Of a DNA stretch of 41,030 nt, positions 1 through 41,030 are shown piece by piece; position 1 is the first letter of the stretch; the number at the start of each line of letters is the position of its first letter. The position numbers and the translations under genes were made by a program. The notes under the pieces were generated by a model. The model saw only the letters and a program-made list of their open reading frames with translations. It was not told where the DNA came from and ran no database searches. Source of the stretch: Pleurocapsales cyanobacterium LEGE 10410. GTDB taxonomy: Bacteria > Cyanobacteriota > Cyanobacteriia > Cyanobacteriales > Xenococcaceae. Location of the stretch: positions 1 to 41,030 of the forward strand of contig JADEXJ010000042.1 in the NCBI GenBank assembly GCA_015207195.1. The letters run 5' to 3'.

Positions 1-568
1 GCTCATATTCTCCTGGTTCGACCTGAGATAAATTCAGTCCTTCAACCGCCCAAATACCCGAACCTAACAAGGCGTGATGGACTTCTATAACGTTTCCTTC
101 ATAACCTCCCACAGAAAGATAGTCTACGCCGACGGTACGAACTTTTTTTTCGGCTAGATAGTTGGCTGCGTCCGTAGAGATATGTACGAAGTCTTCGACA
201 AACTTATCCGATTTCAAAGCGCGATCGCTGTTTTGGGTTTTAAATAAAATTCTTTCTCCTGCCTGAATGTTGTGGGGTTCAATTTCAGCTACCGTAATCT
301 GTTTCGGGTCTTTGATTTCTATTACTCTTGCTCTGCCAATTGTGGCATCCAAAGGCATTTGATCGACACCGATGCCACCTTTAATAAAATGATTAATTCC
401 GTCTACGTGGGTACCCGTATGAGTTCCAATCGTCATTTTAGAAACATTGCAGACATCGCCGTGTGCCAAGCACTGACTCGGTTCGACATTAACGGCTGGA
501 TTATCGGGCCAATAAGGCATTCCTGGATGAATGGTTAGAGAAATATCGATCCAATTATTTGATTCCAT
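1..568 (-). CDS. Cyclase family protein (kynurenine formamidase-like), 3' end missing
   Basis: Reading the minus strand from the ATG at 568 gives an uninterrupted frame that leaves the window at base 1, so the C-terminus is missing. The N-terminus (MESNNWIDISLTIHPGMPYW) and the metal-binding motif HTGTHVD at about residues 50-56 are typical of the cyclase family (PF04199), Zn or Mn hydrolases that include bacterial kynurenine formamidase. The family's downstream core is also visible (GVDYLSVGG, then an HHALL motif). It lies only 9 bp after the ion-channel gene, so the two are probably cotranscribed. The substrate cannot be assigned, because many family members are not kynurenine formamidases and no tryptophan-catabolism gene is nearby. 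The family call is secure; the function is not. Confidence 0.88.
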   Translation of the reverse strand, partial: MESNNWIDISLTIHPGMPYWPDNPAVNVEPSQCLAHGDVCNVSKMTIGTHTGTHVDGINHFIKGGIGVDQMPLDATIGRARVIEIKDPKQITVAEIEPHNIQAGERILFKTQNSDRALKSDKFVEDFVHISTDAANYLAEKKVRTVGVDYLSVGGYEGNVIEVHHALLGSGIWAVEGLNLSQVEPGEYE

Positions 569-577
569 TACTTTTTT

Positions 578-1645
578 CTAATGTAAAATTACGCTGTCTA
601 TCATTGTCTCATCATCCAAGCTAGTAGCTCTATTAGTAGTCAAGCTAGAGCCTACCGCATCCCAACTCCAACCATCGTTTCTGACCAACGCTAAAAGCAA
701 CTTGCGTCTTTTGTTAATGTGTTTTGTTCCCTGCTTAAAATCATGGTCGCTAACTGTAGGAATAGCCTTGGTTCTCAGCAATTGCAGAGGAATCAAGTTA
801 GGTTCGTAGTTTTCGGGTTCAATATAGTCTGACTTGAGAGTTTTTAAAAACGCCGAACAGGCGCGACGGACGGGAATTAGGGATGCGTGATCGGGACGAT
901 GTTCTATTGGTACGGCATACTGCAATAGAGTTAGTGCCTCATCCAAAGCTGCTAGACTCAAAGGCAAACAGCGCGATCGCTCCCTAGTATGGAAATAGTG
1001 TAATACTGGATAAGCCAGATGTTGTTCGCTCAAGCCAACGATCAAAGGAGCAAGGTTGATCAAATGCTGGTCTAGATTGCCAAAATTCTTTCCATTCCAG
1101 GCATTAGTCAAAATTTCATCCCCCGTTCCTCCCAAAGTTGAGATATAAGTTGCCAGCGATCGCTTTTGAATTACTGCCGAGATTACGGGAAATAAATAGG
1201 CAATTGAAAGAGTAACTAAAAAGAAGCCGTTAGCTGCTGCCAGTCCCGTTAATAAATGCCAAAAGGTAGTTTGAGGTAAATAGTCTCCCCGTCCCAAAGT
1301 TGTAATCGTATATGCCGTAAAATAAATTCTGCCCCAGATACTTGCTGGTGTTTTATCTGAAGCATTGACAATTGCTTCACTAAAAGAATTAAAGATTAAC
1401 GACCACGCTACCCAGGTCATCAAGTACCACAAAAAAGCCATGCCCAAGACTATGAACAATCCGATGGTAGTTAATAAACGATGATTGGTATTGTAGCGAT
1501 GCCATTTAGTAGCACCATGCCACATCCAGGAAGAAAGGCGATTAGTCAAAAAACCACCACCCCGTAAGGTAAGGGTGGTGACTAACACATCGGAAGAAAT
1601 TATCCCTAGCAAGACCAAGCCGATAATTAACACTAAAACAGACAT
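578..1645 (-). CDS. Ion channel (one-pore, K+ channel fold) with GRG filter
   Basis: The 355-aa protein has membrane segments at about residues 1-24, 58-86 and 127-158, with a pore-helix and filter segment between the last two (about 104-124). The filter reads TTLGRGDYLP (T115-P124). It aligns with the K+ channel signature T-V-G-Y-G-D, but arginine replaces the aromatic residue of GYG. The remaining 200 residues are a cytosolic helical domain of unknown type with no recognisable RCK domain. The fold suggests a Pfam Ion_trans_2 (PF07885) relative in the plasma or thylakoid membrane. It may not be K+ selective. It sits between catalase (74 bp upstream) and the cyclase gene (9 bp downstream). 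The ATG at 1645 starts directly at the first hydrophobic segment. Confidence 0.8.
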   Translation of the reverse strand: MSVLVLIIGLVLLGIISSDVLVTTLTLRGGGFLTNRLSSWMWHGATKWHRYNTNHRLLTTIGLFIVLGMAFLWYLMTWVAWSLIFNSFSEAIVNASDKTPASIWGRIYFTAYTITTLGRGDYLPQTTFWHLLTGLAAANGFFLVTLSIAYLFPVISAVIQKRSLATYISTLGGTGDEILTNAWNGKNFGNLDQHLINLAPLIVGLSEQHLAYPVLHYFHTRERSRCLPLSLAALDEALTLLQYAVPIEHRPDHASLIPVRRACSAFLKTLKSDYIEPENYEPNLIPLQLLRTKAIPTVSDHDFKQGTKHINKRRKLLLALVRNDGWSWDAVGSSLTTNRATSLDDETMIDSVILH

Positions 1646-1702
1646 GATACTTCTTTGTTGGTAATAGGCAATGAGAGACTAGTAATAAGTATCTGTGGTT
1701 GA

Positions 1703-1720
1703 CACTTACTACTTACTACT
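1703..1720. repeat. Short tandem repeat tract (CTTACTA)
   Basis: Two and a half copies of a 7-nt unit (CTTACTA) lie just past the catalase stop codon. Similar tracts occur near 10377, 14890 and 18430. This matches the known cyanobacterial short tandemly repeated repetitive (STRR) sequences. No function can be read from the sequence. Confidence 0.55.
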
Positions 1721-3201
1721 TAAACCTTTGCGGGTTTGGGTTCGGGCTTGGGTGGTTCTGAGTTAGCCATTTCCTCTTTAACTTTGTCTGCCAATTCAGG
1801 ATAGACATTGTGAAACAGCTGCATTTGGTCTTTGATTACCTCGTCGCTACATTTGCCCAAACTGCCTGCAATATTATGATACAAACGCTGTTTCTCGTCG
1901 TCGTTCAGCATATCGTAGTACATCCGCGCCTGGTCGTAGTGATCCTCAGCATCTAATTCAATACGTGCTGCCATTCCAGAAACATGATATGCGGGGTCTT
2001 CAGCGCGCTTGTCTGGTTGGGGATAGCCCTCGTGAGAAGGATTGTAATTTATCCGCGAACCATTATTATCATCATGACGCATTAAACCATCACGATAGGG
2101 GGTATTAGCTTTAGTAGCGTGGGGTTTGTTGACGGGGAGACTGTCGTAGTTAACGCTCAAACGATGACGATGGGCATCGGCGTAAGACATAATCCGCGCC
2201 TGTAACATCCGATCTGGTGACCAGGAAATACCAGGAACCACGTTACCAGGAGAAAACGCTGCCTGTTCAACTTCGGCAAAATAGTTTTCTGGATTACGAT
2301 TTAGCTCAAATGTACCGACATCAATCAGAGGAAAATCTCCATGAGGCCAAACTTTGGTTAAGTCGAAAGGATTCCACTGGAAGTTTTGCGCCTGCTCGTC
2401 GGTCATCAGTTGAATTTTCATTTTCCAAGAAGGATAGTTCCCTTCTTTGATCGCATTGTACAGGTCTTTGGTTGCCCAACGGGGTTCTACTCCCTGCATT
2501 TTGCGCCACTGTTCGTCGGTAAAGAACTTATTTCCTTGGTCGGTAATAAAGTGGAATTTAACCCAAATTCGTTCGTTGGCTTCGTTGATGAAACTAAAGG
2601 TATGGCTACCATAACCGTTCATATGTCGCCAACCCATCGGCGCACCGCGATCGCCCATTAGCCATAATACCTGATGGATACTTTCAGGAGTCAGAGACCA
2701 GAAATCCCACCACATTTGGTCGTGTCTCCAGTGTTCTTCGGGGTGTTCTTTTTGCGAACGGATAAAGTCCATAAACTTCATCGGGTCACGCATAAAAAAG
2801 ATTGGGGTATTGTTACCCACCATGTCCCAGTTGCCGTCTTCGGTATAAAATTTAACGGCAAAACCTCTGAGGTCGCGATAAATATCCGAACCGCCTTTAG
2901 ATTTAGCTACGGTTGAAAAACGGGCAAATACTTCGGTTTGTTTGCCAACTTCCGAGAATAATTTGGCTTTGGTGTATTGGGTAATATCATCGGTGACGGT
3001 AAAAGTTCCATAAGCCCCAGCTCCGATCGCATGAACTACACGTTCGGGGATCCGCTCGCGGTTGAAGTGCGCCATTTTTTCTAGAAGGGTATAGTCTTCT
3101 AGTAGTAAAGGTCCTTGCTTCCCAACAGATTTCGATACGGTGTTGCTGGGTACGGGAATTCCTGCTGCGTTGGTTAATGTTTGCTTACTATTATCTACCA
3201 C
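1720..3201 (-). CDS. Monofunctional heme catalase
   Basis: The enzyme dismutates hydrogen peroxide to water and oxygen in the cytosol. At 493 aa it has the length of small-subunit, clade-3-like catalases. The distal active-site segment (RERIPERVVHA) places the catalytic histidine at H57. The distal asparagine is N130 in VGNNTPIFF. The proximal heme ligand is Y340 in the SYADAHRHRL segment. The C-terminus is short and proline/lysine-rich, without the flavodoxin-like domain of large-subunit catalases. The ATG at 3201 follows a purine-rich stretch (AAAGGAGAAAA on the minus strand), a good ribosome site. A 16-bp palindrome about 85-100 bp upstream may be an operator. Heme catalases are less common in cyanobacteria than bifunctional KatG, so acquisition by transfer is possible. 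It is the first gene of a likely unit with the channel and cyclase genes. Confidence 0.96.
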   Translation of the reverse strand: MVDNSKQTLTNAAGIPVPSNTVSKSVGKQGPLLLEDYTLLEKMAHFNRERIPERVVHAIGAGAYGTFTVTDDITQYTKAKLFSEVGKQTEVFARFSTVAKSKGGSDIYRDLRGFAVKFYTEDGNWDMVGNNTPIFFMRDPMKFMDFIRSQKEHPEEHWRHDQMWWDFWSLTPESIHQVLWLMGDRGAPMGWRHMNGYGSHTFSFINEANERIWVKFHFITDQGNKFFTDEQWRKMQGVEPRWATKDLYNAIKEGNYPSWKMKIQLMTDEQAQNFQWNPFDLTKVWPHGDFPLIDVGTFELNRNPENYFAEVEQAAFSPGNVVPGISWSPDRMLQARIMSYADAHRHRLSVNYDSLPVNKPHATKANTPYRDGLMRHDDNNGSRINYNPSHEGYPQPDKRAEDPAYHVSGMAARIELDAEDHYDQARMYYDMLNDDEKQRLYHNIAGSLGKCSDEVIKDQMQLFHNVYPELADKVKEEMANSEPPKPEPKPAKV

Positions 3202-3283
3202 GGTAAGTTTTTTTCTCCTTTAAAAAGCGATCGCTTTATTTGCTACTCTTTTTAAATGCTAGTGAGATCAAAAGTCTAAAGCG

Positions 3284-3299
3284 TCTGACTATAGTCAGA
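3284..3299. promoter_or_regulatory. Perfect 16-bp palindrome upstream of catalase (candidate operator)
   Basis: TCTGACTATAGTCAGA is a perfect inverted repeat 83-98 bp upstream of the catalase ATG. Such dyads are typical of dimeric repressor or activator sites. It does not match the PerR or Fur consensus that I know, so the regulator is unassigned. The operator role is inferred only from symmetry and position. Confidence 0.35.
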
Positions 3300-3342
3300 T
3301 AGAGACTGTGAGAATTAAAAATAGAGACTGTGAGAATTAAAA
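3300..3342. repeat. 22-nt tandem duplication
   Basis: TAGAGACTGTGAGAATTAAA followed by one or two A occurs twice in direct succession, beginning at 3300 and 3322, next to the palindrome at 3284-3299. It looks like a recent slippage or duplication event. Confidence 0.75.
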
Positions 3343-3522
3343 GTTTTTCCCAGAGTACGAAGATGTTTTGGATAGTTCAATTATTTAGACGGAATTGCCC
3401 CAGACCATAATAAGCGAATCTAGATCTGCTTTAAGAAAAATCTGGCTTGGGATAGATAATTTTTTAGTATACTTATCCGTATTCTAAATAGTCAACGATC
3501 AACAAGTCAGGGTATTTACGAG

Positions 3523-3672
3523 ATGTATCGGTATCTAGAATCAAGCGTATCGTTCATAGTTAGTATATCTGTAGGAATTACCATTATTCTGCTGTGTAAT
3601 TGGGAAAGCCCTACGACAAATAATCGCACCAGCAGTACCAGCTTATCTGAGAGGGGCGAACCTAGTTACTAA
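3523..3672 (+). CDS. Possible small membrane protein (49 aa)
   Basis: An ATG-to-TAA frame of 49 codons encodes MYRYLESS, one hydrophobic segment (about residues 9-25, ending VGITIILLC) and a polar Ser/Thr-rich tail. The pattern would fit a single-span membrane peptide. There is no convincing ribosome site before the ATG and no family was recognised. It is listed because the composition is protein-like and it is transcribed in the direction of the next gene. It may be a chance frame. Confidence 0.25.
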   Translation: MYRYLESSVSFIVSISVGITIILLCNWESPTTNNRTSSTSLSERGEPSY

Positions 3673-3796
3673 ATTTAAAGATCGTGATTCAAGCTGTTTG
3701 ACCAAAAATATAACTATGAATAGAGCTGGTTCGGCGAGACAATGGCTAGGTTGTATATAATAAGATTAGCTTGCTGTACTTATAGCCTTAATAAGT

Positions 3797-5095
3797 GTGT
3801 TACGTAAAAAACCCAGGATAGTCATAGTCGGTGCTGGTTTTGCTGGGCTAAGGGCAATTCGTCAATTAGCTAGAGTTCATGCCGAAATCATCTTAATTGA
3901 TCGCAATAATTATCATACGTTTGTTCCCCTGCTATATCAGGTAGCCACTGGCTTTGTTCCTCCAGAAGTGGTTACATATCCTCTACGAAAATATTTGCGC
4001 TCCTCCAATGCTAGTTTTATTCAGGCGGAAGTACAGAAGATCGATTTTGCAGCAAGAACTGTAGAAACTCAGTTCAATAACTTAGCCTATGACTATCTGG
4101 TTTTGGCAACGGGTAGTCAAACTCAGTTTTTGGGGGTGGATGGTGCAGCAGAATACGCCTTGCCCATGAGAACTTTAGACGATGCGGTTCGCATACACGA
4201 TCGCTTAATTAGCAATTTTGAGCGTGCTACAGTTTGTCAAGATTGGGAAAGAAAAGCCCAGCTCTTGACTATTACCATTATTGGTGGTGGGGCAACGGGG
4301 GTAGAACTAGCAGGGTCTATTAGAGAGCTGGTTGAAGTCACCCTAGCTAAAGATTATCCTGCCATAGACCCTCAACAAGTAAGAGTAATTTTGATTCATT
4401 CGGGAACAAGACCGCTTCAGGACTATCCAGAGCATTTGGGTAACTATACCGTCAAACAGTTGCGTCGTCGCGGAGTAAAAGTACATCTACAATCGCGGGT
4501 AAGTGAGGTCTTACCTGGGGCAATCAAACTTGATGACGGTACGCTGTTGGAAACAGCCACAATTATCTGGACAGCAGGAGTAGAAGCAAATTATCCCCAG
4601 CCTGAAGGGAAATTAGACACCGCTAGTAAGAGCAAAATCCGCGTCGAACCTACCTTGCAACTGTCTAATCATCCCGAAGTTTACGCAGTAGGAGATACTG
4701 CCCTGGTCGAACATAATGGTCAACCTCTTTTGGGTATTGCTCCAGAAGCTTTACAGCAGGGAACAACAGTAGCCCAAAACTTAAAAAGACAGCTACGGGG
4801 GTTGTCTCCCAAGCCTTTTAATTATTTCAATAAGGGAAAAGCAGCAATTATCGCTCGCAATAGTGGTGTGGCATATCTGTTCGGACGAATTCCCCTACAA
4901 GGTTTTTTCGCCTGGCTGCTATGGTTGGGAATTCATCTTTATTATCTACCTGGCATAGCAAATCGTTCAATTACTCTCCTCAGTTGGATTCGTGACTATA
5001 TCACTAGAGAGCGTAGTCTTCGTCAGCTATTCAAACACAGGCAAGTTCATCCTCAAGAATCATTGACTGAATATGCAGCCAAGGAGCTTAGTTAA
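3797..5095 (+). CDS. Type II NADH dehydrogenase (NDH-2)
   Basis: The 432-aa flavoprotein oxidises NAD(P)H and passes electrons to quinone without pumping protons, at the thylakoid or plasma membrane face. The N-terminal FAD-binding Rossmann motif is VIVGAGFAGL (GxGxxG at residues 12-17). The second nucleotide motif is IIGGGATGVELAG near residues 160-173. The C-terminal FAD motif is YAVGDTA near residue 300. NYHTFVPLLYQVATG is characteristic of the family. The C-terminal segment GFFAWLLWLGIHLYYL is the usual hydrophobic membrane anchor. The frame begins with GTG at 3797; no nearby in-frame ATG gives a complete GxGxxG motif. Cyanobacteria carry several NDH-2 paralogues (ndbA, ndbB, ndbC), and I cannot say which this is. 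Confidence 0.93.
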   Translation: MLRKKPRIVIVGAGFAGLRAIRQLARVHAEIILIDRNNYHTFVPLLYQVATGFVPPEVVTYPLRKYLRSSNASFIQAEVQKIDFAARTVETQFNNLAYDYLVLATGSQTQFLGVDGAAEYALPMRTLDDAVRIHDRLISNFERATVCQDWERKAQLLTITIIGGGATGVELAGSIRELVEVTLAKDYPAIDPQQVRVILIHSGTRPLQDYPEHLGNYTVKQLRRRGVKVHLQSRVSEVLPGAIKLDDGTLLETATIIWTAGVEANYPQPEGKLDTASKSKIRVEPTLQLSNHPEVYAVGDTALVEHNGQPLLGIAPEALQQGTTVAQNLKRQLRGLSPKPFNYFNKGKAAIIARNSGVAYLFGRIPLQGFFAWLLWLGIHLYYLPGIANRSITLLSWIRDYITRERSLRQLFKHRQVHPQESLTEYAAKELS

Positions 5096-5131
5096 GCTAA
5101 TCAAAAACTGTAGACAACCTCATTACAATCC

Positions 5132-5149
5132 ATATCTATCGATAGATAT
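5132..5149. promoter_or_regulatory. Perfect 18-bp palindrome (candidate operator)
   Basis: ATATCTATCGATAGATAT is a perfect dyad 37 bp after the NDH-2 stop and 100 bp before the next start codon. It lacks a loop and a T-tract, so it is more likely a protein-binding site than a terminator. No known regulator consensus was matched. Confidence 0.3.
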
Positions 5150-5248
5150 AACTATCTTTCCAATTGAAGAAGCCAGCTTTAACTATTACTCACTAAAATA
5201 CATTTAAAAATACATTTAACTAAATCTGCCAAACATCAAATTACCCCT

Positions 5249-5581
5249 ATGCTAACTATTTTAAACAACATTGTTCCCTTGAGGGCGATCGCTTTTGGAT
5301 TCACCCTAGCAACTATTTACAGTTTGCCTCTAGTTGCCCAAACCGACACTCCAGAAGACCTGTTTGAAGATATTCAGGCGGGAGAAAACGCCACCTGGAA
5401 TTTTACTAGTGAGGAGGAAACCCTCTCGATTGAAAACAATCTTGAAGAACTTGGCGAATACAGTATTTCCAACTCAGAGTTGGACACCAATATTGAATTA
5501 AAGGAAGAGAATAGACGATGGGGTAACAACCTGGGCGGTCCAGAAGAATACTCTATTGAGACAGAAATTTATGATTATTAG
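5249..5581 (+). CDS. Small secreted acidic protein, unknown function
   Basis: The 110-aa protein starts with a likely Sec signal peptide (hydrophobic segment about residues 8-29 ending in SLPLVAQ, cleavage near residue 31). The mature part of about 80 residues is strongly acidic, rich in Glu, Asp and Asn, with recurring E-E-x-S/L motifs and a C-terminal YSIETEIYDY. No known domain was recognised. It has its own good terminator (5614-5647) and is therefore probably a single-gene transcript. A HIP1 octamer lies inside the signal-peptide coding region. Secretion to the periplasm or outside is inferred from the signal peptide. Confidence 0.7.
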   Translation: MLTILNNIVPLRAIAFGFTLATIYSLPLVAQTDTPEDLFEDIQAGENATWNFTSEEETLSIENNLEELGEYSISNSELDTNIELKEENRRWGNNLGGPEEYSIETEIYDY

Positions 5582-5613
5582 TCTCTGTCCTGAGAAAGAA
5601 GATAATTTTTCTA

Positions 5614-5647
5614 AAAATGCAGTATCTTAAGATACTGTTTATTTTTT
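5614..5647 (+). terminator. Rho-independent-type terminator
   Basis: The perfect dyad CAGTATC-TTAA-GATACTG (5620-5637) is followed by TTTATTTTTT. It sits 38 bp after the stop codon of the small secreted protein, and A-residues precede the stem, so it may work in both directions. Confidence 0.65.
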
Positions 5648-5708
5648 GTCAGTTTGCTTAACAAAAGTTATTAATATCAGATTATTTCTAGTTTAAGAAC
5701 TAACAACT

Positions 5709-6185
5709 ATGATTCCTTCCTGGTTGACAATTGGTATTGTCACTCTTGCTGTCCCATTTGCCCTAAATAGATTGATCTCTAGTCGGGATTTTCGCTGGTT
5801 TAAACGTTTACGTCGTCCAGATTGGCTTACCTTTGAGGGGGCAATTCCAATTATTTGGACAATAATATTTATTTGCGGTGCTTGGTCGGCATACAACATC
5901 TGGGAAGCTAATCCCGATACTACTTCTACTTGGCTTTTGATGGGATTTTACTTACTGGTAGAGGTAGCAATTTCTCTTTATACCCTGGTAATGTGCAAGA
6001 CCCGTAGTCTCAAGGTGGGTACGATTATTGGTGCAACGGGCTTTTTTCTGGGAGCAATTTTAGCGGTAATAGTTTTACCCAGGTCTACTACGGCGTTTTG
6101 GTTACTAGTCCCCTATCTACTGTGGAGTCCTGTAGGCACTTTTGTAACTTGGCAGATGATGCAGTTAAATCCGATGGATGCCTGA
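5709..6185 (+). CDS. TspO/MBR family protein
   Basis: The 158-aa protein has five hydrophobic segments, as expected for the TspO/tryptophan-rich sensory protein fold (PF03073). Recognisable family blocks are RRPDWLTFEG followed by PIIWTIIFICGAWSAY, and the last helix PYLLWSPVGTFVTW followed by MMQLN. TspO proteins bind porphyrins and related tetrapyrroles and are linked to stress and tetrapyrrole regulation. The sequence is divergent: some tryptophans of the canonical motif are replaced, so ligand binding is inferred only. It stands alone on the plus strand between a terminator and a 186-bp gap. The ATG at 5709 starts immediately before the first membrane segment. Confidence 0.78.
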   Translation: MIPSWLTIGIVTLAVPFALNRLISSRDFRWFKRLRRPDWLTFEGAIPIIWTIIFICGAWSAYNIWEANPDTTSTWLLMGFYLLVEVAISLYTLVMCKTRSLKVGTIIGATGFFLGAILAVIVLPRSTTAFWLLVPYLLWSPVGTFVTWQMMQLNPMDA

Positions 6186-6371
6186 TTTTTGTGGTCATTC
6201 TCAACCAAAACCAGAAAATGTTGCAAAGTGATTAGCCTGAAAAGTCAATTCTGGTAATTGGTTAGATTACATAATACTGCATAATACAATTTAAACCACG
6301 TCGCTCTTCGATGGGATACTACTGACCCGTGTCGACTTTATTGCTTATCTGTAGCACAAGCACTAACAAAT

Positions 6372-7466
6372 ATGACAATATTACTTAGCCTCAACCCTCG
6401 ATATGTTACCTACATCCGATATTTTCTGAGAAAAATTAATCGTAAGCTTCAATTAAAAAGGCTCTGGCACCAAGATAATGGGGACTGGCACTGGGTAAAA
6501 GAAAAAGCCACACCGATCGCTAGCCTGAATCGCAGCCTGTGGCGTTTGTCTGTGCCTTCGTTTAGCTTTCATTTTATGTTGGGCTTATCGGCGATTATCT
6601 CTACTTTGGGGCTACTAGCCAACAGCGTTGCCATTATTATCGGGGCAATGATTATTGCACCTTTGATGGGTCCTATTGTAGGAATGGCTTATTCTACAGC
6701 AATGGGTAATCGTAAACTGCTAAGAAGATCGAGTTTTACGGTGTTCAAAGGTATAGTTTTAACCGTGACAATTTCTTGGCTGACAGCTTCGCTCATCAGT
6801 TTGAAAACCTTGGATACTGAAATTTTGTCTCGTACCAATCCTACCTTAGTCGATTTTGGTATTGCCATGGCAGCAGGAATGGCAGGAGCATTTGCCAACA
6901 CTCGTCGCAGTATTTCTAGTGCCTTACCTGGGGTGGCGATCGCCGTAGCCTTAGTTCCGCCTCTCAGCGTGGTGGGGATTGGGTTGGCATTAGGAGAACA
7001 GGATATTGCCTTTGGCTCAGGCTTACTGTTTCTGACCAACTTAATCTGCATTATTTTCTTTGGTGGGTTGGTCTTTTTGTTTCAATCCTATGGCAATATC
7101 GACCGAGCCAAAAAAGGACTGGCTTTTTCTACTGCGGTAATGTTTATTTTGGGGTTTCCCCTCACCTTGTCGATGCGAGAACTGATTGTCAAAAAGAATG
7201 CGCGCTATCAAATTGCAGATTTAATCACTAACCAAAGCGAATTCGCCAATAGTGATGTTAAATCAGTTACGGTCGTTCCGAGAAATGGCTATCTAGATAT
7301 AGGGATAGAAGTAGCTGCACCCCTTAATTCGATTACTCAAGCAGACGGCGATCGCCTGGGCAAGATTTTAGCCAGAAAAATCAATCAGCCCATCGATTTA
7401 CGAATCGAAGTTATTCCCATGAAGGTTGTTGAATCTTCTGCAAGAGATTTAAAAGCCAAAAATTAA
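6372..7466 (+). CDS. DUF389 membrane protein
   Basis: The 364-aa protein has a soluble N-terminus of about 60 residues, then about six hydrophobic segments to about residue 270, and a soluble C-terminal domain of about 95 residues. The family signature is clear: GLLANSVAIIIGAMIIAPLM and the PIVGMAYSTAMGN block, then ALVPPLSVVGIGLALG. DUF389 proteins (TIGR00341-like) are found across bacteria and archaea. Their function is unknown, though transport or channel activity is often suspected. No partner gene is adjacent. The ATG at 6372 follows a 186-bp gap with no recognised element. Confidence 0.9.
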   Translation: MTILLSLNPRYVTYIRYFLRKINRKLQLKRLWHQDNGDWHWVKEKATPIASLNRSLWRLSVPSFSFHFMLGLSAIISTLGLLANSVAIIIGAMIIAPLMGPIVGMAYSTAMGNRKLLRRSSFTVFKGIVLTVTISWLTASLISLKTLDTEILSRTNPTLVDFGIAMAAGMAGAFANTRRSISSALPGVAIAVALVPPLSVVGIGLALGEQDIAFGSGLLFLTNLICIIFFGGLVFLFQSYGNIDRAKKGLAFSTAVMFILGFPLTLSMRELIVKKNARYQIADLITNQSEFANSDVKSVTVVPRNGYLDIGIEVAAPLNSITQADGDRLGKILARKINQPIDLRIEVIPMKVVESSARDLKAKN

Positions 7467-7479
7467 GGGTTTGCCGTGT

Positions 7480-7533
7480 CAATCATTTGTAGCTAGGTTA
7501 AAGAGAACTAGGCTTGATTGTTGGCTGTTTTTT
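7480..7533 (+). terminator. Probable terminator after the DUF389 gene
   Basis: Outer arms CAATCA (7480-7485) and TGATTG (7515-7520) enclose a bulged inner stem (CTAGGTT with AACTAG). A six-T run at 7528-7533 follows. The stem is imperfect, so the call is moderate. Confidence 0.4.
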
Positions 7534-7606
7534 GATAGTAAAGGTGTAATAATTATTACGAATAATTCAAACAAAAACTGACGATTATATTTAAATAGTA
7601 GTCTCA

Positions 7607-9166
7607 ATGAAATTCGTTTCCGATCCTGATATTGCAGTTAAAATTGACAAAATGAAGCGCAGAGTGCGCTGGCAAGAGACAGCGATCGAGCAACAAGGGA
7701 TCTCACAAACCAAATTAGTCGTTGACGACCAAGACACCGACAATCCTGATTTTTCTTTTTTGGTAATTGGCGATAGTGGCTGTGGCTCACATCTCAAACA
7801 CCATCCCCAACGTAAGATTGCCGAGATGATGCTAGAACATCAACCAGACTCCAGCTTTATTCTACATACAGGAGATGTAGTATACCAGGTAGGCTCTAGT
7901 GAATATTATCAGGAGAACTTCATTAGTCCTTATCAAGAATTTTTAGTGGGGGGAGAAAAACCCCAACAGCTAAAGTACGATCGCCTGACTTTTAAACTAC
8001 CTTTCTTTCTCGTTCCTGGTAATCACGACTATTACGATTTACCCCTGGTAGTTGGTGTCTTGGCACAGGCTACCTGGTTGCCTCGGCGTTTGCTGCGGGG
8101 CAGAATAGATCTAGATGTGGGCTGGCATGGTTCAGATCAGGGAGATGCTTATGCCAGAGCCTTTTTAGATTATTTAGCCGATATCAAGGGTAGGATTAAT
8201 TTAAAACGACACTTAGATACTCACTATACCGCTAAATACACGGGCGATCGCTGTCTTAACTACCAGCCTGGAAAATTTACCCGCCTACCCAATCGCTACT
8301 ATAGTTTTCGCTACGGTGGCATTGATTTTTTTGCCCTAGATTCCAACACTTTTAATCAACCCTCCGCTATTCCCGATACTGAAGAAGGAGACAACAAACG
8401 AGCCAAATTGCTAGCCCGTCAAAGTGAGCTGGAAGATCGAGAACAAAAGATCCAGGATGCCATAGACCAACTTGACGCTAACAATCCTGAAGAAGCCGAA
8501 CAAATAGACGACTATTACGCTAAATTGGAGCAGATTGCTGAAAATCAACGAGATATCGAAAAGCAGCTCAATAAACAACAACAAACAACTGATTGGGAAC
8601 AGCTAGAGTGGTTCAAAGATAGCCTGGTTGCATCATGGCAGGATGAATCGGCCAGGGGCAGAGTGGTCTTCTTTCATCATCCCCCCTACGTTACAGAAAG
8701 CACTAAATGGAATCAGGGACAAACCCTAGCCATTCGCGATCGCCTGCGTCAGGTATTTGATGATGCAGCCAAAAATATCGGTACCTTACCCGAAGGTCGT
8801 TCGATAGTAGACTTAGTATTGTCGGGTCATGCTCACTGCCTAGAACACCTATACACCAAAGATACAGGTCATGCTGATTCATATATCAACTGGATTGTCT
8901 GTGGGGGTAGCGGTCATAGTTTACGTCGTCAAAGAAAAAAAGGCGGGGTATTGTTTGCCGATCTAGACGATGATTCTCAACCTATTGGTCAGTCACGTTT
9001 ATACGTGGGGCGGAATGGTAAGGGAAAAAATCGCAAAAGACCCTATTCATTTTTACGGGTTGATGTTCGAGCGGGCGAGCGACCTAAGTTTACCGTCAAA
9101 CCCTATGTAGCTGAGTGGCATCAACGTCAGTGGCATGAATATGCGATCGACTCTTTTGATATTTAA
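7607..9166 (+). CDS. Metallophosphoesterase with coiled-coil insertion
   Basis: The 519-aa protein carries the full set of calcineurin-like phosphoesterase motifs in order: VIGDSGCGS (about residue 50), HTGDVVY (about 86), VPGNHDYYD (about 138), FFHHPPY (about 350) and LSGHAHCLEH (about 405). These supply the ligands for a two-metal phosphoesterase site. Between the GNHD and HH motifs lies a charged, Glu/Gln-rich insertion (about residues 265-325) that looks like a long helical hairpin or coiled coil. No signal peptide is seen, so it is probably cytosolic. The natural substrate (phosphomonoester, diester or nucleotide) cannot be read. It lies 109 bp before an unrelated unknown gene and may be transcribed alone. 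Confidence 0.9.
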   Translation: MKFVSDPDIAVKIDKMKRRVRWQETAIEQQGISQTKLVVDDQDTDNPDFSFLVIGDSGCGSHLKHHPQRKIAEMMLEHQPDSSFILHTGDVVYQVGSSEYYQENFISPYQEFLVGGEKPQQLKYDRLTFKLPFFLVPGNHDYYDLPLVVGVLAQATWLPRRLLRGRIDLDVGWHGSDQGDAYARAFLDYLADIKGRINLKRHLDTHYTAKYTGDRCLNYQPGKFTRLPNRYYSFRYGGIDFFALDSNTFNQPSAIPDTEEGDNKRAKLLARQSELEDREQKIQDAIDQLDANNPEEAEQIDDYYAKLEQIAENQRDIEKQLNKQQQTTDWEQLEWFKDSLVASWQDESARGRVVFFHHPPYVTESTKWNQGQTLAIRDRLRQVFDDAAKNIGTLPEGRSIVDLVLSGHAHCLEHLYTKDTGHADSYINWIVCGGSGHSLRRQRKKGGVLFADLDDDSQPIGQSRLYVGRNGKGKNRKRPYSFLRVDVRAGERPKFTVKPYVAEWHQRQWHEYAIDSFDI

Positions 9167-9275
9167 CCCAAGGAAATATATTTTCTAGTTTGGCATAATA
9201 ACCTAGGTGAAGATCGTACAGCTGAAGCGACCGCGATTTATGTTAACCTGCTTTTACTGATATATTTTGCCCCGC

Positions 9276-10337
9276 ATGAATGAAGTGACCGTAGCTAATG
9301 GAAATGGAGTTTCTCCAGACGAAATCGTTGCTGCTTTAGAAATTCCCGCAGATTTTAATTTTGAGTTGCCCGATCCTGAAGATGAGGCGATACAGGAGTC
9401 GGATTTTAGAGAGCAATTGGATACGATCTGGAAAATATGCGATCGCTTCGATCTGCAAACAGATATCTGGCGCGGGCGAGTATTACGTTCGGTAAGAGAT
9501 CGGGAAAAGAAAGGCGGTGAAGGCAGAGGAGCGGGCTTTCTCAACTGGTTGAAAGATCGCGAGATCACTAAGTCTCAGGCTTATGCTTTAATTCAACTGG
9601 CAAATAGTGCCGATACTTTATTGGCAGATGGACAGTTAGACCCCGAAAGTATTAACAACTTTAGCAAGCGAGCATTTGTAGAAACCGCGAAATCTGCCCC
9701 AGAAATTCAACAGCTTGTTAGCGAAGCTGCTCAAAAAGGCGATCGCATTACCCGCAGGGAGGTCAAACAGCTTTCTGATGAATGGACGGCGATGAGTTCA
9801 GAATTACTCCCCGACGAGGTTAAAGAAAAAGCAGTAGAAGGGTCTTTGCCTGCCCGTCATCTCGCCCCATTGGTAAGGGAGATGGAAAAGTTACCAGATT
9901 CGCACTTAGTAGAAATCAAACAAGAAATTGCTGCAAGTCCCGATATCGATACGGTAAAAATGATGACTACCGAAGCAAAAAATTTGGCAAAATACCTCGA
10001 TGCTGCTGCTCAGGTACAAACCCTGCGAGATAAGGCGGTAGATATGGAGATGGCACTAGAAGAAGCCCTGAGACTAGACTGTATTAATACTGCTGCGGAT
10101 TTGGTCAAGCAAGCCACTACCTTAGAGCAAACCGTAGGCAAACTCTATACTACCTGGAAACGAATGAGCAACGTTGCCGATCGCCTCTATGTCGAAACAG
10201 GAGCATCCAACCCTCACTTGCGATCGCTTTTAACCTGTTTGGAATCTTTGACCAACGATATTATCGAAGTACCCCTAGACGAAGAGGGCGACCAAATTGT
10301 ACGCTTAAAAGTTTTGACCGAGGAAACCAATCTCTAA
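9276..10337 (+). CDS. Conserved unknown with putative helix-turn-helix
   Basis: The ATG at 9276 gives 353 aa; a TTG at 9267 in the same frame is less likely. The protein is hydrophilic and mostly helical. Residues about 80-115 (GFLNWLKDREITKSQAYALI) resemble the helix-turn-helix of DUF3102- or ParB-like DNA-binding proteins, in which a trimmed WL..E segment precedes a recognition helix. Later parts (about 225-300) are predicted long helices with coiled-coil character. The C-terminus (EVPLDEEGDQIVRL) looks like a short beta element. No enzyme motif is visible. A DNA-binding or regulatory role is an inference from the helix-turn-helix alone. The gene is flanked by a metallophosphoesterase and a PhoX-type phosphatase. 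Confidence 0.7.
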   Translation: MNEVTVANGNGVSPDEIVAALEIPADFNFELPDPEDEAIQESDFREQLDTIWKICDRFDLQTDIWRGRVLRSVRDREKKGGEGRGAGFLNWLKDREITKSQAYALIQLANSADTLLADGQLDPESINNFSKRAFVETAKSAPEIQQLVSEAAQKGDRITRREVKQLSDEWTAMSSELLPDEVKEKAVEGSLPARHLAPLVREMEKLPDSHLVEIKQEIAASPDIDTVKMMTTEAKNLAKYLDAAAQVQTLRDKAVDMEMALEEALRLDCINTAADLVKQATTLEQTVGKLYTTWKRMSNVADRLYVETGASNPHLRSLLTCLESLTNDIIEVPLDEEGDQIVRLKVLTEETNL

Positions 10338-10376
10338 ATATTGCCAATTTGAGGGATAGCATATTTAGTCTACTTG

Positions 10377-10404
10377 CTACTCCCTACTTACTACTCCCTA
10401 CTGA
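10377..10404. repeat. Short tandem repeat tract (CTACTCCCTA)
   Basis: CTACTCCCTACTTACTACTC followed by CCTACTGA, between the unknown gene and the PhoX-type gene. It belongs to the same heptanucleotide-like (A)CTCCCTA family as the tract at 14890-14917. Confidence 0.55.
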
Positions 10405-10495
10405 TAAGCCAATAGCTTTAGATGTTCCAATCTAACTTCAGACAACTATAACAACAGGCTATATTAGCGAATGTAGTCATAAAATAAGATCGAAC

Positions 10496-11815
10496 GTGTC
10501 TCTATCCAGAAGAAAGTTTGTTGCTCTGGCAGGAATTGGTGCTGGTAGTGCAGTATTAGCTGCTCCCATTAAAAACCTCTACGACAACTTAATCAAAGGT
10601 AAGCCCGCCTTTGCCGAGCGGATTGGTTCATTAATACCCGATCCCCAAGGCATTTTGGATTTACCCGCAGGATTTCAATACAAAGTTCTGTCCCGTGTTG
10701 GCGAACAGATGGACGACAATCATCTTGTCCCGAATCAGCACGATGGGATGGCTGCTTTTGCAGGAGAAAACGGGCAAACTATCTTGGTGAGAAATCATGA
10801 AGTCAGTCCCTTAAACGCGATCAGCAATTTGACTGTAAACGTTCCCCAGTATGACTATAGTTGTCCTGGGGGGACGACGACGATGATAGTCGATCGCGAT
10901 CGCAACTTAAGCAAGCATTACCTTTCCCTAGCAGGAACAAACCGCAACTGTGCTGGTGGAACAACTCCTTGGGGTTCTTGGATTAGTTGTGAAGAAGAAA
11001 TCGCTACTCCCTATCCCCCACCTGGATATACGATGGAGCAAGTTTATCCTTACTGGGGTAAAGTTCGCCAAAAACACGGCTATAACTTTGAAGTCCCTGC
11101 CAAAGGTGGATTGGCTACACCGACTCCCCTTAAGGCGATGGGCAGATTTCGCCATGAAGCGATCGCTACCGATCCTGAAACAGGCTATATATATCAAACA
11201 GAAGACCAGTTTAATAGCTGCATCTATCGTTTTCGTCCCCGTAAATCGGGCAATCTTCAAGCAGGTGGGACTTTAGAAGCTCTGGCAATCAAAGATGTAC
11301 CGCGAGTAGATACTAGCAACAACTTCCCGATTGGCAAACCATTAAAAGTGACTTGGGTAGAATTAGAGGATGTCGATCCCAAACACGATACCCTCCGTTT
11401 TGAGGCGCAGCATAAGGGGGCAGCAGTATTCAGACGCGGTGAAGGAATGTGCTATGGCGATCGAGAACTATACTGGACGGCAACTAACGGGGGAGCAGCG
11501 CAGGTAGGGCAAATCTTTCGTTACAACCTCAGGCGAGAAACTATAGAATTATTCGTCGAATCTCCTGGCGCGGGGGTATTGGACTATCCCGATAATTTGA
11601 CCTTGGCTCCCTTTGGCGATCTGATCGTTTGCGAGGATGGCAAAGACGAACAGTTTCTCATTGGGGTCACTCCCGCAGGAAAGTATTATAAGTTCGCTCG
11701 TAATGCTTTGAATAATAGCGAATTTGCTGGGGTTTGTTTCGCCCCCGACGGTCAAACGATGTTTGTCAATATCTATAATCCAGGGATGACTTTAGCTATT
11801 TGGGGTGAATGGTAA
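10496..11815 (+). CDS. PhoX-type (DUF839) phosphatase, Tat-exported
   Basis: The 439-aa protein begins with a twin-arginine signal (SRRKFVALAGIGAG, R5-R6), with likely cleavage after AFA at about residue 40, so it acts in the periplasm. The PF05787 signature is clear: NHE at 100-102, and NCAGGTTPWGSWISCEE with C152. This is the cysteine-containing block that binds the Fe/Ca cofactor in characterised PhoX. PhoX enzymes are Ca/Fe-dependent alkaline phosphatases releasing phosphate from organic esters. This one is shorter than the classical PhoX of about 600 aa, so substrate range may differ. The start is GTG at 10496, directly before the RR motif. No Pho box was identified in the 158-bp upstream gap, which holds a short tandem repeat. 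Confidence 0.87.
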   Translation: MSLSRRKFVALAGIGAGSAVLAAPIKNLYDNLIKGKPAFAERIGSLIPDPQGILDLPAGFQYKVLSRVGEQMDDNHLVPNQHDGMAAFAGENGQTILVRNHEVSPLNAISNLTVNVPQYDYSCPGGTTTMIVDRDRNLSKHYLSLAGTNRNCAGGTTPWGSWISCEEEIATPYPPPGYTMEQVYPYWGKVRQKHGYNFEVPAKGGLATPTPLKAMGRFRHEAIATDPETGYIYQTEDQFNSCIYRFRPRKSGNLQAGGTLEALAIKDVPRVDTSNNFPIGKPLKVTWVELEDVDPKHDTLRFEAQHKGAAVFRRGEGMCYGDRELYWTATNGGAAQVGQIFRYNLRRETIELFVESPGAGVLDYPDNLTLAPFGDLIVCEDGKDEQFLIGVTPAGKYYKFARNALNNSEFAGVCFAPDGQTMFVNIYNPGMTLAIWGEW

Positions 11816-11860
11816 TTGCGAAGAAGATAACTATACCTAATCACCTTATTTGTGTTCGCT

Positions 11861-12670
11861 CTAACTCTTAATTCCCGTCGAACTAATACCCTGAATAAAC
11901 TGCTTCTGACCGATTAGAAACAAAATCAACACGGGAATAGTGGCAATGATTACGGCTGCCATTAGCAGTGACCAATCATTCGTAAACTGTTCTTGAAACT
12001 CGGACAGGGCTAACTGTACCGTTCTTAATTCGGGACGAGTAGTAAATACTAAGGGCTTGAATAGATCGTTCCACTCGCCAATGAAGGTGAATAAAAACAG
12101 GGTTACTATGGCAGGACGTGATAGGGGTAACATAATGCGAGTTAGAATCTGGAAACGATTTGCCCCGTCAAGGGCAGCAGCTTCTTCTAATTCAACGGGA
12201 ATACTGCTGAAATATTGACGCATTAAGAAAATGCCAAAACCATTGGCTGCGGTGGGTAGAATTAACGCCCAATAGCTGTTGATCAGATGCGCCCATTTTA
12301 GAATGATAAAAACGGGGATGACTAATAGCTGAAACGGTATTACTAAAGTTGCTAAAATTAACAGCAGTATGACCTGTCTGCCCCTAAACTCAAGTCTGGC
12401 TAGAGCATATCCTGCTAAAGCAGAGGTGAAGATCTGAAAAGCTGTAACCCCCAACGCCACTAAGGTAGAATTAGCAAAAGCCAGTAAAAATCCTCCTCGA
12501 TGCCAGGCAGTTTGATAGTTAGCCAAGGTAAAATGGTTATCAGCTGTGGTGAAAGAAGTTTTTAAAACAACTATGAGGGGAGATAGTACCACTATTGCCC
12601 CAACGATTAAAATAGCTAGAGTGGTAAATTTAGTCCAAGACAAGTTTAAATTAGATGGCGATCGCTTCAT
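11861..12670 (-). CDS. Carbohydrate-type ABC transporter permease (MalG/UgpE-like), orphan
   Basis: The 269-aa inner-membrane protein has six hydrophobic segments. It carries the cytoplasmic EAA loop that contacts the ATPase (ELEEAAALDGANRFQILTRI followed by MLPLSRP). This identifies the second permease of a CUT1-family sugar or glycerol-phosphate importer. The N-terminal helix and the long periplasmic loop (FTLANYQTAW) match this subfamily. No binding protein, first permease or ATPase is in the window, so its partners must be elsewhere in the genome. The ATG at 12670 lies in a HIP1 site. It is divergent from trpS, and its 3' end converges with the phosphatase gene 45 bp away. Confidence 0.88.
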   Translation of the reverse strand: MKRSPSNLNLSWTKFTTLAILIVGAIVVLSPLIVVLKTSFTTADNHFTLANYQTAWHRGGFLLAFANSTLVALGVTAFQIFTSALAGYALARLEFRGRQVILLLILATLVIPFQLLVIPVFIILKWAHLINSYWALILPTAANGFGIFLMRQYFSSIPVELEEAAALDGANRFQILTRIMLPLSRPAIVTLFLFTFIGEWNDLFKPLVFTTRPELRTVQLALSEFQEQFTNDWSLLMAAVIIATIPVLILFLIGQKQFIQGISSTGIKS

Positions 12671-12838
12671 CAGTAGACTGGTATTTAAAGGTAAGTAACG
12701 AGCAATATAAAAACCCTCATGCCCTATGGTTTATCTTCTCAGTTAATTGCCCGATATCGTGTAATACTAATTTTTATAGGTAAATTACCCTTTTTTTGTG
12801 TATCGAAGAGGGAACAAACACGGCAATTGATATCTAAC

Positions 12839-13849
12839 ATGAGCAAGAAGCGGGTATTATCGGGGATTCAGACTACTGGAAACTTACATTTAGGCAACTA
12901 TCTGGGGGCGATTCGTAACTGGGTAGAAATACAGCAGGACTATGATAATTTCTTCTTTTTCGCCGATCTTCACGCGATCACCGTACCTCACGATCCCAAG
13001 GTATTAGCAGAAAATACCCTCAAGATGGCAGCAGTATATCTAGCTAGTGGCATCGATCTTGAGTGTTCGACTATCTTTGTACAGTCTCATATATCTGCTC
13101 ATAGTGAATTAACTTGGTTATTCAACTGCGTTACTCCCCTCAACTGGCTAGAAAGAATGATTCAGTTTAAGGAAAAAGCAGTAAAACAGGGGGAAAACGT
13201 TGGTGTCGGTTTGCTCGACTATCCCGTACTGATGGCAGCAGATATTTTACTCTACGATGCCGATGTTGTACCTGTAGGGGAAGATCAAAAGCAGCACTTA
13301 GAGCTAACCAGAGATATTGCTGCCAGAGTTAACGATAAATTTGGTAAGAAAAAGCAGCCAGTATTAAAAATACCCGATCCGATGATTCGTAAAGAGGGAG
13401 CGCGGGTAATGAGCCTCACGGACGGAACCAAAAAAATGTCTAAGTCCGATCCTTCAGAGTTAAGTCGCATCGAGTTACTCGATTCTCCTGAGGCGATTAA
13501 GAGAAAAATTAAAAAGTGCAAGACAGATCCGATTAAAGGTTTGACTTTTGACGATCCAGAGCGTCCCGAATGCCATAACTTACTCACCCTATATCAAATT
13601 TTGGGTAACAAAACCAAGGAAGAAGTAGCCCAAGAGTGCCAGGATATGGGATGGGGACAGTTTAAGCCTCTGCTTACAGAAACCACCATTGAAGCTCTTA
13701 AACCTATTCAAAACAGATATCATGAATTGATGGGCGATCGCAATTATCTCGATTCCGTCTTAAGAGAGGGTGCCAACCAGGCTAGATCTGTAGCCGATCG
13801 CACCCTAGCCAGGGTTAAAGATGCCTTGGGGTTTTTACCTCCCCGATAA
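12839..13849 (+). CDS. trpS: Tryptophanyl-tRNA synthetase
   Basis: This class I aminoacyl-tRNA synthetase charges tRNA-Trp in the cytosol. The ATG at 12839 gives 336 aa, the usual length. The frame is open further upstream to 12719, but that extension is hydrophobic and unlike the family, so it is rejected. The HIGH-type motif is TGNLHLGNYLGA (HLGN at 17-20) and the KMSKS loop is exact (KKMSKSDPS, 199-203). The family blocks VGEDQKQHLELTRDIA and LDYPVLMAADILLY are also present. It is followed 51 bp later by the methylenetetrahydrofolate reductase-like gene on the same strand. Confidence 0.97.
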   Translation: MSKKRVLSGIQTTGNLHLGNYLGAIRNWVEIQQDYDNFFFFADLHAITVPHDPKVLAENTLKMAAVYLASGIDLECSTIFVQSHISAHSELTWLFNCVTPLNWLERMIQFKEKAVKQGENVGVGLLDYPVLMAADILLYDADVVPVGEDQKQHLELTRDIAARVNDKFGKKKQPVLKIPDPMIRKEGARVMSLTDGTKKMSKSDPSELSRIELLDSPEAIKRKIKKCKTDPIKGLTFDDPERPECHNLLTLYQILGNKTKEEVAQECQDMGWGQFKPLLTETTIEALKPIQNRYHELMGDRNYLDSVLREGANQARSVADRTLARVKDALGFLPPR

Positions 13850-13900
13850 ATGCAAATTTGTTGTCAAACATATATCAAAACCAAATAATAATAATTAATA

Positions 13901-14800
13901 ATGAGTGATAACCTTCGACAAGCAGCCTCCAAGGGAGAGTTTCTAATCACTGCCGAAGTTGCTCCACCCAAAGGGGGAAACCCCGCACGGATGATGCAGG
14001 TAGCATCAGAACTAAAAGGTCGGGTTCATGCTGTTAACGTCACCGATGGTAGTCGGGCAGTTCTGAGAATGTCTTCGGTGGCTGCTTCGACAATTCTTTT
14101 ACAACATGGTATTGAACCAGTGTGTCAGGTTGCCTGTCGCGATCGCAACTGCATTGGTCTACAGGCAGATCTCATGGGTGCTTATGCTTTGGGTATTCGC
14201 AATGTTTTGGCACTTACAGGAGATCCTGTTAAGGCTGGCGATCATCAGAAGTCCCGTGGGGTGTTTGAACTAGAATCTGTTAGGCTACTCAAATTGATTG
14301 GCAAACTCAATAGCGGAGTCGATTTTAACGATAAGGCAATGCCCGATGAAGCCCTCAACCTGTTTCCAGGTGCTGCTGTCGATCCACAACTCAAAAGCTG
14401 GTCTAGTTTACAGAAAAGATTTGAGAAAAAGCTGGAGGCGGGGGCGCAATTTTTTCAGAGTCAAATGATTACTGATTTTGACAAGCTGGACAAATTCATG
14501 AACCAAATTGCCTGTATTAGCGACAAACCGATTTTGGCTGGGATATTTCTCCTCAAATCGGCTAAGAATGCTCAGTTTATTAATAGATATGTTCCAGGGG
14601 TAAATATTCCCGACACCACAATCGAACGTTTGGCTGATGCGGACAAACCGCTGGAAGAGGGAATGAAAATTGCTGCCGAACAGGTCAAATTAGCCCGAAC
14701 TATGTGTCAGGGAGTACATCTAATGGCGGTAAAACGCGAAGACTTAATACCTAATATTTTAGATTTAGCAGAAATTAAACCACTGGCTTTTAACTCTTAA
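13901..14800 (+). CDS. Methylenetetrahydrofolate reductase-like protein
   Basis: The 299-aa protein has the MetF/MTHFR TIM-barrel hallmarks. EVAPPKGG lies near residue 20 and VNVTDGSR near 47. CQVACRDRNCIGLQADLMGA near 77-96 and VLALTGDPVKAGDH near 106 contribute to flavin and folate binding in the family. MTHFR converts 5,10-methylene- to 5-methyl-tetrahydrofolate for methionine synthesis, using FAD. The first residues lack the longer N-terminus of E. coli MetF, and the sequence is a divergent type, so it is called MTHFR-like rather than metF. It lies 51 bp downstream of trpS and may share its transcript. Confidence 0.85.
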   Translation: MSDNLRQAASKGEFLITAEVAPPKGGNPARMMQVASELKGRVHAVNVTDGSRAVLRMSSVAASTILLQHGIEPVCQVACRDRNCIGLQADLMGAYALGIRNVLALTGDPVKAGDHQKSRGVFELESVRLLKLIGKLNSGVDFNDKAMPDEALNLFPGAAVDPQLKSWSSLQKRFEKKLEAGAQFFQSQMITDFDKLDKFMNQIACISDKPILAGIFLLKSAKNAQFINRYVPGVNIPDTTIERLADADKPLEEGMKIAAEQVKLARTMCQGVHLMAVKREDLIPNILDLAEIKPLAFNS

Positions 14801-14889
14801 GTTTTGACTTTTGATATCAAGTACGGATGATTACTTTCAATACAAGATGCATCCATGTACTAGTTTGAACTGGGTTTAGAAAACTTCCT

Positions 14890-14917
14890 ACTTCCTACTC
14901 CCTACTTCCTACTTCAC
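14890..14917. repeat. Short tandem repeat tract (CTTCCTA/CTCCCTA)
   Basis: CTACTTCCTACTCCCTACTT followed by CCTACTTC: imperfect heptamer repeats in the 229-bp gap between the MTHFR-like gene and the first Ser/Thr kinase. Same family as the tracts at 1703, 10377 and 18431. Confidence 0.6.
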
Positions 14918-15029
14918 CTACCTAATTTTAACTCTTTACCCGAACTTGATATGACTTATTTTTCCAGTACGTGTCATTTTCTTGATTCTTAAGGCAACAT
15001 AGAATCAGAAGTATGTTTGTTTTAAGATC

Positions 15030-16958
15030 ATGACAGAGCATTCTCATACTGGTATTCATCAGCCAGGGGACATCATTGATGGTAAATATCGCGTCACGGG
15101 GGTTTTGGGTAAAGGTGGAGTGGCGGTTACGTATCGAGCGATCGCACTTGCTACAGAAGACTCTGTGGCTGTTAAAGTTATCTCTCTCAAACAGCTTGGG
15201 GACTGGAAACAAATCGAGCTTTTTCAACGGGAGGCAGAAGTATTAGCCAAATTAGACCATCCTGCAATTCCCAAGTATATTGACTACTTCGATCTCGAAA
15301 CTGCTACAGATAAGGCTTTTTATATCGTACAGCAACAAGCACCAAGAAAGTCTTTAGCTCAGTTAGTCGAGTCTGGCTGGCGCACTAGCGAAGCCGAAGT
15401 AAAAAATATTGCCCGACAAGTATTAGAAATCCTGGCGTATCTCCACTCTTTAGATCCCCCTGTGGTTCATCGGGATATCAAACCCCATAATTTAATACGT
15501 AGCGACGACGGGAAAATATATCTAGTCGATTTTGGTGCAGTACAACACACTTACTACAACACCTTGATGCAGGGTAGCACCGTAGTTGGAACTTATGGCT
15601 ATATGTCTCCCGAACAGTTTCGCGGAAAAGCTTTACCCGCCACGGATTTATATAGCCTGGGCGCAACCTTACTTTATTTACTAACCCATAGATCCCCTGC
15701 GGAGTTACCCCAAGATACTCTCAAGCTTAATTTCCGTAACTCCGTCAATATTTCCGAAAGTTTTGCTGACTGGCTAGATAAGATTTTAGAACCAGATTTA
15801 GAAGATAGATTCGGTGATGCTAACGTTGCTTTAACCGAGCTATTTATTAGCAGAAGAAAGAAACAAAAAAAACTAATTACTGTTGTTGGTATTACGGTTT
15901 TAGCAGCAGGTTTAATTTTAGGTGTTAATTCCCATAAATGGTTCTTTCTTGGTCGCTTGGGTTTCTATCCTAATAATATGTCTTCTAATGAAGTTAGCCA
16001 TCGTTTTTTTCAACAAGGTGGCAATATAAACGATCTTAATAAAGCGGGATTAACCTCTCTATTTTTTTGCATTATTTGGGATAAAAATGAAAATATAGAA
16101 ATTGTCGAACACTTACTACTAAACAACAATTACCTCGTTCGGGTAGTTGATGTTTCTACTCCCGTGCGAATAGACAGAACAGCATTGCATATAGCTGTGA
16201 TGGAAAATAAATATGAAACAGCTAAGTTATTAATCGAATACGGGGCTGATGTTAATGCACCAGACATATCGGAGAAAACACCCTTGTTTTATGCAATATC
16301 AAATATGTCCTCTAATAAATATGGTGCATATTTTGCTAGAAAAAAAAGGAAAAATGATTTAGAAATTATCAAGCTATTAATCGATCGCGGTGCTGATATT
16401 AATTACAAAAACCATAGTCTTTTAGATTATGCGCTTCGCTACGATCTTACAGATGCTGCACAGATTTTAATCGATCGTGGTGCAGATGTTAATGCTCGCC
16501 AAATAAACGGACGAACTCCTATATTTGGAAATCACAATTTGAACATTGTAGAGATCTTAATAGCTAATGGTGCTGAGGTTAATATTAAAGATGATTATGG
16601 TCAGACTCCTTTACATTTTGTTAGAGATAAAGATACTGCTCGGATTTTAATTGACAATGGTGCTGAGGTTAACTCTAAAGATAATCGAGGTAAAACACCT
16701 CTGTTTCACAAAAAAAATATAGAGTTAGTAAAACTATTAATTGCTCATGGTGCAGATATTAATATCAAGAATAATCAAGGTCAAAGTCCGCTTTCCATAG
16801 CGATAGTTAGCAATAATAGAGATGTTGCACAACTATTAATTAGCAGTGGTGCAGATATCCATGATTTAAATCCAGAAAAAATTAAGCAGCTACATCACCT
16901 AAGCGAGCAACAATATTTAAAAGTAAAACAGTTTCTTCAAGAAAACAATTTTAAATAA
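15030..16958 (+). CDS. Ser/Thr protein kinase with transmembrane helix and ankyrin repeats
   Basis: The 642-aa protein has an N-terminal Hanks-type kinase domain (about residues 18-272): GKGG loop at 27-30, ATP-anchoring K49, catalytic H147-R148-D149, D167-F168-G169 and a YMSPEQF activation-segment end. A single hydrophobic helix (about 281-299) follows. The C-terminal half (about 340-630) contains repeated ankyrin units recognisable by the recurring pattern LLI..GADIN and GKTPLF / GQTPLHF. Topology is probably cytosolic kinase, membrane helix, then repeats on the other side or folded back. All catalytic residues are present, so it should be active. The stop codon abuts the next kinase's ATG (TAAATG), so the two are very likely cotranscribed. 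Substrate is unknown. Confidence 0.93.
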   Translation: MTEHSHTGIHQPGDIIDGKYRVTGVLGKGGVAVTYRAIALATEDSVAVKVISLKQLGDWKQIELFQREAEVLAKLDHPAIPKYIDYFDLETATDKAFYIVQQQAPRKSLAQLVESGWRTSEAEVKNIARQVLEILAYLHSLDPPVVHRDIKPHNLIRSDDGKIYLVDFGAVQHTYYNTLMQGSTVVGTYGYMSPEQFRGKALPATDLYSLGATLLYLLTHRSPAELPQDTLKLNFRNSVNISESFADWLDKILEPDLEDRFGDANVALTELFISRRKKQKKLITVVGITVLAAGLILGVNSHKWFFLGRLGFYPNNMSSNEVSHRFFQQGGNINDLNKAGLTSLFFCIIWDKNENIEIVEHLLLNNNYLVRVVDVSTPVRIDRTALHIAVMENKYETAKLLIEYGADVNAPDISEKTPLFYAISNMSSNKYGAYFARKKRKNDLEIIKLLIDRGADINYKNHSLLDYALRYDLTDAAQILIDRGADVNARQINGRTPIFGNHNLNIVEILIANGAEVNIKDDYGQTPLHFVRDKDTARILIDNGAEVNSKDNRGKTPLFHKKNIELVKLLIAHGADINIKNNQGQSPLSIAIVSNNRDVAQLLISSGADIHDLNPEKIKQLHHLSEQQYLKVKQFLQENNFK

Positions 16959-18380
16959 ATGAAATTAATCAGCGATCGCTATTCCATCCTTAACAAATTA
17001 GGACAGGGTGGAAGTGGTATTACTTATGCAGCAGTAGACAAAAAAACTGGCGAACAAGTTGCGATTAAGGCTTTATCTCTGACTGGGTTAGATGATTGGA
17101 AAAAGATCGAATTATTTGAACGGGAAGCCAAAATCTTACAACAATTAAATCATCCTGCTATTCCTAAATATATTGATTACTTTCAAGTTGAAACAGCCAG
17201 TGAGGTTTATTTTTATATCGTACAAGAATTAGCTCCTGGTCAATCTTTAGCGCATCTAATTAGTCAAGGTTGGCAACCAGACGAGCAAACAGTCAAAGAT
17301 CTTGCCCAACGAGTATTAGAAATATTAGTTTATTTACAGCAGCTAACCCCACCAGTAATTCATCGAGACATTAAACCAAACAATATTATTTATCAACCCG
17401 ATACGGGTAAACTATTTTTAGTTGATTTCGGTGCAGTACAGGATACTTATCACCATACGGTTATGGGTAGTACTGTAGTTGGGACTTATGGTTATATGTC
17501 CCCCGAACAGTTTCGCGGAGGCGCAACACTATCTACCGATTTGTATGGCTTGGGAAGTACTTTATTATTTTTATTAACTGGTAAGTCTCCTGCGGAATTA
17601 CCCCAAAAAAAGCTAAAAATTAAGTTTAGAAATACAGTGCAGATCGAACCCAGCTTTGCCAACTGGATAGATAAATTAATCGAACCAAATGTAAAGCAGC
17701 GTTTTCCTAAAGCTGAAGCAGCACTATTAGTATTACAGGAAAAGAAATCTCTTAAAGATTTTCATTATGAGCTTATAGTCAAGCCACGGTATAGTTCAAT
17801 AAAGATCGGTCAAATAGACGAACAATTGATTATCGATATTCCTCCGCCATACCAAAGAAAGCGAGTTAATTCCGTGTTCTATTTTTGGGCGGGATGGGGA
17901 GTTCTATCAATGTTAAACAGGCTGGCAATTCTAGTATCTGTTTTTTGGCTAGGTAAGATTTATCTAATTATCTGGTTTGCCAATATATTTTTAACTACAA
18001 AAAAGGATTCTGGTTACAAGTTGTTTGAGTATTTGTTGTTATTGTTGTTTGTTTTGGCGATCGCTTCAGGAAATATTTTGTCTATTCCCTCTTTTTCACT
18101 AGCTTTGATAGCGATAGATTTTGTCTTAGAATTATTTTTTAAGCATAATTTTATTCAGCAGTTGCTATTTACAACTCAGATTCTCTTTGAGGGCGATCGC
18201 CTTACCGTTGCTAAAAAAGTTATCCAACACTGGCATCAAGAATCTTTCAGGTATAAAGCTGTAAAAATATCTTTACCAAAGGTTTTTTTGACTAGTCAAG
18301 AAACAGCCTGGCTACAAGCAGAAATAGAAGAGTTTCGCGCTTCACTGTCTAACCATTGTCTACAATCTGAAAAATTATAA
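16959..18380 (+). CDS. Ser/Thr protein kinase with C-terminal membrane domain
   Basis: The 473-aa protein has a kinase domain at about residues 7-250: GQGGSG loop at 15-20, K37, H135-R136-D137 and D156-F157-G158. The domain is closely similar to that of the preceding kinase; the segments DWK.IELF.REA.IL..L.HPAIPKYIDYF and GSTVVGTYGYMSPEQFRG recur, which points to tandem duplication. The C-terminal part differs completely: a beta-like segment (HYELIVKPRYSSI) around residue 270, then about four hydrophobic helices (about 305-395) and a soluble tail. It starts at the base after the previous stop, which implies translational coupling. The two kinases may receive different signals and act on shared targets; that is inference. 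Confidence 0.93.
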   Translation: MKLISDRYSILNKLGQGGSGITYAAVDKKTGEQVAIKALSLTGLDDWKKIELFEREAKILQQLNHPAIPKYIDYFQVETASEVYFYIVQELAPGQSLAHLISQGWQPDEQTVKDLAQRVLEILVYLQQLTPPVIHRDIKPNNIIYQPDTGKLFLVDFGAVQDTYHHTVMGSTVVGTYGYMSPEQFRGGATLSTDLYGLGSTLLFLLTGKSPAELPQKKLKIKFRNTVQIEPSFANWIDKLIEPNVKQRFPKAEAALLVLQEKKSLKDFHYELIVKPRYSSIKIGQIDEQLIIDIPPPYQRKRVNSVFYFWAGWGVLSMLNRLAILVSVFWLGKIYLIIWFANIFLTTKKDSGYKLFEYLLLLLFVLAIASGNILSIPSFSLALIAIDFVLELFFKHNFIQQLLFTTQILFEGDRLTVAKKVIQHWHQESFRYKAVKISLPKVFLTSQETAWLQAEIEEFRASLSNHCLQSEKL

Positions 18381-18389
18381 ATCTTTAGA

Positions 18390-18516
18390 TAAGTAGGTAG
18401 GCACAATAATTTATAACACCCAAACATCTTGTTTCTTCCCTATCTCCCTAACTCCCCAACTCCCTATCTCCCCAAGCCAACTAATTATCTTCTATTTAAT
18501 TACCCCCACCTACTTA
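18390..18516. repeat. MITE-like dispersed element with terminal inverted repeats
   Basis: The left end TAAGTAGGTAGGCACAATAA and the right end AATTACCCCCACCTACTTA are imperfect inverted repeats with a perfect 9-bp outer part (TAAGTAGGT). Between them lies a CTCCC-rich tract (18431-18474). The left-end 17-mer recurs exactly, inverted, at 31265-31281. The right-end 15-mer recurs exactly, inverted, at 26942-26956. No coding capacity. It resembles a non-autonomous mobile or palindromic repeat; mobility is inferred. Confidence 0.5.
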
Positions 18517-18802
18517 GAAGCGATCGCAGCTAAGGTCAAATTGAGATCTATTTGATCGTCAATATATTCAATAATCAGCCCTTTGGGGGGATTTCCCGAA
18601 CCAGATCGCTAATTTTCAAAGTCGGGCAATCAAACGGATTTAAGATCACAAGTTTACACAGATGCCATAGTTGTTGTGCAACTATCGCCAAGAGAACCTT
18701 AACAACAAACTGATAAATAGCTAATAAAATTAATATTGTAAAACAAAAGAATCTTACGACTGATGATAGAGGGTTTAAAAAATATATTTCGTTACATTGA
18801 AG
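18510..18802 (-). pseudogene. Possible frameshifted gene remnant, unknown family
   Basis: On the minus strand one frame is open from 18802 to a TGA at 18575-18577 (76 codons). It is hydrophobic first, then reads LVILNPFDCPTLKISDLVRE. At the six-G run 18585-18590 the neighbouring frame continues in protein-like fashion (PKGLIIEYIDDQIDLNLTLA) to a TAG at 18510-18512. That stop comes from the end of the repeat element. There is no ATG or GTG at a sensible N-terminus, and the frame overlaps the hli upstream region. A single-base indel in a truncated gene would explain this. I do not recognise the protein, and it could still be chance. Confidence 0.3.
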
Positions 18803-18809
18803 TTAATTA
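18791..18809 (+). promoter_or_regulatory. HLR1-like site (candidate RpaB binding) upstream of hli
   Basis: GTTACATT, then GAA, then GTTAATTA form two direct half-sites. The first matches the HLR1 half-site (G/T)TTACA(T/A)(T/A) exactly; the second matches 6 of 8, and the spacer is 3 instead of 2. RpaB/HLR1 controls high-light genes, including hli genes, in cyanobacteria. A possible -10 element (CTATAC, 18822-18827) lies downstream. The match is suggestive, not proven. Confidence 0.4.
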
Positions 18810-18885
18810 ATGCAAAGCTCACTATACCCAAGGGTCATAGTGCTGCTCGAAACAAACTTAGAGAAATTATACGAGGTTTATCAAA

Positions 18886-19041
18886 ATGCAAACTCCAGTT
18901 CAAACTCCAGAACCAAAATTAGGATTCACTAGATTCGCTGAACTGTGGAACGGTCGTCTAGCCATGATTGGCTTTGTATCGGCTATACTTGTAGAAATGG
19001 CTACTGGTCAAGGTATTTTGGGGCAATTAGGTATCATGTAG
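18886..19041 (+). CDS. hli: High-light-inducible protein (HLIP, one-helix CAB-like)
   Basis: The 51-aa protein contains the chlorophyll-binding signature [17 protein letters not shown] (about residues 18-34). The E..NGR..M pattern in the single transmembrane helix is diagnostic of HLIPs/SCPs. HLIPs bind chlorophyll and carotenoid in the thylakoid membrane and quench excess energy, often associated with photosystem II or chlorophyll synthase. The N-terminus ([18 protein letters not shown]) is the usual short stromal extension. A GAGG ribosome site lies about 11 bp before the ATG. An HLR1-like site upstream and a hairpin terminator downstream suggest a single-gene, high-light-regulated transcript. 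It lies 209 bp before the cytochrome b6-like gene. Confidence 0.93.
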
Positions 19042-19110
19042 TAGTCTAGCTAGATTATCGATCTAATTACTCCACAATTTGAATCGATGTTTTTTCAGCG
19101 ACTGTAAAAT

Positions 19111-19164
19111 ATAAGAGAGAGTAGGTTGTTGGATAATTAATCCTGCCGAAATCTCTTATTTTTT
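19111..19164 (+). terminator. Terminator after hli
   Basis: ATAAGAGA (19111-19118) pairs perfectly with TCTCTTAT (19152-19159), and an inner GGAT/ATCC stem sits in the loop. A T-rich tail (TTTTT, 19160-19164) follows. It is 70 bp past the hli stop. Confidence 0.55.
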
Positions 19165-19250
19165 ATCAATAGCACTTCATCATCTTCCTAAATTATCCAG
19201 TCTTTAATTAATGAGAATGTGGTACTGCTTCCCTCACACCACGACTAACA

Positions 19251-19922
19251 ATGAATTTTCAACCAAATTTTGTTTTACGGCGAACGGCAACTATCCTATC
19301 AGTAGCAACAATAACCTTGGCATTTATAGCAGCTATATCGGGTATCTTAATTGGATTTAATTACGAACCCACAGCGGGTAATGCCTATCGATCTTTAGCG
19401 AAAATTATCAACGAGATTCCTAATGGCGGTTTTATTTATAGCCTACACAATTTAGCGGGTAACGGAATTATTGTGGTGGCTTTGATTCAGCTCGTGGTTA
19501 TGTTTTTGGGCAGACAGTTTAGAAGTAGCTGGTTAACTGCCTGGATTAGTGGGATCTTGCTAACGCTATCGACCATTGGTTTGGGTTGGACGGCAATGAT
19601 TCTTGGCTGGAATCAGTTGGGCTATTGGCGTTTGAAAGTAGAATTGGGAACGATCGCCTCTATTCCATTAATCGGAGAAACCGTTGCTAATGTTCTCACG
19701 GGTGGAGGAGGAATCAATACCACAACTATTATACGTTTTTATACAATTCATAGTTATGTTCTTTCCCTGGCTGCGATCGCCTTTGCCATAATTCATTTGG
19801 TAGCTTTAATAATTCAAGAACAAGAATCAAAATTATCTGTTCGACAGTTGGAAAAACTAATTGCAACTATAAAACTCGAAAAACAAACAACAGCAGCAGA
19901 AAATGCCCCCAGTAATATTTAG
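19251..19922 (+). CDS. Stand-alone cytochrome b6-like protein with one heme ligand replaced
   Basis: The 223-aa membrane protein aligns along its length with cytochrome b6. NYEPTAGNAYRSL corresponds to the YYKPTVTEAY region, IYSLHNLAGN to the helix-B histidine, LGWNQLGYWRLKV to the GYSLPWDQIGYW loop, and RFYTIHSYVL to the helix-D histidine. Heme-ligand positions are H66, H167 and H182, but the fourth (14 residues after H66) is Q80 instead of His. By analogy with b6 this breaks the pair (H100/H202 in b6) that binds the stromal-side heme bn. The cysteine that binds heme cn in b6 is also absent. There is no petD neighbour, so it is not the cytochrome b6f subunit itself. It overlaps crtW by 20 bp, suggesting coupled expression. 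Confidence 0.85.
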   Translation: MNFQPNFVLRRTATILSVATITLAFIAAISGILIGFNYEPTAGNAYRSLAKIINEIPNGGFIYSLHNLAGNGIIVVALIQLVVMFLGRQFRSSWLTAWISGILLTLSTIGLGWTAMILGWNQLGYWRLKVELGTIASIPLIGETVANVLTGGGGINTTTIIRFYTIHSYVLSLAAIAFAIIHLVALIIQEQESKLSVRQLEKLIATIKLEKQTTAAENAPSNI

Positions 19923-20673
19923 TCAATCTATGTCCGATGAGACTGCGGTAAATTTAGCCAATCCAGATAGTTCCTTAGTTAGTTTGACTATAGCTATTAC
20001 AATTCTATTTCTTTGGTTTGCCAGCCTGATATTTTTTTTGAGGCTAGATCTTTCCAATCTTTCCTTGATTCTAATAATTTTGGGAATGTGGCTAAGGTCT
20101 TTTCTACATACGGGAATATTTATTATCATTCATGAATCCATACATGGAGTTGTGGCACAAAACCAAAGAGTTAATGATTTTATGGGCTATCTAGCTTCAT
20201 TTTTGTATGCCCTGTTGCCCTATAAAACCCTCACCAAAAATCATAGACAACATCATCGCTGTCCCGCCACTACCGAAGATCCCGACTTTTATCCAGCAGA
20301 TCCCAACAACTTTTTTCTCTGGTATGGCAGCTTTATGAAAGACTACCAGAAGGGGATGCAGTTCTGGATTTTGTTTTGGGGGATGACGGTTTTTTTCTGG
20401 ATTTTTATCTTCCTGCATATTGCGATCGCCAATATATTTTTGTTTTGGGTAATTCCCATTGTGATTAGTTCTTTGCAACTATTTACCTTTGGGATATTTC
20501 TGCCCCATCGTCACCGAAAAGAAGGTTATCGCGATCGCCATCGCGCCAAAAGCAATGACTATCCCGTGTTTTTATCTTTTATTACCTGTTATCACTTTGG
20601 CTACCATTGGGAACACCATCAATATCCTCACCTGCCATGGTACAGACTACCCCTAGCTCGCCAAAAAGCCTAA
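19903..20673 (+). CDS. crtW: Beta-carotene ketolase, CrtW type
   Basis: This membrane di-iron oxygenase adds 4-keto groups to beta-carotene rings, giving echinenone and canthaxanthin. At 256 aa it has CrtW length. The histidine boxes are HESIHG (HxxxH), NHRQHHR (HxxHH) and YHFGYHWEHHQYPHLPWYRL (HxxHH). CrtW-typical blocks such as SSLQLFTFGIFLPHR and FFLWYGSFMKDY distinguish it from generic fatty acid desaturases. The frame starts at ATG 19903, inside the end of the cytochrome b6-like gene; ATG 19930, eight bases past that gene's stop, is an equally possible start. Ketocarotenoids are the cofactors of orange carotenoid protein, but no ocp gene is in the window. Position next to hli supports a photoprotective role. 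Confidence 0.85.
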   Translation: MPPVIFSQSMSDETAVNLANPDSSLVSLTIAITILFLWFASLIFFLRLDLSNLSLILIILGMWLRSFLHTGIFIIIHESIHGVVAQNQRVNDFMGYLASFLYALLPYKTLTKNHRQHHRCPATTEDPDFYPADPNNFFLWYGSFMKDYQKGMQFWILFWGMTVFFWIFIFLHIAIANIFLFWVIPIVISSLQLFTFGIFLPHRHRKEGYRDRHRAKSNDYPVFLSFITCYHFGYHWEHHQYPHLPWYRLPLARQKA

Positions 20674-20814
20674 AATCAGCCAAAAAACCACATAACTATT
20701 TCTCTGGGAGGATTTTCTCGGCGATCGACCAGAAGGATGATGTTTCTGCTGTTGATTCACGTAACACTGACAGCATAGAACGACACTTATTTAACATAGG
20801 AGTAATAAACAATT

Positions 20815-21390
20815 ATGGCAGCAACATTAGATGCCACCAAAAAAAATGCGATCGCTACCAAGTTAGCAGACATGAAAGCTCTGCAAAACTTAATGATCTC
20901 TAATCAAGAAAAACTCTTAGCAGCAAGCAAAGATAACCAGAAAGTTACGGAAACGCTAACAGATATGTTGGAAGACGATCGCAAAAGTTTGACTGCGATC
21001 AATGAAGCTATTACCGAACTAGAAATGTCTTCTGACCCTAACGATACAGTAACCAATATGATTCAGACTATTGAAGGCGTAATGTCTGAAGATAGCATGA
21101 GTCTATACGAAAAATTTATGCAGCATGAGGGTTTAAAACACCAGTTAACCATGACTGGTTTATTAGTCCACAAAGCAGCTCAAGCAACCGATGGCATTCT
21201 ACAGAAATTAATCGATCCCATCAACAAAGTAAATTTCAAAAATCGCGCCCACCAAGAGCAATTAAAAGGTGCCATCTACTTTTACGGTGTCCGCCAGTTA
21301 GTCGGAGAAGAACCCGAAGCTGGGATTTGGGCAGCAGCAGAAGATGCAGTTGCAGCACTTAAAGGTGCGTTTGGTGGTTTGACTGAATAA
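20815..21390 (+). CDS. Helical protein of unknown function (possibly hemerythrin/ferritin-like)
   Basis: The 191-aa protein is soluble and almost entirely helical. It begins with TLDATKKNAIATKLADMKAL, then MLEDDRKSL, a His/Glu-rich middle (LYEKFMQHEGLKHQ, H104, E105, H109, and LVHKAAQATD, H119) and NRAHQEQLKG (H146, E148). It ends in a glycine-containing tail. The spacing of His, Glu and Asp on the helices would allow a metal site. I recall similar cyanobacterial proteins being loosely annotated as hemerythrin-like, but no strict HHE motif is visible. A good AGGAG ribosome site lies 12 bp before the ATG. It is 141 bp downstream of crtW on the same strand and could belong to the same unit. Confidence 0.75.
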   Translation: MAATLDATKKNAIATKLADMKALQNLMISNQEKLLAASKDNQKVTETLTDMLEDDRKSLTAINEAITELEMSSDPNDTVTNMIQTIEGVMSEDSMSLYEKFMQHEGLKHQLTMTGLLVHKAAQATDGILQKLIDPINKVNFKNRAHQEQLKGAIYFYGVRQLVGEEPEAGIWAAAEDAVAALKGAFGGLTE

Positions 21391-21472
21391 TCTGTCTGAT
21401 TTTTTAGCTCTTTGACCCCTGGGGTAGACATCTGTTTGCTCTAAACCCTCATCAACCGTCATCGTGCAATGC

Positions 21473-22741
21473 CTATGCCACATTGGTAATCTCTAGGGGA
21501 AAGGTTACGGTAAAGATAGAACCCTCTGCTGGTTCGGAAACCAAGCTTATTTCACCCTGAAGTAATTTTACCAATCGCTCGACAATTGCCAAACCCAAGC
21601 CAGTGCTGTCGGGAGAATAATCGTCAACTGCGCCCGCTCGATAGTAAGGTTTAAAAATTTGAGCTTTAAGTTCTGGAGCGATGCCGATGCCCGTGTCGGA
21701 AAAAGCAATATACCACTGCCGATCGTCGGTCATCAAACAGGTTATTTTCACAAGTCCCGATTCAGTATAGCGAATAGCATTGCTCGTTAGGTTAGTAATA
21801 ATTTGCCGTAATTTTAAGGGATCGCTTAGCACCTGTTCGGGAGCGCGATCGCAATCAACAATTAATTCTAGGTTTTTTTGCTCGGCAGAGGGTTCTAAAG
21901 CCTCTACTACCAAGGTAATAAGCGATCGCACGTCTGTAGGTTCTAAATTCAACGGCATTTTTCCCGCTTCGTAACGAGAGATTTCTAAAACGTCGTTGAT
22001 CAGGCGTAGTAGTTGTTTGCTGTTGGTAATTACTTTTTCAGTACACTGTAGACTAAGGGATGTCTCCGAGTCCCTAGTAAGTTTTTGCTGTTGCTGCAAT
22101 AGTAAGTTGGAAAAACCCATGATGGAATTGAGAGGAGATTTTAGTTCGTGTGCCAAATAAGAAACATCTTCTCTTTGTGATTCTACTAAGCGCGTCAGTT
22201 CTTGGTTAGTGAGCAATAGCTGTCCTCTTACCCGCTCTAGTTCTTCCAGGCGCGTTGCAAGATAGCTTTCTAAAGATAGAGAAATGACTCGATCTATTAC
22301 TGAATCAATTAGTTCTATCGATTGCAGTATTTCATCTGGCGAGCTAGCTATCAAATCTGATTTTAAAACTGTAAAGATAACCTTACGCAACAAACCATAT
22401 TCTCGAACCATTTCTGCAACGTCATAGTCCTGTTCGGCTCGCACAACCCCATGTTCAAAGCTATAATTTTCTAGCTTCTGCTGCTGATTGTTTATAGACT
22501 GGGAAAGCAGTGTAGCCAGAGCTTCAATCACCAACGGAATGCTATTGCGTACCGACTCATATTCAAGTTGTTTAGAACTTTCAATATCTACATCTTCACG
22601 AATTGCCTCAATCCAACTTTGAGCTATGGTTTTGGTTTTCGCCAATAGAATTCTACCAAGATCTTTACTCACAGATAATTGCCAATCGCTTACGCTTATT
22701 ATATTAATTAGTACGTTAATATTTCTACCGATGGATGTCAA
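21473..22741 (-). CDS. Sensor histidine kinase with RsbRD-like N-terminal domain
   Basis: The 422-aa protein (from TTG 22741) has no membrane segment. The N-terminal 160 residues are helical, with WIEAIRED and HGVVRAEQDYDVAEMVREY, resembling the RsbR N-terminal globin-like sensor fold. HisKA follows with the phospho-acceptor H198 in YLAHELKSPLNSIMGF, then the ATPase domain (NLTSNAIRYTE, DTGIGIAP, STGLGLAIVERL). It should autophosphorylate and pass phosphate to an unlinked regulator. The TTG start is 15 bp after the MscS stop; a GTG at 22672 (24th codon) is an alternative start, because TTGACA at 22741-22736 also resembles a -35 box. It is the last gene of a three-gene minus-strand unit. Confidence 0.9.
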   Translation of the reverse strand: MTSIGRNINVLINIISVSDWQLSVSKDLGRILLAKTKTIAQSWIEAIREDVDIESSKQLEYESVRNSIPLVIEALATLLSQSINNQQQKLENYSFEHGVVRAEQDYDVAEMVREYGLLRKVIFTVLKSDLIASSPDEILQSIELIDSVIDRVISLSLESYLATRLEELERVRGQLLLTNQELTRLVESQREDVSYLAHELKSPLNSIMGFSNLLLQQQQKLTRDSETSLSLQCTEKVITNSKQLLRLINDVLEISRYEAGKMPLNLEPTDVRSLITLVVEALEPSAEQKNLELIVDCDRAPEQVLSDPLKLRQIITNLTSNAIRYTESGLVKITCLMTDDRQWYIAFSDTGIGIAPELKAQIFKPYYRAGAVDDYSPDSTGLGLAIVERLVKLLQGEISLVSEPAEGSIFTVTFPLEITNVA

Positions 22742-22756
22742 CTACTGAAAGCCAAA

Positions 22757-23626
22757 CTACTTCTTGGGTTCTGGTTCGAGACCGAGTAGGCGAGGATAAG
22801 CCAAATGATATTTAGCAAAAGCAAGTTTAGCTTTGTTGGTCAAGTCGGTTTGATAGATAAACTCGTCACGGGCATCTAGAGGATAGGATTTGAGCTTGAA
22901 ATGAGTTCCATAGGGGGTTTCTGCCATAACTACTACAATTGGCAGTTCTAATTGAGTATACCTACTGGTGTGGGCTGCTCGATATAGGATCTTTGTCACC
23001 AATTCCGTATCTACTTCGTGAGCAAAATAAAATTCCGTTACCACCTGGGCTTCTAGCTCTCCTGTATTAGCGTTGGAGATTGCTTCAGTCCAAATTTTGT
23101 TATGGGGAACGGTAACTAAATTATCAGTGGGAGTTTTAATCTGAATTCCTCGTAGTCCATAGCTAACTACCTCACCATAATCATCGCCAATTTTTACGCG
23201 ATCGCCCACCCGATAAGAACCTTCAAAAATCCCGATAAATCCCGCCACAATCGAACTAGCATAATCCTTAAAAGCAAAGCCCAAAGCCACCGCGATCGCC
23301 CCCGTAACGGCGAGTATGTTTTCTCGCGATAAATTGAGAAACAAATTCATCAAAGTTACCACGGTGGTGGTCAAAACTATCGTGCGGAGAAAAGGCAAGA
23401 TTTGCTTGACCTGCAATCGCCATTCCCTAGCGATTCTCTCGGAAATCAGTTCGACCAACCAGTCAATCAACTTCAACGTTACATAACAAAGTAATAAAAC
23501 TATCAATGCCTGAGTAACTTTTAAAGTAGTAATTCTCGTCAGAATTTCTCTCGTTCCCGCAGCAGTTTTCTCAACCGCATCACCAGCAGATTGAGCTAAG
23601 ACGAAGAACTGAAAATGTATATTCAT
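22757..23626 (-). CDS. MscS-family mechanosensitive channel
   Basis: The 289-aa protein has an N-terminal hydrophobic segment (about residues 37-58), a second (about 78-98) and the pore-lining helix NILAVTGAIAVALGFAFKDY (about 103-122). The MscS beta domain follows (EGSYRVGDRVKIGDDYGEVV, then TVPHNKIW). MscS channels open on membrane tension and release ions under hypo-osmotic shock. Its ATG overlaps the stop codon of the upstream gene (TAATG), so the two are translationally coupled. Family assignment is clear. Coupling to a winged-helix protein and a histidine kinase suggests a regulatory rather than purely safety-valve role, which is inference. Confidence 0.93.
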   Translation of the reverse strand: MNIHFQFFVLAQSAGDAVEKTAAGTREILTRITTLKVTQALIVLLLCYVTLKLIDWLVELISERIAREWRLQVKQILPFLRTIVLTTTVVTLMNLFLNLSRENILAVTGAIAVALGFAFKDYASSIVAGFIGIFEGSYRVGDRVKIGDDYGEVVSYGLRGIQIKTPTDNLVTVPHNKIWTEAISNANTGELEAQVVTEFYFAHEVDTELVTKILYRAAHTSRYTQLELPIVVVMAETPYGTHFKLKSYPLDARDEFIYQTDLTNKAKLAFAKYHLAYPRLLGLEPEPKK

Positions 23627-24807
23627 TATTCAAATTCGTTAATCACAAAATTATTATTAATTAATTCTTGTTTTAATTTGGGATAGTAAATTGGATTTAT
23701 CTTGAGAACCTCACCATTTTCTTCAACTAAACCTTCGTTACGCAATATTTTGATGCGCTTTCTTACTCTAGATTCCCTGTCTCCAAGACTATGTGCCAAA
23801 GCAGACAATGTTATATCACCGTGAAGCAACAGAAAATATAGCAGATAGTGATCCGTTGAGGTTAACTCTGGTAGGTTGGGTAATTCTGGGTTTTGAGCTT
23901 CGAGAATACCTGGCTCATCCTCTTCAGAAGGTTCATAGGTAACGGAAGCTAAAAAAGTGTGCAAAGCAATAACGCTTACCCCCTGAGAAATTGAGGCTAA
24001 ATCTTCAAAATAGATAGTTTCCGCATCTTTGTCTGCATCCAATATTTTTGATTCTAAACGCGGATCGGCAAAGGTAATATCTAATTCCGATATAATCGGC
24101 GCAAGCCACTGGCACAGGCTATCACTTTCTAGTTTGGGTAAAGATGAAACCCGACCACAATCTGCTTCTAGATCGGATATTGAATTGAGGTAGTCCCACG
24201 TAACTTGACCCGCTGCAATTATCCAAAATCTTGAAGAGTCATGCAGGAGCATCTTTTGTAGATAATCAATACCGTCCAAGCCATCCATTGCGCGGAGAAA
24301 ACACCAGCTAAGATTGGGGATTACCATTACTTCGGTTTTTTTAGCAGCATCTGCTGGGTCTTGCTCGATATAATGCTGTAGCTTTGATTGAATTGAATCG
24401 GGGTCTGCTGGTCTACTATTCCAAGGAAGAATTTTGACTGTCACTTGTTTCTGGGTTGCCCAAGCTTCGATAATTTCAATGACAATACGCGATACCACCA
24501 TTACAGGGTTAGTGACAATTACGACTGAATTTTCGGCATTTTTGGGGAGATTATCTTCTAGGTGGGTTTCACGATCGCGCCATTGTTCAAATGCCTCATC
24601 AATCAAAGAGCGAATTGTCTCAGTATTTACAGGATCATTGGGTAACTTTTGGGCTGCTATAGTTAGTTTTTTTCTTAAAACTGGTGGTAATTCCACCAAA
24701 GATTTTGTTGGTTCTTGAAGACGATCGCGATCTTTTGTATACCAGGAAAATAGGAAGCTACGACTTTCAAAAATCCAGTTTTTTAAACGCTGAAGTGCTG
24801 TAGCCAT
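23626..24807 (-). CDS. Winged-helix protein with degenerate ATPase-like core, MscS-linked
   Basis: The 393-aa soluble protein has a polar N-terminus, a central alpha/beta region and a C-terminal winged helix. The central region (about residues 90-250) has alternating hydrophobic strands: VVIVTNPVMVVSR, VTVKILPW, TEVMVIPNLSWCFLR, DSSRFWIIAAG. These look like the core of a P-loop NTPase, but no GxxxxGK(S/T) Walker A motif is present where expected, so nucleotide binding is doubtful. The C-terminal 75 residues (YLLYFLLLHGDITLSALAHS followed by LGDRESRVRKRIKILRNEGLVEE) form a MarR-like winged helix. Its TAA overlaps the MscS ATG. I do not recognise a named family. A plausible reading is a sensor or regulator of the channel unit. 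Confidence 0.75.
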   Translation of the reverse strand: MATALQRLKNWIFESRSFLFSWYTKDRDRLQEPTKSLVELPPVLRKKLTIAAQKLPNDPVNTETIRSLIDEAFEQWRDRETHLEDNLPKNAENSVVIVTNPVMVVSRIVIEIIEAWATQKQVTVKILPWNSRPADPDSIQSKLQHYIEQDPADAAKKTEVMVIPNLSWCFLRAMDGLDGIDYLQKMLLHDSSRFWIIAAGQVTWDYLNSISDLEADCGRVSSLPKLESDSLCQWLAPIISELDITFADPRLESKILDADKDAETIYFEDLASISQGVSVIALHTFLASVTYEPSEEDEPGILEAQNPELPNLPELTSTDHYLLYFLLLHGDITLSALAHSLGDRESRVRKRIKILRNEGLVEENGEVLKINPIYYPKLKQELINNNFVINEFE

Positions 24808-25100
24808 TTTTCAAGCCTAAAATATCAATAGATAGTCATCGTTTGTTAGTTGTTTAAGGAAATATTTTGGTAAATTAATTTTATTATTATTTCTATTCAA
24901 AATTTTTAGAGACTACAAGGATATTTTAGTTAATTACTTTCTTCTAAAGTGAAAGGGCGAGCTGTTTATTGCTATATTTAAAATTTAATTAATTTTAATA
25001 TTCCTCTTATTATTTATTAAAAAAAATGAACGAAAATGAAACTATAGTAGTAATAATATACATTTAGTTGGCAACTTCGTTCAAACCTGTATTTTTCAGA
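24808..25100. other. AT-rich intergenic region, no feature recognised
   Basis: A 293-bp AT-rich gap between the start of the MscS unit and the 3' end of the WGxxGxxG gene. It must contain the promoter of the three-gene unit. No clear dyad, repeat or small gene was seen. Confidence 0.5.
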
Positions 25101-25388
25101 CTAACGATGTTGAGAGTCGCTACGACTAGCGGGCGCTTCGGGGAAAGGCTCGGTATTTCTTACTTCGTGATGACTGCTCTTGTTGCTTTTACCAGCCAGC
25201 CCCCCAAGTCCCAACAGACCTAGTAGCCCTAACCAACCCCAGTCAAAACCGTCATCTTCTGTTTCTATTACTGCAACATCTGGATCGGTATTTACCTGTG
25301 TTAGCCCTGACTTAGTAAAAGGAATAATTGCCAAACTCATAGCAAGTAAACCCGTTCCTGATAGCTTATATATATTTGATAGCTTCAT
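25101..25388 (-). CDS. WGxxGxxG family small exported protein
   Basis: The 95-aa protein has a signal peptide (about residues 1-31, core GLLAMSLAIIPF). A short acidic stretch follows (IETEDDGFD), then the family hallmark WGWLGLLGLLGLGGLAG (W50 onward) and a polar His/Ser tail. The WGxxGxxG motif resembles C-terminal sorting or anchoring segments, but here a 30-residue hydrophilic tail follows. Function of the family is unknown. The gene stands alone on the minus strand, divergent from the AI-2E-family gene. Confidence 0.82.
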   Translation of the reverse strand: MKLSNIYKLSGTGLLAMSLAIIPFTKSGLTQVNTDPDVAVIETEDDGFDWGWLGLLGLLGLGGLAGKSNKSSHHEVRNTEPFPEAPASRSDSQHR

Positions 25389-25741
25389 CTATTAGTTTCC
25401 TTTGTTTTCTGAATGTATAAGTAGATTTTTCATTCTCTAATCACAGCTTATTATTCACAAATTGATAATAAATCAATCCTTAGGAATATAAATCCCCCTT
25501 TTTTTAAAGAAATTTGTCAAACTATACGTTCTGCTACTCAATAGTTTTAAAAGATTGTTTATTAGGTTTGTGAATAAATAGTTAATTTTTGTTTTTTTAA
25601 AAATATATCCTTTGATTGATGAAAAAGTCATTAGATAATGGGATTTGTAGGAATTAATAAGTTTTTCAAAAAATGTAATTTTCTTGTTATTAGTCTTATT
25701 TTATTAATAATTGGTTTTAACTATAGCGGAATGGGGGTATT
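25389..25741. other. AT-rich divergent intergenic region
   Basis: A 353-bp, very AT-rich gap between divergent genes. Homopolymer T and A runs are frequent (for example TTTTTTT at 25499-25505). Both promoters must lie here, but I could not place them with confidence. No repeat or RNA gene was recognised. Confidence 0.5.
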
Positions 25742-26944
25742 TTGAGTTTTAGTAATCTTGTAGGTGCGATCGCGCTGTTAATTGCCATCTATATCATATG
25801 GCAAATTCGCTTTATTCTGTTGCTAGCTTTTGCAGCGGTAGCCTTGGCAACGGCAATCAACTACCTAGTTGAGTTTTTGATGAAGGAAGGCATAAAAAAA
25901 AGGGGAGTAGCAATTTTTCTTTCCCTGGCTTTTCTTGTGATGGTATTGATTATTTTTGTTTTTTCAATTATCCCTCCTTTTATCGATCAGGTGCAGGAGT
26001 CCCTATATTTATTGCCTCAAGCAGTAGATCGGGTAGAAGCCTGGCTAAATTGGCTACAAAGACAAGTACCCGAACAGCTAGTCGGAGAAATCCAAAGATT
26101 AGAAAATGTTACTCGTAATTTGCCTGGTGTGGTAAGTCAGCTTTTAAGTAACTTTTACGCTATTTTTACTGATTCACTGGGGATCATTTTAAACATCCTG
26201 CTGGTTACGGTAGTCACAATTATGTTGCTTGCTAGTCCACGTCCCTATGTACGATTGTTTTTGGCTTTTGTTCCTTCTTTCTATCGTCGTCGCGCTGCCA
26301 AAATTCTTAAAAAATGCGAAACCTCTTTGGTTGGCTGGACAAAGGGGATCTTGTTTAATATGCTGGTCATCACCGTTCTTAGCTGGCTTGGTTTGACCAT
26401 TTTGGGAGTGCCACTGCCGTTAGCCAATGCGCTGCTGGCTGGCTTACTAACCTTTATTCCCAATTTAGGACCTACCCTAAGCTGTATCCCACCGATTATT
26501 TTGGCTTTAATCGATACGCCTTGGAAAGCTGTTGGAGTGTTAATACTTTATGTTTTGATTCAGCAGGTCGAAAGTAATATTTTGACACCTTTGGTGATGA
26601 AACAGCAGGTGTCGTTACTACCAGCAATCACTCTACTAGCTCAGGCTACCTTTGCAGTATTCTTTGGTTTTATTGGTCTATTTTTGGCTTTGCCCCTCGC
26701 CGTGGTTGCTCAGGTGTGGATTGAGGAAGTTTTAATTAAAGATGTATTTAGTAATTGGAATAATAAAAGTAATTTCAGACAAGATGGAAGTCGCGATCGC
26801 TTCCATGACGGTCATGCAAGGTCGCTTAGTCAAAAGCATCAACACCAATCAAAATTAACCAAATATGCGAATTCTCCAGATGCCACTCAATCTTCTTCTC
26901 AAGTAGTTACTACTGAAATTGGGTTTAACAATGATTCAGTTTAG
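25742..26944 (+). CDS. AI-2E family transporter (UPF0118/PerM)
   Basis: The 400-aa integral membrane protein has about eight hydrophobic segments. The family block ANALLAGLLTFIPNLGPTLS lies near residue 228 and a Q-Q-x-E-x-x-x-L-x-P segment (IQQVESNILTPLVM) near 280. The family includes proteins described as AI-2 exporters and Na+/H+ antiporters, so the substrate cannot be read. The first codon is TTG (25742), preceded by GGGGG at 7-11 bp; no in-frame ATG occurs before the first membrane helix. The last 60 residues are a polar His/Ser/Gln-rich tail with a HIP1 site in the coding DNA. Confidence 0.88.
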   Translation: MSFSNLVGAIALLIAIYIIWQIRFILLLAFAAVALATAINYLVEFLMKEGIKKRGVAIFLSLAFLVMVLIIFVFSIIPPFIDQVQESLYLLPQAVDRVEAWLNWLQRQVPEQLVGEIQRLENVTRNLPGVVSQLLSNFYAIFTDSLGIILNILLVTVVTIMLLASPRPYVRLFLAFVPSFYRRRAAKILKKCETSLVGWTKGILFNMLVITVLSWLGLTILGVPLPLANALLAGLLTFIPNLGPTLSCIPPIILALIDTPWKAVGVLILYVLIQQVESNILTPLVMKQQVSLLPAITLLAQATFAVFFGFIGLFLALPLAVVAQVWIEEVLIKDVFSNWNNKSNFRQDGSRDRFHDGHARSLSQKHQHQSKLTKYANSPDATQSSSQVVTTEIGFNNDSV

Positions 26945-26976
26945 GTGGGGGTAATTGGGAGATGGGGAGACTTGGA
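26942..26976. repeat. Partial copy of the dispersed repeat
   Basis: TAGGTGGGGGTAATT (26942-26956) is the exact reverse complement of the right end of the element at 18390-18516. A GGGAGATGGGGAGACTTGGA tract related to that element's internal sequence follows. It starts inside the TAG stop codon region of the AI-2E-family gene. Confidence 0.5.
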
Positions 26977-27112
26977 GAGTGGTTATACATTAGCTATAAA
27001 ATTCACCTCGTCACCTCTTCACCACCTCATCTAATTCGTAGCATTCTTTTTTCTATTTCATATTAGGATGGCTAGATTTGTTGTTACTAGTTACTCATTC
27101 GTTAATGCCAAT

Positions 27113-27274
27113 TTAGCTCTTGGCAACATCTTTTTTCCGCACAAAAAGCACAACACCACCCAAGGCTAATAAAAGAATTCCCCACCACAAAGAGTCTCCA
27201 GGAATAATTTTGAGAAAAAGGGTGGTAAGTCCTGAACTAATAAGCGACCAGCCTGCTGTTGTTTGATATGCCAT
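27113..27274 (-). CDS. Small two-helix membrane protein (53 aa)
   Basis: An ATG-to-TAA frame of 53 codons begins MAYQTTAGWSLISSGL. It has hydrophobic segments at about residues 9-24 and 30-46 (WWGILLLALGGVVLFV), then a basic end (RKKDVAKS) typical of a cytosolic C-terminus after a membrane helix. The amino acid composition is strongly protein-like for such an AT-rich stretch. It precedes no other gene closely on the strand. Family unrecognised. It may belong to the envelope-stress group that follows (27.5-30.3 kb). Confidence 0.6.
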   Translation of the reverse strand: MAYQTTAGWSLISSGLTTLFLKIIPGDSLWWGILLLALGGVVLFVRKKDVAKS

Positions 27275-27458
27275 TTGTTTAAGTTTTAAAGTCTGTTATG
27301 TTTCTTGCGATCGGGATAATTTACCCCTAGCTATTATTCATATTAGTAGTCAAAAAAAATCCCTACCTCTGTCTATAGATGCAATGAAACTTTGCTCATA
27401 AACAATTGAAAAATCTGGTAGTTTTTTAAAAAACTAGTACTTGATTATCATAATCAAT

Positions 27459-27938
27459 CTAGCGATCGCATATATCCTGACAAGTTTCTTGTAATTCAGA
27501 ATTGTCGGTAACTATTTCTAAGCGCATTTTTATATTTGCCGTAGTAGAAGTATTAACAATTTTTGTTAGCAATTCTTGGGCTACTTCTGGTGAAACAAAG
27601 TTGCTTTGAGCCAGATAAATATCATTAGCACCTGTTATCTCGCTAAACTTTACGCCATTAACTTCTCCTTCTCCTAAATCGATCTCTGCTAAATGTTCAT
27701 CTGTTACACCTACTTTTTCCACAATTAGCTTTTCACGGCGAATCGGTAGATGAATCATTTTAGTCTCAATTTTTTTGCGAACAACTACCTCTCCTACTTT
27801 TTGCTTACGACGTTTCACCACTAGTTTTTCTTCTAATAAAGAAAATTGATGATCTTCTAATAGTTTTGCCACGTTTTCAGCGTCATCTACTCGGTTGGTA
27901 GTAATTTGCGAGTCGTTATCTAAAGAAAAATTTTCCAT
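27459..27938 (-). CDS. DUF2382 (YsnF/AvaK-like) stress protein
   Basis: The ATG at 27938 gives 159 aa; the frame extends to a TTG at 27980, which is less likely. Residues about 25-80 match the DUF2382 repeat (FSLLEEKLVVKRRKQKVGEV followed by VVRKKIET and LPIRREKLIVEK), the signature of YsnF/AvaK proteins. The C-terminal part (about 95-155) is a different alpha/beta segment with no recognised family. DUF2382 proteins are generally linked to stress; their biochemical role is unknown. A second, longer DUF2382 protein lies 1.4 kb away on the same strand. Confidence 0.8.
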   Translation of the reverse strand: MENFSLDNDSQITTNRVDDAENVAKLLEDHQFSLLEEKLVVKRRKQKVGEVVVRKKIETKMIHLPIRREKLIVEKVGVTDEHLAEIDLGEGEVNGVKFSEITGANDIYLAQSNFVSPEVAQELLTKIVNTSTTANIKMRLEIVTDNSELQETCQDICDR

Positions 27939-28019
27939 GGTTTTTTTAGTTGAGATCGTATTAGTTGAAAAGTAAGCCAAAGAATTTCAGATTAATTTGT
28001 CGTGGAATTTATTGGCGAG

Positions 28020-28532
28020 CTATGCTAGCTTAGTGCGGTCGAACTCTTTGACATCCTTCAGTGCCGAAGCGGAGCTATGATCGATGTCTTGAATTACGCT
28101 AAAGCTGCCGTCCGTTTCTAATATTACCGCATCTGCATCTTCAATTGCCGAGATACCGCTAGCCCGCAGAGCTGCTAAGATTTCTCCTTCAGCAATTCGT
28201 TCTCGTTGCATAACTTCATGCTGCATTTCGCCTCGAAAAAGTAATAGTGAGGGTTCTGCTTTTATTAGTTTCTGGATGAGCGAAGAACGGACAGAAATCC
28301 AGGTAATAACATATTGAAACAACACTAGCAGCGCAAACCCCAGAATTGCCTTGCCAAAAACATCTTGAACAGACAACAGGATACTGGCTAGAATTGAACC
28401 GAGGGCGATGGTGACGATAAAGTCAAAAGAATTCCATTTGGCTAGAGTTCGCTTACCCGATATCCTCAAGATGAGAACAATAGCTGCATAGCCAACAACT
28501 GAGGCTATTATGGTTTCTAAAAATGGATTCAA
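28020..28532 (-). CDS. DUF421 (YetF-like) membrane protein
   Basis: The 170-aa protein has three N-terminal hydrophobic segments (about residues 7-23, 37-55 and 60-82) and a small soluble domain. Family signatures are ILRISGKRTLAKWNSFDFIV and ALGSILASILL, then EPSLLLFRGE and LRASGISAIEDADAVILETD. The C-terminus has the strand-rich YetF fold. Function is unknown; the family is associated with the cell envelope and stress in several bacteria. It lies 39-80 bp before the DUF2382 gene on the same strand, so the two may be cotranscribed. Confidence 0.9.
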   Translation of the reverse strand: MNPFLETIIASVVGYAAIVLILRISGKRTLAKWNSFDFIVTIALGSILASILLSVQDVFGKAILGFALLVLFQYVITWISVRSSLIQKLIKAEPSLLLFRGEMQHEVMQRERIAEGEILAALRASGISAIEDADAVILETDGSFSVIQDIDHSSASALKDVKEFDRTKLA

Positions 28533-28615
28533 CTGCCTAAGACCCCCATGATATTATTTTGAAATAAACTTGCGAAAAAAACTCGCTACACGACTAAAAT
28601 TAAACTTTAAATTCG

Positions 28616-28653
28616 ATGGGCGATCGCCATTATTCTAGAGTGCGATCGCCCAT
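28616..28653. other. Perfect 12-bp inverted repeat made of two HIP1 sites
   Basis: ATGGGCGATCGC (28616-28627) and GCGATCGCCCAT (28642-28653) are exact reverse complements around a 14-nt spacer (CATTATTCTAGAGT). It lies between the BON lipoprotein and DUF421 genes, both on the minus strand. Without a T-tract it is not a standard terminator, but the transcript could fold into a strong GC-rich hairpin. Confidence 0.8.
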
Positions 28654-28723
28654 ATTTCGATGTTGCCTTGGTTACAGTAGCAGGCTTAAACCGATTGCTA
28701 CACTATCAGTATTAAGTGCCGTT

Positions 28724-29179
28724 TTAGGATTCAGCTTCTGGTACGATCTCTACTTGCTCGATGTTAACGCTGTTAACACCAGTGATTTCTTGAGCCAAAG
28801 GTTCGATGGTTGAATATTCTTTCTCTCCAGGAACAGTCCCTGCAATAAATACATCACCGTTTTCTGCTTCAATAGTCAATTTAGAGCGAGGAATATTGGC
28901 TTCTAGTTTGGCTCTGATTTCGCTTTCTAGGTCAGAATCGTCTCTTACTTCTTGTTCGCCTATGACATCATTGCGTTGCTCTCTGGCGCGAATATCAGAA
29001 CTTAATTGTTCTTGACGAACTTCACTGGTAGCATCCTCTAGGGTTTCTTCAACTTGAGCAGGTTCTTCTACTTCGTCACCAATAGAATCTGGCGCATCTG
29101 CACTAGTTCTTGCTGTATCACAACCCACTGCACCAAAAAGTAAGGTAGTACCTAGTAAAAATATTGTTAGTTTATTCAT
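28724..29179 (-). CDS. BON-domain lipoprotein
   Basis: The 151-aa protein has a lipoprotein signal peptide with lipobox LFGAVGC (C20). A strongly acidic linker of about 65 residues follows, then a C-terminal BON domain (about 85-148): DLESEIRAKLEANI, LTIEAENGDVFIAGTVPGE and VNSVNIEQVEIV. BON domains occur in OsmY-like and other envelope-stress proteins and are thought to bind membranes. The lipid-anchored protein should face the periplasm. It lies in a minus-strand run of stress genes, 120 bp downstream of the DUF2382/YflT-like gene. Confidence 0.9.
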   Translation of the reverse strand: MNKLTIFLLGTTLLFGAVGCDTARTSADAPDSIGDEVEEPAQVEETLEDATSEVRQEQLSSDIRAREQRNDVIGEQEVRDDSDLESEIRAKLEANIPRSKLTIEAENGDVFIAGTVPGEKEYSTIEPLAQEITGVNSVNIEQVEIVPEAES

Positions 29180-29299
29180 TATCTTCTTGCTTCCTTAAGT
29201 AATAATTAGTTTGATTAATTGGAATAGGTCTATGCAATCTAAACCTACCCTACACACGAAGGCATAGTGGCAGGTATTGTACATATGTTTCGACTTGGT

Positions 29300-30277
29300 T
29301 TAGCGTTCGATTACGTCACCGTCTGCATCAACTTCTAATTCTTCACGTCGAATAGTTTCGCTAGCCTGAACGGTTTCTTGCTCTACTTCTTTGCGAACGC
29401 TTACTTCTTCACGTACAAAAGCCTGCTTTTTAATATCAGCGGTTTCTTCGTAAAGCTCAACTTCTGCTACTTTACCTTCGGCGAAATCAGCCGTACCAGG
29501 GCTAACTACCGTGCCTACTGTAGCGTCACTACGTTCGATAACGATTCGTTCTTTCTCAATGGGAACAGCAACACTAGCCGTTTCTGTCTCTACACGTTTA
29601 CCAACGGATACTTCTCCAGCTTTAGCACGCTGCTTGTTGACCATTAGACGTTCTTCATATAGTCTGATTTTCTCATCATCAGCTATATCAGTTCTGGTTC
29701 TAAGATCTTCATCTACATCAGTAACCGCAGTTGCTTTTGCTCCTGGAACATCGTAGATGCCAAACTCTTCCACGCCATGTTGTTGCATAATAGTTTCCGC
29801 ACGGGCAATCTCGGCTGCTGTTCCGTTAACTATGACGAGAAAGCTACCACCTTTGACACGGTCACTATATATTTTGGCTTTCTCTTCGGGAATTCCCAAA
29901 CCAATCAAGGCACCAATCAATCCACCCGCAGCAGCACCAATTGCGCCACCAGCCAGGGTAGTTGCGATCGCCGTTGCCTCTGCACCAGCCAGCAAAATAG
30001 GTCCAATACCAGGAATTGCTAGCGCGCCCAGCCCTACTAGTAAGCCAGTAATACCGCCTAATGCTCCACCAGTTACCGCTCCAGTAGCAGCACCCTCATC
30101 CGCTTTGTTGCCTACTTCTTCTGTAGTTTCGTGTCCTCCGATATTATCGGCATCTCTGGCAATGACAGATACTCTGTCCATATCATAGCCTGCATCTTTG
30201 AGTGCGCGAACTGCTCTTTCTGCTTCGTCTCGACTATAAAATAGTCCAGCAGCACGTTTGTAGAAATTGTTGTTCAT
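29300..30277 (-). CDS. General stress protein with YflT-like, glycine-zipper and DUF2382 domains
   Basis: The 325-aa protein has three parts. Residues about 8-50 (AGLFYSRDEAERAVRALKDA) resemble the N-terminus of general stress protein 17M/YflT. Residues about 65-135 are a glycine- and alanine-rich segment with repeated GxxxG (GAVTGGALGGITGLLVGLGA and GGAIGAAAGGLIGALIGLG), a probable membrane-inserting glycine zipper. Residues about 200-320 are DUF2382 (IRLYEERLMVNKQRAKAGEV, then ETADIKKQAFVREEVSVRKE). The protein is probably induced by osmotic or desiccation stress by analogy with YsnF-type proteins. The ATG at 30277 is clear. Its upstream region is a 1.3-kb non-coding stretch. Confidence 0.88.
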   Translation of the reverse strand: MNNNFYKRAAGLFYSRDEAERAVRALKDAGYDMDRVSVIARDADNIGGHETTEEVGNKADEGAATGAVTGGALGGITGLLVGLGALAIPGIGPILLAGAEATAIATTLAGGAIGAAAGGLIGALIGLGIPEEKAKIYSDRVKGGSFLVIVNGTAAEIARAETIMQQHGVEEFGIYDVPGAKATAVTDVDEDLRTRTDIADDEKIRLYEERLMVNKQRAKAGEVSVGKRVETETASVAVPIEKERIVIERSDATVGTVVSPGTADFAEGKVAEVELYEETADIKKQAFVREEVSVRKEVEQETVQASETIRREELEVDADGDVIER

Positions 30278-30714
30278 AGTTTCGTTCTTTAGTGTTCTGA
30301 GAAATTTTCAATCAACTTTGAGAAGCTTGTCTAGGCTGTCTTAAAAAAGCTGAGATTCAATAGGTTTTCTAAAATAATATTGGCATTGGCTACAACATAA
30401 TTCATCTATCTAAGGGAGAATTATAAATGTAAATTTTTGGCTAATGTTTTGGTCGGACAACTATCTGACAACGAGTTTACGTCATTATCTAGCACTGGCG
30501 CGAGTTTATCTATAACTATCGATGGATTGTTGTTAATTAAATTATCAAACAGCTGTTTTTGGTTAAAGTTTTTTTTATTGGTGTTTAGTCTAGTTTGACC
30601 TCGTATTTTAATAAACTTTATGATAATCAAATACCAAGCCCAACAAACTTGATTAATTATTACTGTTTCTTAGTCCAGAAGCGTTAGCAAGCAAAATCCA
30701 ATGTCTTAACGTAG

Positions 30715-30755
30715 ATATATCAAGGTTAGGCTTAATTGCCTAGCTTTTGATATAT
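30715..30755. other. Long near-perfect hairpin (possible RNA element)
   Basis: The 5' arm ATATATCAAGGTTAGGC and the 3' arm GCCTAGCTTTTGATATAT enclose a TTAATT loop. They pair over about 17 bp with one bulge and two G-U pairs (T-G in DNA). No gene is adjacent and no T-run follows directly. Possible roles are a small RNA end, a repeat remnant or a protein-binding dyad. Confidence 0.5.
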
Positions 30756-31264
30756 TTATCATATGGCTTATTTAGCAGCTTCTTAGGGTAATAGTAGTTA
30801 GGGGATGTTTGATTGGTAGTACCTTGCAGAGCCGTTCGTTTTGATAAGATTGTTCTGGTCAAAAATACATAACAATTAGAGCTATATAATTTGCTTTTGT
30901 TGACAATTTCCTTCGTGATTTGTCTTGCTTTATTACATCCATCTCGATTAGATTAAATGTCCTGCTCATAATAAACTGTCGCTCAATTGATTTTCACAGC
31001 AGTTAAATTCGATCTAATTAAATTATTCTAAACTAAAATTTAAACAACAGAATCCATTAAAAAGATTTGCCTAACCCAACCTACAACAGCAGATAATTTT
31101 TATTTGATACATAGTCGATAAAACTGACAACGGTGATTATGAATTTGCAGCCAAGTAAGTCGGTGAGAATCAACTACAGTATGTTAATCAACATAAACAT
31201 GGTGCCAACTTTTACTAATGACTGAGGACAAATGACAAATAACGCTTTTGGCTAATTAACTTTA

Positions 31265-31281
31265 ATTGTGCCTACCTACTT
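31265..31281. repeat. Fragment of the dispersed repeat
   Basis: ATTGTGCCTACCTACTT is the exact reverse complement of the left end (18391-18407) of the element at 18390-18516. Confidence 0.6.
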
Positions 31282-31594
31282 GGCAAGAATGCTATGAATC
31301 AGGTGACGAGATGACGAGGCAAACACGAAGCGCGCTCTACACAGCCTCTTGTTGTCTCCAAGTCTCCAAACCTTCAGCGGACTTTAAACGCTCCGTCGCC
31401 TTCGGTAGTGAAATAATTAAGTATCTAGGTCATACTTATGCTAAGTTGAGCAACAAGAGAAGTACAAAAGTAATTGTTAGAATATAAATATTAATGAAGC
31501 TCGCCTAGTTTGGTTGACCACAGCGATCGCCTAATTGCAGTATCTGGCTTACTTTATCACTGGCTTACTTTATTATTTGATCTGCTAAAAAAAG

Positions 31595-31945
31595 ATGAAA
31601 AAAAACATAGCCTATAGTAGAGCTTATCAATTTGCCATCAAAATTATCAACGCTCATCGGTATTTGATTGAAGAAAAAAAAGAGTTTGTTTTGTCCGAAC
31701 AGCTATTGAAAAGTGGGACAAGTATTGGAGCGACTATCTTAGAAGCGATTGAGTCAATTTCCACTGCCGAAAAACGTGCCAATATTTCTTTTGCCTATCG
31801 AAATTGTATCTTGTCGAAATATTGGCTTTCTTTATTAAGAGATACTGGATATATAGACTTAAAATCTTATAACAATATTTATCAAGATCTTGATGAAATA
31901 ACCCAAATACTGTTGGCGACTTTAAAAACTGTCAAGAATTCTTGA
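31595..31945 (+). CDS. Four-helix bundle protein (23S rRNA IVP / S23 family)
   Basis: The 116-aa protein matches the S23 family (TIGR02436, PF05635): YSRAYQFAIKIINAHRYLIE in helix 1, LSEQLLKSGTSIGATILEAI before helix 2, and ANISFAYRNCILSKYWLSLL in helix 3. The family was first seen inside 23S rRNA insertions but is common as stand-alone genes. A related protein (Avd) is an accessory factor of diversity-generating retroelements. No rRNA and no reverse transcriptase gene is in the window, so the role here is unknown. The gene sits at the edge of a repeat-rich intergenic region with a 14-nt direct repeat 22-51 bp before its ATG. Confidence 0.88.
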   Translation: MKKNIAYSRAYQFAIKIINAHRYLIEEKKEFVLSEQLLKSGTSIGATILEAIESISTAEKRANISFAYRNCILSKYWLSLLRDTGYIDLKSYNNIYQDLDEITQILLATLKTVKNS

Positions 31946-31995
31946 TAATTTTATTTTAACTCCTAGACGAATTCGTGTTGACCAGCAATTAGCCA

Positions 31996-32337
31996 TCAGC
32001 TTAGTTCTACATCAACCCGATCGTTACTATTTTTGTTGCCTTTGCTTGGTACATCGGTAACAACCTTTAAATGAGCCACGTTAATTACGCCTACAGTAAC
32101 TTCCAAAGTAACTCGCTCACTATTAATATCTTTTTGCCGTACTTCGTCTCCAGCAATTTGTAAAATATTTAAAGCCTGAGACACTGCACCCTGAATTGCC
32201 TCCTCGGTCAACTCTTCTGCTTGACCATTGGTGACATTGGAAACTTGGTTAGCAACTTTTTTTCCCGTTTTCTCAACGGCATTGGTAACTTTGTTGATTA
32301 GCTTTCCGCTTTGCTGAGGTATATTGTTCAGATCCAT
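31996..32337 (-). CDS. Small soluble protein, unknown function
   Basis: The ATG at 32337 gives 113 aa (MDLNNIPQQSGKLINKVTNA); a GTG at 32379 would add 14 residues. The N-terminal half is lysine- and asparagine-rich and helical, with TNAVEKTGKKVANQVSNV resembling LEA- or CsbD-like amphipathic helices. The C-terminal half (about residues 75-110) is strand-like (RVTLEVTVGVINVAHLKVVT). I do not recognise a family. It converges with the four-helix-bundle gene 50 bp away and is divergent from the phytochrome gene. Confidence 0.6.
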   Translation of the reverse strand: MDLNNIPQQSGKLINKVTNAVEKTGKKVANQVSNVTNGQAEELTEEAIQGAVSQALNILQIAGDEVRQKDINSERVTLEVTVGVINVAHLKVVTDVPSKGNKNSNDRVDVELS

Positions 32338-32519
32338 TTTTTTGTGTCCATTAAACAACCGCTTCTCTAAGTTCACCACGAAGCAGAGTAAAATTCATCA
32401 TCCGAAAGATAGCGATCGAAAGTATTTTCCTGCTTCTTCTGTATGACCACTGGTTTTTCCTTGCTAAACTGTAAATTTATACTAAAAAATCTGAGATTAT
32501 TTTCACTGATTCCTAATTC

Positions 32520-34844
32520 ATGACTACGTATTCAAAATCTCAAAAAATTCTGGCAGCGACTACCGATTTCGATTTACAAGATGTCAATCTCACCAACTGC
32601 GATCGCGAACCGATCCATATTCCCAATTTAATTCAGCCCCACGGAGTTTTGTTAGCAGTCTCGGCTACTGAATATAAGATTTTGCAAGTTAGCCTGAATA
32701 CGCTGGACATATTGGGCAGAGAACCCCAAAGCCTATTAAATCAATCCTTAAGTGAACTGTTAGGAGAAAAACAGGTTTGGGCAATTAAAGGCTGCCTGGC
32801 AGAAGATTTTGAGCAGATCAACCCTTTGTCGGTCAACCTAACGGGTGAAGGGAAAGAACTGACTTTTAAAGCGATCGTCCATAGTTATGAAGATATTGTT
32901 TTAGTCGAACTCGAACCCAGTCAATCAAATAAGGAAGTAAATTTTTTCGATTTTTATAAATTAGTCAAAAGCCCGATCACTAGAATTCAAAATACCTTTA
33001 CTTTAGAAGAACTTTGTAACACCATAGCTACAGAAGTCAGGCAAATAACGGGCTTTGATCGCGTCATGGTATATCGTTTCGACCGAGAGGGTGCGGGACA
33101 GGTGATTGCTGAAGCAGCACGACAAGATCTTGAACCCTTTTTAGGACTCCACTATCCTGCTACTGATATTCCCAAGCAGGCAAAACATCTTTATACCCTA
33201 AATTTCCTTCGTTTGATTCCCGACGCTACTTATGAACCAGTGGGATTAATCCCGCAGTTTAATCCTCTGACTCAAAAACCTTTAGATTTGAGTATGTCAG
33301 TTTTGCGTAGCGTGTCGCCTCTACATACAGAATATCTAGCCAATATGGGCGTGGCAGCTTCGATGTCTATATCGTTACTCAAAAACAAACGGCTTTGGGG
33401 CTTGATTGCCTGTCATCATAATACGCCCAAGCAAGTTTCCTATGAAACTCGTACCGTTTGTGAATTGCTCGGACAGGTAGTTTCCTTTGAGTTGGCTAAT
33501 AAAGAAGACAATCAGGATTTAGACTACAGAATGAAGCTCAAGTCTATTCAATCTAAATTTGTCGAGACTATTTCTCAAGCGGAAGAATTAAAAGCTGGCT
33601 TGACTCAAAACCCCGCTCATCTACTAGATTTAGTGGGTGCAACGGGTGTAGCATTGTCTTTTGGAGCAGAAACTACTCTCATCGGCAAGACTCCCGATGA
33701 AAGAGCAATCCAAGCTATGCTCCCCTGGTTGGAAACTCAGTTTGATGAAGAAGTAGTATACGAGACTAATTCTTTAGCCCAAGTTTATCCTGCTGCGGAG
33801 GCAAACAACGAGGTTGCTAGTGGATTATTGGCTTTACTAATTTCTCGCGTCCAAAAAACCTTTATTATCTGGTTTCGTCCCGAAGTAATTCAAACTGTAG
33901 ATTGGGGTGGTAATCCCCACAAACCATCAGACATCGATGAACAGGGAAATTTAAGATTGTTGCCCCGTAAGTCTTTTGCCAAGTGGCAGGAAACCGTGAG
34001 ATGTAAATCTTTGCCGTGGAAAAGCTGTGAGGTAGAAGCAGCACTAGAGTTGCGTAGCTCGATAGTTAGTATCATACTGCGTAAAGCGGACGAACTAGCT
34101 CAGGTCAATAAAGAGTTAACTCGCAGCAACGTCGAATTGGATTCCTTTGCCTATATTGCTTCTCACGACTTAAAAGAACCACTACGAGGTATTTATAACT
34201 ATTCCAGCTTTTTAATCGAAGATTACGGTCAAACTCTCGACTCTGAAGGGGTAGATAAACTAAACACCCTGATGCGGTTGACTCATCGCATGGAAGATTT
34301 AATCAATTCTTTACTGCACTATTCTCGTTTGGGTAGATCCGAGCTTCAGGTGCAGCCTGTGGATCTAAATCAGCTAGTTGCTGGAGTTCTTGACGTACTC
34401 AAGGTCAGCAAAAGAGACAAACAGGTACGGTTTGATATTCCTCGTCCTCTGCCCACAGTAAGTTGCGATCGCACTCAGGTAAGCGAGCTATTTACTAATT
34501 TGATCAGTAACGGCATTAAATATAATCAGAAATCTGAAAAAATTATTGAGATTGGCTATTTAGATCCTCAGCACAATCCTACAATAATGAAAACCCTAGA
34601 GAGTCTCAACAAGCTGGAACTGCCCACGGTTTTTTATGTCCGTGACAATGGTATTGGGATTCGTGAAAAACACCTAGAGTCTATTTTCCGTATTTTCAAA
34701 CGTTTACATGGACAAAACAAATATGGTGGCGGTACGGGGGCAGGCTTGACTATTGCCAAAAAAATTGTCGAACGTCATGGAGGCGAGATCTGGGTAGAAT
34801 CAGTTTATCGAGAAGGCAGTACTTTTTATTTTACCTTGCAGTAA
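32520..34844 (+). CDS. Bacteriophytochrome-type (biliverdin-binding) histidine kinase
   Basis: The 774-aa photoreceptor has the order PAS (about 25-130), GAF (about 160-325), PHY (about 335-510), HisKA and ATPase. The DIP motif is present (YPATDIP, D216). The GAF cysteine that binds phycocyanobilin in Cph1 is replaced by Leu268 (LRSVSPLHTEYL, with the conserved His269). An N-terminal cysteine, C27 in NCDREPIHIP, matches the biliverdin-binding site of bacteriophytochromes. The PHY tongue has the PRxSF motif (482-486). The kinase histidine is H549 in ASHDLKEPLRG, and the ATP site has NGIGIREKH and GTGAGLTIAKKI. It should sense red/far-red light. An Rcp-type regulator follows 9 bp later. Confidence 0.95.
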   Translation: MTTYSKSQKILAATTDFDLQDVNLTNCDREPIHIPNLIQPHGVLLAVSATEYKILQVSLNTLDILGREPQSLLNQSLSELLGEKQVWAIKGCLAEDFEQINPLSVNLTGEGKELTFKAIVHSYEDIVLVELEPSQSNKEVNFFDFYKLVKSPITRIQNTFTLEELCNTIATEVRQITGFDRVMVYRFDREGAGQVIAEAARQDLEPFLGLHYPATDIPKQAKHLYTLNFLRLIPDATYEPVGLIPQFNPLTQKPLDLSMSVLRSVSPLHTEYLANMGVAASMSISLLKNKRLWGLIACHHNTPKQVSYETRTVCELLGQVVSFELANKEDNQDLDYRMKLKSIQSKFVETISQAEELKAGLTQNPAHLLDLVGATGVALSFGAETTLIGKTPDERAIQAMLPWLETQFDEEVVYETNSLAQVYPAAEANNEVASGLLALLISRVQKTFIIWFRPEVIQTVDWGGNPHKPSDIDEQGNLRLLPRKSFAKWQETVRCKSLPWKSCEVEAALELRSSIVSIILRKADELAQVNKELTRSNVELDSFAYIASHDLKEPLRGIYNYSSFLIEDYGQTLDSEGVDKLNTLMRLTHRMEDLINSLLHYSRLGRSELQVQPVDLNQLVAGVLDVLKVSKRDKQVRFDIPRPLPTVSCDRTQVSELFTNLISNGIKYNQKSEKIIEIGYLDPQHNPTIMKTLESLNKLELPTVFYVRDNGIGIREKHLESIFRIFKRLHGQNKYGGGTGAGLTIAKKIVERHGGEIWVESVYREGSTFYFTLQ

Positions 34845-34853
34845 TTATTGTTA

Positions 34854-35306
34854 ATGAAACAGAGCCAGAAACCACTATTAATTGTTGAAGACAGCGATGA
34901 AGATTTTGCAGCTTTGTCTAGAACCATCGCCAAGGCAAACATCCACAGCTCGATCTATCGCTGCGAAGATGGAGAAGATGCCCTAGAATTTCTCTATCAC
35001 GAGGGGGCATATCAAGATCCTAGGATGTATCCCCGTCCTGCTTTGATCTTACTAGATCTAAACTTACCAGGTACGGATGGTAGAGATGTCTTAAATAATC
35101 TCAAACAAGATGCCGAACTCAGAAGTATTCCTGTAATAGTTTTAACTACTTCTTCTAATCCTAAAGATATTGAATCTTGTTATCGTCAAGGTGCCAGTGG
35201 TTATTTGGTCAAACCAATGAACCTAAGTAAGCTGAGACAGTTAGTAGAAACTTTCCTCGAATACTGGTTTAGGACAGTAGAGTTGCCCCCAATGGCTAAT
35301 AATTAA
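34854..35306 (+). CDS. Rcp-type single-domain response regulator
   Basis: The 150-aa protein (ATG 34854; TTG 34848 is also in frame) is a stand-alone CheY-like receiver. The acidic pocket is EDSDED at 12-17. The phospho-acceptor is D68 in LILLDLNLPGTDG, followed by the conserved Thr/Ser in VIVLTTSSNPKD and the Lys of GYLVKPMN. The tail (LVETFLEYWFRTVELP) is the extended C-terminus typical of Rcp1, the partner of cyanobacterial phytochromes. It starts 9 bp after the phytochrome gene and is almost certainly its phosphotransfer partner. No output domain is present, so it acts by protein interaction. Confidence 0.95.
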   Translation: MKQSQKPLLIVEDSDEDFAALSRTIAKANIHSSIYRCEDGEDALEFLYHEGAYQDPRMYPRPALILLDLNLPGTDGRDVLNNLKQDAELRSIPVIVLTTSSNPKDIESCYRQGASGYLVKPMNLSKLRQLVETFLEYWFRTVELPPMANN

Positions 35307-35325
35307 CCCAAGTTGGGGTTGATAG

Positions 35326-37461
35326 CTAGAGCTCAAAATCTTCTCTAATTAAGGAATGAAGCTTATTTGATTTATTCCAGGTGAAATAAAAGGTTGCTCC
35401 CTTACCTAGCTGTGACTCTACTCGAATCGAATTACCCCGCTCTTCGAGGATCTTTTTGACTATAGACAAGCCAATACCCGTGCTTTCAAAAGTGTCTCTT
35501 GCCTGCAAAGTCTGAAAAATCTTAAAGATTCGTTCGTGATGTTCGGGTTCAATCCCAGGACCATCATCGGCAATGGCAAACTCATACATCTTACCGAGAT
35601 CTCGCACCGAGATCGCAATCGTACCCGTACTTTGATGATGATATTTAATCGCGTTGCTAATTAGATTAGAAAAAACCTGTTCTAGAGAAATAACGTCGGT
35701 TTTGAGAGTTGGCATTGGTGAGGCGATCGCAATTTTAAATTCAGGAGGAGGAGATAACGAATCGATTACCCTAGCTAACAAATCTTTAACTTGAATCACC
35801 TCAAGAGAATTGCTTTTGCGCCCCACGCGAGAATACCTTAACAAACCTTGAATCAAGCCATCCATCCGCTTGACGCGAGACTGCATCAGTGCCAAATGAT
35901 GCTGATTTTCTTCTGATAGTTGACCTTCCAAATCTTCGCTCAACCAAGATGCCAAATTGGCGATCGCCCTTAGGGGAGCTTTGAGATCGTGAGAGGTAAC
36001 GTAGGCAAAACGATCTAGTTCCTGGTTGCGTTTTTTGAGCAGTCTCGTGGCTTTGAGTAGCTCTTGGTTCGCCCAATTTAGTTCTTCTGCTCTTTCTCTT
36101 AGGGAGTTTTCCGTCTCGATTTGCTTGGTCAAATCTCGCATTACGGTAGAAATATACTCTACATCACCCTGAGGAGATTTGTGGGCAATAATTAGTTGGG
36201 AAACGGGTATTTCTCTACCATCTTTGGTTGACAGGGCAGTTTCTCCTAACCAAGTACCTTGTGTTAGGGCAGTGGAAATTCCTTCGTTTTGAACGAGATC
36301 GCACGCCCAGCTTGGATGATAGTCGGTGATCGTCAAATTATCGATATCAGCTTCATCTTTGACTCCGATAATTTGTTTCATTTGCGGATTATTCCAGATA
36401 ACTCGCCCTTCTACATCCGCCAGCCCAATATAATCTTCCGAAGCTTCTAAGACACTAACCAATCGTTCCAACTCCTCCTCAAGCTTCTTTCTCGCCGTTA
36501 ACTCAGTTTGCAAACTTTCAATTAATTCTGCCTGTTGAATGGCGATCGCCAACTGTACTGCGAGTTTGTCGAGCAATTCCACTTCATCTGTTTCCCAGTG
36601 ACGACTATGGCTACACTGATGGGCAATTAACAGACCCCAAAGACGGGAGGAAACTGGTTCTGAAGCCGATGGCACGAGTAAAACAGGAACAATTGCGTTA
36701 GCTTTAACCTGAAATTCTTCTAGCAAATTGAGATGACATTCAGTAAGCCCTGCTTCGTAAACATTATCGATTGCCAGAGTTTCTCCCTGCCTGTATTTAG
36801 TTGTACCTCCTTCCTGAAAGCAGCTATCAATTACCTTCATCCCCAAAGATTGTTTCCAGACCGATTTGACCGACTCGGCAACGATGTCGCCACTCATATC
36901 TGGGGCAAAACGATAGATAATCACGCGATCGCAATCGAGTAATAACTGTACTTCTTTGACGGCAGTATTAATGATTTCTAATACATCTAGGGACTGACGA
37001 ATTCTTAAGGCTGTTTCCGCAATCAATTGTTGTTGCTGCTGATTTTTAACCAACAGCTGTTTGAGGCGATACTGCTGGATCACATTGGCGATCGAGCTAA
37101 TCAAACTATTAGGAGTCAAGTTGCCCTTGACTAAATAGTCTTTGACTCCGCTTTTCATGGCTTCGACTGCCACCGCTTCGTTTCCCTGACCCGTCAGCAT
37201 GATAATTGGCGGAATTGGCATTCCTTGAGACTGAAGTTCGGCAACAAACTCCAAACCACTGAAGTCTGGCAGTAAGTAATCTAGCAAAATCAAGTCTGGC
37301 AGAGAATTTTTTAGTTCTTCTAAGCCCTCTTCCCCAGTTTCTGCCTCGGTGATTTTACAGCTAAACTGTGTCTGTTTACCTAAATAGCGACGATAAACTG
37401 CTCGATCTTCATCAGAGTCGTCTACTACAAGAAGATTAATTGGGTATTGAATGGCACTCAT
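35326..37461 (-). CDS. Hybrid histidine kinase with receiver and DXCF cyanobacteriochrome GAF
   Basis: From ATG 37461 (711 aa; the frame opens at TTG 37491) the order is receiver (about 8-130, phospho-acceptor D61 in LILLDYLLPDFSG), GAF (about 145-310), PAS (about 335-455), HisKA (H491 in VTSHDLKAPLRAI) and ATPase (DDGPGIEPEH, STGIGLSIVKKI). The GAF has cyanobacteriochrome hallmarks: RVIIYRFAPDMSGDIVAESV, the DSCF motif (D212, C214), the canonical bilin-binding C242-H243 in TECHL, and LWGLLIAHQCS. DXCF members use the second cysteine for violet/blue- to green-absorbing states. A receiver placed before the sensor suggests control by another kinase. It converges with the Rcp gene 20 bp away. 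Confidence 0.9.
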   Translation of the reverse strand: MSAIQYPINLLVVDDSDEDRAVYRRYLGKQTQFSCKITEAETGEEGLEELKNSLPDLILLDYLLPDFSGLEFVAELQSQGMPIPPIIMLTGQGNEAVAVEAMKSGVKDYLVKGNLTPNSLISSIANVIQQYRLKQLLVKNQQQQQLIAETALRIRQSLDVLEIINTAVKEVQLLLDCDRVIIYRFAPDMSGDIVAESVKSVWKQSLGMKVIDSCFQEGGTTKYRQGETLAIDNVYEAGLTECHLNLLEEFQVKANAIVPVLLVPSASEPVSSRLWGLLIAHQCSHSRHWETDEVELLDKLAVQLAIAIQQAELIESLQTELTARKKLEEELERLVSVLEASEDYIGLADVEGRVIWNNPQMKQIIGVKDEADIDNLTITDYHPSWACDLVQNEGISTALTQGTWLGETALSTKDGREIPVSQLIIAHKSPQGDVEYISTVMRDLTKQIETENSLRERAEELNWANQELLKATRLLKKRNQELDRFAYVTSHDLKAPLRAIANLASWLSEDLEGQLSEENQHHLALMQSRVKRMDGLIQGLLRYSRVGRKSNSLEVIQVKDLLARVIDSLSPPPEFKIAIASPMPTLKTDVISLEQVFSNLISNAIKYHHQSTGTIAISVRDLGKMYEFAIADDGPGIEPEHHERIFKIFQTLQARDTFESTGIGLSIVKKILEERGNSIRVESQLGKGATFYFTWNKSNKLHSLIREDFEL

Positions 37462-37803
37462 CGATGTCGATACCGAGGATTTATTTGACAAGGCAGTTAG
37501 ATTAACGATTTTAATAGCTCTAGGCAGATAAGAGATGGGGCAGATAGCTAAAAGTCAACAGCTTAATATCTTATCGAAGATTGTTGGTTGATGTTAGATA
37601 TATCAAAATACCAATCGCTCTGGTATAGCTTCAAGCTTAATACTTGTTAACCAAGAATACTTTTGTAACCTACAGCTACCATTATTCAATCTATCACAAG
37701 AAAGATGTTGACAACTAAATTAGTGATTGTAGTGCAGCGCGATCGCTATTTGCACGCCATTAAAGATTACTGTAAACAACTTATAAACTACATTAACAGC
37801 AGC
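37462..37803. other. Upstream region of the hybrid kinase
   Basis: This 342-bp gap between two minus-strand genes must contain the promoter of the hybrid kinase. It holds a HIP1 site near 37739-37746 and AT-rich sequence. A plus-strand frame of 122 codons from 37705 is mostly the complement of the antiporter gene and was rejected. Nothing else was recognised. Confidence 0.5.
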
Positions 37804-39030
37804 TTAAGATTGACCTTCCTTGGCTTTTTCATACCAATTCATCAGAGGAAAAGCAGTAATTCCATGAGAGATTATAGACAAAACTATTACCGTGTAGGTA
37901 ATCCAGGCAAGTTGTTCGGCGGGGTCTCCCGTAACTCCTTTACCAAGAGCATAAGCAAGATAATAAATCGAACCCAAACCGCGAATACCAAACCACCCCA
38001 TCAAACTTCGAGTTTTTCCTTCCAAATCGCTACCCAGGGTAGCCAACCAAACACCAACAGGGCGTATAACTAAAAATAACAACCCTGAAACAAACAGAGA
38101 CTCTCCTGCGTGTTTAACCATTGGCTCGAATAATAAAAGCGTTCCTAAAAGAACAATCGCCGTTACCTCCAAGAGCTTTTCAACCTGTTCGGTAAACTCC
38201 AACTGTGCCAATCGTTTTTCGTGACGACCAAAATAGCTACGCTGTGCCACTAAACCTGCAACAAACACGGCTAAAAATCCATAACCATTAACCAATTCGG
38301 TTAGGGAGTAAGTCAACAAAATCATACTCAAAGCCACAAAATCTTCCAATAGATCGTCCGCCTCACGGCGTTGTTGCAAAGTATGGTCGATCCAAACTAC
38401 AGTTTTAGCCACCAAAATTCCCATCACAATCCCAACTGCGATCGCCCAAAACAAATCTATGCCGACCCAACTTTTAAACCAGTTATCCCAATTAGGATCT
38501 TTAAAGGCATAAATGCCAAAATAAACAAAAGGGAAAGCTAGAGAATCATTCAACCCTCCTTCTGAAGTTAAGGCAAAACGCAACTCATCCTTGTCCTTGA
38601 CATGAGCTAGCTGTACCTCCGAGGCAAGTACGGGGTCGGTAGGGGCAAGAATTGCACCCAACAAGATTGCAGCCCCCCAGCCCATACCCAAAACATAATG
38701 AGCCGTTACTGCCAGAGCTAAAATAGATAATGGCATTAACAATCCGATCAGTCTAATGGTAGATTGCCATGCCCAAAGTTTGAGCGGGCGATTTATTTTT
38801 AGTCCGCAGCCGAATACAGAAACAATGACGACAAATTCAGCCATTCTTTCTACAAACTGCGTTCCTGGTCTAATTTGAATCAACCCCAAGCCATAGGAAC
38901 CAAGTAAAACACCGACAACCAAGTAGATCAAGGCATAAGAAAGCGGAAGCCTCTCGATCCAACCCGAACCCAAAGTTACTGCCAACAACAGCAGTCCAAT
39001 CACCAACAGGTTGAGAATATAAGTATCCAT
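37804..39030 (-). CDS. Cation/proton antiporter (CPA1/NhaP type)
   Basis: The ATG at 39030 gives 408 aa; the frame opens at TTG 39051, seven codons earlier. About twelve hydrophobic segments are present. The ion-binding region LGAILAPTDPVLASEV carries the TDP motif of CPA1 antiporters, and TSEGGLNDSLAFPFVY is the acidic segment with the key Asp (the ND pair of NhaP/NHE). A later conserved stretch is WFGIRGLGSIYYLAY. The protein should exchange Na+ or K+ for H+ across the plasma or thylakoid membrane. It has no C-terminal cytosolic regulatory domain. It is followed on the same strand by the hybrid kinase but is separated by 342 bp. Confidence 0.93.
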   Translation of the reverse strand: MDTYILNLLVIGLLLLAVTLGSGWIERLPLSYALIYLVVGVLLGSYGLGLIQIRPGTQFVERMAEFVVIVSVFGCGLKINRPLKLWAWQSTIRLIGLLMPLSILALAVTAHYVLGMGWGAAILLGAILAPTDPVLASEVQLAHVKDKDELRFALTSEGGLNDSLAFPFVYFGIYAFKDPNWDNWFKSWVGIDLFWAIAVGIVMGILVAKTVVWIDHTLQQRREADDLLEDFVALSMILLTYSLTELVNGYGFLAVFVAGLVAQRSYFGRHEKRLAQLEFTEQVEKLLEVTAIVLLGTLLLFEPMVKHAGESLFVSGLLFLVIRPVGVWLATLGSDLEGKTRSLMGWFGIRGLGSIYYLAYALGKGVTGDPAEQLAWITYTVIVLSIISHGITAFPLMNWYEKAKEGQS

Positions 39031-39172
39031 TGTTCTGTTTATCAAGGTCAATTTAATTTATCTTGATGTTTGTGACAATTAAATCCCTTAATAGTTAGAT
39101 GTTCCAGCAGTATAGTCGTTCTGATTACTTCTGTCTGAAGAAACAAAAAGACAACGCCATCAACAACTAGAC

Positions 39173-39457
39173 TCAAATTTTTAACAAGGCTTGAGCAATT
39201 TGCTGTCGTTCCTGGGGCAAACTTAAGTTTGATTCTGGCTTACCACTACGCCGATACCAATAGCGCGCATTACTCAAGTCTCCTTCCACTCGATGTAGAT
39301 GAGCATGAACCCAAGCACTATCTCGATCGCTAGCAAAATCAATTAAAGAGTGAGATTTGTGCCAGTCATTGTGATAGACATACCATAATGCCTGAAGAGC
39401 CAGAGGATAACTTGTTATTTGCTGGGGGGTTTGTCGTACAAATTCTTCAATCGTCAT
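39173..39457 (-). CDS. Small conserved protein, unknown function
   Basis: The 94-aa protein is rich in Trp, Tyr and His: ALQALWYVYHNDWHKSHSLI, then SAWVHAHLHRVEGDLSNARY and WYRRSGKP. The pattern of two helical hairpins with conserved aromatic residues resembles a single tetratricopeptide-like unit. I know similar proteins only as uncharacterised. The His-rich HAHLHRVEGD could bind metal, but that is speculation. It starts 13 bp after the UMP synthase stop on the same strand, so it is probably in that operon. Confidence 0.8.
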   Translation of the reverse strand: MTIEEFVRQTPQQITSYPLALQALWYVYHNDWHKSHSLIDFASDRDSAWVHAHLHRVEGDLSNARYWYRRSGKPESNLSLPQERQQIAQALLKI

Positions 39458-39470
39458 ATTTCCCTAAAAT

Positions 39471-40907
39471 CTAATGATTTTCCTTAAAAGAATTGTATTG
39501 CTTCTGATTAATCCGTCCAGATTCGTAGAGTGTATCGGTGATTTCGGAGATACTTAATACTGAATAGGCATTGTAGCCATTAGCTGCCAAGCGATCTTTG
39601 ACCCCTCCTTCGTGGTCGATAAAAACGACAATATCTTCAATTTTCAAGCCTGCCGACTTCAATTTATCCGCACCTTCCATGACGCTTTTGCCACTGATTA
39701 AAATATCGTCAATGACCACTACTTTTTCTCCTGGATTAAAATTACCCTCGATCAAACGGCGTGTACCGTGCGCCTTGACTTCTTTACGGGGGAAAATCAT
39801 CGGACGCTGAAGATTTAGGGCTAATCCCGTGGCGGTAGGTAATGCACCATAGGGAATACCCGCAATGCGATCAAACTCAAGCTGTTGCACAATATCCCCA
39901 TAGGCTTGGAGAACTCGATCAAAAACGTGGGGGTTAGAAATTATTTTACGCAGGTCAATATAGTAAGAAAAAGTTGCCCCCGATGCTTGGACGTATTCTC
40001 CAAATAGCAGACAGCCAATGTCGAACAGTTCGAGAATTAAGTCCTGATAGGGATGCTGGGTCAATAAACATACGTCGGGTGTCCAAATTTCACAGGTCGC
40101 ACCCCGATCTATTTTCGATTTGCGGTAAGCATTAATCTGGTGATTGAGGTTGGCAACTTCCATAGCGAGATTTTTGTTGGCAAGAAAGTCTTGGGGAATA
40201 GGAATGAGTAATCCTTGTCCAGTACTATCTAATCCCGTATCGATCAGGGATTCTAAATTGCTATTATTACTCCACAGGCTGCGTAGTAAAATTGTTCTCT
40301 CTGGCGCGATCGCCCTAATTTTCCCCAACACTTTGGTATTAGTCGTACCTACCTCCAAAGCTAGCTGCTGGGGAGTCGCCCAAGTTTGAGCCTGTTTAAC
40401 TAAGTGTAGATAGAATGGCTGTTCTTGGGGATACCATTGTAAAGCTTCTGCTTGCGGGTTGGAAGTATGAACGAGGATAAATACCGCCTTGTCGGAATAA
40501 ACTAAAAAGGGTGCAGCATGATCTTGTCCTGCATAGGGAGTAAGAGTTACCGCATCAACCCCCCACTGTTCAAAAATAGTTTTGGCAAAAACCGTACTGG
40601 TGTTAAGATCGCCGTGTTTAGCATCGAGAATAATCGGTATAGATGGAGGAATCGCTGCCAAAATTCGCTCCAACAACTGCAACCCCACTATGCCCAAAGC
40701 TTGATAAAAACCCAATGTTGGCTTGTAGGCACAAACGCGATCGCCCGTCGAATCAATTACCCATAACAACCAGGCTTCTAGACGTTCGATTAAATCTCCA
40801 TCTTTTTGAAGATAGTCGGGAGACATCATTTCGGGGTTAGGGTCGAGTCCGACAATTAATAAACTGTTGTTAGTAGCGATCGCCCGTTCTAGTTTGTCAG
40901 CATTCAT
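39471..40907 (-). CDS. pyrFE: Bifunctional OMP decarboxylase / orotate phosphoribosyltransferase
   Basis: The 478-aa fusion catalyses the last two steps of UMP synthesis. The N-terminal half is OMP decarboxylase, with catalytic DAKHGD at 95-100 (D95, K97, D100), GLDPNPEM at about 20-27 and a VGTTN phosphate-site segment. The C-terminal half (about 290-478) is orotate phosphoribosyltransferase, with the PRPP-binding motif VVVIDDILISGKS near 396-408. The order (decarboxylase first) is the reverse of the eukaryotic UMP synthase and is known in cyanobacteria and some other bacteria. The ATG at 40907 follows GAAAAG on the minus strand. A small unknown gene follows 13 bp downstream. Confidence 0.95.
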   Translation of the reverse strand: MNADKLERAIATNNSLLIVGLDPNPEMMSPDYLQKDGDLIERLEAWLLWVIDSTGDRVCAYKPTLGFYQALGIVGLQLLERILAAIPPSIPIILDAKHGDLNTSTVFAKTIFEQWGVDAVTLTPYAGQDHAAPFLVYSDKAVFILVHTSNPQAEALQWYPQEQPFYLHLVKQAQTWATPQQLALEVGTTNTKVLGKIRAIAPERTILLRSLWSNNSNLESLIDTGLDSTGQGLLIPIPQDFLANKNLAMEVANLNHQINAYRKSKIDRGATCEIWTPDVCLLTQHPYQDLILELFDIGCLLFGEYVQASGATFSYYIDLRKIISNPHVFDRVLQAYGDIVQQLEFDRIAGIPYGALPTATGLALNLQRPMIFPRKEVKAHGTRRLIEGNFNPGEKVVVIDDILISGKSVMEGADKLKSAGLKIEDIVVFIDHEGGVKDRLAANGYNAYSVLSISEITDTLYESGRINQKQYNSFKENH

Positions 40908-40950
40908 CTTTTCTTCGCGAAGGAGACTCTCACTTTTAGTGATGAGACGG

Positions 40951-40980
40951 GGCGTTTAAACGCCAGGGAAACCACTGGCG
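40951..40980. repeat. Nested inverted repeats near the right edge
   Basis: GGCGTTTAAACGCC (40951-40964) is a perfect 14-bp palindrome. It overlaps a second inverted pair CGCCAG (40961-40966) / CTGGCG (40975-40980). It lies 44-73 bp upstream of the UMP synthase ATG. It may be a repeat element end, an operator or part of a leader. A related GCGTTTAAAG word occurs near 31383-31392 on the minus strand. Confidence 0.5.
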
Positions 40981-41030
40981 ACAGCCCCTCAGGAATTCGC
41001 GCCTCTAATTAAGTTTTTTACATTAAATGG

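Follow-up and report, generated by a model that had tools for sequence, protein, structure and literature searches.

A cyanobacterial family of cytochrome b6-like proteins in which the stromal heme site appears to be dismantled

Few redox scaffolds are as conserved as cytochrome b, whose heme ligands are generally regarded as fixed. A gene of Pleurocapsales cyanobacterium LEGE 10410 encodes a cytochrome b6-like protein with glutamine at the position of one of these ligands, which raises the questions of whether the replacement is genuine, how far it extends among relatives and what such a protein could do. Here, we report an analysis of this gene and its family. The gene lies in a 41,030-nucleotide stretch of DNA (GenBank assembly GCA_015207195.1, contig JADEXJ010000042.1, positions 1 to 41,030, forward strand), which is referred to below as the window.

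Family sampling

Relatives were collected by a scan of genome contigs, in which 80 of 104 relatives were retained, and by a search of the cyanobacterial phylum, giving 110 family open reading frames (106 distinct, including that of the window). Duplicates, both pieces of a broken copy (L002) and a petB gene (L003) were excluded from the 106-member set; three further copies, one each in genomes G019 and G289 and the second of G062, were left outside it. The record titles of L020 and L048 name noncyanobacterial metagenome bins, and these are probably misplaced contigs. Controls were 21 petB genes, from 20 genomes picked among carriers of the family plus the window's own genome.

With the window protein as query, family members score at least 212 bits; below them come matches that are cytochrome b6 by score, at most 103 bits, with no intermediate among the matches listed. 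At E under 1e-50, 32 of the 386 cyanobacterial genomes searched carry the family, the window's own genome among them. A plasmid search for annotated relatives matched 2 of 72,556 records, both distant. No description of the family was found, by title or abstract start, among the listed papers on cyanobacterial cytochrome b6/petB paralogs; literature searches on b6-like proteins of cyanobacteria and on heme-ligand evolution returned nothing, and passages of PMC6616624, PMC9720722 and PMC12032549 contain no information on it. Within the literature covered by these searches, the family is undescribed.

The broken copy, L002 (G000:C221:5565-6071, minus strand), is a second family gene of the window's genome, with 69% identity across residues 4 to 172. 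It contains an in-frame TGA and lacks the C-terminal end; the examined stretch around it has no hli or crtW match. Four members (L033, L071, L080 and L081) have an N-terminal extension of ~70 to 110 residues. Upstream of these extended forms lies a PadR-like regulator (assigned from a single Pfam test, in L033), which immediately precedes the family gene in L033, L071 and L081; L080 has two open reading frames, reverse transcriptase-like by eye, between regulator and family gene.

Protein and fold

The gene and the codons discussed below are as follows.

19251..19922, plus strand: cytochrome b6-like protein of the Q80 family, 223 amino acids (PF00033 match, b6 alignment, AlphaFold, Foldseek)
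19446..19448, plus strand: His66 codon, equivalent to b6 His86, a heme bp ligand (1vf5 alignment, family column)
19488..19490, plus strand: Gln80 codon CAG, replacing the b6 heme bn ligand His100 (1vf5 alignment, family column, petB controls)
19734..19736, plus strand: Arg162 codon (Arg in 21/21 petB, His in 100/106 family members)
19749..19751, plus strand: His167 codon, equivalent to b6 His187, a heme bp ligand (1vf5 alignment, family column)
19794..19796, plus strand: His182 codon, equivalent to b6 His202, a heme bn ligand whose His partner is now missing (1vf5 alignment, family column)

Pfam, AlphaFold and Foldseek all indicate the four-helix fold of the cytochrome b N-terminal region. The window protein matches PF00033 (cytochrome b N-terminal) with 86.3 bits (cut-off, 27.2). 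Its AlphaFold model (pLDDT, 90.8; pTM, 0.80; input alignment of 52 family sequences) has four membrane helices, the last of them long (main helices at 5-37, 59-86, 92-118 and 157-218), and each of its ten best Foldseek matches in the PDB is a b6 chain (TMq, 0.69 to 0.73; rmsd, 1.8 to 2.3 Å). The closest PDB sequence by phmmer is Mastigocladus cytochrome b6 (1vf5; E 5e-27). This alignment, of query residues 19-186 with chain residues 39-206, sets the equivalences used here (H66 = H86, Q80 = H100, H167 = H187 and H182 = H202) and agrees with the earlier note, which had aligned three retained ligand histidines and Q80 by eye. The N-terminal stretch of b6 is absent from the window protein, and identity to the petB product of its own genome is 28%. 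The protein is a variant of the cytochrome b fold and not PetB.

Stromal site

Column 80 of the family alignment holds Gln in 99, Asn in 3, Glu in 2 and Asp in 2 of the 106 distinct members, window included, and never His; the corresponding His100 column is His in 21/21 petB controls. Because the column is conserved in the family, Q80 is no sequencing error. Error and pseudogene are likewise ruled out when purifying dN/dS is added to this conservation (0.069 to 0.131 between the window gene and four cluster relatives, at a dS of 1.2 to 1.9, near saturation). The heme cn cysteine, already reported as missing in the earlier note, is indeed gone: b6 C35 aligns with I15 in the multiple alignment, and the column, Cys in 21/21 petB, is Cys in 0/106 family members, which have Ile, Val, Leu, Thr, Ala or Phe instead. 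The window protein thus lacks both a complete set of four histidines to ligate hemes bp and bn and the Cys35 of heme cn.

Other residues around the site have changed as well. Relative to b6, G37 is replaced by Ser (79) or Ala (27) and R103 by Val (105) or Ile (1) among the 106 members, and R207 by Leu, Ile, Val or Met in 102/106 (the rest being Thr, Phe and two gaps); all three residues are kept in 21/21 petB, where no variation is seen in the four His, in the Cys or in any of the four compared arginines. In b6f, R207 holds a heme cn propionate (PMC9342900). Judged by these residues, the stromal site (hemes bn and cn) is dismantled across the family, and its dismantling probably predates the divergence of the known members. 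The site may still hold something, given that His182 is retained in 99/106 members and column 80 is always polar (Gln, Asn, Glu or Asp).

Rhodobacter capsulatus offers a comparison, its H212 being a residue that we take to be the equivalent of b6 H202. The His-to-Asn change at this heme bH ligand (H212N) is termed a heme bH knock-out in PMC4807273; there too, an n-side heme ligand is swapped for an amide side chain, but the source describes a laboratory mutant with impaired function, with the change at that heme's other ligand, whereas in the present family the replacement is the natural, conserved state.

Lumenal site

Both lumenal histidines, H66 and H167, are present in the window protein. 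The pair is intact in 93/106 members and lacks one partner in 13/106, with at least one of the two in 106/106. His66 is replaced by Tyr in 2 members, His167 by Asn in 11 and His182 by Asn in 7; all three occur together in 87/106. The single heme proposed in the earlier note is therefore plausible for the window protein itself, but does not carry over to the family as a whole, with its 13 members short of one ligand.

We take R83, R103 and R182 of b6 to be holders of b-heme propionates, and its glycines presumably serve in heme packing. On the lumenal side, the R83 column is variable (Arg in 26 and Lys in 3 of 106), R182 has become His in most members (the window protein, with Arg162 as in petB, is an exception in its own family) and G135 has become Ala in 102/106; Gly31 (b6 G51) is kept in 106/106. 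With R83, R182 and G135 altered and one His missing in some members, even one heme may be absent. At column 112 (b6 G132), within a membrane helix, Gly is found in 21/21 petB and in the window protein; 58 of the 106 members have Asp and 21 have Ser.

Ligands have been lost repeatedly. The fewest changes needed are 2, 6, 6 and 3 for columns 66, 80, 167 and 182, respectively, on a quick maximum-likelihood tree (ligand columns excluded) in which 49/106 inner branches are weakly supported. Pairwise dN/dS is 0.039 to 0.183 (34 pairs) in ligand-loss groups, which also contain some members with all three His, and 0.036 to 0.109 (21 pairs) in all-three-His controls; the upper end is slightly higher in the loss groups, and selection is clearly purifying in both sets, so members without a complete lumenal pair remain under selection. 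Ordered by conservation, these four columns come only 33rd, 68th, 71st and 58th of 183, behind 19 invariant columns (e.g., R11, T14, W94, W98, W113, W120, W126, R127, E131 and P139). Replacements at the ligand columns are nevertheless all polar (Asn, Gln, Glu, Asp or Tyr) and never hydrophobic among the 106 members.

Ligand columns that change again and again under purifying selection, and that are outranked by so many others, would suit a scaffold without any cofactor, such as a regulator that binds quinones or lipids and whose remaining histidines are structural or relics. Three His together in 87 members are many for relics at such divergence, however, and column 80 has stayed polar, and we regard this explanation as unlikely.

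Gene neighborhood

Three features near the cytochrome gene bear on its possible role.

18886..19041, plus strand: high-light-inducible (Hli) one-helix protein (PF00504, 25.7 bits; cut-off, 22.3)
19105..19165, plus strand: terminator-like hairpin whose 3' arm is rich in T, lying after hli and before the cytochrome gene (z, -2.96; 2/200 shuffles as good)
19903..20673, plus strand: CrtW-type beta-carotene ketolase (NCBIfam CrtW, 274.3 bits over residues 17-253; cut-off, 350)

A crtW start at 19903 would give a 20-base overlap with the cytochrome gene; a start at the in-frame ATG at 19930 would instead put 7 bases between the two genes. As the ketolase scores below the equivalog cut-off, it is called CrtW-type; it is the only strong CrtW match in the genome, the sole other one being distant (27% identical). 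The order hli-cytochrome-crtW occurs in five Pleurocapsales-type genomes, with spacings to crtW of -20 (window), +96 (L004, where crtW is cut by the contig end), +17 (L005), +18 (L006) and -14 (L007) bases. A single operon of the three genes is weakened by the hairpin, and hli is probably terminated separately from the cytochrome-crtW pair; a GC-based terminator scan did not pick up the 19105..19165 hairpin, and similar letters are seen, in an alignment by eye, in L007 and, weaker, in L004. The chlorophyll-binding motif of the window Hli looks intact by eye. In the hli frames of L005 (5735-5854) and L006 (1210-1362), the motif is lost by eye; the cytochrome and crtW frames there are open.

The sequence TGATAGAG at window positions 18764-18771 recurs upstream of hli in each of the five clusters. 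We also considered, and rejected, an HLR1 light-response element in front of hli: scored against the consensus, 14/16 positions agree in L007 and 13/16 in the window, and other stretches also reach 10 to 13. Downstream of crtW, window positions 20815-21390 encode a 191-amino-acid protein of no clear family, with a 76% identical counterpart downstream of crtW in L007. Positions 15030-18380 hold two consecutive serine/threonine kinase genes; the second matches PF00069, and the first has ankyrin-like repeats by eye.

Across the 110 loci (a few counted twice, e.g., L007 and L084, which are the same contig, and some with short flanks), crtW adjoins the family gene in 6 (five genomes), an alpha/beta hydrolase match lies upstream on the same strand in 78 and an antiporter faces the family gene in 72. 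The window genome has no match to the hydrolase that neighbors most relatives; the same query matches in 81/386 genomes. A function of this hydrolase as chlorophyll dephytylase is unsupported, with weak lipase-like matches only.

In place of heme b, the scaffold might bind chlorophyll or a different five-coordinate tetrapyrrole that lacks two propionates. Each former ligand column would then offer one Mg ligand (His, Asn, Gln, Glu or Asp) and the propionate arginines would be dispensable, which fits the polar-only replacements, the lumenal pocket that always keeps a His, the mostly replaced arginines R83, R103, R182 and R207 and the hli neighbor in five genomes. Gln is also an axial ligand of chlorophyll. 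Asn, Glu and His serve as such ligands in a light-harvesting complex (PMC12148475). Yet a bis-His lumenal pair, unneeded by chlorophyll, persists in 93 members, Asn, Tyr and Asp are each one base from His codons, so that the pattern may be partly mutational, and two of the five clusters have a decayed hli; we consider chlorophyll in place of heme quite unlikely. A fuller version, in which the b6 fold became a chlorophyll- or pigment-binding photoprotective membrane protein whose gene was recruited next to hli and crtW in Pleurocapsales, draws on the lost propionate anchors and on ligand columns drifting among His, Asn, Gln, Glu and Asp, and seems to us distinctly unlikely. Hli itself, a pigment-binding stress protein, is a genomic neighbor in five genomes but a different family, with one helix and ~50 residues.

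In the earlier note, the protein was suggested to supply electrons to the adjacent ketolase, as a one-heme donor. Some link to crtW is favored by the overlap, or spacing of at most 96 bases, in five genomes and by co-occurrence: crtW is present in 24/32 genomes with the family and 48/354 without, in 17/24 and 1/18, respectively, within the family coded f6, and in 10/14 and 1/9 at the genus level there (Fisher p 0.009). Genome size and habitat or ecology are confounders that may explain this co-occurrence, though. Of the 72 genomes that have a CrtW match, 48 lack the protein, and crtW is missing from 8 of the 32 family genomes. Electron donation is further disfavored because the lost heme site is the stromal one and the di-iron active site of CrtW is presumably stromal too, so that a donor of this kind would face the wrong side. 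With crtW adjacent at so few loci, the proposal is unsupported, and we consider it improbable.

Relation to the b6f complex

The petB gene of the same genome is normal, with all four His and the Cys, and the genome has one PF00032/petD match, on contig C115, close to this true petB; the window gene is not paired with any petD. A b6f subunit with its own PetD is thereby ruled out. Having no PetD of its own beside an intact petB in the same genome, the protein should work outside b6f, as the earlier note had anticipated. Like PetB, it has a four-helix bundle and lumenal cd helices, and it keeps counterparts of H86, H187 and H202 and the G51 glycine; it differs, with its family, in lacking His100, Cys35, R103 and R207 and in the replaced G37, and on its own in its low identity to the own petB product, the nonadjacent petD and the long last helix. 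Another short cytochrome b, the ExtP type (NCBIfam NF040969), gives the best NCBIfam score, but its 113.9 bits are far under the 290-bit cut-off, and no ExtP-type operon was seen around the window gene.

An alternative b6 that replaces PetB, giving a complex with a broken Q cycle, would have the right fold, and b6f mutants with a damaged stromal heme can reportedly grow, but the divergence from the own petB, the absent N-terminal stretch, the lack of an own petD and the missing heme cn site make it highly improbable.

Interpretation

We favor, as the probable explanation, a repurposed b6 scaffold that carries at most one lumenal-side tetrapyrrole and acts outside b6f, perhaps in photoprotection. 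The family would have split from cytochrome b6, retaining the four-helix bundle while its stromal cofactor site was dismantled, and, with no PetD partner of its own, would function apart from the complex. The lumenal histidines, His66 and His167, would enclose at most one tetrapyrrole, which in the window protein would most likely be one bis-His heme b. Because the stromal heme appears to be gone, no electron path across the membrane is expected, and the protein would be a single-cofactor membrane protein or scaffold rather than an electron wire. The tight cytochrome-crtW gene pair downstream of hli points to photoprotection in five Pleurocapsales-type genomes, and in these only, as most loci have other neighbors; the decay of hli in L005 and L006 argues against it.

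These genes should not be annotated as cytochrome b6. They form a natural family in which the stromal heme site appears lost throughout and lumenal ligands have been lost singly and repeatedly, with purifying selection kept, and so provide material for asking what a cytochrome b bundle does with one cofactor or none.
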